A DNA stretch of 41,270 nucleotides from an archaeon (GTDB lineage Archaea; Thermoproteota; Nitrososphaeria; Nitrososphaerales; Nitrosopumilaceae): assembly GCA_024276695.1 (NCBI GenBank), contig JAJRWR010000004.1:1-41270 (forward strand). Direction: 5' to 3'. The position numbers and the translations under genes are program-made. Positions 1-41,270 of this stretch are shown here, piece after piece (the stretch's first letter is position 1; every line of letters begins with the position of its first letter). The notes below the pieces were generated by a model. That model was given only the letters and a program-made list of their open reading frames with translations. It was not told the origin of the DNA and did no database searches.

Positions 1-126
1 AGTACCTGAAATCTCAAGTGTTTCAGGGTCAATTGGACAATTCATGTCCACTCTCAAAAAAACAGTCTTACCTTTTAGGTCAAAATCATCTAGCGTGAGT
101 ACCTTCACGCCTTGTCTATTGTCCAC
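1..126 (-). CDS. pgk: Phosphoglycerate kinase, N-terminal part (runs off the window)
   Basis: The minus strand encodes 42 codons that are open to the left window edge. The N-terminal pattern includes [20 protein letters not shown], the first strand and substrate-binding loop (R-x-D-x-N) of archaeal phosphoglycerate kinase. The enzyme makes ATP and 3-phosphoglycerate from 1,3-bisphosphoglycerate in the cytoplasm; in an autotroph it runs mainly in the gluconeogenic direction. I chose the GTG at 126; a second in-frame GTG lies at 108 and an in-frame stop lies further upstream. The ATG just upstream is in another frame. Only the N-terminus is visible, so integrity of the rest cannot be judged. 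ApgM at about 31 kb acts in the same pathway. Confidence 0.85.
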
Positions 127-228
127 TTGGTTAAATTCTTTGAGCCGATCATATTGTTTACTTTATTTTTTATTTCAAAACTTATCTATTGACAAAAATT
201 AAAAGACATGTACTTGAGGGTTAATTAA

Positions 229-897
229 TTGCAAAATTGGCTTTTTGATATTAGGTCTCGCTCCTTTGTTTTACTCACTATTTTATTTCTAATTCTCACT
301 GCCCTTGTATACTTTGGAATTACAGAAAGTTTTGATCAAAGTATAGTTTTATTTTTTTCTGAACATGTTGGAAATTCTACACTTGATCTCATAATGCAAT
401 CAATTACCGAAAGTGGTGAGGCATTATGGATGCTAGGCTTTGCAATTTTTGTATTAATTATTCCAAAAACACGTCGGGTTGGGGTAACTTTGATGATTTT
501 AATTGTAATTTCTACACTACTTACTGGATATGTCAAATGCGGTGTTGATAGAGATAGACCTGATTTTGAGTATGAAGCAGCTCCGTTCCCAGTACCTATT
601 AGCAAAGATACCTTTGCCTTGTTCTGTGAAGGTGGATATAATGCATCATATCCTTCTGGCCATGCTGCAAGATCTATGATTTTTGCAATTATTTTGGGAT
701 ATGCCCTATCTGAGAGATTCCCACGTGGGGCCTATCTTATGTTCTTATATCCTATCTTGATTTCATTAAGTAGACTCTATGTTTTAGAACATTATCCAAT
801 GGATGTAGTTGGTGGAACTGTAATTGGAATCATGTTGGCTGGAGTTATGGCAAAGAGAACCAAACTCTACAACATTTTTGATAAATCAAAAATCTAA
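229..897 (+). CDS. PAP2-family membrane phosphatase
   Basis: This 222-aa integral membrane protein has about six hydrophobic segments. All three PAP2 (phosphatidic acid phosphatase type 2) signatures are present: K103 to R110-P111, P-S-G-H at 142-145, and S-R(181-182)...H188...D192. The two histidines and the aspartate form the acid-phosphatase catalytic set. The family dephosphorylates lipid phosphates such as phosphatidate or polyprenyl diphosphates; here the substrate could be a polyprenyl or archaeal lipid phosphate, which is inference. The start is a TTG at 229 with a GAGG motif about 10 nt upstream, because the ATG at 208 hits a stop after six codons. The 3' end overlaps the convergent next gene by 12 nt. 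Confidence 0.88.
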   Translation: MQNWLFDIRSRSFVLLTILFLILTALVYFGITESFDQSIVLFFSEHVGNSTLDLIMQSITESGEALWMLGFAIFVLIIPKTRRVGVTLMILIVISTLLTGYVKCGVDRDRPDFEYEAAPFPVPISKDTFALFCEGGYNASYPSGHAARSMIFAIILGYALSERFPRGAYLMFLYPILISLSRLYVLEHYPMDVVGGTVIGIMLAGVMAKRTKLYNIFDKSKI

Positions 898-1197
898 CTT
901 TACTACATTATCCCTGTGAATCAAAACTATTGCATAATGATCATCGTCATGATGATATGTCCAATATTTGATGTCTCTATCTTCATTTTTTTGTCTGAGT
1001 CCAGTTGTGATTCCTGTTGTCACAGAATAACCAATTCTTTTTGCAATTTTTGATTCTTTTGGCATTAATACCCTGTAGCCTTCTTTTTTCCCCTTAAATC
1101 CAAGTTTTACCATCTCTTCAACTGCAGCAATTGCTTCTTTCTCATCTTTTAGATCATATGTTTTTGATATTGGTAAATCTTTTGGATGAAATTCCAT
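886..1197 (-). CDS. Conserved-looking hypothetical protein (103 aa)
   Basis: I do not recognise this family. The 103-aa soluble protein is charged. Its N-terminal half looks alpha-helical (a run rich in Asp/Glu/Lys/Ala around residues 15-35). The C-terminal half contains a H-H-D-D-D-H cluster followed by alternating hydrophobic residues that suggest beta strands. The His/Asp cluster could bind metal, but that is only a suggestion from composition. It has no membrane segment or signal peptide. The ATG start is followed by codon use like the neighbouring genes, and the 3' end overlaps the PAP2 gene by 12 nt in convergent orientation. It appears to be a single-gene unit. Confidence 0.65.
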   Translation of the reverse strand: MEFHPKDLPISKTYDLKDEKEAIAAVEEMVKLGFKGKKEGYRVLMPKESKIAKRIGYSVTTGITTGLRQKNEDRDIKYWTYHHDDDHYAIVLIHRDNVVKLDF

Positions 1198-1334
1198 GAT
1201 AATGATAATTTCTTTTAACTAATATTTTTTAAAATAATCATTTTTAGCGATCAAATTAAGTCAATTTTCTTTACATGAAAGTCAAATCCTGATTATATTC
1301 ACCACTTAACCGACTCATTTGTCTTGATTCAATC

Positions 1335-2141
1335 ATGACATCATTAGAAAAATTGGTAATTCAATTACGTCAAAAGAAGCAAGAAGCAACAAAGCTACGT
1401 AAGAAAGCTGAAGATCAAGCTAAAGAATTCCGTTCTGTTGAAAAACGCTCTTCATCTGGTTTACAATCCATTGACAAAAAAATAGAATCAGAAAAAGAAG
1501 AATCTGCTGATGTCTCAACCGTTCTAACTAGGAAAAATTCTCAATTGGAAAGTATTGGAAGATTGATAGCTGCAGCCGAAGAAAGACTAGGCAAAGAAAA
1601 AGATGCCATTGAGCAGACTGAACAAGAAATTGAATTTGCTGAAAACCCTCTTGAAAAGCAAAATGCTGAGGCTAGATTACACTCATTAAATGATCATGTA
1701 AATGAACTAATTGAAGAAATTAAAAACAGACAAAAAACTGCAAAAAAGATTTCAGGTGATGTTACAAATTTCTCTGATATTCAATCAAAAATTGTCTCAA
1801 AAATACAAAAACAAACTAAATCAAAACCTTCTTTGCGAGAAACAAAAACTGCAAGTCATAAATCTGCACAAAAGTTTCTTAAGGAATTAGAAAGACGAAC
1901 AAAAGCAGAAGAATCTATTCAAAAATCATTAGATAAAGCATATTCAAAATTAAAAGAATTCTTAGCAAAGAAAAAGACTGCATCTAAAAAGAGACCAGCA
2001 AAGAAAAAGACTGCATCTAAAAAGAGACCAGCAAAGAAAAAGACTGCATCTAAAAAGAGACCAGCAAAGAAAAAGACTGCATCTAAAAAGAGACCAGCAA
2101 AGAAAAAGACTGCATCTAAAAAGAAATCTAGACGTAGATAG
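1335..2141 (+). CDS. Long coiled-coil protein with Lys-rich repeat tail
   Basis: The 268-aa protein has two parts. Residues 1 to about 210 are highly charged (Glu/Lys/Gln/Ser) with heptad-like hydrophobic spacing, which predicts a long coiled coil. Residues 211-263 are made of five copies of the 11-residue unit A-K-K-K-T-A-S-K-K-R-P, the last one diverging, then a short K/S/R-rich end. The tail resembles the basic tails of histone H1 and of bacterial histone-like proteins, so binding to DNA, RNA or another polyanion is likely. This is inferred from composition, not family membership. It has no enzyme motif, membrane segment or signal peptide. A TATA-like box (ttatatt, about 1293-1299) lies upstream. 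Function unknown. Confidence 0.8.
   Translation: MTSLEKLVIQLRQKKQEATKLRKKAEDQAKEFRSVEKRSSSGLQSIDKKIESEKEESADVSTVLTRKNSQLESIGRLIAAAEERLGKEKDAIEQTEQEIEFAENPLEKQNAEARLHSLNDHVNELIEEIKNRQKTAKKISGDVTNFSDIQSKIVSKIQKQTKSKPSLRETKTASHKSAQKFLKELERRTKAEESIQKSLDKAYSKLKEFLAKKKTASKKRPAKKKTASKKRPAKKKTASKKRPAKKKTASKKRPAKKKTASKKKSRRR
1965..2123 (+). repeat. 33-bp in-frame tandem repeat
   Basis: Four copies of a 33-bp unit start at 1965, 1998, 2031 and 2064, and a fifth partial copy begins at 2097 and diverges after 27 bp. The copies read identical at the DNA level, including synonymous positions. The unit begins gcaaagaaaaagactgcatc and encodes A-K-K-K-T-A-S-K-K-R-P. Identity at silent sites suggests recent expansion or ongoing homogenisation rather than protein-level conservation alone. 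Confidence 0.95.
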
Positions 2142-2206
2142 ACTATAATTTATCTTTCAAAATTTTTCTATAACCTTAATGTGGGGTTTACTTTTTAATT
2201 TTTAAA

Positions 2207-2812
2207 ATGAACAAACGTGGATTAATTGTCACAATTGTGGGATTGGTCTTAATTGGAACTTCACTTTCTATCGCTATATCTGTTGTTCCATCTAACATTT
2301 CAGATCTCAGTGATCTTTCAATGGCTACCCTGTTTGAAGGAGTATTTGATGAGATAACTAATGAAATTCAAATCCTGCCTGGTGAATTGACCTCTATATC
2401 ATATAATGTGTCTTCATATGATGTTTTTTTACTCTGGGGAATTCAAATTATTGATTACAAATCTGAAGATGCATTGTCGATTAAAATTTCAAACATTTTT
2501 GGAGATGATTATGGTGAATTTGTAATGTCTGAACCAATTTTATTTGAAGCATTAGAAATTATACAATCTGATACTCTAAGTTTTGAAATCAAAAATATTG
2601 GTTCAAGATCTGTAAACGTTGTTGTGATGTTTTCTGAAGATCCAGAAAACTCTGATGCATTATACAATCCTGATTCTCCAATAATGAATATGGTGTTGCC
2701 CCTTGCCATTTCTGGCGTTTTACTTCTTTTAGGAATAATAATTTCAATTATTGGTGTAATTGTAATTTTAGTAGATTTGAAAAATAATTTAGATGATAAA
2801 AGAAATTTTTAG
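2207..2812 (+). CDS. Membrane-anchored protein with two terminal TM helices
   Basis: The 201-aa protein has one hydrophobic helix at residues 6-27 and another at about 163-190. Between them lie about 130 residues rich in Ser, Asn, Asp and alternating hydrophobics, which look like a beta-sandwich domain outside the membrane. The C-terminal tail is short and charged. The topology suggests a surface or pseudo-periplasmic sensor or structural protein. I do not recognise a named family, although proteins with this two-anchor layout are common in thaumarchaeal genomes. The ATG start follows an AT-rich leader. The gene stands between the coiled-coil gene and a convergent OB-fold gene, with a 1-nt gap to the latter. 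Confidence 0.75.
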   Translation: MNKRGLIVTIVGLVLIGTSLSIAISVVPSNISDLSDLSMATLFEGVFDEITNEIQILPGELTSISYNVSSYDVFLLWGIQIIDYKSEDALSIKISNIFGDDYGEFVMSEPILFEALEIIQSDTLSFEIKNIGSRSVNVVVMFSEDPENSDALYNPDSPIMNMVLPLAISGVLLLLGIIISIIGVIVILVDLKNNLDDKRNF

Positions 2813-2813
2813 G

Positions 2814-3125
2814 CTATATCTTTTTCATGGTGCCAAATTTGCCTTTTGTTAAGGAAACTTCACCTTTGAATTCATTTGTATACCCATTTTCGATAACTAT
2901 GTTATCTCCTACATCATATGCTTTGATATCATCTCCCCACAATGTGAGTTTCATTTTGTTTTCTTCTGATTTGTCTTCGTTAGCTATTATTGCGTCACAA
3001 ACATCTACTGTTCCCCCACTTTTGAGATTTACAGTTCGTGGCTCTGTTTTACTAATGATTTCAGCTTCAACATTTACTCCACTTCGCATTTTCTTTGCTT
3101 CGGAGATTGGTACTGATTCTGCCAT
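2814..3125 (-). CDS. Single OB-fold nucleic-acid-binding protein (RPA-like)
   Basis: The product is about 103 aa from the chosen start. The pattern (V-N-V-E-A-E-I, then a T-V-D-V-C-D strand, then L-T-L-W-G-D-D, then I-E-N-G-Y) is that of the small OB-fold of archaeal RPA/SSB-type proteins, where L-x-L-W-G-D is the typical strand. It probably binds single-stranded DNA or RNA, alone or with a larger RPA subunit. The frame is open 21 codons further upstream, but the ATG at 3125 lies 26 nt from the centre of a TATA-like box (3148-3155) on this strand, so I prefer this start and a leaderless mRNA. The extra upstream residues look non-conserved. Confidence 0.8.
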   Translation of the reverse strand: MAESVPISEAKKMRSGVNVEAEIISKTEPRTVNLKSGGTVDVCDAIIANEDKSEENKMKLTLWGDDIKAYDVGDNIVIENGYTNEFKGEVSLTKGKFGTMKKI

Positions 3126-3147
3126 ATTTCTGGAACAATTTTGCACG

Positions 3148-3155
3148 ATTATAAG
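3148..3155 (-). promoter_or_regulatory. TATA-like box of the OB-fold gene
   Basis: The minus-strand sequence cttataat is centred 26 nt before the ATG at 3125. This matches archaeal TATA spacing for a leaderless transcript and decides between the two possible starts. Confidence 0.6.
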
Positions 3156-3244
3156 CTTTGTCAAAAAATTAGTAAATTGAGGGATCATCTTTTTAATTTA
3201 TCAAAATAGTAATCGAAAAATATCGGTCTATGCTGAATCTCAAT

Positions 3245-3345
3245 GCAGAGGTATCGAAGCCCGGTCAACCGAGAGGGACTCAAGATCCATAACATTAGAA
3301 ATCCCTTCTCTCAGGAGTTCGTGGGTTCGAATCCCACCCTCTGCA
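3245..3345 (+). tRNA. tRNA-Leu(CAA) with a 16-nt intron
   Basis: The acceptor stem GCAGAGG/CCTCTGC, D stem TCG/CGA, T arm GTGGG-TTCGAAT-CCCAC and a long variable arm (CTC-loop-GAG) fold as a type II tRNA with discriminator A, as expected for leucine. The anticodon CAA is at 3281-3283. The anticodon stem AGGGA pairs with TCCCT only if about 16 nt (3285-3300) are removed after position 37, the canonical archaeal intron site. Without the intron the tRNA is 85 nt. The 3' CCA is not encoded. A weak A/T box around 3216-3223 lies about 26 nt upstream. Confidence 0.95.
3285..3300 (+). other. tRNA-Leu intron (canonical 37/38 site)
   Basis: Sixteen nucleotides interrupt the anticodon loop between position 37 (G3284) and position 38. 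Boundaries follow from restoring a 7-nt loop and a 5-bp anticodon stem and could shift by a base or so. The intron is near the short end for archaea. I could not draw a clean 3-4-3 bulge-helix-bulge, so a relaxed motif is likely. Confidence 0.8.
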
Positions 3346-3389
3346 CTAAATTTCAATCAAAATGACAAATTTTTATAAAACTCTTGTAA

Positions 3390-3512
3390 TTATGCTACAA
3401 TTGTCTTTACTTTAGTAACTGAATGTTCAGAAATTTGCTTATGCATTTCAGCTAATTGATCGTCTTTGAAAGATAAATTGCATCTAAAACACTTCCAAAT
3501 CATCTCTGTCAT
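3390..3512 (-). CDS. Very small zinc-finger protein (40 aa)
   Basis: The 40-aa ORF reads W-K-C-F-R-C-N-L-S-F near its start, followed by paired histidines (E-M-H at 24 and E-H at 30). This gives C-x2-C-x12-H-x5-H, a C2H2-like metal-binding pattern that fills the whole protein. Small free-standing zinc fingers are common in thaumarchaea, and most have no known role; regulation or RNA/DNA binding is a guess. The palindromic TATA-like box cttataag (3534-3541) is centred 26 nt before the ATG, which strongly supports a real leaderless gene. The rest of the 3346-3696 interval holds only the upstream signals of the next gene. Confidence 0.75.
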   Translation of the reverse strand: MTEMIWKCFRCNLSFKDDQLAEMHKQISEHSVTKVKTIVA

Positions 3513-3533
3513 GGCTATTGTATGCATAAATTG

Positions 3534-3541
3534 CTTATAAG
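3534..3541 (-). promoter_or_regulatory. TATA-like box of the 40-aa zinc-finger gene
   Basis: The octamer cttataag is centred 26 nt before the ATG at 3512. It supports this otherwise easily missed gene. Confidence 0.6.
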
Positions 3542-3638
3542 GATATTGCATGATTGATCCAATTTATTACAATACATGATCATTGTTTTCAAAAACATGT
3601 AATTTTTATAATTTTTTAGATCAGAATGAAATTTTCTT

Positions 3639-3713
3639 ATGACTGGATTGGAATCCAAGGGTTTAGAAACAAAAAAAGTCGTAGATTTTTTGAAAGATGT
3701 TAGATATTTTTGA
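3639..3713 (+). CDS. Possible 24-aa leaderless upstream ORF
   Basis: A TATA-like box (tttataat, 3605-3612) predicts transcription starting near 3634-3636, only a few nucleotides before the ATG at 3639. This ATG opens a 24-codon frame rich in Lys, Val and Leu that stops with TGA at 3711-3713. It overlaps, in another frame, the ATG of the membrane protein at 3697. If the TATA assignment is right, the first start codon on the mRNA belongs to this short ORF and the larger gene would be reached only by coupling or internal initiation. No homology is recognised. It could also be chance. Confidence 0.35.
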   Translation: MTGLESKGLETKKVVDFLKDVRYF

Positions 3714-4317
3714 AATTTTTGGAGAATTTTCATATTTTGGAATTTTTCTTGTACTAATTGGAGTAAATGCATCTCCAATCTTGATGCCTCCAAGCTGGAT
3801 TATCTTGACATCGTTTTATCTTCTAGATCCGACTTTGAATGTTGTAATTCTTGCAATGGTCGGTGCTACAGGAGCTACTCTTGGCAGATTTGTTCTTAAA
3901 CGAATTAGTGTACTCTTTAGAAGATTTGTTACAGAAGAACAAAAATCTAATCTTAATGTGATCGGAAATTACCTAAATCAGAAAAAATATGGTTATGTTA
4001 TTGCATCTTTTCTATTTGGCGCAACTCCACTTCCAAGTAATATGCTGTTTATTGCTTATGGGTTAATGCGTGCCAAAAGTTTTGGCATCTATGTTGGATT
4101 TTGGTTTGGCAGAACTATTTCATATATTATTATGATTTATTTTGGAAACGCTGTATTGACTCCTTTCTTAGAAATATTTGAAGACCGACTAACTGGAATA
4201 TTATTAATTGATGGGGCAGGAATTGGTTTGATTGTTATTTTTGCATCTGTCAATTGGACTCTTTTGATTACTCAGAGAAAAATAAAATTTGTCAAACCGA
4301 AAATGTGGAGATTTTAA
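3697..4317 (+). CDS. VTT/DedA-like (SNARE-associated fold) membrane protein
   Basis: The 206-aa polytopic protein has about five hydrophobic segments. The central G-A-T-G-A-T-L-G-R motif (about 55-63) and the F-G-A-T-P-L-P-S-N (about 107-115) and F-W-F-G-R (about 133-137) motifs match the VTT/DedA superfamily. These proteins include lipid scramblases and undecaprenyl-phosphate flippases, so lipid or polyprenyl-carrier movement is plausible here, though the substrate is unknown. An in-frame stop directly upstream fixes ATG 3697 as the earliest start. No good Shine-Dalgarno is visible, only gaaag. The stop TAA is immediately followed by the ATG of the HD hydrolase, so they form an operon. Confidence 0.7.
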   Translation: MLDIFEIFGEFSYFGIFLVLIGVNASPILMPPSWIILTSFYLLDPTLNVVILAMVGATGATLGRFVLKRISVLFRRFVTEEQKSNLNVIGNYLNQKKYGYVIASFLFGATPLPSNMLFIAYGLMRAKSFGIYVGFWFGRTISYIIMIYFGNAVLTPFLEIFEDRLTGILLIDGAGIGLIVIFASVNWTLLITQRKIKFVKPKMWRF

Positions 4318-4938
4318 ATGAAAGTTCTTGATTCTATAAAAAATGAAATAAAAGAAATAATGGATAATGATTCTGCGCATGATTTTGAACATGTGATGAG
4401 AGTATACAAAAATGCTCAAAAAATGTGTAAAAAAGAAAAAGCAAATGAAAAATTGGTTCTTAGTGCTGTACTATTACATGATATAGTCTCTCATCCAAAA
4501 TCTGATAAACGTTCAAAAAATTCTTCTATGGAAAGTGCAAAAAAATCTAAACCCATATTGGAAAAATATGGTTTTTCAAAGGAAGAAATAATAATTATTT
4601 CAGATGCAATACGTGATCATAGTTTTTCACAAAACAAAATCCCTGGAACCCTTGAAGGAAAAATTCTTCAAGATGCTGATAGATTAGATGCTTTAGGTGC
4701 AATAGGAATTGCTAGAGTTTTTGCTACGGGAGGTTCACTCAAAAGACCATTTTATAATATTGATGATCCTTTTTGTAAAACAAGAATACCTGATGATAAA
4801 ATCTGGACTATTGACCATTTTTATCAAAAATTACTAAAACTAGAATCTCTAATGAATACCAAATCTGGAAAAACTGAGGCAAAAAAGCGAACTACGGTTC
4901 TAAAAGAATTTCTAAATCAACTAAATCAGGAACTTTAG
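4318..4938 (+). CDS. HD-domain phosphohydrolase
   Basis: The 206-aa soluble protein has the HD metal-binding set: H25 in D-F-E-H-V, H54-D55 in L-L-H-D, a later D-H-S, and D in Q-D-A-D-R-L-D. The Q-D-A-D-R-L-D-A-L-G motif is typical of the YedJ-like uncharacterised HD hydrolases, which act on phosphorylated small molecules or nucleotides. The substrate is not predictable from sequence. The start codon abuts the stop of the membrane protein gene (TAA-ATG), so translation is probably coupled. The end overlaps the convergent next gene by 4 nt. Confidence 0.82.
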   Translation: MKVLDSIKNEIKEIMDNDSAHDFEHVMRVYKNAQKMCKKEKANEKLVLSAVLLHDIVSHPKSDKRSKNSSMESAKKSKPILEKYGFSKEEIIIISDAIRDHSFSQNKIPGTLEGKILQDADRLDALGAIGIARVFATGGSLKRPFYNIDDPFCKTRIPDDKIWTIDHFYQKLLKLESLMNTKSGKTEAKKRTTVLKEFLNQLNQEL

Positions 4939-5246
4939 CCGTAATCGACATATCTGTCGTAACGTATTTCAATTTCTTTATTTTCCCCTGACTTTATTTT
5001 GTCATATTCTTCCTTCTTTCTAAATTCAATGTATTTGATAATTTCAGTAAATGCTTCTTCTTTTGGATATGATTCAAAGACAGGTTCAACTAATTGTAAA
5101 TATTCTATAGTTTTTTCTCGAAATTCTTCTCTAGTTGGTTTTTTGATACCTTTCATCCTAAACCATATTGCTGTCCAGCTAGCACCTACTACATGTGGCA
5201 ATAGGTCAAATGCTCTTTGAATTTCAAAACGTTCGTCGTTTCTCAT
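4935..5246 (-). CDS. Conserved hypothetical downstream of hemB (103 aa)
   Basis: I do not recognise a family. The 103-aa protein is helical, with a W-T-A-I-W-F-R-M-K motif (about 24-32) and many Glu/Lys/Tyr residues; it has no membrane segments or cysteines. Its ATG overlaps the hemB stop in an ATGA arrangement (5243-5246), so it is translationally coupled to hemB as the last gene of the sirC-hemA-hemB leftward operon. That placement suggests a role near tetrapyrrole synthesis, but there is no catalytic motif to support it. Confidence 0.7.
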   Translation of the reverse strand: MRNDERFEIQRAFDLLPHVVGASWTAIWFRMKGIKKPTREEFREKTIEYLQLVEPVFESYPKEEAFTEIIKYIEFRKKEEYDKIKSGENKEIEIRYDRYVDYG

Positions 5247-6223
5247 GATTCTTGAAGGAATTTCGAAGCTGATTTTGCAAAATATGTTACTATCATGTCT
5301 GCACCTGCTCTTTTAATTGAATATAGAATTTCCAATGTGATATCTTTTTCATTAACATAACCTAACTGTGATGCTGCTTTTACCAAAGCATATTCTCCAG
5401 AAACACTGTATGCTGAAACTGGGATACTGTATTTTCTTCTAGTCTCTGCAATCAAATCCAAATATGCTAAGGCAGGTTTTATCATGACGATATCTACTCC
5501 TTCTTCAATATCTGTTTCTATTTCCATTATTGCTTCTCTTGCATTTGTATATGGAACTTGGTATGTTTTTCTGTCTCCAAATTTTGGAGCACATTCTGCT
5601 GCATCTCTAAATGGTGAGTAAAAGTTTGAACGATGTTTTGCAGAATGTGACATTATTGAAACATCTGTAAATCCTGAATCATCTAGTGCTTTTCTAATTG
5701 CTGCAACCTGACCATCCATCATTGCTGATGGTGACACAGTATCTACTCCTGCTTTTGCTTGACTGATTGCAATTTTTGCAAGTGTTTCTAAACTTGTATC
5801 ATTATCGATTTTGTTTCCTTGAATAATTCCACAGTGTCCTGTAGATGTAAATTGACATAGACAAACATCTGCCATAATTACAATTTTATCGCCAAATTTT
5901 TCCCTAATTTGTGAAATTGCCTTCTGAACAATTCCATTATCATCAAATGCTGAGCTTCCTGCTTCGTCTTTAGCAGTTGGAATTCCAAAAAGCATGATTG
6001 CGGGAATTTCTAAATTGATAATTTTTTCAACTTCTTCATTTACATCCCTTAATGGTAATCTTTCTATTTCTGACATTGATTCTACTTTGATTCTTTCTTT
6101 CAAATCTTCTTGAACAAATACTGGACAAATGAAATCTTTTGAAGATAGAGTTGTTTCTTGAACTAATTCTCTCATCTTATCTGATGTTCTTAGTCGACGA
6201 AGTCGTCTAGTTGGAAATGACAT
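5243..6223 (-). CDS. hemB: Delta-aminolevulinic acid dehydratase (porphobilinogen synthase)
   Basis: This 326-aa enzyme condenses two molecules of 5-aminolevulinate to porphobilinogen, the second committed tetrapyrrole step. The two Schiff-base lysines are in S-H-S-A-K-H (K196) and M-I-K-P-A (K249). The active-site zinc cysteines are C121, C123 and C131 in D-V-C-L-C...H-C-G, so this is a zinc-dependent type. The length is normal for the family. It lies 32 nt downstream of hemA on the same strand and overlaps the following small gene by 4 nt. The ATG start is supported by the typical P-T-R-R-x-R-R-L-R N-terminus. Confidence 0.97.
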   Translation of the reverse strand: MSFPTRRLRRLRTSDKMRELVQETTLSSKDFICPVFVQEDLKERIKVESMSEIERLPLRDVNEEVEKIINLEIPAIMLFGIPTAKDEAGSSAFDDNGIVQKAISQIREKFGDKIVIMADVCLCQFTSTGHCGIIQGNKIDNDTSLETLAKIAISQAKAGVDTVSPSAMMDGQVAAIRKALDDSGFTDVSIMSHSAKHRSNFYSPFRDAAECAPKFGDRKTYQVPYTNAREAIMEIETDIEEGVDIVMIKPALAYLDLIAETRRKYSIPVSAYSVSGEYALVKAASQLGYVNEKDITLEILYSIKRAGADMIVTYFAKSASKFLQES

Positions 6224-6255
6224 ATGACAAAATTCTCTCTATCTAAAATATAATC

Positions 6256-7527
6256 CTAGTCTACTTGATTCTGTTTTTTATAGTCAAATAGTTTACTGGC
6301 CAACTCTACAACGTCTAGTTTGCCTTGCTCTGAGGCTTTTCTGATGTTGTTCATTGGGGTTGACACAATGCTTTCCACAACTGCCTTTGTTAATTCCTCG
6401 ATAATCTTAATTTTCTTTTCATCTTTTTCATCTAGCATTTGAAGTGCTTTTTGTAATTCCTTTTCTCTAAGATTCTCTATGTTCTTGAATACATCTTTTA
6501 CAAGTGGTTCTGCATCTAATCTTTTCATTGAGGCTTCTAATACGGAAACTTCTTCATTAATTATATTTTCAACTGTTTTTACCTTGTTTAATCGTGCATT
6601 CATGTTCTTTTCTACCATTTCTGCAATTTGATCTAAATTCATGAGTTTAACTCCTCCTATTGTTGCAACTTTTTCATCCACTGTTCTGGGATTTGATAGA
6701 TCCAAAATCATCATTCCTTTACTTTTGTTTTTCATAGCTTCTGCAATTCTGTCATTTGTTACAAGAAAATATGGTGCAGTTGATGCAACAAAAATTATAT
6801 CATAATTATCAAATCCTGAAAGGACTGATTCAAATTTCACTGGGTTTCCTCCCATTGTTTCACAAAACATCTCTGATCTTCCAATTGTTCTACTTGTTAC
6901 ATCAAAAGCATATCCTCGTCTTTGCAATGATTTTGCAACTAGAGTAGATACTTCTCCAGTTCCAATCAGTAAAACTTTTTTTGTTTTTAATTCATCGATG
7001 TTTTCTTCTGCAAGTTTTACTGCCATGGATCCTACTGAAATACCCCCTGCCCCGATTCCACTTGAATTTCTAATTCTAGTTCCCATTCTGATTGCTTTGT
7101 CAAACAACGTATTGAGATGTTGTCCTGATGCTTTTACTTCTCTGGCAGAAGTAATGGAATTTTTTATTTGTCCTAGAATTTGCTCTTCGCCTAATACCAT
7201 GGAATCTAATCCTGAGGTTAGTTTCAATAAATGATGTAATGCTTCTTGATTTTCTACAAATTCTATGTTGTCATCAACTGCTTCTTTTTCAAGTCCTGCA
7301 ATTGCTGCCCATGTTTTTTTGATTTTATCTGAATCATATGTTTTAGATTTGCCAAATAATTCTATTCTATTACATGTTTGAATAATTACACACTCATCTA
7401 ATCCTGCGCTTTTTTTAAACTGATCATACGCACTATCCATATCTTTAATCGTAAATTGTTCAAGAATGTGAATTGGTGAGTTACGAAATGTAACACGTGC
7501 ATTGATGATATTTTGATTCATTTCCAA
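6256..7527 (-). CDS. hemA: Glutamyl-tRNA reductase
   Basis: The 423-aa enzyme reduces glutamyl-tRNA(Glu) to glutamate-1-semialdehyde with NADPH, the first step of C5-pathway tetrapyrrole synthesis. The catalytic cysteine is C52 in Q-T-C-N-R-I-E. The S-G-L-D-S-M-V-L-G-E-E-Q-I-L-G-Q family signature follows, then a Rossmann motif L-L-I-G-T-G-E (about 186-192) and a helical C-terminal dimerisation domain. The first ten nucleotides overlap the end of the precorrin-2 dehydrogenase gene. An alternative ATG two codons in cannot be excluded. The order sirC-hemA-hemB is a typical archaeal arrangement. Confidence 0.97.
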   Translation of the reverse strand: MEMNQNIINARVTFRNSPIHILEQFTIKDMDSAYDQFKKSAGLDECVIIQTCNRIELFGKSKTYDSDKIKKTWAAIAGLEKEAVDDNIEFVENQEALHHLLKLTSGLDSMVLGEEQILGQIKNSITSAREVKASGQHLNTLFDKAIRMGTRIRNSSGIGAGGISVGSMAVKLAEENIDELKTKKVLLIGTGEVSTLVAKSLQRRGYAFDVTSRTIGRSEMFCETMGGNPVKFESVLSGFDNYDIIFVASTAPYFLVTNDRIAEAMKNKSKGMMILDLSNPRTVDEKVATIGGVKLMNLDQIAEMVEKNMNARLNKVKTVENIINEEVSVLEASMKRLDAEPLVKDVFKNIENLREKELQKALQMLDEKDEKKIKIIEELTKAVVESIVSTPMNNIRKASEQGKLDVVELASKLFDYKKQNQVD

Positions 7528-8171
7528 TTCCTTAATATTGTAATAGCTCGCTTTTCAGCTTTTTTTGCCTGACCGTCTTTTATTAACTGATCAATCTCAT
7601 TATCACATATGATACTACGTAGACATTCCTTTCTTTGTTCTTGAATGGGAATAGTTTCTTTGGCTATTTTTCTTGTCACTTCTTGAATCTTGATTTGAGC
7701 AATGTCTTCCTTTGTGATTATTTTTTTGAATAATTTTTCTGATCTATCTTTAATTTTCTTTGACATTACTGGACTTCGTCCCCCTGTAAAAATTGCAATC
7801 TGAATCATATTTTCAAAATCAATTATTGCTGGGTTTGAAAAGTCACTATCGTCAGGATTATCTGAACTATATGATATGATCTTTTTCTTTTTTGCCTGAT
7901 TAATGATTTTTTGATTCATTTTTTTATCGTTTGTTGTTGTGATGACTAAATTTGGTTTAAATTCTGAAAGAAATTTTGTATTTGTAATTTTCTGTTTTTT
8001 CAATATGATTTTTTTGGCTTTAGCTAATTTGCTAATATGCGAATTTACTGAATCACTGATCACTGTAATGTTACAACCTTGTTTAATAATGGAATTGATT
8101 CTTTTCTGTGCCTCATTTCCTCCTCCGATGATGATTATTTTTTTATCTTGAAGATTTAGGTCTATTATCAT
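7518..8171 (-). CDS. Precorrin-2 dehydrogenase (sirohydrochlorin synthesis)
   Basis: The 217-aa protein has an N-terminal Rossmann fold with I-I-I-I-G-G-G-N-E-A at 12-21 and a S-S-D-N-P-D-D-S-D-F motif (about 102-111), which matches the Met8/CysG-N/SirC family (usual motif N-x-x-D-x-x-x-C-D-F). It oxidises precorrin-2 to sirohydrochlorin with NAD; some members also insert iron. The cysteine of the usual motif is Ser here (D-D-S-D-F). It is Lys-rich. It leads the leftward operon with hemA and hemB, with a TATA-like sequence (cataaata region, about 8193-8205) near 26 nt upstream of the ATG. Together with AhbAB it places haem synthesis on the sirohaem route. Confidence 0.85.
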   Translation of the reverse strand: MIIDLNLQDKKIIIIGGGNEAQKRINSIIKQGCNITVISDSVNSHISKLAKAKKIILKKQKITNTKFLSEFKPNLVITTTNDKKMNQKIINQAKKKKIISYSSDNPDDSDFSNPAIIDFENMIQIAIFTGGRSPVMSKKIKDRSEKLFKKIITKEDIAQIKIQEVTRKIAKETIPIQEQRKECLRSIICDNEIDQLIKDGQAKKAEKRAITILRNWK

Positions 8172-8241
8172 CGATCAAAGGAACTTTGATTTCTATTTAT
8201 GTATTAAAAATCAATGCGTGAAATATCAGTTACATTTTTAA

Positions 8242-9291
8242 TTGAATGGAAAAGTTCTTGATTCATTGACTTCTATAGGTGATTCTGATAAAGAACTTCT
8301 AAATGAGATTCAATGGACTTTCCCACTTGTTACAAGACCATTTGATGAAATTGCTAAAAAATTTGATACTACTCCTGAGGAAATTAAACAACGACTAAAT
8401 CAACTTAAAGAAATTGGAGTTTTAAGACAATTAAGCGCAATTTTTGATACTAGAAAACTTGGATACACAAGTTCTCTGATGGCAATGGAGATTGAAGATG
8501 ATAAATTAGAATATGTTGCAAGTCAAATCAATCGTCATCCTGGTGTTAGTCATAATTATGAACGAGATCACCAATACAATCTTTGGTTTACATTAGCTGT
8601 TCCTCCTGGTGCTGATTTGAAAGAGGAACTTAAAAAATTCAATGTTCTAAAAGGCATTAAAAAAGTAAGAATGCTTCCAACTTTACAATTATTCAAAATT
8701 GGTGTTAAACTTGATATGGTAGATGACAAGAAACATGATGTTGCACCTACAGAAGAGAAAAAAGAAATCAAAAACGTGAAATTTGTTCCGACTGAAGAAG
8801 ACAAAGACTTTATCCGAGAATTACAAAAAGATATGGCGATAATTGATGAACCATTTGTAAATGCCGCAAATAATCTTGGAATTACTGAAAATGAATTATT
8901 TGAAAAAATGAAACATTATGAAAACATTGGAGTTATGCGAAGATTTGCTGCCATCTTGAGACATCGACAAGTTGGTTTTACTGCAAATGGTATGATTGTA
9001 TGGAAAGTACCTGAAGATAGAATTGCTAAAGTTGGAGAGACCCTTGGCTCATTTCCTCAAGTCAGTCACTGTTATGAGCGACCAACATATGCTGATTGGC
9101 CTTATAATGTATTTTCTATGATTCATTGCAAAACACATGATGAAGCACATGAGATGGCAAAAACCATTCAAGACCAAATCCAAGTAGATGAATATCAAAT
9201 TCTCTTTAGTTCTCGTGAATTCAAGAAAACACGAGTAGAATATTTTGTAGAAAACTCGTTTAGTTTAGAAAGAACTGTACCTGCTTCTTAG
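8242..9291 (+). CDS. ahbAB: Fused siroheme decarboxylase AhbA-AhbB
   Basis: The 349-aa protein consists of two Lrp/AsnC-like modules, each with a winged-helix part and a RAM-like ferredoxin part. The first (about 15-155) has R-Q-L-S-A-I-F-D-T-R-K-L-G-Y and G-V-S-H-N-Y-E-R-D-H; the second (about 180-340) has R-R-F-A-A-I-L-R-H-R-Q-V-G-F and V-S-H-C-Y-E-R-P-T-Y. These match AhbA and AhbB, the two subunits that decarboxylate sirohaem to didecarboxysirohaem in the alternative haem pathway (same family as NirD/L/G/H). Here they are joined in one chain by a charged linker. The TTG start at 8242 is the only in-frame choice near the divergent promoter region; the nearby ATG is out of frame. Confidence 0.88.
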   Translation: MNGKVLDSLTSIGDSDKELLNEIQWTFPLVTRPFDEIAKKFDTTPEEIKQRLNQLKEIGVLRQLSAIFDTRKLGYTSSLMAMEIEDDKLEYVASQINRHPGVSHNYERDHQYNLWFTLAVPPGADLKEELKKFNVLKGIKKVRMLPTLQLFKIGVKLDMVDDKKHDVAPTEEKKEIKNVKFVPTEEDKDFIRELQKDMAIIDEPFVNAANNLGITENELFEKMKHYENIGVMRRFAAILRHRQVGFTANGMIVWKVPEDRIAKVGETLGSFPQVSHCYERPTYADWPYNVFSMIHCKTHDEAHEMAKTIQDQIQVDEYQILFSSREFKKTRVEYFVENSFSLERTVPAS

Positions 9292-9626
9292 AATTCATTT
9301 TCATCATGTCCTACGACATGAATTGTACAAAAATATTGGTCATTCATATTACAATAATATTGGGAATTTTCTCCGCATTCCTTACATGGTGGTTTTTCAT
9401 CTTGTTCTGAAAGTTTGGTGTGATATACTTTACTTCTAGTTGTAATGCCTGTGTTTTTGTAGATTCTAGTTAGATTTGAATAATATTCTAATTCTTCGGG
9501 GTTTAATTTTTGATAATTTTTGATTTTTTTAATCATTGATTCCCATTTTTTATACTTGCCAATTTTGGCTAGTTTCATCCTTTCAATAACTTCTAGTGTT
9601 TTTTCTATATCTATTGGATTGTTCAT
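9288..9626 (-). CDS. Small zinc-binding protein with B-box-like C-terminus
   Basis: The 112-aa protein has a Lys-rich helical N-terminal part (1 to about 75) and a C-terminal metal-binding pattern: P-P-C-K-E-C-G, then Y-Y-C, then Y-F-C-T-I-H-V-V-G-H-D. The C/H spacing resembles a B-box or ZnF-UBP-type finger that binds one or two zinc ions. No enzyme motif is seen and the function is unknown. It lies 7 nt downstream of the aldo/keto reductase on the same strand, so the two are probably cotranscribed, and it overlaps the convergent AhbAB gene by 4 nt. Confidence 0.7.
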   Translation of the reverse strand: MNNPIDIEKTLEVIERMKLAKIGKYKKWESMIKKIKNYQKLNPEELEYYSNLTRIYKNTGITTRSKVYHTKLSEQDEKPPCKECGENSQYYCNMNDQYFCTIHVVGHDENEF

Positions 9627-9633
9627 TTACAAA

Positions 9634-10632
9634 TTAATTTGCTTGAGGTGTTGCTTTTAATTCGTAAGAAGGCCAACTGTTGTACAATTCATCGACCTCT
9701 TTCATATCCGAATCTGAAATATATTTTCCATCTGACATTTGGGCATAATTGACAACTTCTTCTTCACTAATCATGGTTGGAAGTACTGTTGCAAATCCTT
9801 TCTTTGTCATCATAAATTTCATTGCAAACTCTGTAATGTTTAATCCGTTTCTTTCCGCAATTGGCCTGAACTGTTCAACTTTTTCTAATGATGTTTTAAG
9901 CCATTCTCTTTTCCTTACTGATCTATGATCATTGTCATCAAACTTTGTATTTACATTAACTTTTCCTGTTAGAATTCCTGATGCTTCTGGAACTCTGACT
10001 AGAATTCCCACATCCTTCTCTTCAGCTTTTCTCATTAATTCATTTCCTGGAGTTTGTTCTAATATGTTGTAAACTGTTTGAACTGCACTGAGGTTTGGTC
10101 TGTCCATCGCTTCCATGCCTTCTTGCATCCATCCAATTGCAGGACCCAGAGCAATTTGATATGTTTTGATGGAACCCTCTTTAACAAAATCATCTAATAG
10201 ATTAAAAATAGAATCATTCCTTACATCTTTTAATTTTGGATTATGTACACCATACATGTCAACATGATCTGTTTGTAATCTTTCTAAACTATTTCTTAAT
10301 GCCATTCTTGTATAATCTTCATCAAATCTTTGTGGAAGTTCTTTGTGCCCTATTTGATCTACTTCACTAAAATCATAACCATATTTCGTTGAAATAACAA
10401 TTTCATCTCTCATATCTTTGAAGACATCACCAATTAGTTTCTCACTCAATCCTTTACCATACAAATCCCCAGTTTCAAAGAAATTAATTCCAACGTCATA
10501 TGCTTTTTTAAGCATTCTTTTCGCTTCATCTTCCTCAATCTTTTTGCCCCACCAATCAAGCGCAATGGCCCATGCTCCGAATCCTATCTCTGAAATTTCA
10601 ATGTCTGTTTTTCCTAGTTTATTATACTTCAA
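9634..10632 (-). CDS. Aldo/keto reductase
   Basis: The 332-aa TIM-barrel oxidoreductase reduces carbonyls with NADPH. The catalytic tetrad is visible: Asp and Tyr in E-T-G-D-L-Y-G-K-G (about 53-61), Lys in S-T-K-Y-G (about 81-85) and His in Y-G-V-H-N-P (about 127-132). It has the M-K-Y-N-K-L-G-K-T N-terminus typical of the YajO/Tas-like AKR group. Physiological substrate is not predictable. The start is TTG at 10632; no ATG fits the conserved N-terminus. It is the first gene of a two-gene unit with the small zinc protein. Confidence 0.9.
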   Translation of the reverse strand: MKYNKLGKTDIEISEIGFGAWAIALDWWGKKIEEDEAKRMLKKAYDVGINFFETGDLYGKGLSEKLIGDVFKDMRDEIVISTKYGYDFSEVDQIGHKELPQRFDEDYTRMALRNSLERLQTDHVDMYGVHNPKLKDVRNDSIFNLLDDFVKEGSIKTYQIALGPAIGWMQEGMEAMDRPNLSAVQTVYNILEQTPGNELMRKAEEKDVGILVRVPEASGILTGKVNVNTKFDDNDHRSVRKREWLKTSLEKVEQFRPIAERNGLNITEFAMKFMMTKKGFATVLPTMISEEEVVNYAQMSDGKYISDSDMKEVDELYNSWPSYELKATPQAN

Positions 10633-10721
10633 GACTATTTTTTAATTTGAAATTTCATCATTTATGTTTATCCAAGATTTGCAATGCTGATTTTAGAATT
10701 TTTTGTAATTGATTTGAATAT

Positions 10722-11399
10722 CTAACCTAAACTGGTAATTAATGACACGATGTCTTTTTTGACACATACTATCATTGGAACATCATTTTTGACATATTTT
10801 GATACCTCAGTTTCTCTTAGATCCATAATCAAATCTTGGAAATCTCTGATATCATCTACTTCAAATGCTAACATGAAATCTTCATCATGAATTCCAAAAG
10901 AATACGTTGTGTTTAGAACTATTTGAGGGTATTTTTTACTGACTTCGATATGCTCATCCATGATCACTTGGCGTTTTTCTTTATCTAAAAGATACCATTC
11001 TCTTGTTTTTGTAAATGGATAAACTATAACGTGTTTTTTAGGTTCCATGCCTGTTAGGAAACCATGCTCTTTTCTTGCCCCTTGTACATAGATTGATGGT
11101 CGTGTACATGACAAATATGTCATTGATGGAATGATGTATTTTCCAAAAACTGTTTTGTATAATTTTTCAATTACTATTTGAATCTCTTCAACTGTTTTTG
11201 CTGCAAACCACAATAAAAAGTCCGTATCATCTCTTAATCCTAAGTTGGAATATGTTCTAAATGTGATTCCTGAATTTCTTAAAATATTTTCTACTTCTTT
11301 TGCAGACTCTTCTTTTGCTAGATCTGCCATCCATCTCCATTTTGGATCTACTTTGAAAAATGAGAAATTAAAATAGTATTGTTCTTCATTTTCTGACAT
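10722..11399 (-). CDS. Chlorite dismutase/HemQ-family protein (possible coproheme decarboxylase)
   Basis: The 225-aa protein has two ferredoxin-like halves, as in the chlorite dismutase family. The C-terminal half carries V-Y-P-F-T-K-T-R-E-W-Y (about 125-135) and M-D-E-H (about 147-150). By comparison with HemQ/ChdC, the Tyr in the Y-P-F segment corresponds to the radical-forming tyrosine and the His to the proximal haem ligand. The R-E-T-E-V-S-K-Y motif near the end is also family-typical. It could decarboxylate coprohaem to haem, or be a haem-binding peroxidase-like protein. True chlorite dismutase activity is unlikely on context. A TATA-like box (tttaaata) lies about 26 nt before the ATG, suggesting a separate transcript near the tetrapyrrole genes. 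Confidence 0.82.
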   Translation of the reverse strand: MSENEEQYYFNFSFFKVDPKWRWMADLAKEESAKEVENILRNSGITFRTYSNLGLRDDTDFLLWFAAKTVEEIQIVIEKLYKTVFGKYIIPSMTYLSCTRPSIYVQGARKEHGFLTGMEPKKHVIVYPFTKTREWYLLDKEKRQVIMDEHIEVSKKYPQIVLNTTYSFGIHDEDFMLAFEVDDIRDFQDLIMDLRETEVSKYVKNDVPMIVCVKKDIVSLITSLG

Positions 11400-11444
11400 A
11401 GTATAATCGATTTTGAAACCCTATTTAAACAAAAACTAGATTCT

Positions 11445-11657
11445 CTATTGTAGAATCTCGATAATTTTTTTTGATGATTTATGCCCTGATTTTATTTGGA
11501 CCAAAGATGTTGATATCTTGAAATATTTTGCAATTTTTTTAATAATCTCTTTATTTGCTTCTCCTTTGATTGGCCTTGATCTTATTCCTATGCTGATTTG
11601 ATCTTTTTTTATCTCTAGAAATTCTTTAGAAAATTCTACATTCACTTTGTAAATCAA
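11445..11657 (-). CDS. YggU/DUF167-family protein
   Basis: The 70-aa protein matches the small UPF0235/DUF167 (YggU) family by its pattern of I-G-I-R-S-R-P-I-K-G-E-A-N-K-E-I followed by Q-I-K-S-G-H-K-S-S-K-K. The canonical motif is P-V-x-G-x-A-N followed by G-x-x-S-R-x-K. The family is found across bacteria and archaea and has no established biochemical role. The length is somewhat below the usual 75-100 aa but the core is complete. It lies downstream of sufC on the same strand, 34 nt away, and might be read from the sufC transcript. Confidence 0.75.
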   Translation of the reverse strand: MIYKVNVEFSKEFLEIKKDQISIGIRSRPIKGEANKEIIKKIAKYFKISTSLVQIKSGHKSSKKIIEILQ

Positions 11658-11691
11658 TGGTTTTTTTGAAAATTACTCTGGTTAAATTTGA

Positions 11692-12462
11692 TTAGGCTGA
11701 TTGTTCCAAAGCCCATTCATAGCCTTCTGCTTCAAGTTTGTCTGCAAGTGAAGCATCACCTGTTTTCAGTACTTGACCTCTTGCAAATACATGAACAAAG
11801 TCTAATTTGTCTAGGAATTTCAAAATTCTAGCATAGTGGGTAATAATGATTATTGTTGCATCTTTATCTGCAACTTTGCTGATTGCTTGTGCTACTGCTT
11901 GTACTGCATCAATATCTAATCCTGAATCTGGTTCATCCAGAATTGAAATCTTTGGTTTTAAGACTGCCATTTGTAATACTTCTGCACGTTTTTTCTCCCC
12001 CCCTGAAAATCCTTCGTTAAGGTATCTTGAAAGAAATTCTTCTTTCAATCCTACTTTTTCTAGATTTTCTTTAAGATATTTTTGGAATTCTCTTACTGTG
12101 ATGAATACTTCTCTATTATCACCTTCAAGTGCTTTACTTAGAGAATTGTATGCTGTTCTTAGAAAGTGAGAAAATCCTACACCTGAAACTTCAGTTGGGT
12201 ATTGAAATCCTAAGAATAATCCTTTCTTTGCTCTTTCATCTGCTGTTAAATCTAAAATGCTTTTACCATCTAACAAAATATCTCCTTTAGTGACTTCATA
12301 TTTTGGATGTGCAAGTAATGTGTAAGCTAGTGTACTTTTTCCTGAACCGTTTGGTCCCATGATGGCATGTACTTCCCCAGGACCTGTTTTCAAATTGACG
12401 CCTTTGAGAATCTCTTTACCTTCTCTTGATACGTGAAGATCTTTGATTTCTAATACTGCCAT
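11692..12462 (-). CDS. sufC: Fe-S cluster assembly ATPase SufC
   Basis: The product is about 256 aa. It has Walker A G-P-N-G-S-G-K-S-T, ABC signature F-S-G-G-E-K-K-R, Walker B I-S-I-L-D-E-P-D-S-G-L-D and the H-loop I-T-H-Y. The D-E-P-D-S-G-L-D form and the Y-P-x-E-V-x-G-V motif are characteristic of SufC, the cytosolic ATPase that works with SufB and SufD to assemble Fe-S clusters. SufB and SufD are not in the window. The frame is open four codons further upstream (ATG 12474), but a TATA-like box (12484-12493) is centred 26 nt before ATG 12462, and M-A-V-L-E-I fits family N-termini, so I use 12462. Confidence 0.95.
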   Translation of the reverse strand: MAVLEIKDLHVSREGKEILKGVNLKTGPGEVHAIMGPNGSGKSTLAYTLLAHPKYEVTKGDILLDGKSILDLTADERAKKGLFLGFQYPTEVSGVGFSHFLRTAYNSLSKALEGDNREVFITVREFQKYLKENLEKVGLKEEFLSRYLNEGFSGGEKKRAEVLQMAVLKPKISILDEPDSGLDIDAVQAVAQAISKVADKDATIIIITHYARILKFLDKLDFVHVFARGQVLKTGDASLADKLEAEGYEWALEQSA

Positions 12463-12483
12463 ATTTCGTTTCATTCTGATTCT

Positions 12484-12493
12484 CTATATAATA
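12484..12493 (-). promoter_or_regulatory. TATA-like box of sufC
   Basis: The minus-strand sequence tattatatag is centred 26 nt before the ATG at 12462. This favours that start and a leaderless mRNA. Confidence 0.6.
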
Positions 12494-12549
12494 CAGACGA
12501 AATTTAGCTAATCCTAATCTAAATAATAAAATGAAAAGAGGGGGTGTAG

Positions 12550-13503
12550 TTAGTTGGCCAGAGATGGTCTCAAAGTAATTTTGAGTTTATAGCATGTTAG
12601 AATTTCTTTACATCTATTTCTGATAGTTACTTCTGTGACTCCTGCAATACTTGAAACATCTCTTTGCAAGACGTTTTGTCCAAGTAAAACTGATGCTACA
12701 TACAGATATGCTGCAGCAATCCCATTTGGGGCCTTCCCATCAACAATGCTGTTGTCTTTGGTTTTCTCTGCAATTTCTAAGGCTAGTCTTTCAACTCTTA
12801 CCTCAGTTTGTGTCATGTTTGCTATCTTTGAGATGTATTTGTCCATGGTTACAATTGGGGCGTGGACTTGTCCCATTTCCATTACCATGGTTCTATAGTA
12901 TCTAGCTGCAAGTTTTGTTTTTGATTTGACGTCTTTTGATGGACAAATTCCTCGGCAAATTTCCTCTAATGATCTTACTACATCACATTGTTTACATGCC
13001 ATGTAAATTGTAGCAGCTGTTATGCTAACTACTGATTTTCCCTTTACTTCAACATGTTCATCCAAGTTTCTGTATATCATAGATGCAGTTTCCAAAACAT
13101 TCTTTGAAAGATTAAGACCATCACATGTTTCACCCATTTTTGCTAAAACATTAGCTAATCTTCTTTCCCTTGGTGAGGAAACTCGTACTCTTTGTTGCCA
13201 TTTTCTGAGATTATTCATTTGACCTGCAACTTCACGGTTTATTGTTTTACCACTAAAGTCTTTGGCACTGATTGAAATCTCAGTGGTTATTCCCAAATCA
13301 TGTTGAGAATAGGTTGTTTGTCCTGTTGCTCTTGCAAGCTTCATCTTGTCTTCGAAGTTTGAGCTTATTGTTTCTGGACCAAAATCTGCAATCTGATCAT
13401 CGACGACAACGCCGCAACCAGAACAGATAATTTCACCATTCTGCATGTCATCTATTAATGTAGATTTACATTCAGGACAGTTTTGTTTTTCTAGTATGTT
13501 CAT
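12550..13503 (-). CDS. tfb: Transcription initiation factor TFB
   Basis: The 317-aa archaeal homologue of TFIIB bridges the TBP-TATA complex and RNA polymerase. The N-terminal zinc ribbon is C-P-E-C (9-12) ... C-S-G-C (27-30). The B-reader/linker region follows (about 45-100), then two cyclin folds (about 105-200 and 205-305). The end of the second fold, T-E-V-T-I-R-N-R-C-K-E, carries the BRE-recognition helix. The ATG overlaps the Gar1 stop by one nucleotide (TAATG), so they are coupled. Thaumarchaea often carry several TFBs, so this may be one of a set. Confidence 0.95.
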   Translation of the reverse strand: MNILEKQNCPECKSTLIDDMQNGEIICSGCGVVVDDQIADFGPETISSNFEDKMKLARATGQTTYSQHDLGITTEISISAKDFSGKTINREVAGQMNNLRKWQQRVRVSSPRERRLANVLAKMGETCDGLNLSKNVLETASMIYRNLDEHVEVKGKSVVSITAATIYMACKQCDVVRSLEEICRGICPSKDVKSKTKLAARYYRTMVMEMGQVHAPIVTMDKYISKIANMTQTEVRVERLALEIAEKTKDNSIVDGKAPNGIAAAYLYVASVLLGQNVLQRDVSSIAGVTEVTIRNRCKEILTCYKLKITLRPSLAN

Positions 13504-13748
13504 TATTTTCTTCTCCTATATTTTTTTGGTTTGTTAGCAGGAGATTCTTGAGATGCGAAAACGCTTTTGCCAATGTATTTTTTGATGTTATTTGTTAATG
13601 GCGTTGCTGATGCAAACGGTCTACTTACTGGACCTATCAGTTCATTTACTTTTGCAACTCTAGTTCCCTTTTCGTCACAGAGTATTTGTCCCTCAACTAA
13701 TTCTGTTGATAGTTGAATGATTACCCTGCCACTACTGGCTAGGTGCAT
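13503..13748 (-). CDS. gar1: H/ACA RNP protein Gar1
   Basis: The 81-aa protein has the Gar1 six-stranded barrel pattern (G-R-V-I-I-Q-L, then G-Q-I-L-C-D, then V-A-K-V-N-E-L-I-G-P-V) and a basic C-terminal K-K-Y-R-R-R-K tail. It is the Cbf5-binding subunit of H/ACA RNPs, which guide rRNA and tRNA pseudouridylation. The frame is open seven codons upstream to a TTG, but AGGAGGT (13759-13765) sits 10 nt before the ATG at 13748, so I chose the shorter start. The gene overlaps tfb by 1 nt; gar1-tfb is a recurrent archaeal pair. Confidence 0.9.
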   Translation of the reverse strand: MHLASSGRVIIQLSTELVEGQILCDEKGTRVAKVNELIGPVSRPFASATPLTNNIKKYIGKSVFASQESPANKPKKYRRRK

Positions 13749-13758
13749 TATTTCGCCT

Positions 13759-13765
13759 ACCTCCT
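13759..13765 (-). promoter_or_regulatory. Shine-Dalgarno site deciding the Gar1 start
   Basis: AGGAGGT on the minus strand is followed by 10 nt and then the ATG at 13748. It lies inside the longer alternative frame, so that upstream TTG is unlikely to be the start. Confidence 0.75.
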
Positions 13766-13843
13766 GCAATTAGAATTAGTAATTATTGTATTCCTATCAT
13801 AGACTTCTGTCAACTTTACTTTAGCTAAGAGCTAGATTTGATT

Positions 13844-14143
13844 TTATTTTGTTTGCTTGGACCTTTTTGACACTAACTTTTCTGAAATTTTGTCAAGGAT
13901 TTTTGTCTTGGAGGATCCTTTTGGTACAACAACATAGCCTGACCTTACAAAAGGTCTTTTAGGAAATCTTACTTTGTCATCTGATTCTGTGATTTCTAAT
14001 CCACTTGCTTTAGTTGCATCAATTAGTTCTTTCAATGAGGGATCAAAAACACATTTTTCTAATCCAACCCTTCTGCCTTTTGATTTTTTTAAATTCTTGT
14101 TGAAATAATCCAACCAGATTACGACATGCTCGTAATCTTTCAT
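13844..14143 (-). CDS. srp19: Signal recognition particle subunit SRP19
   Basis: The 99-aa basic protein matches SRP19 with the N-terminal V-I-W-L-D-Y-F strand, G-R-R-V (24-27) and R-F-P-K-R-P-F-V-R-S-G-Y-V-V-V. It binds helices 6 and 8 of 7S RNA and prepares the site for SRP54, which is encoded at about 25.4 kb in this window. It follows S8e with a 1-nt gap after the stop, so the two are cotranscribed and probably translationally coupled. The Lys/Arg-rich C-terminus is typical. Confidence 0.92.
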   Translation of the reverse strand: MKDYEHVVIWLDYFNKNLKKSKGRRVGLEKCVFDPSLKELIDATKASGLEITESDDKVRFPKRPFVRSGYVVVPKGSSKTKILDKISEKLVSKRSKQTK

Positions 14144-14144
14144 T

Positions 14145-14528
14145 TTATTCCTTCAGTAAAATTGCGTTGACGATTCCGTTTTGTCCTGGCTTTGAAATTA
14201 CTCTGCATTTACCTTCTTGTGTTTCAAGAATTGCACCTTTTGTAATGATACCTCGTCTTTTGTAATCATTGTTTGTAGCATTTTCTAATACTTTGATTAT
14301 CTTTGATTTCTTTACTTTATTTCCACCTGTTGCTAAATTAACAAAATCAATTGTTTTCAAAGCTGTTTTTTTATTATTACCTCTAACTCTTCTTGTTACT
14401 GTAACTTGAGCTCCGTTGATTGGTTCATTTGGATATCTATCAGTTTCATATTTTCTTCTGATTCTAAGTGGGACTCTTCTTCCCCCGGTAATTTTGCTGG
14501 TTGCTAAGTTCTCTACGGATTTTCTCAC
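14145..14528 (-). CDS. rps8e: Ribosomal protein S8e
   Basis: The 127-aa protein is the archaeal/eukaryotic small-subunit protein S8e. Diagnostic segments are K-I-T-G-G-R-R-V-P-L-R (13-23), the K-Y-E-T-D-R-Y-P motif and I-I-T-K-G-A-I-L-E-T-Q-E-G. It binds 16S rRNA in the 30S subunit. The start is GTG at 14528. A TATA-like tataaatt element lies close to 26 nt upstream, consistent with a leaderless mRNA and the start of the S8e-SRP19 unit. Confidence 0.95.
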   Translation of the reverse strand: MRKSVENLATSKITGGRRVPLRIRRKYETDRYPNEPINGAQVTVTRRVRGNNKKTALKTIDFVNLATGGNKVKKSKIIKVLENATNNDYKRRGIITKGAILETQEGKCRVISKPGQNGIVNAILLKE

Positions 14529-14617
14529 GAAATGATGTTTGAATTACTCTAATTTATACAAAACGCAAAAAATTAGCCATAAAGTAAAAAATCTCCTTAG
14601 TTTATTTTTGTAGCAAT

Positions 14618-15166
14618 TTACGGAGTGGCTGTTTGTCTGTTGGCTGTTTTTCTTACTTTGGAGAACAATCTTTGTTTTAGATCTTCTACATCCCCTTGAA
14701 TTCCAAAATATTTCTGGAATTTTTCAGTTGTCGTGTAAATTTTTAATCGCCCTACATTTTGATGACTAATGTAATCTAACTGTCGTAATTCTTTGAGATG
14801 TGCATATACTCCTGATCCTCTTGTTTCAACAAGTTGTTTTGATGATATTGGTTGCATGTATGCAATGTAAGATAATGTTTTGAGTGTAGCATTTGGAAGA
14901 ACTGGTTTTGATGCATATCTTCTGACAGTAGCACTATACTCTGGTTTTAACTGCATTACATAGGATCCGTCTGGAAGTATTACAATTTCTAATGCTTTGA
15001 ATGCTGACTTTGTCTTTTTCATAATATTGCCGAGTATCTCTAGAGTTTTTGTTCTTGATTCTGTGCCTGAAGCTCTTACAATATCTTCTATTCTTAATGG
15101 TCTTCCTGCTGAGTACAACGCTGCCTCTATTCTAGCTGTTGCCTCGTCTAAATTGTCTATTTTCAC
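14618..15166 (-). CDS. scpB: Segregation and condensation protein ScpB
   Basis: The product is about 182 aa with two winged-helix domains, the ScpB layout. Recognisable pieces are the N-terminal A-R-I-E-A-A-L-Y-S-A-G-R-P-L and the central L-K-T-L-S-Y-I-A-Y-M-Q-P-I followed by R-G-S-G-V-Y-A-H-L-K-E-L. ScpB dimers bind ScpA and, with SMC, form the condensin complex for chromosome compaction. The motif AGAGGT (15172-15177) is 5 nt before GTG 15166 but only 2 nt before the TTG at 15169, so GTG 15166 is preferred. It follows scpA by about 20 nt on the same strand. Confidence 0.9.
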   Translation of the reverse strand: MKIDNLDEATARIEAALYSAGRPLRIEDIVRASGTESRTKTLEILGNIMKKTKSAFKALEIVILPDGSYVMQLKPEYSATVRRYASKPVLPNATLKTLSYIAYMQPISSKQLVETRGSGVYAHLKELRQLDYISHQNVGRLKIYTTTEKFQKYFGIQGDVEDLKQRLFSKVRKTANRQTATP

Positions 15167-15188
15167 CAATTACCTCTTCCCCTTTTGA

Positions 15189-15866
15189 TCAATTTGCCAT
15201 CTCATCCTTCATTACGATAATTTTGATGTCATCTTCGACCTGCTCCAAATCTACTTTCTGGTCTCTTGCCAAAAATAGTGCTGCAAAGAAACATCTGATG
15301 GAGTCAACTTGATCCAAATCTGCAATTATATCTTGTAATAATCCAAATCCTATAGCTCCTATTTTTTTCATTATCAAGTCCTCATATTTTCCAATAATAC
15401 TTTCAAGAGAAATAAAAAACTCTTGGAAATCTGGTGCTTCAATTGGTTCTATCTCTAATGCTTTATTGCGTCTCGATTGTGGATTTGCAATAGTGCCAAT
15501 TAGATTTTGTAATAATCCTAACAAGTCATCTAATGATACTGGATATGTAGATTCATGTCTATATGGCATATCTATTAATTCAATATCTATATCTGTTCTT
15601 TGATGCATTGGTTTCTTCTCCATTGCTGCTTTTTGTAATGCAAAAATACTTTCAACTTTCATTCTGTAGATTAATGATGATGATAATGCTGCCATTCCTG
15701 CCACTTTGAGATCTTTCTTACCTGTTTTTTCAAGAATTTTTATCAATAAATTCAAAATCTGAATAAGATCAATCTCCCAAACATCTTTTTTAACAACTGA
15801 CGATGGACTAAATAGAATGTTTACTGGTTCCTGAGAAATACTATTAGGGGTTTGTGGTTCGCTCAC
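15189..15866 (-). CDS. scpA: Segregation and condensation protein ScpA (kleisin)
   Basis: The 225-aa protein has the ScpA/kleisin pattern: an N-terminal segment with W-E-I-D-L-I-Q-I-L-N-L-L, a short M-A-A-L-S-S-S-L-I-Y-R-M-K helix, then a long linker and a C-terminal winged helix (about 165-220) with F-F-A-A-L-F-L-A-R and V-D-L-E-Q. The N-terminus and C-terminus bind SMC head and neck, and the middle binds ScpB. The start is GTG at 15866. It heads the scpA-scpB pair. The N-terminal domain is less helical and shorter than in bacteria, as usual in archaea. Confidence 0.88.
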   Translation of the reverse strand: MSEPQTPNSISQEPVNILFSPSSVVKKDVWEIDLIQILNLLIKILEKTGKKDLKVAGMAALSSSLIYRMKVESIFALQKAAMEKKPMHQRTDIDIELIDMPYRHESTYPVSLDDLLGLLQNLIGTIANPQSRRNKALEIEPIEAPDFQEFFISLESIIGKYEDLIMKKIGAIGFGLLQDIIADLDQVDSIRCFFAALFLARDQKVDLEQVEDDIKIIVMKDEMAN

Positions 15867-15932
15867 ATAATTTCTCTTTAATTATTCAATAATATCTAAG
15901 GGCTCTATTTTTTTCTCACATCCAGTCAACTC

Positions 15933-15939
15933 TTATATT
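15933..15939 (+). promoter_or_regulatory. TATA-like box of the alcohol dehydrogenase gene
   Basis: The sequence ttatatt is centred 25 nt before ATG 15961, implying a leaderless mRNA. Confidence 0.55.
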
Positions 15940-15960
15940 GTTAAGACGAAAATCTCAACT

Positions 15961-17013
15961 ATGAAATCTGCCCGTATTCCTGGTCCAAATAAGCCTCTTA
16001 CTATATCTGAATCTGAAAACCCTAAACCTCGTGGAACTCAGGTTCTACTTAAGGTAAAGTCTGAAGGTGTATGTCATAGTGATTTACACTTGTGGGAGGG
16101 TGGATATGATCTTGGAGATGGCCAATTTTTGAAAGTTACTGACAGAGGAGTAAAATATCCTGTTACTCCTGGACATGAAATTGTTGGAACTATTGAAGAG
16201 ATTGGAGAAAGTGTTTCTAATGTTTCCGTAGGTGATGATGTTCTAGTTTTTCCATGGATGGGTTGTGGCGAATGCCCTGCATGTAAAGTAGGAAATGAAA
16301 ATTTATGTGATACTCCAAAATCGATGGGTCTTTTCCAAAATGGTGGTTATGCTGATTATACCTTAATTCCTGATTCTAAATATTTGGCAAAACTTGATGG
16401 TGTTGATCCAGATGCTGCAACTTCTCTTGCTTGCTCTGGACTTACGGCATATACTGCTATCAAAAAAGCAAATCAGAATTCTCCAGAGTTTCTTGTAATT
16501 ATAGGTGCTGGTGGCTTAGGATTAATGGGTGTTCAGATTGCTAGTGAAATTACTGATGCCAAAATTATCTGTGTAGATTTAGATGATAAAAAATTAGAAA
16601 CTGCAAAAGAGATGGGCGCTCATTTTACTGTAAACTCTAAAAATCCTGAAACTGTTCAAAAAATAATGTCGATATGTAATGATAAAGGTGCTGATAGTGT
16701 AATTGATTTTGTTAATGCCCCTCCCACAGTGAAAACTGGTTTAGATATTTTAAGGAAACGAGGAAATCTTGTACTAGTTGGATTATTTGGTGGTTCTTTG
16801 GAACTTTCCCTTGTAACAATTCCCCTAAAATCAATTATAATTCAAGGTGCATACACTGGAAATTACAATGACATGGTAGAACTTCTTGCACTTGCTCGAA
16901 AAGGAACTATTAATCCTGTAATTTCTAAAAGATATTCTTTGGATGAGGCAAATACTGCTCTTGAGGATCTTAAAGCACGTAAAATTATTGGTCGCGCAGT
17001 GATAAATCCTTAG
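15961..17013 (+). CDS. Zinc-dependent alcohol dehydrogenase
   Basis: The 350-aa medium-chain dehydrogenase has the catalytic zinc ligands in G-V-C-H-S-D-L-H (Cys about 37) and G-H-E (about 68-70). The structural zinc loop is C-G-E-C-P-A-C-K-V-G-N-E-N-L-C (about 100-114). The Rossmann fold has G-A-G-G-L-G-L-M-G (about 182-190) with an Asp at the end of the second strand (C-V-D-L-D-D), favouring NAD. The aromatic or aliphatic alcohol/aldehyde substrate cannot be told from sequence. It appears to be a single-gene unit with its own TATA-like box. The next genes downstream are broken. Confidence 0.93.
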   Translation: MKSARIPGPNKPLTISESENPKPRGTQVLLKVKSEGVCHSDLHLWEGGYDLGDGQFLKVTDRGVKYPVTPGHEIVGTIEEIGESVSNVSVGDDVLVFPWMGCGECPACKVGNENLCDTPKSMGLFQNGGYADYTLIPDSKYLAKLDGVDPDAATSLACSGLTAYTAIKKANQNSPEFLVIIGAGGLGLMGVQIASEITDAKIICVDLDDKKLETAKEMGAHFTVNSKNPETVQKIMSICNDKGADSVIDFVNAPPTVKTGLDILRKRGNLVLVGLFGGSLELSLVTIPLKSIIIQGAYTGNYNDMVELLALARKGTINPVISKRYSLDEANTALEDLKARKIIGRAVINP

Positions 17014-17064
17014 TTAAACACATCACTCAAAAATTTTATAATGGAAAAAAACTAGGTATTGCCA

Positions 17065-17430
17065 TTGGATACAAAAACAAGTTGTGAGGTTGCGTTAACC
17101 CATCTTAAAAATAAATAATTCATTACCGCTCATAATTTGTTTCTAAATCAATCTGAATCTTTAAAAAAATCTGAATTTTTAAAATCTGCTTTGTTGTATG
17201 TGTTGGCAGGTGAATGTAAAACTCGTTAAGGAAAACCTTCTGAAAATGAAATTAAAGAAGCTGGTGATTTATTTCTAAAATATTTCAATGTAAAAAATTC
17301 AAGAAATATTAAGGGTGCATTACTTTGCGCTTCAAAATGTTTGCTGAGTTTGGATGAATTTGATAAAGCTAAAGATGCATACCAAAAAGCATCATCTCAA
17401 TCCCAATTCAAGTTACTAGACCTATTGTAA
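17065..17430 (+). pseudogene. TPR-like helical protein, broken by two in-frame stops
   Basis: One frame runs 122 codons from TTG 17065 to TAA 17428-17430 and is interrupted by TAA at 17116-17118 and TAA at 17227-17229. On both sides of each stop the frame encodes plausible helical sequence, such as the C-terminal A-L-L-C-A-S-K-C-L-L-S-L-D-E-F-D-K-A-K-D segment, which has TPR-like spacing. A TATA-like box (tttataa, 17035-17041) is centred about 27 nt before TTG 17065. The gene overlaps the start of the broken receiver gene downstream. Readthrough is possible in principle, but two different positions make decay more likely. No intact ORF above 70 codons remains. Confidence 0.75.
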
Positions 17431-17805
17431 TATTGATGACAGTGAAGCAATTGCTATGAAACTAAAAATATATGTTGAAAAATTAGGTTATTCTGAAATC
17501 CATGTTTTTAAAAATGGGAAAGACGGTGTAAAAGGTTACAAAGAAACACTTTCTGAAAATAAAGACCCCCTTGTGCTTCTTGATATGGGATTACCTGATC
17601 TTGAAGGTGATGTTGTTGCTACAAAATTACTTAAAGAAAAAATTGATTTGCAAATTATAGTTATTACAGCTGATGAAAAAACAACCAAGCGTGTTCATAT
17701 TACTCTGAGTACAGGAGTTTCAGCCTTATTCAAAAACCATTTACCCTTGATGAAGTCAAAAAAGCAATAGATGTTGCAGAATCTGAATATTCTTTATTAC
17801 AATAA
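17412..17805 (+). pseudogene. Response-regulator receiver domain, two frameshifts
   Basis: The middle of this locus encodes a receiver (REC) domain: D-D-S-E-A-I-A-M-K near the start, the phosphoacceptor context L-V-L-L-D-M-G-L-P-D-L-E-G-D (about 17570-17610), and the I-I-V-I-T-A-D strand. The first strand (R-P-I-V-I) is in another frame, with a one-base loss near 17432. The last part, P-F-T-L-D-E-V-K-K-A-I-D, is in a third frame, with a one-base loss in the A5 run 17732-17736; it then ends at TAA 17803-17805. With both restored it would be about 130 aa, a normal stand-alone REC protein. As read, only a 104-aa piece starting at ATG 17456 is open. Confidence 0.8.
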
Positions 17806-18297
17806 AAGCAAGGACATATTCAGAATATTCACATCTTTGATGTCAATTTCATTTATTCTGTAATCTATTAATTCATCTGAAAATTTTTCCACAATTTTCT
17901 GTGATGTGTTCTTTTTCTCAGAAGTTACTTGTAGTAAAATTAACATGTTCCATTCTCCTTCCATATTTGATATTAGGAGATAATTGTCTAATTTTGTAAT
18001 GAAATCTTTGATGGAGTCTTTTACGGCTTCAAGTGATTTGGAAGGTTTTAATTTCATTAAGACTGCTTGATATTCATTAATCCATGACACATATGTTAGA
18101 ACTGCTTTGTATCCTTTGATGACACCACTTTTTTCTAAACGTTCTATTCTTTTTCTAATTGTTCTATCTGATACATCATGTCATGATTTTTTTAATTCTG
18201 ATGCAATTTCTTTTGATGGCGTTCTTGCATTGTCGTTTAGAATTTCTATTATTTTTTGATCTACTTTATCTAGATTTGACTATGCATCTTCACTCAT
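17797..18297 (-). pseudogene. Lrp/AsnC-family regulator with two in-frame stops
   Basis: One frame of 167 codons from ATG 18297 (or 18303) to TAA 17797 encodes a full Lrp/AsnC protein. The N-terminal helix-turn-helix contains L-D-K-V-D-Q-K-I-I-E-I-L, R-T-P-S-K-E-I-A and V-S-D-R-T-I-R-K-R-I-E-R-L. The wing G-V-I-K-G-Y-K-A-V is followed by a RAM-like ligand/oligomer domain. It is interrupted by TAG at 18280-18282 (codon 6) and TGA at 18181-18183 (codon 39, between K-K-S and H-D-V). The frame is otherwise intact, so the lesions look recent. It converges on the broken receiver gene with a few bases of overlap. An open piece starting at GTG 18090 covers only the C-terminal domain. Confidence 0.85.
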
Positions 18298-18367
18298 ATT
18301 CATTCAAACATATGATGTCTTTTGAATTTTTGGTTAAATTTACATAAATTCCCATTTTTGGTTTATC

Positions 18368-18931
18368 TTATTCTTCTAAAATCCAACCTGATTCTATAAT
18401 TTCTTGATCTTCTATTTCTCCAATATTTGTGGCATATCTCCAGATAAACTCTTCACTTGGGATCATCTTTTCTTTAATTTTTAAAAGAGCTTCGATTTCT
18501 GAATTTAGATTATTATCTGCATTTTCATGTTCTTTACAGAACTTACATTTCTGATCTAATGTGATTGGATCTGATTCAATTAATGGATATGCCGTACATG
18601 CTAAAGGTCTTTCATTGTAAATTTTACATGGATGACCTCCGTGTGGTGATTCCTCTCCACTGTCTGTATCCAAAAATGGACAAGTATTGCCATTTTTTTC
18701 AGAACCCATTAACTGATATGCTAAAATTTTACTTGGAAAGGAATCTTTTTTTTCAGAAATACCTATTCTTGGTAAAATTTTGATTTTTGATTCATTTTTA
18801 ATTGCCAGTTTTTCAATTCTACATTTTTCCTCTGGGAGAATTAATACTCCTATTTTACCAAATCTTTTACTTGGATAATATTCTCTTTCAACACAACACT
18901 GTGAGCAATCTTCTACACATTGAAATTCCAC
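18368..18931 (-). CDS. YkgJ-like cysteine-cluster protein
   Basis: The 187-aa protein starts with C5-x3-C9-x2-C12-C13 and later has T-C-P-F-L-D, H-P-C-K-I-Y-N-E-R-P-L-A-C-T-A-Y-P, and C-K-F-C. This is the YkgJ/CxxCxxCC family (zinc- or iron-chelating), which has no firmly known role; it is often proposed to carry an Fe-S cluster or zinc. The C-terminal E-E-F-I-W-R-Y region is helical. The GTG start at 18931 is supported by a TATA-like element about 26 nt upstream. It is a single-gene unit between the decayed cluster and aIF1A. Confidence 0.85.
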   Translation of the reverse strand: MEFQCVEDCSQCCVEREYYPSKRFGKIGVLILPEEKCRIEKLAIKNESKIKILPRIGISEKKDSFPSKILAYQLMGSEKNGNTCPFLDTDSGEESPHGGHPCKIYNERPLACTAYPLIESDPITLDQKCKFCKEHENADNNLNSEIEALLKIKEKMIPSEEFIWRYATNIGEIEDQEIIESGWILEE

Positions 18932-19008
18932 ATCTTAATTCAATTTCTTGGATAAAAATCTCTTATGGATGATTTTTGTTAATTTTTCTTCCAGAAAAAC
19001 CCTACCAG

Positions 19009-19014
19009 TTATAT
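19009..19014 (+). promoter_or_regulatory. TATA-like box of aIF1A
   Basis: The sequence ttatat is centred 26 nt before ATG 19037. It argues against the in-frame ATG at 19013, which lies inside the box. Confidence 0.6.
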
Positions 19015-19036
19015 GCTTATAATGATAATGAGCATT

Positions 19037-19348
19037 ATGGGTAAGCGCCAAGTAAAAAATGAAAGTGCACTAAAAGAAATCCGATTACCTGAAGAAGGTG
19101 AACTTTTTGGTCGCGTATTGAAAATGATGGGTGGAGAAAATGTCATGATAAAATGTGCTGACAATGTTACTAGACGTGGAAGAATTAGAGGTAAACTAAA
19201 GAGAAGAGTTTGGATTAGAGATAATGATATTGTAATCATTGCTCCTTGGGATTTCAAAGAAAATGAACGTGGTGATATTATTTGGAGATTCACGCTTCCT
19301 CAAGTTGAGTGGCTTAAATCCCAAAATCATATCCCAAAAGATTTCTGA
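19037..19348 (+). CDS. eif1A: Translation initiation factor aIF1A
   Basis: The product is about 103 aa from the chosen start and has the S1/OB-fold of eIF1A: E-I-R-L-P-E-E-G-E-L-F-G-R-V, G-E-N-V-M-I-K-C-A-D, R-G-R-I-R-G-K-L-K-R-R-V-W-I and the W-D-F motif. It binds the A site of the small subunit during start-codon selection. Three in-frame ATGs occur upstream, but the promoter geometry and the M-G-K-R family N-terminus both favour ATG 19037. It stands alone, followed by the cold-shock gene with its own promoter. Confidence 0.95.
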   Translation: MGKRQVKNESALKEIRLPEEGELFGRVLKMMGGENVMIKCADNVTRRGRIRGKLKRRVWIRDNDIVIIAPWDFKENERGDIIWRFTLPQVEWLKSQNHIPKDF

Positions 19349-19418
19349 TCTTTTGTCTTTAACTTAATTTTATTTTGATGCCTTAGTTAATATAGTGAGT
19401 TAATTACTTGTGAATCAA

Positions 19419-19610
19419 ATGGAACAAGGCACCGTAAAGTGGTTTAACCGTACTAAGGGCTTTGGTTTTATCGAGAGAGAAGGTGGAGACGATCTGTTTG
19501 TTCACAAATCAGATGTTGACGGATTCATCAACGAAGCCGATAAAGTCGAGTTTGAAGTAGGCGAAGGTCAAAAAGGACCAGCAGCCCAAAAAGTCAAAAA
19601 AATAGAATAG
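19419..19610 (+). CDS. Cold-shock domain protein (CspA-like)
   Basis: The 63-aa protein is a complete bacterial-type cold-shock domain with [10 protein letters not shown]1 K-G-F-G-F-I and RNP2 D-L-F-V-H-K-S. It binds single-stranded RNA or DNA and probably acts as an RNA chaperone. Such proteins are rare in archaea outside thaumarchaea and some haloarchaea, so the family is likely of bacterial origin, which is inference. A GTG three codons upstream (19410) is possible, but ATG 19419 is closer to the expected distance from the TATA-like ttaatata at about 19387-19394. A T-rich stretch follows the gene. Confidence 0.93.
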
Positions 19611-19707
19611 ACCGTGAATTTTTAATTTAAGATTTCATCTTTGTTTTCTTAAACTAGTCTTTCTTTTTCTTATTTTTAATATCATTTTTTTGATTTACAA
19701 AAATTTG

Positions 19708-19834
19708 TGGTCCCGCGGGGCGGAATTGAACCACCGACAACCCGGTTTCTGTATGCCTGATGGGCTGTTATTCGTTTAGCCATCTAAAGCCAACAACTAC
19801 AGCCAGGAGCTCTACCAGGCTGAGCTACCACGGG
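19708..19834 (-). tRNA. tRNA-Tyr(GTA) with a 50-nt intron and encoded CCA
   Basis: On the minus strand the acceptor CCCGTGG pairs with CCGCGGG, giving the C1-G72 pair typical of archaeal tRNA-Tyr, with discriminator A and CCA at 19708-19710. The D stem is GCTC/GAGC, the T arm GGTGG-TTCAATT-CCGCC, and the anticodon stem CCTGG/CCGGG. The anticodon GTA is at 19798-19800. About 50 nt between positions 37 and 38 must be removed. The mature length is 74 nt plus CCA. A T/A-rich box lies about 27 nt upstream on the minus strand. Confidence 0.95.
19747..19796 (-). other. tRNA-Tyr intron (canonical 37/38 site)
   Basis: The intron boundary shows part of a bulge-helix-bulge: the anticodon-loop bases CTGT pair with ACAG near the intron 3' end, flanked by 3-nt bulges (AGT and AAA). 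Cutting after the second base of each bulge gives a 50-nt intron and a 7-nt anticodon loop. The size is typical for archaea. No homing-endonuclease ORF fits inside it. Confidence 0.85.
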
Positions 19835-19943
19835 ACAAAAAAACGAAGATCTCTACTATTAAAAAACTATCGTAGATAATTTTTCATAATTGATCGTTAT
19901 ATTCTCTAAAGCATAAATACTCTGAAAGGGCGTTGAAAATGTC

Positions 19944-20555
19944 ATGCTAAAACAAGAATTATCTTATTTTGGATATGTCTGTGCACCGTATTTACATAAT
20001 CATGAATCTATTGAACTAAAGAATAGTTGGATGAAATCCAAAAATATTGAAAAGTCATTTTTTGTAACAGGAACATTTTCTAGTGAAAGTAACCCATACT
20101 TTTCTAATTCTACAAATCATTATCTTTTAGCTAAATTCAAAGATAGTGCATTAGTATCAAAAGAACTTTCTGAACACAATCAAGACAAAACCTCTTTCAT
20201 GTTTAACATTAAAGATGAACTTTTTCAAAGAGATGTTCAAGGTGATATCAATTTCGTCTCTGTATATTATTTAGAATATGGTGATGATGGTGAAGATTCA
20301 CAAGAAATTGCAAATCTTTTGTTAAAAAGAGACAAAATTGAGGTGGCAGGACTGGGAAATATGAATACATTTTGCTTAAACCCTTCAAAATTTACATTTC
20401 CTTACTCTGAAAATATCATAGTAATTGAAGTTGCAAGCGAAAAGAGCCATCAGAGTGTAAAGAAATATTGTGATCAAACTAGACGGGATGCTAATAGAAA
20501 AGGAATGTCTATGACCAATTTACTCAGCCTATCAATTCTTGAACAATTAAAGTAG
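19944..20555 (+). CDS. Unknown soluble protein (203 aa)
   Basis: I do not recognise a family. The 203-aa protein has mixed alpha/beta character with many aromatic and acidic residues and no membrane segment or signal. There is a G-D-D-G-E-D stretch at about 112-117 and a C-terminal helical, basic region (C-D-Q-T-R-R-D-A-N-R-K). Three cysteines are not in a metal-binding pattern. A TATA-like cataaata (about 19912-19919) is close to 26-28 nt before ATG 19944; a slightly earlier ATG (19938) stops after three codons. It is a single-gene unit between tRNA-Tyr and a convergent HD-domain gene. Confidence 0.65.
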   Translation: MLKQELSYFGYVCAPYLHNHESIELKNSWMKSKNIEKSFFVTGTFSSESNPYFSNSTNHYLLAKFKDSALVSKELSEHNQDKTSFMFNIKDELFQRDVQGDINFVSVYYLEYGDDGEDSQEIANLLLKRDKIEVAGLGNMNTFCLNPSKFTFPYSENIIVIEVASEKSHQSVKKYCDQTRRDANRKGMSMTNLLSLSILEQLK

Positions 20556-20636
20556 AAAAGTTGACAGAACCTCTATTCTATACAGTTTTTTTACGTGATA
20601 AATAATGTACATATTTGAAAATAATCTTATTCTAAA

Positions 20637-21977
20637 TCATACGATTCCCCCAAAAAGATCTACTCTATAATAATCCCAATGTTCAGGATCAAGCATTGCT
20701 ACAAACTCTACATTTTCTGAACCCATTTTTTTTTGAATTAAATCACGTAATGCAAAACTTGTCAGATACCTGTATCTTTTTGTATTTGCCAATAATGAGA
20801 AAACTTTTCTGAGTCTAGTTCCTCCACCCAACCCCCAATAACCAAGTTTCATTGCAATTGGTTCTAAAAATACAGTATTTTTCTTCCCATAATTTTCATC
20901 TTCAGTTTCTGCATAGAGATGATAGTTTTCTAGAGGCCCTCCTTTTGCATAACCAATTATGGTCTCTTTATCATCATTTAATCTAAGAGTTGTTATTATG
21001 GTGTCAGGATCTAAAATATATTTTGCAAAGTCAAACTTTTGTAATTGTAAAGGCTGTGGCAGTTCATGGTAAATCGATGTTAGTGAATTTATGAATTCAT
21101 CAGAGCCCCTTTCTTCTATAGAATCAATCTTTGTTTGAAATTTTTGATTCTCATATTCGAATTTTGATTCAATTCGAATTTCATCTTGACGAAGTTTCAT
21201 AAATGCAAGTACTGTATTCATGAAATTTTTTCTTGTTTCAGTTGGCAATGCATGAAGAACACGTCTACACATTTGAGATTCATTATTTAGAAGGGTTTCA
21301 AAATAATTTACAGACATTCTTACTATGACTGATTGATGCCAAGCAAATGCATGCGCATTTTTCTTTGCTTTTTCCATAGATGTAGAAAAATCACTTATGG
21401 CATAACCCCCTATTCTATCTGCAACTGACAAAAACCAGCCTAATTCTTCATAGTGAGATTGTTTTTCAGGATTATTTTTTGTGATTTCTGAACGCTCAAA
21501 ACACTCTTTCATTTGCATTTCAGGTTTTTTCCTAAATTCCCCAGTCCAAGGATATGATGTTCTTAAAATCAACGCCATTATGATTTCTACGTCAAGTTTT
21601 GCCTCATCAATTAATTTTTTTAATTCCCTATCTAATGAAATGAATTGTATTACACTTTCTTCATGTGGTCTATCGACTGATTTTTGAGGATCAAAATCAT
21701 GAAACAATGCAGCAGTGTAAAGATATTTCACATCATCTTGGTTTAATTTTTGCAGTTTTTTCTCCCACGTTGCTGCAAGCAATGTAATATATGTGACCTC
21801 TAATTCATGATCTATGTTGTGATATCCATAATAATCCTGTCCAAGTCCTTGAGTTTCAAATATTTTGATGGTGTAATCTAGCATCTTATTATAACATGCA
21901 GTTTTTTTAATTCCAGTTGATATCAACAAGTCCTGAATTTTATTTTTAAGTGGATGATCATTGTTAAAATTCTGCAT
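20637..21977 (-). CDS. HD-domain phosphohydrolase with a GNAT-like C-terminal region
   Basis: The 446-aa protein has an N-terminal HD/PDEase-like domain: Y-H-N-I-D-H-E at 52-58, L-F-H-D-F-D-P at about 91-97, and a later S-V-A-D-R-I-G-G. These would ligate divalent metals and hydrolyse a phosphoester. The C-terminal third (about 335-446) has the alternating strands of an acetyltransferase-like fold, including I-I-G-Y-A-K-G-G and G-L-G-G-G-T-R-L-R-K, but the acetyl-CoA loop is not a clean match, so the GNAT assignment is weak. Such a combination might belong to a nucleotide-signalling or modification system. A TATA-like element lies about 26 nt before the ATG. Confidence 0.65.
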   Translation of the reverse strand: MQNFNNDHPLKNKIQDLLISTGIKKTACYNKMLDYTIKIFETQGLGQDYYGYHNIDHELEVTYITLLAATWEKKLQKLNQDDVKYLYTAALFHDFDPQKSVDRPHEESVIQFISLDRELKKLIDEAKLDVEIIMALILRTSYPWTGEFRKKPEMQMKECFERSEITKNNPEKQSHYEELGWFLSVADRIGGYAISDFSTSMEKAKKNAHAFAWHQSVIVRMSVNYFETLLNNESQMCRRVLHALPTETRKNFMNTVLAFMKLRQDEIRIESKFEYENQKFQTKIDSIEERGSDEFINSLTSIYHELPQPLQLQKFDFAKYILDPDTIITTLRLNDDKETIIGYAKGGPLENYHLYAETEDENYGKKNTVFLEPIAMKLGYWGLGGGTRLRKVFSLLANTKRYRYLTSFALRDLIQKKMGSENVEFVAMLDPEHWDYYRVDLFGGIV

Positions 21978-22081
21978 GTTTATTTTTGTAATCTAATTTT
22001 TTAATAAAGTATCTTGATATCCAACTTTGATTCTTATGATATATTTTCAAATATGTTTATGATGTACTCAAATTACTAATC

Positions 22082-22888
22082 TTGACTAAATTTAATTCCG
22101 TTATCTCTAATCTTTCCTTAGGAGAACTTTTAGGAAATTCACTAACATCAACTCCATGTGTAAATGTCCGTAAAAATGCCAAAGTCAAAGTTGTGACTGG
22201 GATGCTTGTACAGTATCTTGAAACTTTTACTGATTCTGTAGTGGTTCGTGATGATGTAAAACCCATAGGTGTGATTGGAGGAAGGGAGATAATTCAAGGA
22301 GTATACAAAAATCCATCATCAGATTTTTTTGAAATGAAAATAGTGGAAGAGATTTTCGATAAACGGCTCAATGTGATCACAGCAGATAATGATATCAAGG
22401 AATTGATTTCACTCTGGAAAGATGTAGGCCGAGCATTTACAGTAATTGATATGGGGAATAATGACTATTCAGTTATTTCTGTAAAAAAATTATTGGAAAT
22501 AGGAGTTAACAACACTTTAGAGTTTCGTATCTCTGAAATACCTAAAAAGAAAATAATTACATTTGATAAAAATGCCACTTTTGGAGATATCATGAAACTG
22601 ATGTTGGAGAATAGAACTCGAAAAATCCTTCTTGAAGGAACAAATCAATTCATCAATGATAGAATAATTATTGAAACTATGGAGAAGATGAATTATCTTC
22701 TAGATGTTGAAAATTTTTTAGACGTTCCTGTGGATATTGTATCTCTTGAAAATGCCAAAATGGTTTCAGATAATTTGAATCTTTCAGAGATTTCAAAAAT
22801 AATGTATGACTTGTCTCAACCATTAATAATACATGAAGACAGAGTGATTAGTCCGTGGGATATCTGCATGGCTTTAGCAAAAAACTGA
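22082..22888 (+). CDS. CBS-domain-like regulatory protein
   Basis: The 268-aa protein has repeated segments resembling CBS motifs, such as S-V-V-V-R-D-D-V-K-P-I-G-V-I-G-G-R-E-I at about 52-70 and A-T-F-G-D-I-M-K-L-M-L-E-N-R-T-R-K-I. That suggests two to four CBS repeats (about 60 aa each) that sense adenosyl nucleotides. It has no fused enzymatic domain. The start is TTG 22082, with a TATA-like tttat (about 22056-22060) roughly 26 nt upstream, consistent with a leaderless mRNA. No operon partner is visible. The assignment is by repeat pattern and less certain than the motif-based calls. Confidence 0.62.
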   Translation: MTKFNSVISNLSLGELLGNSLTSTPCVNVRKNAKVKVVTGMLVQYLETFTDSVVVRDDVKPIGVIGGREIIQGVYKNPSSDFFEMKIVEEIFDKRLNVITADNDIKELISLWKDVGRAFTVIDMGNNDYSVISVKKLLEIGVNNTLEFRISEIPKKKIITFDKNATFGDIMKLMLENRTRKILLEGTNQFINDRIIIETMEKMNYLLDVENFLDVPVDIVSLENAKMVSDNLNLSEISKIMYDLSQPLIIHEDRVISPWDICMALAKN

Positions 22889-22906
22889 TTTATCTACATA
22901 TGGCAA

Positions 22907-23023
22907 TTAGGGTACTAGAATGTTTTTACAAACAGGACAAATTTGTTTAGATTTTGTTATCATTGTTATTGAAAAAACATTAGCACGGTTAAGACAAACT
23001 TTCAGAGAAACTACTATTCCCAA
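22907..23023 (-). CDS. Possible 38-aa zinc-ribbon-like protein
   Basis: A frame of 38 codons from TTG 23023 to TAA 22907 ends in Q-I-C-P-V-C-K-N-I-L-V-P and has K-V-C-L-N-R earlier. A normal small zinc ribbon would have C-x2-C at both places; here the second position of the first knuckle is Arg (CGT), one transition away from TGT. A TATA-like ttaatata (about 23041-23048) is about 20-26 nt upstream of the TTG. The protein may be functional with three cysteines, or slightly decayed. The interval 22889-23118 otherwise shows nothing. Confidence 0.4.
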   Translation of the reverse strand: MGIVVSLKVCLNRANVFSITMITKSKQICPVCKNILVP

Positions 23024-23118
23024 TTTTTCACCATGAGTTTTATATTAAACCAATATTGTTCATTCTGATTTATTATTCTAAATAGTTAGAATATGCAATT
23101 TTATTTCAAATTTGAGAA

Positions 23119-23433
23119 TCATTTTTGAAATTTTGTGTATGCTTTAAATTTGACAAAAACCACATTCAAAATGCCTTCATTTTTCATTGCAAATATTGTT
23201 TTTTCAATTATATCGGCTTGAATCATTTTTGCCAAATTATCATCGATTATAGGAGTTGGGGAATATGCACCCATTCCACCAGTATTAGGGCCCTCGTCAT
23301 TATCAAAAATCCTCTTATGATCCTGACTTGAAGCCATGGGAATTACAACATCACCATCAGATAATGCAATGTAAGATGCCTCAATTCCGTCAAAACTTTC
23401 CGAAATAAAATTTACATGTTCTCTTCTCCCCAT
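23119..23433 (-). pseudogene. Internal fragment of purD (GAR synthetase)
   Basis: A 104-codon frame encodes the central ATP-grasp part of phosphoribosylamine-glycine ligase: F-D-G-I-E-A-S-Y-I-A-L, then S-S-Q-D-H-K-R-I-F and G-P-N-T-G-G-M-G-A-Y-S-P. These are almost invariant in PurD. Both ends lose similarity abruptly: the first ten residues and the last twenty do not match the family, and the complete enzyme is about 420-430 aa. It is therefore a truncated remnant, probably of a duplicated or displaced copy. Purine synthesis needs an intact copy elsewhere. No mobile element or repeat is visible at the junctions. Confidence 0.8.
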
Positions 23434-23474
23434 TCGAAAATAATTTAGTCCGGAGATGTAAATTCAGAAATATC

Positions 23475-23711
23475 TTAAACTTCCTTATCGTCTTTGATTT
23501 CCAGCATTGGGGTAATTACATTTAGATGGTTTCTATGGTTATGAGGCACTAAAATTGAAATGAGTTTAGAATTTTTTGTGTTGGATAATCTCTTAATTTG
23601 TCGCCCAAATTTTTTATTGTTATTATCTTTTCCACCACCAATCAAAATTACTTTCTTTTTATTTCTAACAATAATGGCTTGACTACCTTTACGAACATTA
23701 AACATAATCAT
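23475..23711 (-). CDS. Uncertain small ORF (78 aa)
   Basis: The 78-aa ORF encodes a basic N-terminal half with K-K-V-I-L-I-G-G-G-K-D-N-N and a C-terminal part with V-P-H-N-H-R-N-H. The G-G-G after a hydrophobic strand could be part of a nucleotide-binding loop, but no family is recognised. It lies upstream of the purD fragment on the same strand, in a region of remnants, so it may itself be a remnant. No convincing TATA box or Shine-Dalgarno supports the ATG. Confidence 0.35.
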   Translation of the reverse strand: MIMFNVRKGSQAIIVRNKKKVILIGGGKDNNNKKFGRQIKRLSNTKNSKLISILVPHNHRNHLNVITPMLEIKDDKEV

Positions 23712-23801
23712 TTCAATTGAATCATTTCGGAATGTTTCAGGAAAATCTTATCAGGTTTTGTAAATTCTACTAAATAATTTTTAATTCTCAGATGATAAAA
23801 A

Positions 23802-24060
23802 ATGGCATTATTTGCAACAACTCAAGATCCATTTGCGGTCTTATTTTTCAAAAAATAAACTTAAACAAAATAGTAATTGTGATGATGCCAATCTTGATTA
23901 TCGTGTTTTTAATTTTTCAGATGATTGTTCTAAACTTAATACCACAAAAATTACGGAAAATAATATTTTTTCAAGTATGAATGACTTGATGGGAGATTTT
24001 AATGGAAATCCTGATTTACAAAAATTTAATTTATTATTTTCTAAATCCTCTGAAAATTAA
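23802..24060 (+). pseudogene. Small acidic-tailed protein, frameshifted in an A6 run
   Basis: ATG 23802 starts M-A-L-F-A-T-T-Q-D-P-F-A-V-L-F-F and stops after 18 codons. If the A6 run at 23850-23855 had one A fewer, the frame would continue through about 67 further residues rich in Asn, Asp and Ser to TAA 24058-24060, giving 85 aa. A TATA-like taaataat (23771-23778) is centred 27 nt before ATG 23802, which supports this start over the TTG at 23812. No family is recognised. The shift could be a true indel, a sequencing error or a slippage site. Confidence 0.5.
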
Positions 24061-24124
24061 TGATTTTGTATCTGATTTCAGAAAAGTTTTGAGATCTATT
24101 ATACTTGAATGACGTGTGTAAACG

Positions 24125-24132
24125 TTAAATAT
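24125..24132 (+). promoter_or_regulatory. TATA-like box of aIF5A
   Basis: The sequence ttaaatat is centred 25 nt before ATG 24153 and decides against the TTG at 24144. Confidence 0.6.
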
Positions 24133-24152
24133 TCGACCAAAAATTGTTTTGC

Positions 24153-24563
24153 ATGAGTAAACCCTCTGATCTTGGTTCTTTAAAAATCGGTTCATACATT
24201 CTATTGCCTCATTCTGATCAACCTAGTGGGGAGCCATGTAAAATTGTCGAATATGATACATCAAAACCAGGAAAACACGGTTCAGCTAAAGCAAGAATTG
24301 TGGGACAGGGAATTTTTGATGGTCAAAAAAGACCTCATGTAGGTCCTGTCAGTATGCAAATTCATATCCCAATGATTAACAAGAAAGTTGGTCAAATCAT
24401 ATCAATTAATGGTGATACTGTACAAGTTATGGATTCAGAAACATTTGAGACTATTGACATTGGAATGATTGATGATGAAGTAAAAGGCAAATTAGAAAAT
24501 GGCCAAAATGTAGAGTATTGGGTTGTAATGGATAAAACTAAAATCATGCGCATCAAGAACTAG
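24153..24563 (+). CDS. eif5A: Translation factor aIF5A
   Basis: The 136-aa protein has the SH3-like N-terminal domain and OB-fold C-terminal domain of eIF5A. The modification loop is D-T-S-K-P-G-K-H-G-S-A-K; the Lys of K-H-G is the site of (deoxy)hypusine formation. It relieves ribosome stalling, for example at proline runs. The leaderless ATG 24153 fits the promoter and the usual M-S-K-P start. A probable C/D box sRNA begins 4 nt after the stop codon, so the two may share a transcript. Confidence 0.95.
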   Translation: MSKPSDLGSLKIGSYILLPHSDQPSGEPCKIVEYDTSKPGKHGSAKARIVGQGIFDGQKRPHVGPVSMQIHIPMINKKVGQIISINGDTVQVMDSETFETIDIGMIDDEVKGKLENGQNVEYWVVMDKTKIMRIKN

Positions 24564-24566
24564 TGC

Positions 24567-24632
24567 GGATGCTGATGATTATCGGAAAAGCCGTCTGATT
24601 TTATGATGACGATTATGAGTATTGAAGCGTCC
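24567..24632 (+). ncRNA. Probable C/D box guide sRNA downstream of aIF5A
   Basis: All parts of an archaeal C/D sRNA appear in order: terminal stem GGATGC (24567-24572) with GCGTCC (24627-24632); box C tgatga (24573-24578); D' box ctga (24595-24598); C' box atgatga (24603-24609); and a weak D box ttga (24622-24625). The possible guides are 24579-24594 (16 nt) and 24610-24621 (12 nt). The total length of 66 nt is typical. A T-run (24633-24637) follows immediately. The box C preceding base is C rather than a purine, and the D box departs from ctga. Targets would be 2'-O-methylation sites in rRNA or tRNA and were not identified. Confidence 0.7.
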
Positions 24633-24680
24633 TTTTTGAATAAACTTAAAAAATTTGTTGAATTGAATATTTTTTAGATC

Positions 24681-25370
24681 ATGAAGTTAGCTTCTCTTTT
24701 TTCAGGTGGAAAAGATAGTGCATATGCAATCTATCTTGTACAAAAACAAGGTCATGAAATTAAATGTCTTTTGAGTGTTTTTCCAAAATCTGATGAAAGC
24801 TATCTACTACATCATCCAAATATTAAATGGACAAAACTACAATCAGCATCCATGAATATTCCTCAACTAATTGCTACTTCAAATTCTGATCAAACTGATG
24901 ATGAATTATCTTTTATAGAAAATCTATTACAAATTGCAAAAGATGAATTTCAAATAGAAGGATTAGTTCATGGAGGGATTAATAGCAAATTTCAAAAAGA
25001 AAAATTTGAAAATATTTGTTCTAAATTAAATTTGATTGTGATTGCACCATTGTGGGATACTGACCCCAAACAATACATGAATGAATTAATTGACTCTGGG
25101 TTTAATTTTATCTTATCTACTGTAACTTCTGATGGACTGGATGATTCTTGGTTGGGTAAAGTTATTTCAAAATCTGATATAGTTACTTTGAAAAGTTTAT
25201 CTAAAAAATTTGGATTTAATTTAAATTTTGAAGGAGGTGAATCTGAAACATTTGTAATTGACTGTCCTCTTTTTACAAATTCGATCAAAATTAATCAATC
25301 TCAAAAAAAATGGGATGGATACAGAGGAAGGTTTGAAATAGTGGATGCGGAGTTGAATTACAATGCTTGA
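24681..25370 (+). CDS. dph6: Diphthine-ammonia ligase (Dph6/DUF71)
   Basis: The 229-aa PP-loop ATPase has S-G-G-K-D-S at 8-13, the signature of the N-type ATP pyrophosphatases. The L-W-D-T-D-P motif (about 122-127) and G-G-E-S-E-T-F-V-x-D-C-P-L (about 184-196) are typical of the DUF71/Dph6 family. It amidates diphthine on elongation factor aEF2 to form diphthamide. The last 8 nt overlap the srp54 start, so they are translationally coupled in a Dph6-SRP54-Pus10 rightward operon. Confidence 0.88.
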   Translation: MKLASLFSGGKDSAYAIYLVQKQGHEIKCLLSVFPKSDESYLLHHPNIKWTKLQSASMNIPQLIATSNSDQTDDELSFIENLLQIAKDEFQIEGLVHGGINSKFQKEKFENICSKLNLIVIAPLWDTDPKQYMNELIDSGFNFILSTVTSDGLDDSWLGKVISKSDIVTLKSLSKKFGFNLNFEGGESETFVIDCPLFTNSIKINQSQKKWDGYRGRFEIVDAELNYNA

Positions 25371-26691
25371 TGGTCTAAAGACTAGTTTAGGGGATGCAAT
25401 CAAAAAAATTGTAAAATCTTCAGGAATAGATGAGGAACTAATCAAAGAACTTTCTAAAGATGTCCAAAGATCATTACTGCAATCTGATGTTAATGTACGC
25501 CTAGTTCTTGAAATCACCAAGCACCTTGAGGAACGTGCACTAAATGAAACTCCTCCTCCTGGACTTTCACGTAAGGATCATGTTATAAAAATCCTTTATG
25601 ATGAGCTCTCAAAATTACTTGGACATGAATCTGAATTTGAATTTAAACCTGGAAAACAAAATAAGATTATTCTACTTGGAATTCAAGGTAGTGGAAAAAC
25701 AACTGTAGCATCAAAACTTGCTAAATTCTTAACACATCAAGGATACAAAGTTGGTGTTGTAGGAGCTGATACCTATAGACCTGGAGCATTAGTTCAACTT
25801 CGAACTATGTGTGAAAAATCAAATGTTGAAGTATATGGTGAAGAAAATAACAAAGACTCTCCAAATATTGTTAAAAATGGACTGAAACATTTTGCAGGAC
25901 AAACATTGGATGTGATTCTAATTGATACTGCTGGTCGTCATAAAGAGGAACAGGATTTGCTTGAAGAGATGGATAGGATTAACAAAGTAGCAGATCCTGA
26001 TCTGGCTTTACTTGTAATTGACGGTACAATTGGACAACAATGTTTCAATCAAGCTGAAGCATTCCATAAAACAATTCCTGTTGGAGGAGTCATAATCACA
26101 AAATTGGACAGTTCTGCAAAAGGCGGTGGCGCTCTTGCAGCATCTGCAGCTACTGGTGCACAAATAATGTACATAGGAACTGGTGAACGAATTGATGATT
26201 TAGAAAAATTCTCACCTACACGATTTGTTGGACGATTACTTGGCATGGGTGATATCCAAGCTGTATTGGATTTAGCTAAACGATTAGAAAATGAGGGTGA
26301 TGATGTAAGAATGAAAAGAATCTCTAGTGGAAAAATGAATATGGAGGATTTCCTTTCTCAATTAGAAGAAGTCAGCAAAATGGGGTCATTACAAGGAATC
26401 CTTGATAGCATGCCTGGACTCTCTGGAATGGTAAAAGGTGATCAAGTGGATCAAATGGAAGGTCGAGTTACGAAATGGAGATACATAATTCAAAGTATGA
26501 CTAAAGATGAAAAAACAGATCCTGAAGGATTACTTAATTCATCTAGAATCAAAAGAATTTCACGTGGTTCGGGATGGCCTGAAGGTGAAGTTAAAGAATT
26601 AATTAAAAATTATAAAAATTCTAAGAATATGATGAAAGCCTCTAAAGGTCGACAGATGCAAGGAACTCTTAGAAAAATGGGATTAGGATAA
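25363..26691 (+). CDS. srp54: Signal recognition particle protein SRP54
   Basis: The 442-aa protein has the N domain (1-100), the GTPase G domain with P-loop G-I-Q-G-S-G-K-T-T at 106-114, D-T-A-G-R, and T-K-L-D, and a C-terminal M domain with Met-rich helices (for example M-K-R-I-S-S-G-K-M-N-M-E-D-F-L). It binds signal sequences and 7S RNA and delivers ribosomes to the membrane via FtsY. Its partner SRP19 is encoded at about 14 kb. The ATG overlaps dph6 by 8 nt. Confidence 0.97.
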   Translation: MLDGLKTSLGDAIKKIVKSSGIDEELIKELSKDVQRSLLQSDVNVRLVLEITKHLEERALNETPPPGLSRKDHVIKILYDELSKLLGHESEFEFKPGKQNKIILLGIQGSGKTTVASKLAKFLTHQGYKVGVVGADTYRPGALVQLRTMCEKSNVEVYGEENNKDSPNIVKNGLKHFAGQTLDVILIDTAGRHKEEQDLLEEMDRINKVADPDLALLVIDGTIGQQCFNQAEAFHKTIPVGGVIITKLDSSAKGGGALAASAATGAQIMYIGTGERIDDLEKFSPTRFVGRLLGMGDIQAVLDLAKRLENEGDDVRMKRISSGKMNMEDFLSQLEEVSKMGSLQGILDSMPGLSGMVKGDQVDQMEGRVTKWRYIIQSMTKDEKTDPEGLLNSSRIKRISRGSGWPEGEVKELIKNYKNSKNMMKASKGRQMQGTLRKMGLG

Positions 26692-26716
26692 TCCACAATA
26701 CAAATTCCAATCCAAC

Positions 26717-27861
26717 ATGTCTAACTATCAACAAATTGTTCCTATTGCAAATAAAATTATCAAAAAATATGATTTATGTGATCATTGTTTGGGAAGATTG
26801 TTCTCAAAACGATTACATCTCTCATCAAATAAACTTCTGGGGAAAAAACTAAGGAATAATTTAGATTCTACAGAAAAATGTTACATATGTAAAAACCTGT
26901 TTGATAATCTGGATCATTTTTTAAAATTAATGCTCAACACTTCATCTAATTACATGTTCACCACATTTAGTGTTGGTGCAATGATAAAACCATCAATTGC
27001 AGATAGAGATGATTTTATTAGATCTCAATACAAACTTAAAGGCATTGATAGTATAAAGACTGACATTACAAAAGAATTAGGAAGACTCTATTCAAGAAAA
27101 ACTAAAAAAAGAATCGATTACCTTGATCCTGAAATAACACTCACGGTAAATTTAAAAGATGAAATGTGTCAATTACGATCAAAATCCATCACTCTTTATG
27201 GGAGATATGTCAAATCACAAAGAGGGTATCCACAAAAACAAAAATCTTGTGATAATTGTTCAGGAAAAGGATGTAGAATTTGTGATTTTCATGGTATTGC
27301 TGTATTTGACAGTGTAGAGGGAATTATTTCAAAATTAATTTTTGATAAATTTGGAGGGACTACTGCAAAATTTACTTGGATAGGTGGTGAAGACAAATCT
27401 AGTTTAGTTTTGGGAACTGGAAGACCTTTTTTTGTAAAAATACAAAATCCCTTTAAGCGAAAAATAAAACTATCTAATATCCAAATTAATTCAATCAAAC
27501 TTTATAATCTAAAATTAGTTTACACGACTCCAAAAAAACCACTCAAATTCAATTCCACCATTAGTACAAAAATTTCTACAGAATCTCAAATTGATTCAAA
27601 AAGTCTAAGAAAACTAAAAGATCTCACCATTAATCCTATAGTAGTTTATGAAAAATCTGGAAAACGATCTGAAAAAAAAATTTTGAGGTAAAATACAAAA
27701 AAAATTCAAAGAATCTATTCACTTTGATTATACGGGCTGAGGGAGGCCTTCCAATCAAACGATTTGTAATTGGTGATGATGTTACACCCAATATCTCCCA
27801 AATTCTTGAAACTTCGTGTGTAAGTGAAGAATTTGATTTTTTGAATATTGAGGTCCAATGA
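26717..27861 (+). CDS. pus10: tRNA pseudouridine synthase Pus10, frameshifted in an A9 run
   Basis: Pus10 makes pseudouridine 54/55 in archaeal tRNAs. The N-terminal part (1 to about 60) has a zinc-binding set, C-D-H-C-L-G-R and C-Y-I-C; C-D-N-C and C-R-I-C follow at about 178-191. The catalytic domain has G-G-E-D-K-S-S followed by L-G-T-G-R-P-F, with the Asp of the E-D as the expected catalytic residue. As read, frame 1 stops at TAA 27689-27691 after 324 aa. The remaining family C-terminus (A-E-G-G-L-P-I-K-R-F-V, then I-L-E-T-S-C-V) continues in another frame to TGA 27859-27861. One extra A in the A9 run at 27672-27680 restores a single ORF of 381 aa, normal for the family. Confidence 0.88.
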
Positions 27862-27902
27862 TAACAATTAACTAGCGTTAAATATCATAAATTATCATGC
27901 CA

Positions 27903-27989
27903 ATGAGAAAAAAAGGTAAACATCAAAGACATGCTGATCAAAGAGCTGATACACGCAAAAAAAAGAAAGCCGGCAAACCACGTTCCTAA
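27903..27989 (+). CDS. Tiny basic protein (28 aa)
   Basis: The ORF encodes M-R-K-K-G-K-H-Q-R-H-A-D-Q-R and a K-K-K-K-A-G-K-P-R-S end, so about half of the residues are Lys, Arg or His. A protein of this composition probably contacts RNA or the ribosome; this is inferred from composition. An ATG two codons earlier (27897) is possible; the TATA-like ttaaatat (27878-27885) is closer to the expected distance for ATG 27903. It ends 42 nt before the metallopeptidase-like gene. Its codon choice is coding-like, but its size makes it easy to miss. Confidence 0.65.
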   Translation: MRKKGKHQRHADQRADTRKKKKAGKPRS

Positions 27990-28020
27990 CACAATCAACC
28001 TTTTTACATTCAAAATTATC

Positions 28021-28026
28021 GAGGTG
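28021..28026 (+). promoter_or_regulatory. Shine-Dalgarno site of the metallopeptidase-like gene
   Basis: GAGGTG lies 5 nt before TTG 28032. It identifies this non-ATG codon as the start and suggests a leadered mRNA, possibly shared with the tiny basic protein gene upstream. Confidence 0.75.
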
Positions 28027-28031
28027 TAATA

Positions 28032-28739
28032 TTGGATCCATTAGTTCATTTCAAACACGCACATTCTAAAGGAATTATTCCTGATGATGTTTTTGATTTA
28101 ATCATGAAACGATTTCCTATTGTGATTGCGGGGATTAATCGAATTGAAAAGGCATCTGGAATCCAATATCCTATAGCATATGTTGAGCCTTCTCTTGTAG
28201 TTTCATCACCTGATCCAAATTCATATCAATTTGGAATTTTATTCGCAAGAACGATTCCTATTATATTTGATGATAAATTTCAGGTTGTGATCCAAATTTC
28301 TGCCCCCTTGGTTGCATATGGATTAAAGGGTACGATACATGCTATACTGGCCCATGAATTTTTACATTTTCTAGATTTAATGCGAAAAATTTCAAAGATG
28401 GAATTATTATCTGATGAAATTTCTGGAAATTTATTTGAAAATGTTTATAGTGATGAGACTAGATTGTTTGAACCGCGAGTTGTTTTCAAAGATCGTACAT
28501 TACTTAATCATATTACAAACAAATTCCCTGCAGGATTTCGTGATTTTAAACTTGAAGACAAGGTCATGAAATTTTGGGCTAATCGGAATCTTCCAAAGTC
28601 TAATATTTCTCTAGATACCAACACAATAAAATTATCTGCCGAATCTCTTTCTAAAATCAAACTTGATCCTGCTTTTCTTAAAAAAATGGATATTCTAGAA
28701 GAAAAAAGTTCAAAAATTCATAAAAAGAAACTTTATTGA
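28032..28739 (+). CDS. HExxH metallopeptidase-like protein
   Basis: The 235-aa protein has A-H-E-F-L-H-F-L-D at about 107-115, which is the zincin H-E-x-x-H motif. A possible third ligand (E in D-E-T-R-L-F-E-P, about 147) lies downstream. There is no signal peptide; two or three mildly hydrophobic strands precede the motif, as in cytosolic minimal zincins. The substrate is unknown and no named peptidase family is recognised. The TTG start is set by a Shine-Dalgarno site. It converges on S27ae with 23 nt between the stops. Confidence 0.72.
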   Translation: MDPLVHFKHAHSKGIIPDDVFDLIMKRFPIVIAGINRIEKASGIQYPIAYVEPSLVVSSPDPNSYQFGILFARTIPIIFDDKFQVVIQISAPLVAYGLKGTIHAILAHEFLHFLDLMRKISKMELLSDEISGNLFENVYSDETRLFEPRVVFKDRTLLNHITNKFPAGFRDFKLEDKVMKFWANRNLPKSNISLDTNTIKLSAESLSKIKLDPAFLKKMDILEEKSSKIHKKKLY

Positions 28740-28762
28740 ATAGTTTTAAAATAATTATTATA

Positions 28763-28948
28763 TTATTGATTAAACTCTGTTAATCCACATTTACCGCATG
28801 TGTTTCTGTCTTTGTGTTGTGCCATGAAAGTTCCTTTCCCACATCTGGAACATACCTTTCTTGTTCTTGATGTTTTGTCTTCATCCACTTTGTAATATGA
28901 TGCAATACTGGGACTTGATCCTTTTTTACCTTTTTTTTCTACAGGCAT
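28763..28948 (-). CDS. rps27ae: Ribosomal protein S27ae
   Basis: The 61-aa zinc-ribbon ribosomal protein has [11 protein letters not shown] and C-G-K-C-G-L, the four cysteines that bind zinc. It matches the free-standing archaeal S27ae, the homologue of the C-terminal part of eukaryotic ubiquitin-S27a. Its ATG overlaps the S24e stop by 1 nt (TAATG), so translation is coupled. S24e-S27ae is a conserved archaeal pair. Confidence 0.95.
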
Positions 28949-29322
28949 TATTCAGTTTTATCTCCTGCTTTAGCTTCTTCAGCTGGTGTATCTGTTGCTT
29001 CAGTTTCTTTTGTAGCTGATTCAGCTTCTGCAATTTTAGCTTTAGTTTTATCTAGTCTTGAAAATATTTTTGGATTTATGTGTTTTTTTGCCAATCCTTC
29101 ATCATCGTAAACATAGAATGTACCTGTAATGAGAGACTTACCGACATGAGTTTTTAATCTCATTGGAACTACGACTTTCCCGTCAAGTTTGAATTCTTTT
29201 GTAACCATATCTGCTGCTTCAAGACTTTTGAGCTTGCCTCCCAAACCTGCAAAATTACATGTTAACTCTCTTCTTGATAGAAATCTGTTATCTACATCTG
29301 TAATTGTCTCAATTATGGACAT
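28948..29322 (-). CDS. rps24e: Ribosomal protein S24e
   Basis: The 124-aa small-subunit protein shows the S24e fold: [11 protein letters not shown], then [16 protein letters not shown]. The last 30 residues (Ala/Glu/Thr/Lys-rich) are a low-complexity tail not found in many archaeal homologues. A TATA-like tttatatg (about 29347-29354) lies about 28 nt before the ATG, in the divergent space shared with the DUF309 gene. Confidence 0.94.
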
Positions 29323-29359
29323 GTATCAAAAATCTCTGGATATTTCATATAAACCTTGA

Positions 29360-29968
29360 TTGAAATTACGGAAGAAATTTAAGAAATTCCTTAAGAATTA
29401 TCTCGTGGAACGATATTTACTTCATTTTAAAAATGAGAAATATCTGCCTCAAAACTGTAGAGAACTTGCATACAAGGCACGAGATCTTGCATCTGACATG
29501 GTTGGTGTTTCAATAAGACTTGCTAGGGTTGCCACAAAATTTATAGAATTTGATGTTGCCGCCGAAAAAGAAGATCTAGATCTACTTGTTGAAAAATTGT
29601 CACCCATTGGAGATATTGATAATATAAGACATGTTGTTGAGGAGCATTTAGATAAAGAGAAAGGAATTACAGATGGAATATTTTACTTTAACAATGAAAG
29701 ATTCTGGGAATGTCATGAGGCATTTGAAGGAGTCTGGAATCAATGTTATGGAAGAGAAAAGGAACTTGTTCAGGGTCTTATTCTTGTAGCCGTTGCATTT
29801 GCTCATGAACAAGAAAATGAAGAAAGTATTGGAATTGGAATGTTGCAAAGATCTTTGGACAAATTAGACACATCCCCTTCTGTTTATCATTCAATAGATG
29901 TTGATAGAATTAGAAAAAATGTAGTTGACATGCAACAAGCAAACAAACTAACTAGATTTGAGATTTAA
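29360..29968 (+). CDS. DUF309-domain protein
   Basis: The 202-aa protein ends with a DUF309 domain (about 103-190): F-N-N-E-R-F-W-E-C-H-E-A-F-E-G-V-W, then L-V-Q-G-L-I-L-V-A-V-A-F-A-H. This helical family, with its conserved W-E-x-H-E-x-x-E-x-x-W motif, has no established function. The N-terminal 100 residues are basic and helical and are not part of the domain. The start is TTG 29360, shortly after the divergent S24e promoter. The 3' end overlaps the convergent ApgM gene by 17 nt. Confidence 0.85.
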   Translation: MKLRKKFKKFLKNYLVERYLLHFKNEKYLPQNCRELAYKARDLASDMVGVSIRLARVATKFIEFDVAAEKEDLDLLVEKLSPIGDIDNIRHVVEEHLDKEKGITDGIFYFNNERFWECHEAFEGVWNQCYGREKELVQGLILVAVAFAHEQENEESIGIGMLQRSLDKLDTSPSVYHSIDVDRIRKNVVDMQQANKLTRFEI

Positions 29969-31217
29969 TCAAGTTTAGAGATTTTTCAACTACTTGTGCA
30001 CCTTGAAGTAATCCTATACTCCCTTTTTTTGCTTGCTGTTCAGTCATTCTGGTGGTACCATCATTTTTAATAAAATCTCCTGAAACTACAACTGGTACAG
30101 GATCATCACTATGTCCTTTATTGATACATGGGGTAGAATGATCTGCAGAAATTATGATTGCAACTTTACTTGAGTCTATATTCTCAACAAGTGTTTTGAA
30201 AAATCTTTGATCAATTTCTTCAATGTTTTTCATTTTACCTATTGCATCTCCATCATGACCAAATTCATCTGGTCCTTTAAGGTGAACATAAATTGCATTT
30301 TGAGTTTCCATTGCTTTTGCAGCAACTTTTGCTTTTTCTTCATAATCTGTTAATCCGCCCGCTTCAAATGCTTTCATTTTTAGAACTTCTGAAATACCAA
30401 TCTCTACTGGCATATCAACTATGCATGAAAAATTCATATTATATTTTTCATTAATTGGAATTACATCTGGATATTTGTTGCCTGCATCTCTGAGTAGAAT
30501 GCAACTTAGTTGCTTTTTATTTTCATCTTGTCTTTTTTTGTTAATTTGACTTTCCTTCATAATGTGAATTGATTTTTCTGAAAATTCATTTACAAGGTTG
30601 GCAGTAAATTTTGAATCTTCAGTATCTTCTAGCGGTAAACATTTTTCAATTTTTAAAAAGTCTCCTACTGCTTTTGCAACTCCCATGCCTCCTATGTTAC
30701 TATATGCTGGGTCTGTATTGGTAATTCTAGAAGATAATTTTTGAGATTCTTTTCTTATTCTTACTGTTACTCTGTGACCAATTGTTGGAGAAACTACAAC
30801 TGATACATCTGGGGATGTTAATCTGATCTTCTCTTCAATTTCTTTTGCAATCCCGTCGGCATCTGCTTTTTCAATATGTCTGCCTGCCCTTCTATCGATA
30901 ATTATGCCCTCCTCGTTTAATGTAGAATAATTTCCCCTTAGGGCCAAGTCTCCATTTTTAAAATCAATCCCGATTCCTATTGCTTCGATTACTCCTCTGC
31001 CAACATAATCGTCATGTTTGAATTTGTATCCTAACATGTTGAAAACTGCAATATCTGATTCTGGAGCAATTCCTTTCCCTACTGAAATTACTTCTCCTAT
31101 TGCTCCATTACTGGCAATTTTATCTAATGTTGGAGTATTTGCAGCCTCTAATGGTGTTTTTCCATCTAAATCTGGATGTGGGAGATCTCCTACTCCATCT
31201 AAAAGAACGTAAATCAT
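29952..31217 (-). CDS. apgM: Archaeal cofactor-independent phosphoglycerate mutase (ApgM)
   Basis: The product is about 421 aa and interconverts 3- and 2-phosphoglycerate. It belongs to the alkaline phosphatase superfamily. Metal and active-site segments are V-L-L-D-G-V-G-D near the N-terminus, A-P-E-S-D-I-A with the probable phospho-Ser, G-P-D-E-F-G-H-D-G-D, and S-A-D-H-S-T-P and G-H-S-D-D-P-V-P near the C-terminus. The frame is open 28 codons further up (ATG 31301), but those residues do not fit the family. A TATA-like aatatttt (about 31241-31248) lies about 26 nt before ATG 31217, so I use 31217. Confidence 0.92.
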   Translation of the reverse strand: MIYVLLDGVGDLPHPDLDGKTPLEAANTPTLDKIASNGAIGEVISVGKGIAPESDIAVFNMLGYKFKHDDYVGRGVIEAIGIGIDFKNGDLALRGNYSTLNEEGIIIDRRAGRHIEKADADGIAKEIEEKIRLTSPDVSVVVSPTIGHRVTVRIRKESQKLSSRITNTDPAYSNIGGMGVAKAVGDFLKIEKCLPLEDTEDSKFTANLVNEFSEKSIHIMKESQINKKRQDENKKQLSCILLRDAGNKYPDVIPINEKYNMNFSCIVDMPVEIGISEVLKMKAFEAGGLTDYEEKAKVAAKAMETQNAIYVHLKGPDEFGHDGDAIGKMKNIEEIDQRFFKTLVENIDSSKVAIIISADHSTPCINKGHSDDPVPVVVSGDFIKNDGTTRMTEQQAKKGSIGLLQGAQVVEKSLNLIKSQI

Positions 31218-31462
31218 GTGAATATCAGAATTAGCCAAAATATTCCCTATGCATTCAAAATCTGATGCTCTTTTAAATCTTGCAACTAAATTTGCGATCA
31301 AGATAAAAAATAATCTACTTGATTTTTTAATTTACATTACATGTGTTTTTGATGAACATAGGATTTTCTTATTTTTTTAAAATTATTTCTCAATTAAATT
31401 TTTGAAATTGATTTTAGATCTCAGTAAACGTTTTAACAGACATTTTACTTCCATTAACCATT

Positions 31463-32482
31463 ATGGGGGATATGCGCAAAGATTATGTTTCTGAGCGTTT
31501 TATGATTGTCTCAAAAAAAGTCGATAAAGTTATTGATCCAAAAAAATCCCCATTTGCACCAGGTAATGAATCTATGACGAATCCTTCTGTTTTGTCACTT
31601 GTTGCTAAAGATGGGATGTTACAACGACTTCAAGACAATGAAGATGAAACATTTGTAAAAGGTTGGGCTATTCGAGTTTTTGAAAGTAAAAATCCTATTG
31701 TTTCAATTGACACTGAAAATACTTACAGTGACAAACCATTCTACAGTGAACCCGCATATGGGTATCATTACATTGTTGTTGCTTCTCCAAACGAAAAAGA
31801 CACTTTTGCTACGATCGATATTGATCAATGGTCAAATGTCCTAGTAGTTGTTCAAGATAGATTGAGGTGGCTTTACACTCAAAAAGGTGTAACCTATGTT
31901 TCGATTTATGGAGATCATGGTGACTTGGCAGGAAATACAAATCCTCATCCTCACCTCAATCTTCTAACATTCTCTACAATCCCTCCTGTTATTGAAACGG
32001 AATCTGAAGCATCTCATAAAATTCTGAACGAAAAAGGAGTTTGTCCAATGTGTCAGACTATAAATGAAGAAATTAGTGGTCCTAGGCAGGTTCTTCAAAC
32101 TGAAGGATTCATAGCATTTTGCCCTTGGTCTCCTTCATATCCTTACGAATTTTGGATATCTCCAAAAAAACATACAACTAGTTTCTCAAAGATTACACAA
32201 AAAGAAATCAATGATTTATCATTGATTTTAAGATCAACCTTGGGTGGATTATCAAAAAGTATCAAGAATGTTTCATACAATTTGGTTTTCCATCTGTCTC
32301 CTGAAAAGAAAAACAGTAGACAAATTCACTGGCATATTGAAATTTATCCTATCACAAAATCTTGGTCTGGATTAGAGCGTGGGTATGGAATTTTCTTAAA
32401 TGATGTCTCTCCTGAACAAGCTGCAGAAAAGCTTGGAGCAGCTTGTAGGAAAGAGCTAGCCAACTTAGTTGGTATAGTCTGA
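31463..32482 (+). CDS. galT: GalT-like nucleotidyltransferase (HIT superfamily)
   Basis: The 339-aa protein resembles galactose-1-phosphate uridylyltransferase: two HIT-like halves, N-P-H-P-H-L-N-L in the first and I-H-W-H-I-E-I-Y-P in the second. A C-P-M-C pair (about 194-197) suggests zinc. Classic GalT has an active-site H-P-H-x-Q, and here it is H-P-H-L-N, so the true substrate may be another sugar-1-phosphate or nucleotide (ADP/UDP-sugar or Ap4A-type). ATG 31463 is used; a second ATG is at 31472. It is a single-gene unit. Confidence 0.8.
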   Translation: MGDMRKDYVSERFMIVSKKVDKVIDPKKSPFAPGNESMTNPSVLSLVAKDGMLQRLQDNEDETFVKGWAIRVFESKNPIVSIDTENTYSDKPFYSEPAYGYHYIVVASPNEKDTFATIDIDQWSNVLVVVQDRLRWLYTQKGVTYVSIYGDHGDLAGNTNPHPHLNLLTFSTIPPVIETESEASHKILNEKGVCPMCQTINEEISGPRQVLQTEGFIAFCPWSPSYPYEFWISPKKHTTSFSKITQKEINDLSLILRSTLGGLSKSIKNVSYNLVFHLSPEKKNSRQIHWHIEIYPITKSWSGLERGYGIFLNDVSPEQAAEKLGAACRKELANLVGIV

Positions 32483-32524
32483 TTTTCTGAATGGTTTATT
32501 TATCAACTAAAATGTGTTAGAATT

Positions 32525-32965
32525 ATGGCAATAGAAAAATGGCTTGCAGTTACAAGTCTTGGTTTGTTTGCAATGTTTGCAGGCGAAATGATTTCAGTTT
32601 ATCATTTTATGACTGCTATTCCTGAAGCAATAGAATTTTCAATAACATTTGAACCTAATCCAAAAATATTTCAGTTCATTTCTATCGGAGCTGCCCCTGC
32701 TGGAATATTAGCTGCAGTTCCTTACATTATGACAAAACGTTATGGTTCAAAACCTATAGGTGGATTGATAATTGCAGGTGGAGTAATTATGTTCATAGGT
32801 ATGCTTGTTTCTTACTCACTGATTGATAAAATGGATGATGTCTATATTACAGATGTTGTACAATTTACCCCTTTGTTGTTTATGCTACTGTCTGCTCCTG
32901 TAATTGTAGTTGGTGCTTATCTATCAAAAGAAAAAAAGAAACGTCCAAGAAAAGAATTCTTTTAA
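32525..32965 (+). CDS. Small four-helix membrane protein
   Basis: The 146-aa protein has hydrophobic segments at about 8-26, 50-68, 79-98 and 110-132, with a K-K-K-K-R-P-R-K tail on the cytoplasmic side by the positive-inside rule. Residues 26-48 between the first two helices are acidic and likely external. No family is recognised. It is probably a thaumarchaeal membrane protein of unknown role. The stop TAA overlaps the convergent acetyltransferase gene by 4 nt. Confidence 0.7.
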   Translation: MAIEKWLAVTSLGLFAMFAGEMISVYHFMTAIPEAIEFSITFEPNPKIFQFISIGAAPAGILAAVPYIMTKRYGSKPIGGLIIAGGVIMFIGMLVSYSLIDKMDDVYITDVVQFTPLLFMLLSAPVIVVGAYLSKEKKKRPRKEFF

Positions 32966-33399
32966 ATATTATCTAACCTTAATTCACTAGCTACTTGTTT
33001 GAAACCGAGTTTTTCATAAAATGGTTTTACCTCATCTGTACAATCTAAAATTGTCTTATAGCAACCACGATCTTTTGAAATTTCAATAAGAAATTTCATA
33101 ATTTTTTCACCTATTTTTTGACCCTGATGATTTTTGTCAACTACCACATCTTCAATATGTCCAACTAGTCCTCCATTGTGGATGAATTTTGATTCTATGA
33201 GTAGTGTTGTAGCACCTACAATTTTTCCATCTATTTCTGCTACTGCTATAATGTGATCCGGACTGGAATTGATTTTTTCAAAGATTGCATCTGCTTTTTC
33301 TTTATCAATACTACTTGCTTCTTTTAACGAATCTAAAGATGTTAGAAAACCATTCCATAGGTCTTTTTTTTCCAATTCTCTGATTATTACTTCGTTCAT
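32962..33399 (-). CDS. GNA1-like N-acetyltransferase (GNAT family)
   Basis: The 145-aa protein has the GNAT core: G-K-I-V-G-A-T-T-L, then G-H-I-E-D-V-V-V-D and N-H-Q-G-Q-K-I-G-E-K-I-M (the acetyl-CoA binding motif), then P-F-Y-E-K-L-G-F. The H-I-E-D-V-V-V form and the C-Y-K-x-x-L-D-C strand are typical of eukaryotic-type glucosamine-6-phosphate N-acetyltransferase GNA1. It would provide GlcNAc-6-P for UDP-GlcNAc. The nucleotidyltransferase directly upstream on the same strand, separated by 5 nt, fits that pathway. The assignment of substrate is inference. Confidence 0.82.
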   Translation of the reverse strand: MNEVIIRELEKKDLWNGFLTSLDSLKEASSIDKEKADAIFEKINSSPDHIIAVAEIDGKIVGATTLLIESKFIHNGGLVGHIEDVVVDKNHQGQKIGEKIMKFLIEISKDRGCYKTILDCTDEVKPFYEKLGFKQVASELRLDNI

Positions 33400-33404
33400 T
33401 TCTA

Positions 33405-34108
33405 TTATGCCTTCTTTCTAAATTTTGCAATATAATTTTGTCTTGTTTGTTTGTATGATTCTTTATTTCCAATATCTGTAAACCCGTTTTTTGTAATGAA
33501 ACCTGTGACTAGCTTTTTCTTACTCATAGCACTTTTGATTACATCATCCATTCCATATGGTTTATTCTTTGGAATTAAATCGAACACATTTGGTTCCATT
33601 ATATAGCAACCCATGTTTACATTTGCCTTTATCTCTGGTTTTTCTTCCCATCTTAACACTTTACCTGTTTTTGAAGTATTGATGATTCCATATTCCAAAT
33701 TGGTTTTGTATTCATTTAATCCCATGGTGACAAATGCTTTTTTTGTTTTGTGTTGTTTAATCATATTTCTGAGACTGAAATTAAATATTGAATCTCCATA
33801 CATACAAACAAAAGTATCTTGATGAATTTTTCTGCTGTTTTAAGTTGACCTGCAGTAGCTAGTGGTTTATTTGAAATTGCATATTCTATGTTAACTCCGA
33901 ATCTTTTTCCATCTCCAAAATAATCCTCAATTGTTTTTCGAAGATGGCTTACACACAAAACAATTGATTTCACACCATTTTTTTTATTCCAATCTATAAT
34001 ATGTTCCAAAATTGGTTTTTTACCTAGTAGCAACATGGGTTTTGGAGTTTTTTTCGTCAATGGAAGTAATCTTGTACCTAATCCTCCTGCTAAAATCACT
34101 GACTTCAC
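33405..34108 (-). pseudogene. Sugar-1-phosphate nucleotidyltransferase, split by one frameshift
   Basis: The N-terminal piece (34108 to about 33820) has the NTP-binding motif L-A-G-G-L-G-T-R-L-L-P-L-T and K-P-M-L. The C-terminal piece (about 33820 to 33405) carries M-Y-G-D-S-I-F-N-F (metal Asp), E-E-K-P and N-M-G-C-Y-I-M-E. A one-base loss at 33818-33820 (ATC-AA-GAT instead of ATC-AAA-GAT) separates the two frames; restored, the protein is 234 aa. This is a glucose-1-phosphate thymidylyl/uridylyl- or mannose-1-phosphate guanylyltransferase-like enzyme. It lies just upstream of the GNA1-like gene, so loss would affect the same pathway. Confidence 0.85.
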
Positions 34109-34163
34109 AAATGATATTTGAGATGTGACTATTTATGTTCAAGGATGAATTTAGACTAGAATT

Positions 34164-35465
34164 TTATCCTGTAATTTTTGATATTTTTTTTAAAATATTT
34201 TTTGGTGTATCTCCAAAAAATATGATCATAGGTTCTTTTCCAAAATCCCCTTTATGAAAAATTACATCCGGCGATTCTTTCATATTTTTAATTGCACTCT
34301 TAATCCCCCATTCTATGGTAGATCCTTTGTTTTTTACATTGCTTGGCTCTTGAATTCTATCATATCTTGAAACTATCATTTTTGATTTTTTAATTTTTGA
34401 TATAGTTGTATTTTGAAATTTTAAATTTATTGCAGAATGAATATGTGGAAATTTTTTATTCAGGGTTAATAATGCAGTTGCAACATGTTTTGATCCTCCA
34501 TATGATAGATTGCCTGCAACTGTAACTTCTTTTCCTGCCTTGACAATTCTTCCAGAAATTCCTAAAATATCTTTCGTTGATTTTGGTTTTTGTTTTGAAT
34601 ATACAAAATTTGTTTGACATTCAGGAATATTCTTGTAGATGTTTTTTATTCTTACAAATTCGTTAATTGCCTGTGATAATTCTGAATTAATTTCATCAGT
34701 TTTTTGAATATCTGTTATTTTGATTCCTTTACCCACTTTTTTTGCATTTTTTATTGAATTGTATGTAAATTCTTTTGCAAATCTTACTGATTCACGTATT
34801 GTTTTGTTGTTTGATATTGCAAATACTATGGCTGCTGAATAATTACATCCACTCCCATGATTTGTATTTGCAATTTTATTTCCAGATATGGTGTATTTTG
34901 TATTTTTTTCTAGAACAAAATCTGATATTCTGTTATTTTTCTCTTCTACCCCTGTGATTATGACGTTTTTTGCTCCCATCTTTTGTATGATTTTAGCACT
35001 TTTTTCCAGATTGCTTTTTGAATCAATCTTAACTTTTGATAGCATTTCAGCCTCAAATTTGTTGGGAGTAATTATTGTTGCAAGTGGAATGATGTATTTT
35101 TTAAAATCTATCGCAGATGTCCTCTCGATTAATATCCCCCCTGTAGTTGATTTTAAAACAGGATCTACCACTATTGGTATTTTTAACTTTTTTAATTGAT
35201 GATACAATGTTTTTATTATTTGAGAATTGAAAACCATCCCAATCTTAATTCCATCAATTTTAAAATCTGATATTATAGATTCCAATTGATTTTTCAGAAT
35301 TTTTTGTGATACTGGTTCTATCATTCCAAAACTTGATGTATTTTGACTTGTAATTGCTGTGATCACTGTTAATCCATATGCGTTAAATTCTGCAAAAGCT
35401 TTGACATCACTTTGAATTCCTGCCCCTGACGAAGGATCCGATCCTCCAATAGAAAGCAAATTCAT
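34164..35465 (-). CDS. thiDN: ThiD-ThiN fusion (HMP-P kinase / thiamine phosphate synthase)
   Basis: The 433-aa protein has an N-terminal HMP/HMP-P kinase domain (1 to about 255): I-G-G-S-D-P-S-S-G-A-G-I-Q-S-D at 6-20 and N-H-G-S-G-C-N at about 201-207 (the ribokinase-like anion hole and catalytic region, with Asn where Asp or Thr is common). The C-terminal domain (about 265-433) is the archaeal ThiN type of thiamine phosphate synthase, with G-R-I-V-K-A-G-K-E-V and S-Y-G-G-S-K-H-V-A-T-A. It phosphorylates HMP-P and joins it to the thiazole. ThiC, encoded nearby, supplies HMP-P. Confidence 0.92.
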   Translation of the reverse strand: MNLLSIGGSDPSSGAGIQSDVKAFAEFNAYGLTVITAITSQNTSSFGMIEPVSQKILKNQLESIISDFKIDGIKIGMVFNSQIIKTLYHQLKKLKIPIVVDPVLKSTTGGILIERTSAIDFKKYIIPLATIITPNKFEAEMLSKVKIDSKSNLEKSAKIIQKMGAKNVIITGVEEKNNRISDFVLEKNTKYTISGNKIANTNHGSGCNYSAAIVFAISNNKTIRESVRFAKEFTYNSIKNAKKVGKGIKITDIQKTDEINSELSQAINEFVRIKNIYKNIPECQTNFVYSKQKPKSTKDILGISGRIVKAGKEVTVAGNLSYGGSKHVATALLTLNKKFPHIHSAINLKFQNTTISKIKKSKMIVSRYDRIQEPSNVKNKGSTIEWGIKSAIKNMKESPDVIFHKGDFGKEPMIIFFGDTPKNILKKISKITG

Positions 35466-35564
35466 TGTGATTTCTTAATTTTTAGTACTAATCTGCTTTT
35501 CCTTTTTTAATCTAATTATTTTCTATGCTATCTGTTTTATACTTGAATCCCGTTTTTTATTTTG

Positions 35565-35750
35565 ATGACTAAAATTCCTATGGCCGATCCTCCTCCTGAA
35601 ATATCACAATGTACTACTTGCTTGTTACCGATGCAATATCAATCCATCAAGGATGATAAATTTCTATGGCAATGTTTCAAATATGGGAAACAATATCTAA
35701 TTTCTAAAAATATGGATGACTCTGTGGAGGAGAGTTGGAATCCTCCATGA
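35565..35750 (+). CDS. Small cysteine-pair protein (61 aa)
   Basis: The 61-aa protein has C-T-T-C-L-L-P-M at about 16-23 and a later W-Q-C-F-K-Y-G. It resembles a degenerate small zinc ribbon with three cysteines, the fourth position being occupied by Tyr. A TATA-like tttata (about 35535-35540) lies about 27 nt before ATG 35565, so the mRNA is probably leaderless; a TTG precedes the ATG directly. It overlaps the next gene as ATGA, so the pair is translationally coupled. Function unknown. Confidence 0.6.
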   Translation: MTKIPMADPPPEISQCTTCLLPMQYQSIKDDKFLWQCFKYGKQYLISKNMDDSVEESWNPP

Positions 35751-35977
35751 TAATGAATATGTCTGAAATTGATTCTATTAAATCTGAAAATCTAAAACTA
35801 CGAAATTATATCTCACTAATCTCTGCCGAAATCGAATTGTCTCAAAGATTATTTGAAATAAAACAAAATTTTGAAGATTCCTCTAACTCTCAACGTCTTA
35901 TCGTGCCTATTTTAGATCGAATCTCTAAAATAAAATCTGAGAAAGAAATTTTGGCAGTTGAATTGAAATTAAATTAA
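35747..35977 (+). CDS. Small coiled-coil protein (76 aa)
   Basis: The 76-aa protein is helical and charged, with heptad-like hydrophobics (L-K-L-R-N-Y-I-S-L-I and I-V-P-I-L-D-R-I-S-K-I), so a coiled coil is likely. I do not recognise a family. The ATG is inside the stop of the small cysteine-pair gene (ATGA, 35747-35750), which fixes this start over the TTG at 35735. The two small proteins may act together, for instance one as a dimerisation partner, but that is inference. Confidence 0.6.
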   Translation: MIMNMSEIDSIKSENLKLRNYISLISAEIELSQRLFEIKQNFEDSSNSQRLIVPILDRISKIKSEKEILAVELKLN

Positions 35978-35986
35978 TCTGTATTA

Positions 35987-36205
35987 TTATGATGTTTGGG
36001 TAACACAATCAAAAGAACAAAATTCATCTTTCATACTGTAAAATTCTCTGCCACAATGTCTGCATTCTCTTATTGTTCTTATGAATTCTATTGCTACTTT
36101 ATCTCATAAAAGATCGATCATTTTTCTTAATATAGTATCAATTTTTTTTCTTTGCGATCTTAGATTTTTATGATTTTCACGATTGTTTAAATCAGGTAAA
36201 AACAT
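35987..36205 (-). pseudogene. Small zinc-finger protein interrupted by an in-frame TGA
   Basis: A single frame of 73 codons from ATG 36205 to TAA 35987 encodes a basic helix (L-R-S-Q-R-K-K-I-D-T-I-L-R-K-M-I-D-L-L), then TGA at 36104-36106, then D-K-V-A-I-E-F-I-R and a metal site E-C-R-H-C-G-R and F-C-S-F-D-C-V. The C-x2-C-x11-C-x3-C pattern looks functional. The TGA would read as Arg (CGA) after one transition. The first codons lie antisense to the thiC promoter. It could also be a shorter gene with an unusual start after the stop, but no start codon is present there. Confidence 0.6.
36186..36192 (+). promoter_or_regulatory. TATA-like box of thiC
   Basis: The sequence tttaaat is centred 27 nt before ATG 36216 and excludes the TTG at 36183, which lies at the box itself. 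The predicted leader is too short to contain a TPP riboswitch. Confidence 0.6.
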
Positions 36206-36215
36206 AGAATACGTT

Positions 36216-37544
36216 ATGGCAACTCAAATGACATCTGCCCGACGTGGTGTTGCTACTGATGAAATGAAGCAAGTAGCAAAAGATGAAGACGTCTCACTTG
36301 GTTGGCTAATTCCTAAAATTGCAAAGGGCTCGATAATTATTCCAAGTAATAATGTTAGACCCCAAAATATACACAATGTTGGTATTGGAAAAGGTCTCAA
36401 AACTAAAGTTAATGTCAACATTGGAACTTCTACATTAAACGTAAACATTGATGAAGAAGTTGAAAAAGCAAAAGTTGCAATAAAATATCATGCAGATACT
36501 ATAATGGATCTTAGTGATGGTGGGGATGTTAAAAAAATACGACAGACTCTTTTAGAATCTGCTCCTATTACTTTTGGAACTGTACCTATCTATGAGGCAT
36601 ACAACTATGGGGTAGAAGTTCACAAAAACCCTTTGAATTTAACAGAAGATGATTATCTTAATGCATTTGAAAATAATGCAAAAGATGGTGTTGATTATAC
36701 TACTGTTCACTGTGGAATAACAAAAGAGATTGCAAAAAGAATACTCAAAGTTCAGAGATATGGTGGTGTTGTAAGTAAGGGTGGAACTATTACTGCTGCC
36801 TGGATGTTAAAACATGATAAAGAAAATCCATACCTCACTCATTATGACTACATGATGGAAATCGCCAAAAAATATGATGTTACATTTAGTCTTGGCGATG
36901 CATTAAGACCAGGCTCAATTTTAGATTCTCATGATGAATTACAAGTTCAAGAAATGATTAACATATCTAGATTAACCAAACGTGCCCATGAGCATGATAT
37001 CCAAGTGATGGTTGAAGGACCAGGACATGTTCCATTAAATGAAGTTGCAGCAAATGTAAGATTAGCGAAATCATTAATTGGAGATGTTCCATACTATGTT
37101 CTTGGTCCGTTGGTAACTGATATTGCATCCGGACATGATCATATTGCAAGTGCAATTGGTGCAGCAGTTTCTGCAAGTGAAGGCGTAGATCTTTTATGTT
37201 ATCTAACTCCCTCTGAACATTTAGCATTACCAAATGCCGAAGAAGTAAAGGCTGGATTAATTGCATATAGAATTGCAGCTCATGCAGGTGATCTTGTAAA
37301 AATTCGTGATAAAGTAATCAAATGGGATATGGAAATGACTGAAGCTAGACGTACTTTGGATTGGGAAAAACAACTTGCATTATCTATTGATCCTGAAGAA
37401 GCTGCAAAAATCCATAGTAGAACTGGACAACACCCTGGAAACAATGTACCATGTACTATGTGTGGTGGTGCTTGTGTATACATGATGTTGCCACAACAGA
37501 AAAAATATGGTAAGGAGAATGAAAACTTACAACAAGTTGAATAG
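36216..37544 (+). CDS. thiC: Phosphomethylpyrimidine synthase ThiC
   Basis: The 442-aa radical-SAM enzyme converts aminoimidazole ribotide to HMP-P, the pyrimidine of thiamine. Family motifs include D-L-S-D-G-G-D, T-V-H-C-G-I, S-L-G-D-A-L-R-P-G and E-G-P-G-H-V-P. The C-terminal cluster-binding motif is C-T-M-C-G-G-A-C. By direct count this is C-x2-C-x3-C, one residue shorter than the C-x2-C-x4-C I associate with bacterial ThiC. It is the short archaeal form without the bacterial N-terminal extension. ATG 36216 fits the promoter. ThiDN lies upstream in the opposite orientation. Confidence 0.95.
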   Translation: MATQMTSARRGVATDEMKQVAKDEDVSLGWLIPKIAKGSIIIPSNNVRPQNIHNVGIGKGLKTKVNVNIGTSTLNVNIDEEVEKAKVAIKYHADTIMDLSDGGDVKKIRQTLLESAPITFGTVPIYEAYNYGVEVHKNPLNLTEDDYLNAFENNAKDGVDYTTVHCGITKEIAKRILKVQRYGGVVSKGGTITAAWMLKHDKENPYLTHYDYMMEIAKKYDVTFSLGDALRPGSILDSHDELQVQEMINISRLTKRAHEHDIQVMVEGPGHVPLNEVAANVRLAKSLIGDVPYYVLGPLVTDIASGHDHIASAIGAAVSASEGVDLLCYLTPSEHLALPNAEEVKAGLIAYRIAAHAGDLVKIRDKVIKWDMEMTEARRTLDWEKQLALSIDPEEAAKIHSRTGQHPGNNVPCTMCGGACVYMMLPQQKKYGKENENLQQVE

Positions 37545-37931
37545 GACTTTTTCAAGACTAGGTACAGTTTCATAATTTTCTAATTCATCTACATTTATCC
37601 ACTTGAAATCTGAATTTTCCCAGTTTAGTTTGACTGTGGGATTGTTTGATTCAAACAAAAATGGAAATATTTCCCATTCGTGATTTTTGTATTGAGGGGA
37701 GTTAATTCTCATTTCTTCTGTCGTTTTGATTAGTGTGATTTTGTCTTCAGTAATTCCGACTTCTTCAAAAATTTCGATTTTTGCCCGTTTGAGCGGATCT
37801 TCATCATTTTCAATAATCCCACTAATCCCTGCCCATAACCCCTTCATGGATTTTACTTTGTCACTTCGTTTTAGAATCAATAATTTGTCATTATCTCTAA
37901 TGAATGATGTGACGATCTTTGTTGAGCGCAT
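37527..37931 (-). CDS. NUDIX hydrolase
   Basis: The 134-aa protein has a Nudix box G-I-I-E-N-D-E-(x7)-I-E-I-F-E-E-V-G-I at about 38-60. It follows G-x5-E-x7-R-E-U-x-E-E-x-G-U except that the Arg is Ile. The metal-binding glutamates remain, so hydrolysis of a nucleoside diphosphate derivative is still likely. The start M-R-S-T-K-I-V-T precedes the first strand as expected. Its stop overlaps the 3' end of thiC, and it begins 5 nt after the tyrA stop on the same strand, so it may be the last gene of the aromatic operon. Substrate unknown. Confidence 0.85.
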   Translation of the reverse strand: MRSTKIVTSFIRDNDKLLILKRSDKVKSMKGLWAGISGIIENDEDPLKRAKIEIFEEVGITEDKITLIKTTEEMRINSPQYKNHEWEIFPFLFESNNPTVKLNWENSDFKWINVDELENYETVPSLEKVLFNLL

Positions 37932-37936
37932 GTCTA

Positions 37937-38788
37937 CTATTTTTCAACAGCTTTTACCATTTTTGACATTCTTTTGTATGATTCGTTGACATCTGTATGT
38001 TTGGCAAGTCTCTCTTGACATTCTTTAATGTAATTTACTACTTCTTCTGTTTTTGATTCTTGTACAGATGTTAGTAATCTACCAATATCTTTCCAAAGTT
38101 CTTCTGCCACTCTGCGAATTTCTGGATTTGCAATAATAGTTTCAATCAATTCTGGGGATTCTGTCATGATGCTTTCTGCCAATGTCTTTTGTACCCTGAA
38201 AGTTGTCCCTGACATTTTTTCTGTGAGATTCATTTTTTCATCTTTTGAAATTATGTTTGCAAAAACCAGATTCATCAAATGAGTTAATCCTAAAATTACT
38301 GCAATCTTTTTGTCATGTTCAACTGCATCTATTGTAACAAAGTTTGCTCCTTCGAATAATGATTTTGTAACAGTTAATTCTTTTTTAGCATCTCTGATTG
38401 GAACTGAAATAATATTTTGACCTTTAATTGTTTTAGTTCCTGGACCAAACATTGGATGTATACAAATTGGATTGATTTTTGCTGGCATTTTTGATAGTGA
38501 TGAAACTACTTTGGATTTTTCTGATGAAATTTCAATTAGATATGTTCCTCTTTTCATCTCTTTCGCAATTAATCTAATTATTTCTGGTGTCCTTCTTGTA
38601 GGTGTACACAAGACAACATAGTCTGCCTTTAAAATTCCACCAACTAGTGATTCTGTTACTATGATACCTTTTCCTGAAATTTTGTTTTCTGAATCATATC
38701 CTGTTACTTGAAAACCCTCACCTGCAAAATATTTTGCAAACCATTGACCCATTTGGCCACCTGCACCGATTATGGTGATCTGTTTCAT
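37937..38788 (-). CDS. tyrA: Prephenate dehydrogenase
   Basis: The 283-aa protein has a Rossmann fold with I-I-G-A-G-G-Q-M-G-Q-W at 5-15, C-T-P-T (about 60-63), S-S-E-K-S and H-P-M-F-G-P-G (about 112-118, with the catalytic-site His), then a helical dimerisation domain. It oxidatively decarboxylates prephenate to 4-hydroxyphenylpyruvate, the tyrosine precursor. The start overlaps the end of the chorismate mutase-aminotransferase gene by 4 nt (ATGA), so they are coupled. Confidence 0.92.
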   Translation of the reverse strand: MKQITIIGAGGQMGQWFAKYFAGEGFQVTGYDSENKISGKGIIVTESLVGGILKADYVVLCTPTRRTPEIIRLIAKEMKRGTYLIEISSEKSKVVSSLSKMPAKINPICIHPMFGPGTKTIKGQNIISVPIRDAKKELTVTKSLFEGANFVTIDAVEHDKKIAVILGLTHLMNLVFANIISKDEKMNLTEKMSGTTFRVQKTLAESIMTESPELIETIIANPEIRRVAEELWKDIGRLLTSVQESKTEEVVNYIKECQERLAKHTDVNESYKRMSKMVKAVEK

Positions 38789-40155
38789 TGATTCTCACTC
38801 ATGATATTGCTTAGTATATTCATTCCCTCAATTAGTATATCTTCATTTTGACATGCAGAAAGCCTGATAAAATTCTTGTAATCTCCAAATCCCTCTCCTG
38901 GAGCTACTGCCAGCCCTTTCTCTAGCGTATTGTTGGCAAATTGAACTCCGTCAAACCCTTCTTGATTAATTCTAGCAAAAAGGTACATTGCTCCATCAGG
39001 GATAACAAAATCTAATCCCATCTCACTTGCTTTACGTGCCAACACATCTAGTCTGTTTTGCACTGTATTAGTATTGTTGGATGTATCTGCTTCAAGAGCT
39101 TTCATGGCTATGTATTGTATTGATTCAGAGACATTTGTCAAACATAATGCCTCTAGTTTTGCCATTTTATCGATAATTTTTGAATCTGCTATAGTAAATC
39201 CTATCCTAAACCCTGTCATGGCATGAGATTTTGAAAATGATTGAGTGACAATGCTTTTTTCATAATTGTAACTTAGGATACTTTTCCAACTTGTTTTTGC
39301 ATACTGTGAATAAATTTCATCACTTAATATGTATAGATCATTTTTCTTTGCAAGTTCAATCATATCATCTTGTAATTTCTCATTCAAGATTTTTCCAGTT
39401 GGGTTGTTTGGATAATTCAGCACAATCATTTTCGTATTTGAATTGATTGTGTTTTTGATTTGTTCTAATGATGGTTCCCACTTGTCTTCAAAAGTTGTAT
39501 TGATAGTTCTGACTTTGATTCCAGAATTTAATGCACAATCTTTGTAGGCTGGCCACGCAGGCTCAATTACAATCATTTCATCTCCTGGATTAAGTAATGT
39601 TGTTATTGCTGTAAAAATTGAAAATCTAGCTCCAGGACTAACTATGATATTTTCTTCTTTAACCTCAACATTGAATTTTTTGGATACATGTTTTGCAAGT
39701 GCTTTCCTAAACATTGGCATTCCTTTTACTTGACCATACTTTAGAAAACCTTTGTCAAACACTTCTCCTAATGCATCTTTCACAATATTTGGAGGCAAAA
39801 AGTCTGGCTCTCCTACTTCCATATGGATAATTTTTTTACCTTGCGCTTCAAGTGATTTTGCTTTTAAGAAAATTGATAGATGTGTTTGTTTATTAGTTGA
39901 TTGAACTTTGACTGATTCATTTAAAAGAAAATTTAAAAATTTTGTAGCAATCGTTTCATCAAATTCTATACTGTTACATAATGAAATTACTTTACTCCGT
40001 AGACTGTCCTCTCTTGCTTCATCTGTAACACCTTTGCCGATATTTTTTTTGATCTCTCCTATTTCTTTTGCAATACCTATTCTAGTTTTCAACAACTCTA
40101 TCATTTTTAGAGTGATATCGTCCATCTTATTGCGAAGATCATTGATGTCTGACAT
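38785..40155 (-). CDS. Chorismate mutase-aminotransferase fusion
   Basis: From ATG 40155 the product is 456 aa. Residues 1 to about 85 are an AroQ-type chorismate mutase helix bundle (I-N-D-L-R-N-K-M-D, R-I-G-I-A-K-E-I-G-E-I-K). The rest is a fold-type I PLP aminotransferase of the aspartate/aromatic class, with N-Y-P-N-N-P-T-G, S-D-E-I-Y and the PLP lysine in S-F-S-K-S-H. Together with TyrA this covers chorismate to prephenate and the last transamination. ATG 40155 is 4 nt after the aroC stop and fits the mutase start; the upstream in-frame ATG at 40197 lies inside aroC. Confidence 0.92.
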   Translation of the reverse strand: MSDINDLRNKMDDITLKMIELLKTRIGIAKEIGEIKKNIGKGVTDEAREDSLRSKVISLCNSIEFDETIATKFLNFLLNESVKVQSTNKQTHLSIFLKAKSLEAQGKKIIHMEVGEPDFLPPNIVKDALGEVFDKGFLKYGQVKGMPMFRKALAKHVSKKFNVEVKEENIIVSPGARFSIFTAITTLLNPGDEMIVIEPAWPAYKDCALNSGIKVRTINTTFEDKWEPSLEQIKNTINSNTKMIVLNYPNNPTGKILNEKLQDDMIELAKKNDLYILSDEIYSQYAKTSWKSILSYNYEKSIVTQSFSKSHAMTGFRIGFTIADSKIIDKMAKLEALCLTNVSESIQYIAMKALEADTSNNTNTVQNRLDVLARKASEMGLDFVIPDGAMYLFARINQEGFDGVQFANNTLEKGLAVAPGEGFGDYKNFIRLSACQNEDILIEGMNILSNIMSENQ

Positions 40156-40159
40156 TTTC

Positions 40160-41254
40160 TTATAATACTGGTTTGATTGCCCCTGAAAGGAGTGCATGAT
40201 CTGCTATGGTTAATGCTACGAGCGAATCTACTACTGGTGGAGCTCTTGGCACAACACATGGGTCGTGCCTTCCTTTAACTTGGAGCATTGTCTCTTTTTT
40301 TGTTTTAATGTCTACTGTTTTTTGTTTTTGAGCAATTGATGATGCTGGCTTGAAAGCAATTCTCATAGTAATTGGCATCCCGTTGGAAATTCCTCCTAAA
40401 ATTCCTCCAGATCTATTTGTTTCTGTGATTATTTTGCCTTTTTTTACTGTGTAAAGATCATTGTTTTCAGAACCATAAAATTCTGATCCTCTAAATCCTG
40501 AACCAAACTCAATTCCTTTTACAGATGGAATTGAAAAAATAGCTTTACTCAAATCTGATTCTAATGAACTGAAAATTGGTTCCCCTAATCCTACTGGAAC
40601 TTTTGTTGTGATTGATTCAATTATACCTCCAAGAGAATCTCCTTTTTTTCTGGCATCTAAAATATTTGCCCTCATTATTTTTGCTGTTTTGTTTTCAGGA
40701 CAACGAACCTCATTTTTATAAATTGAACTTACCATTTTTTCATTAAACTCTCTTTCCATCTTTGTTTTTCCAATCTGTGATGTGAATGAGTTTGTTTCAA
40801 TACCTAATGTTACTTTGAGTAATTTTCTTGCAATAGCTCCTCCCATTACATGTGTTGCAGTTAATCTTCCGGAAAATCTTCCTCCTCCTCTATGATCATT
40901 AAAATGATTATATTTTACCATGGCAGGATAATCTGAATGTCCGGGCCTCAGTTTTGTTTTCAAATTTTCATAATCTTTTGATTTTTGATCATTGTTCCAA
41001 ATCACCATTGTGATTGGTACACCTGTAGTGTGTCCTCTAAATACTCCTGAAATAATTTCAACCATGTCTCTTTCCTTTCTTTGAGTAGAAATTAGATTTT
41101 GACCTGGTTTTCTAAGATCTAACATTTTGTGAATATCTTTCTCATCAATTTCTAATCCTGCGGGACATCCATCTAAAATGGCACCAATGGATTTTCCATG
41201 ACTTTCACCAAAACTTGTTAGAACAAGACGTTGACCAATAGAATTTCCCGGCAA
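40160..41254 (-). CDS. aroC: Chorismate synthase
   Basis: The 364-aa FMN-dependent enzyme makes chorismate from EPSP. Family signatures are T-S-F-G-E-S-H-G-K-S near the N-terminus, H-F-N-D-H-R-G-G-G-R-F-S-G-R-L-T (about 116-131) and G-R-H-D-P-C-V-V-P-R-A (about 326-336). The start is TTG 41254; the frame stays open to the window edge, so an earlier start beyond 41270 cannot be excluded, but the N-terminus already matches the family. It is the first visible gene of the aroC, mutase-aminotransferase, tyrA (and perhaps NUDIX) operon. Confidence 0.96.
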   Translation of the reverse strand: MPGNSIGQRLVLTSFGESHGKSIGAILDGCPAGLEIDEKDIHKMLDLRKPGQNLISTQRKERDMVEIISGVFRGHTTGVPITMVIWNNDQKSKDYENLKTKLRPGHSDYPAMVKYNHFNDHRGGGRFSGRLTATHVMGGAIARKLLKVTLGIETNSFTSQIGKTKMEREFNEKMVSSIYKNEVRCPENKTAKIMRANILDARKKGDSLGGIIESITTKVPVGLGEPIFSSLESDLSKAIFSIPSVKGIEFGSGFRGSEFYGSENNDLYTVKKGKIITETNRSGGILGGISNGMPITMRIAFKPASSIAQKQKTVDIKTKKETMLQVKGRHDPCVVPRAPPVVDSLVALTIADHALLSGAIKPVL

Positions 41255-41270
41255 TATACTATCAAAGCAA

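Follow-up and report, generated by a model that had tools for sequence, protein, structure and literature searches.

Evidence for pseudogenization and recurrent loss of a TPR-receiver/Lrp gene pair in a genus of the Nitrosopumilaceae

In a draft genome of the Nitrosopumilaceae, a group of putative signaling genes located between two intact genes is interrupted by stop codons and frame breaks. The locus raised the question of whether a signaling unit has been lost here or whether the interruptions have a different origin. The window (i.e., the whole stretch of DNA that was analyzed, 41,270 nucleotides in length) is contig C25 of this 1.56-Mb draft genome, which consists of 41 contigs and is 99.5% complete. 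An original prediction, made from the window itself, held that three consecutive genes were broken and that a whole signaling unit had been lost in this lineage. We compared the locus at the syntenic place in 15 relatives, in which it was mostly intact, and mapped the lesions by aligning the window with four intact relatives. A set of 95 congeneric genomes was used for the comparison across the genus.

Two broken genes between adh and ykgJ

The features of the locus are as follows.

15961..17013, plus strand: zinc alcohol dehydrogenase gene (adh), flank, intact open frame
17065..17808, plus strand: TPR-receiver (TPR-REC) response regulator, unitary pseudogene; homology split over three frames, a single ORF in relatives
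17116..17118, plus strand: TAA nonsense codon within the TPR part (intact-homolog position 18)
17227..17229, plus strand: TAA nonsense codon within the TPR part (intact-homolog position 55)
~17390..17391, plus strand: 7-base deletion junction at the TPR/receiver boundary
~17431..17432, plus strand: 1-base deletion junction in the first receiver strand, ahead of the acidic pair
17456..17770, plus strand: longest residual TPR-REC ORF, 104 aa, without strand 1 and its acidic pair and without the conserved Lys-Pro
~17724..17725, plus strand: 1-base deletion junction ahead of the conserved receiver lysine
17797..18303, minus strand: Lrp/AsnC-family regulator pseudogene, with an intact counterpart at this place in relatives
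17797..18090, minus strand: residual Lrp ORF, 97 aa, without the helix-turn-helix (HTH)
18181..18183, minus strand: nonsense codon TGA inside the Lrp HTH
18280..18282, minus strand: nonsense codon TAG near the Lrp N terminus
18368..18931, minus strand: YkgJ-like CxxCxxCC gene (ykgJ), flank, intact open frame

At the syntenic place in the intact relatives, TPR-REC is one ORF of about 249 codons. Judged by sequence, the TPR and receiver stretches of the window are thus one broken gene, and the three broken genes that had been proposed are two. All of the predicted lesions (the two TAA codons, the two 1-base deletions in the receiver part, and the two stop codons in the Lrp gene) were present, and both flanking genes were open, as had been claimed. 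The 7-base deletion had been missed; with it, the lesions of the TPR-REC pseudogene relative to the four intact relatives come to three deletions (one of 7 bases and two of 1 base) and two nonsense codons. A TAG codon at 17053-17055 was rejected as a lesion because it lies upstream of the start codon used in relatives.

The intact Lrp/AsnC gene has 166 codons in relatives, and the window's Lrp gene, when read through its two stops, is 93% identical in amino acid sequence to an intact homolog. With the thresholds used, no second copy of TPR-REC or of Lrp at the level of an intact ortholog was found in the window's genome. Because the longest residual TPR-REC ORF is without the acidic pair and the lysine, and the residual Lrp ORF is without its HTH, it appears unlikely that these remains could work as they stand.

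The pseudogenes belong to a known kind of regulator. The receiver domain of intact TPR-REC matched PF00072 (E value of 6e-18), and its phosphorylation residues (D127, D128, D176, T204, and K227) were invariant in 13 intact homologs. In a predicted structural model, three helical pairs were followed by a receiver fold that matched CheY-like structures; the helical N-terminal part was modeled with low confidence (pLDDT of ~50 to 65). A structure search returned mainly receiver domains and PhyR, which does not firmly inform the N-terminal part, and the TPR_1 match (16.8 bits) was below the Pfam cut-off of 27.8. The accessible part of a published census records a TPR-TPR-TPR-REC architecture for the Nitrosopumilales, with AFS82335 as an example (PMC5847659). 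The intact homologs fit this record in domain order and taxon; the window's gene differs in being a pseudogene. In that part of the census, the architecture alone is described, with neither an Lrp neighbor nor repeated loss (PMC5847659).

The intact Lrp homolog has an AsnC-type HTH (PF13404, 36.6 bits versus a cut-off of 27), shows sequence matches to the archaeal regulators PH1519 and LrpA, and aligns to full-length solved PH1519 over residues 9 to 132. However, Pfam found no match to PF01037, the C-terminal RAM (AsnC ligand) domain, and the scores against named NCBIfam members were far below their cut-offs (48.9 versus 180 for LysM and 40 versus 250 for LrpA). Since Pfam finds the HTH alone, the C-terminal domain seems to be diverged.

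Age of the pair and its recurrent loss

In relatives, the TPR-REC and Lrp genes lie tail to tail; among seven pairs measured, six overlap by 9 bases and one by 12 bases. In a few genomes, extra genes lie between them, which indicates that the 9-bp overlap is dispensable. Specifically, G070 carries a 527-aa ORF (L100:2533-4116) that by eye resembles a secreted sugar dehydrogenase, the interval in G071 is similarly wide, and G092 has a 90-aa ORF (L108:3670-3942) between intact TPR-REC and Lrp genes.

Outside the genus, 16 loci were read, from eight further genera of the family and from a second family; an Lrp homolog was found near TPR-REC in every one of them, and the two genes were tail to tail in 15. 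As in the window, scpA/scpB or adh adjoined the pair in most of these loci. TPR-REC homologs, some of them receiver-only matches, were detected in 11 of the 64 genera sampled in the order. The constant neighborhood outside the genus means that the pair is ancient in the family, so its absence within the genus is most simply explained as loss. Both genes are intact in the sister species (G033), and the pair existed in the ancestor of that species and the window's species.

Across the genus, an intact TPR-REC gene was found in about 34 of the 95 genomes and an intact Lrp gene in about 32, at the same place wherever the place could be read. The flanking genes were found far more widely (adh in 89 genomes and ykgJ in 77). 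The comparison of the adh-ykgJ region that had been suggested with the original prediction thus revealed an intact pair in many relatives and remnants or nothing in others. Where the pair was present, adh and ykgJ were separated by about 1.35 to 1.40 kb, or by about 3 kb in two genomes that carry an extra gene; where pieces were left, by 200 to 1,080 bp; and where nothing was left, by 1 to 13 bp. In G064, for instance, the 198-bp interval retained nothing of the pair but about 50 codons from the HTH region of Lrp. Other genes can also occupy the slot: in G063, which we take to be N. maritimus SCM1, a 252-aa menaquinone-biosynthesis-like gene (PF02621; L122:8053-8808) sits where the pair was lost.

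Losses were counted on a FastTree phylogeny of the flanking genes (about 2,200 residues); the counts presuppose a root that had the pair and no later regain of it. There were 21 independent losses when single-lesion genomes and Lrp-only cases were scored as having the pair, and 26 when every lesion was scored. Collapsing nodes with less than 0.95 support gave a minimum of 19 or 23, depending on the scoring. Thus, the pair was lost independently about 20 times in the genus (at least 19 to 21), and the loss is not the peculiarity of the window's lineage that had been predicted. Lrp was broken alone in G009 and G103, and TPR-REC carried a lesion in G065 and G067, two cases with few lesions that may be sequence errors; these four genomes indicate that the two genes are not strictly interdependent. 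We found no link between loss and genome size in the genus (medians of 1.65 and 1.58 Mb; P = 0.4).

It might be argued that in some species the pair inserted recently between adh and ykgJ as a mobile element and that most of the genomes without it never had it, since the two flanking genes are just 13 bp apart in some clades. However, several other genera carry the pair at the syntenic position, remnants of it persist at the same place in several genomes, and its distribution follows descent. In addition, the basal clades and the clades with the 13-bp spacing contribute few of the counted losses. A recent insertion is therefore very improbable, and we favor loss of an ancestral pair. The pattern resembles the recurrent parallel gene loss described in prokaryotes, in which nonsense mutations, frameshifts, and deletions independently degrade one locus in many lineages. 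It differs in that one small two-gene signaling unit was lost about 20 times in one genus, in that every stage of decay can still be seen at a single site, and in that there was no link with genome size.

Decay, sequence error, or recoding

We used flanking genes, with 68 to 88 complete loci per gene, as a control for the lesions. No lesions were found in adh (88 loci), scpA, scpB, two ribosomal/SRP genes, tfb, gar1, the eIF1A gene, or sufC, and ykgJ, a cold-shock gene, and one further gene had one, four, and one, respectively. In contrast, 7 of 43 complete TPR-REC loci and 9 of 43 complete Lrp loci carried lesions. This concentration of lesions in the pair, next to nearly clean flanks, argues against sequencing error.

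Substitutions on the window's branch were then sorted by codon position. The counts at positions 1, 2, and 3 were 10, 6, and 12 for TPR-REC and 7, 2, and 3 for Lrp, compared to 3, 4, and 20 for adh. The bias toward the third position was also weak in ykgJ (6, 5, and 9), and the sister's TPR-REC counts (6, 5, and 10) were not far from those of the window. Although small, the counts support the idea that constraint on the pair has been relaxed on the window's branch, where the third-position bias is gone from the pair and is kept by adh.

Relative to syntenic genes, all four of the clear in-frame nonsense codons in the window fall in the focal pair. If placement were uniform, the chance that all four would land in about 1.25 kb of about 36 kb of coding sequence is roughly 1.5e-6; this rough estimate did not score a purD relic or stops located at the ends of genes. 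The original prediction had held that decay is confined to the signaling cluster, which is true of the clear nonsense codons but not of decay in general: a Pus10 gene, a nucleotidyltransferase gene, and the purD relic are also broken.

Two explanations would leave the genes functional. Errors in sequencing or assembly could have created the stops and frame breaks, and the division of the draft into 41 contigs and the single frame breaks in two other window genes are in keeping with this. Errors would, however, have to account for four nonsense codons and three deletions within 1.25 kb, while the other syntenic genes of the window show no clear nonsense codon; for the excess of first- and second-position substitutions in the pair relative to adh; and for independent decay of the same pair in many assemblies whose flanks are clean on the same contigs. 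We consider this explanation very unlikely. The proteins might instead still be made by readthrough or recoding (stop reassignment or programmed frameshifting), as the 93% identity of the read-through Lrp sequence could suggest. Yet TAA, TAG, and TGA all occur among the lesions together with three frame-changing deletions, and the remaining genes of the window terminate at ordinary stops. Most of the relatives in which the genes are retained have uninterrupted frames. The stops of other broken homologs lie at other positions, none of which matches a stop in the window, which indicates that the lesions arose independently and were not programmed. The original prediction had judged readthrough unlikely, and we regard it as less credible still than error.

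Real pseudogenization, with recurrent loss of the pair in the genus, is by far the most probable account of the locus. The proposed loss of a whole signaling unit in this lineage agrees with the intact pair in the sister species, the intact flanks, and the drop in constraint, provided that the unit is taken to be two genes.

A possible signaling role and other features of the window

In the ancestral module, the response regulator gene joined a TPR-like helical domain at the N terminus to a C-terminal phospho-receiver and lay tail to tail with the gene for an Lrp/AsnC transcription factor. In the mechanism that we envisage, a histidine kinase would phosphorylate the receiver, the TPR-like domain would relay this state to another protein, for which the neighboring Lrp factor is the most likely candidate, and the Lrp factor would then act on DNA. 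In a niche without a need for the signal or the target, both genes would be free of selection and both would decay. We tentatively suggest that TPR-REC might be a phosphorylation-controlled partner of Lrp, with the two-component output passing through a separate DNA-binding protein, and that the module was discarded about 20 times as its signal is niche specific; the odds are somewhat against this proposal as a whole. The link between the two proteins is inferred from gene neighborhood and co-loss only, and one deletion can remove neighbors together.

According to the census, stand-alone receivers without a DNA-binding output make up about 75% of thaumarchaeal response regulators (PMC5847659). 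A conserved receiver/Lrp neighbor pair is a concrete candidate for the route from phosphorylation to transcription in these archaea, and about 20 natural losses in one genus form a ready-made knock-out set with which to ask what the pair might regulate. In the literature searched, which covered few subscription papers, we found no report of the TPR-REC/Lrp pair or of its loss. The combination of deep conservation elsewhere and unusually frequent loss within the genus is invisible from one window.

Other features of the window were also noted. The purD relic (23122-23433 or 23122-23711, minus strand) is what remains of a second phosphoribosylamine-glycine ligase gene; an intact purD is present on contig C16, and the syntenic stretch of G007 has no ORF matching the relic. 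The tRNA pseudouridine synthase (Pus10) gene (26717-27858, plus strand) has a frame break near 27690 that may be a sequence error, and the gene is uninterrupted in G007, G002, and G012. The sugar-1-phosphate nucleotidyltransferase gene (33405-34108, minus strand) has a frame break near 33800 and is one open frame in three relatives. ARAGORN reported no tRNA gene in the window; by eye, positions 19703-19840 (minus strand) have the look of a tRNA gene with an intron.
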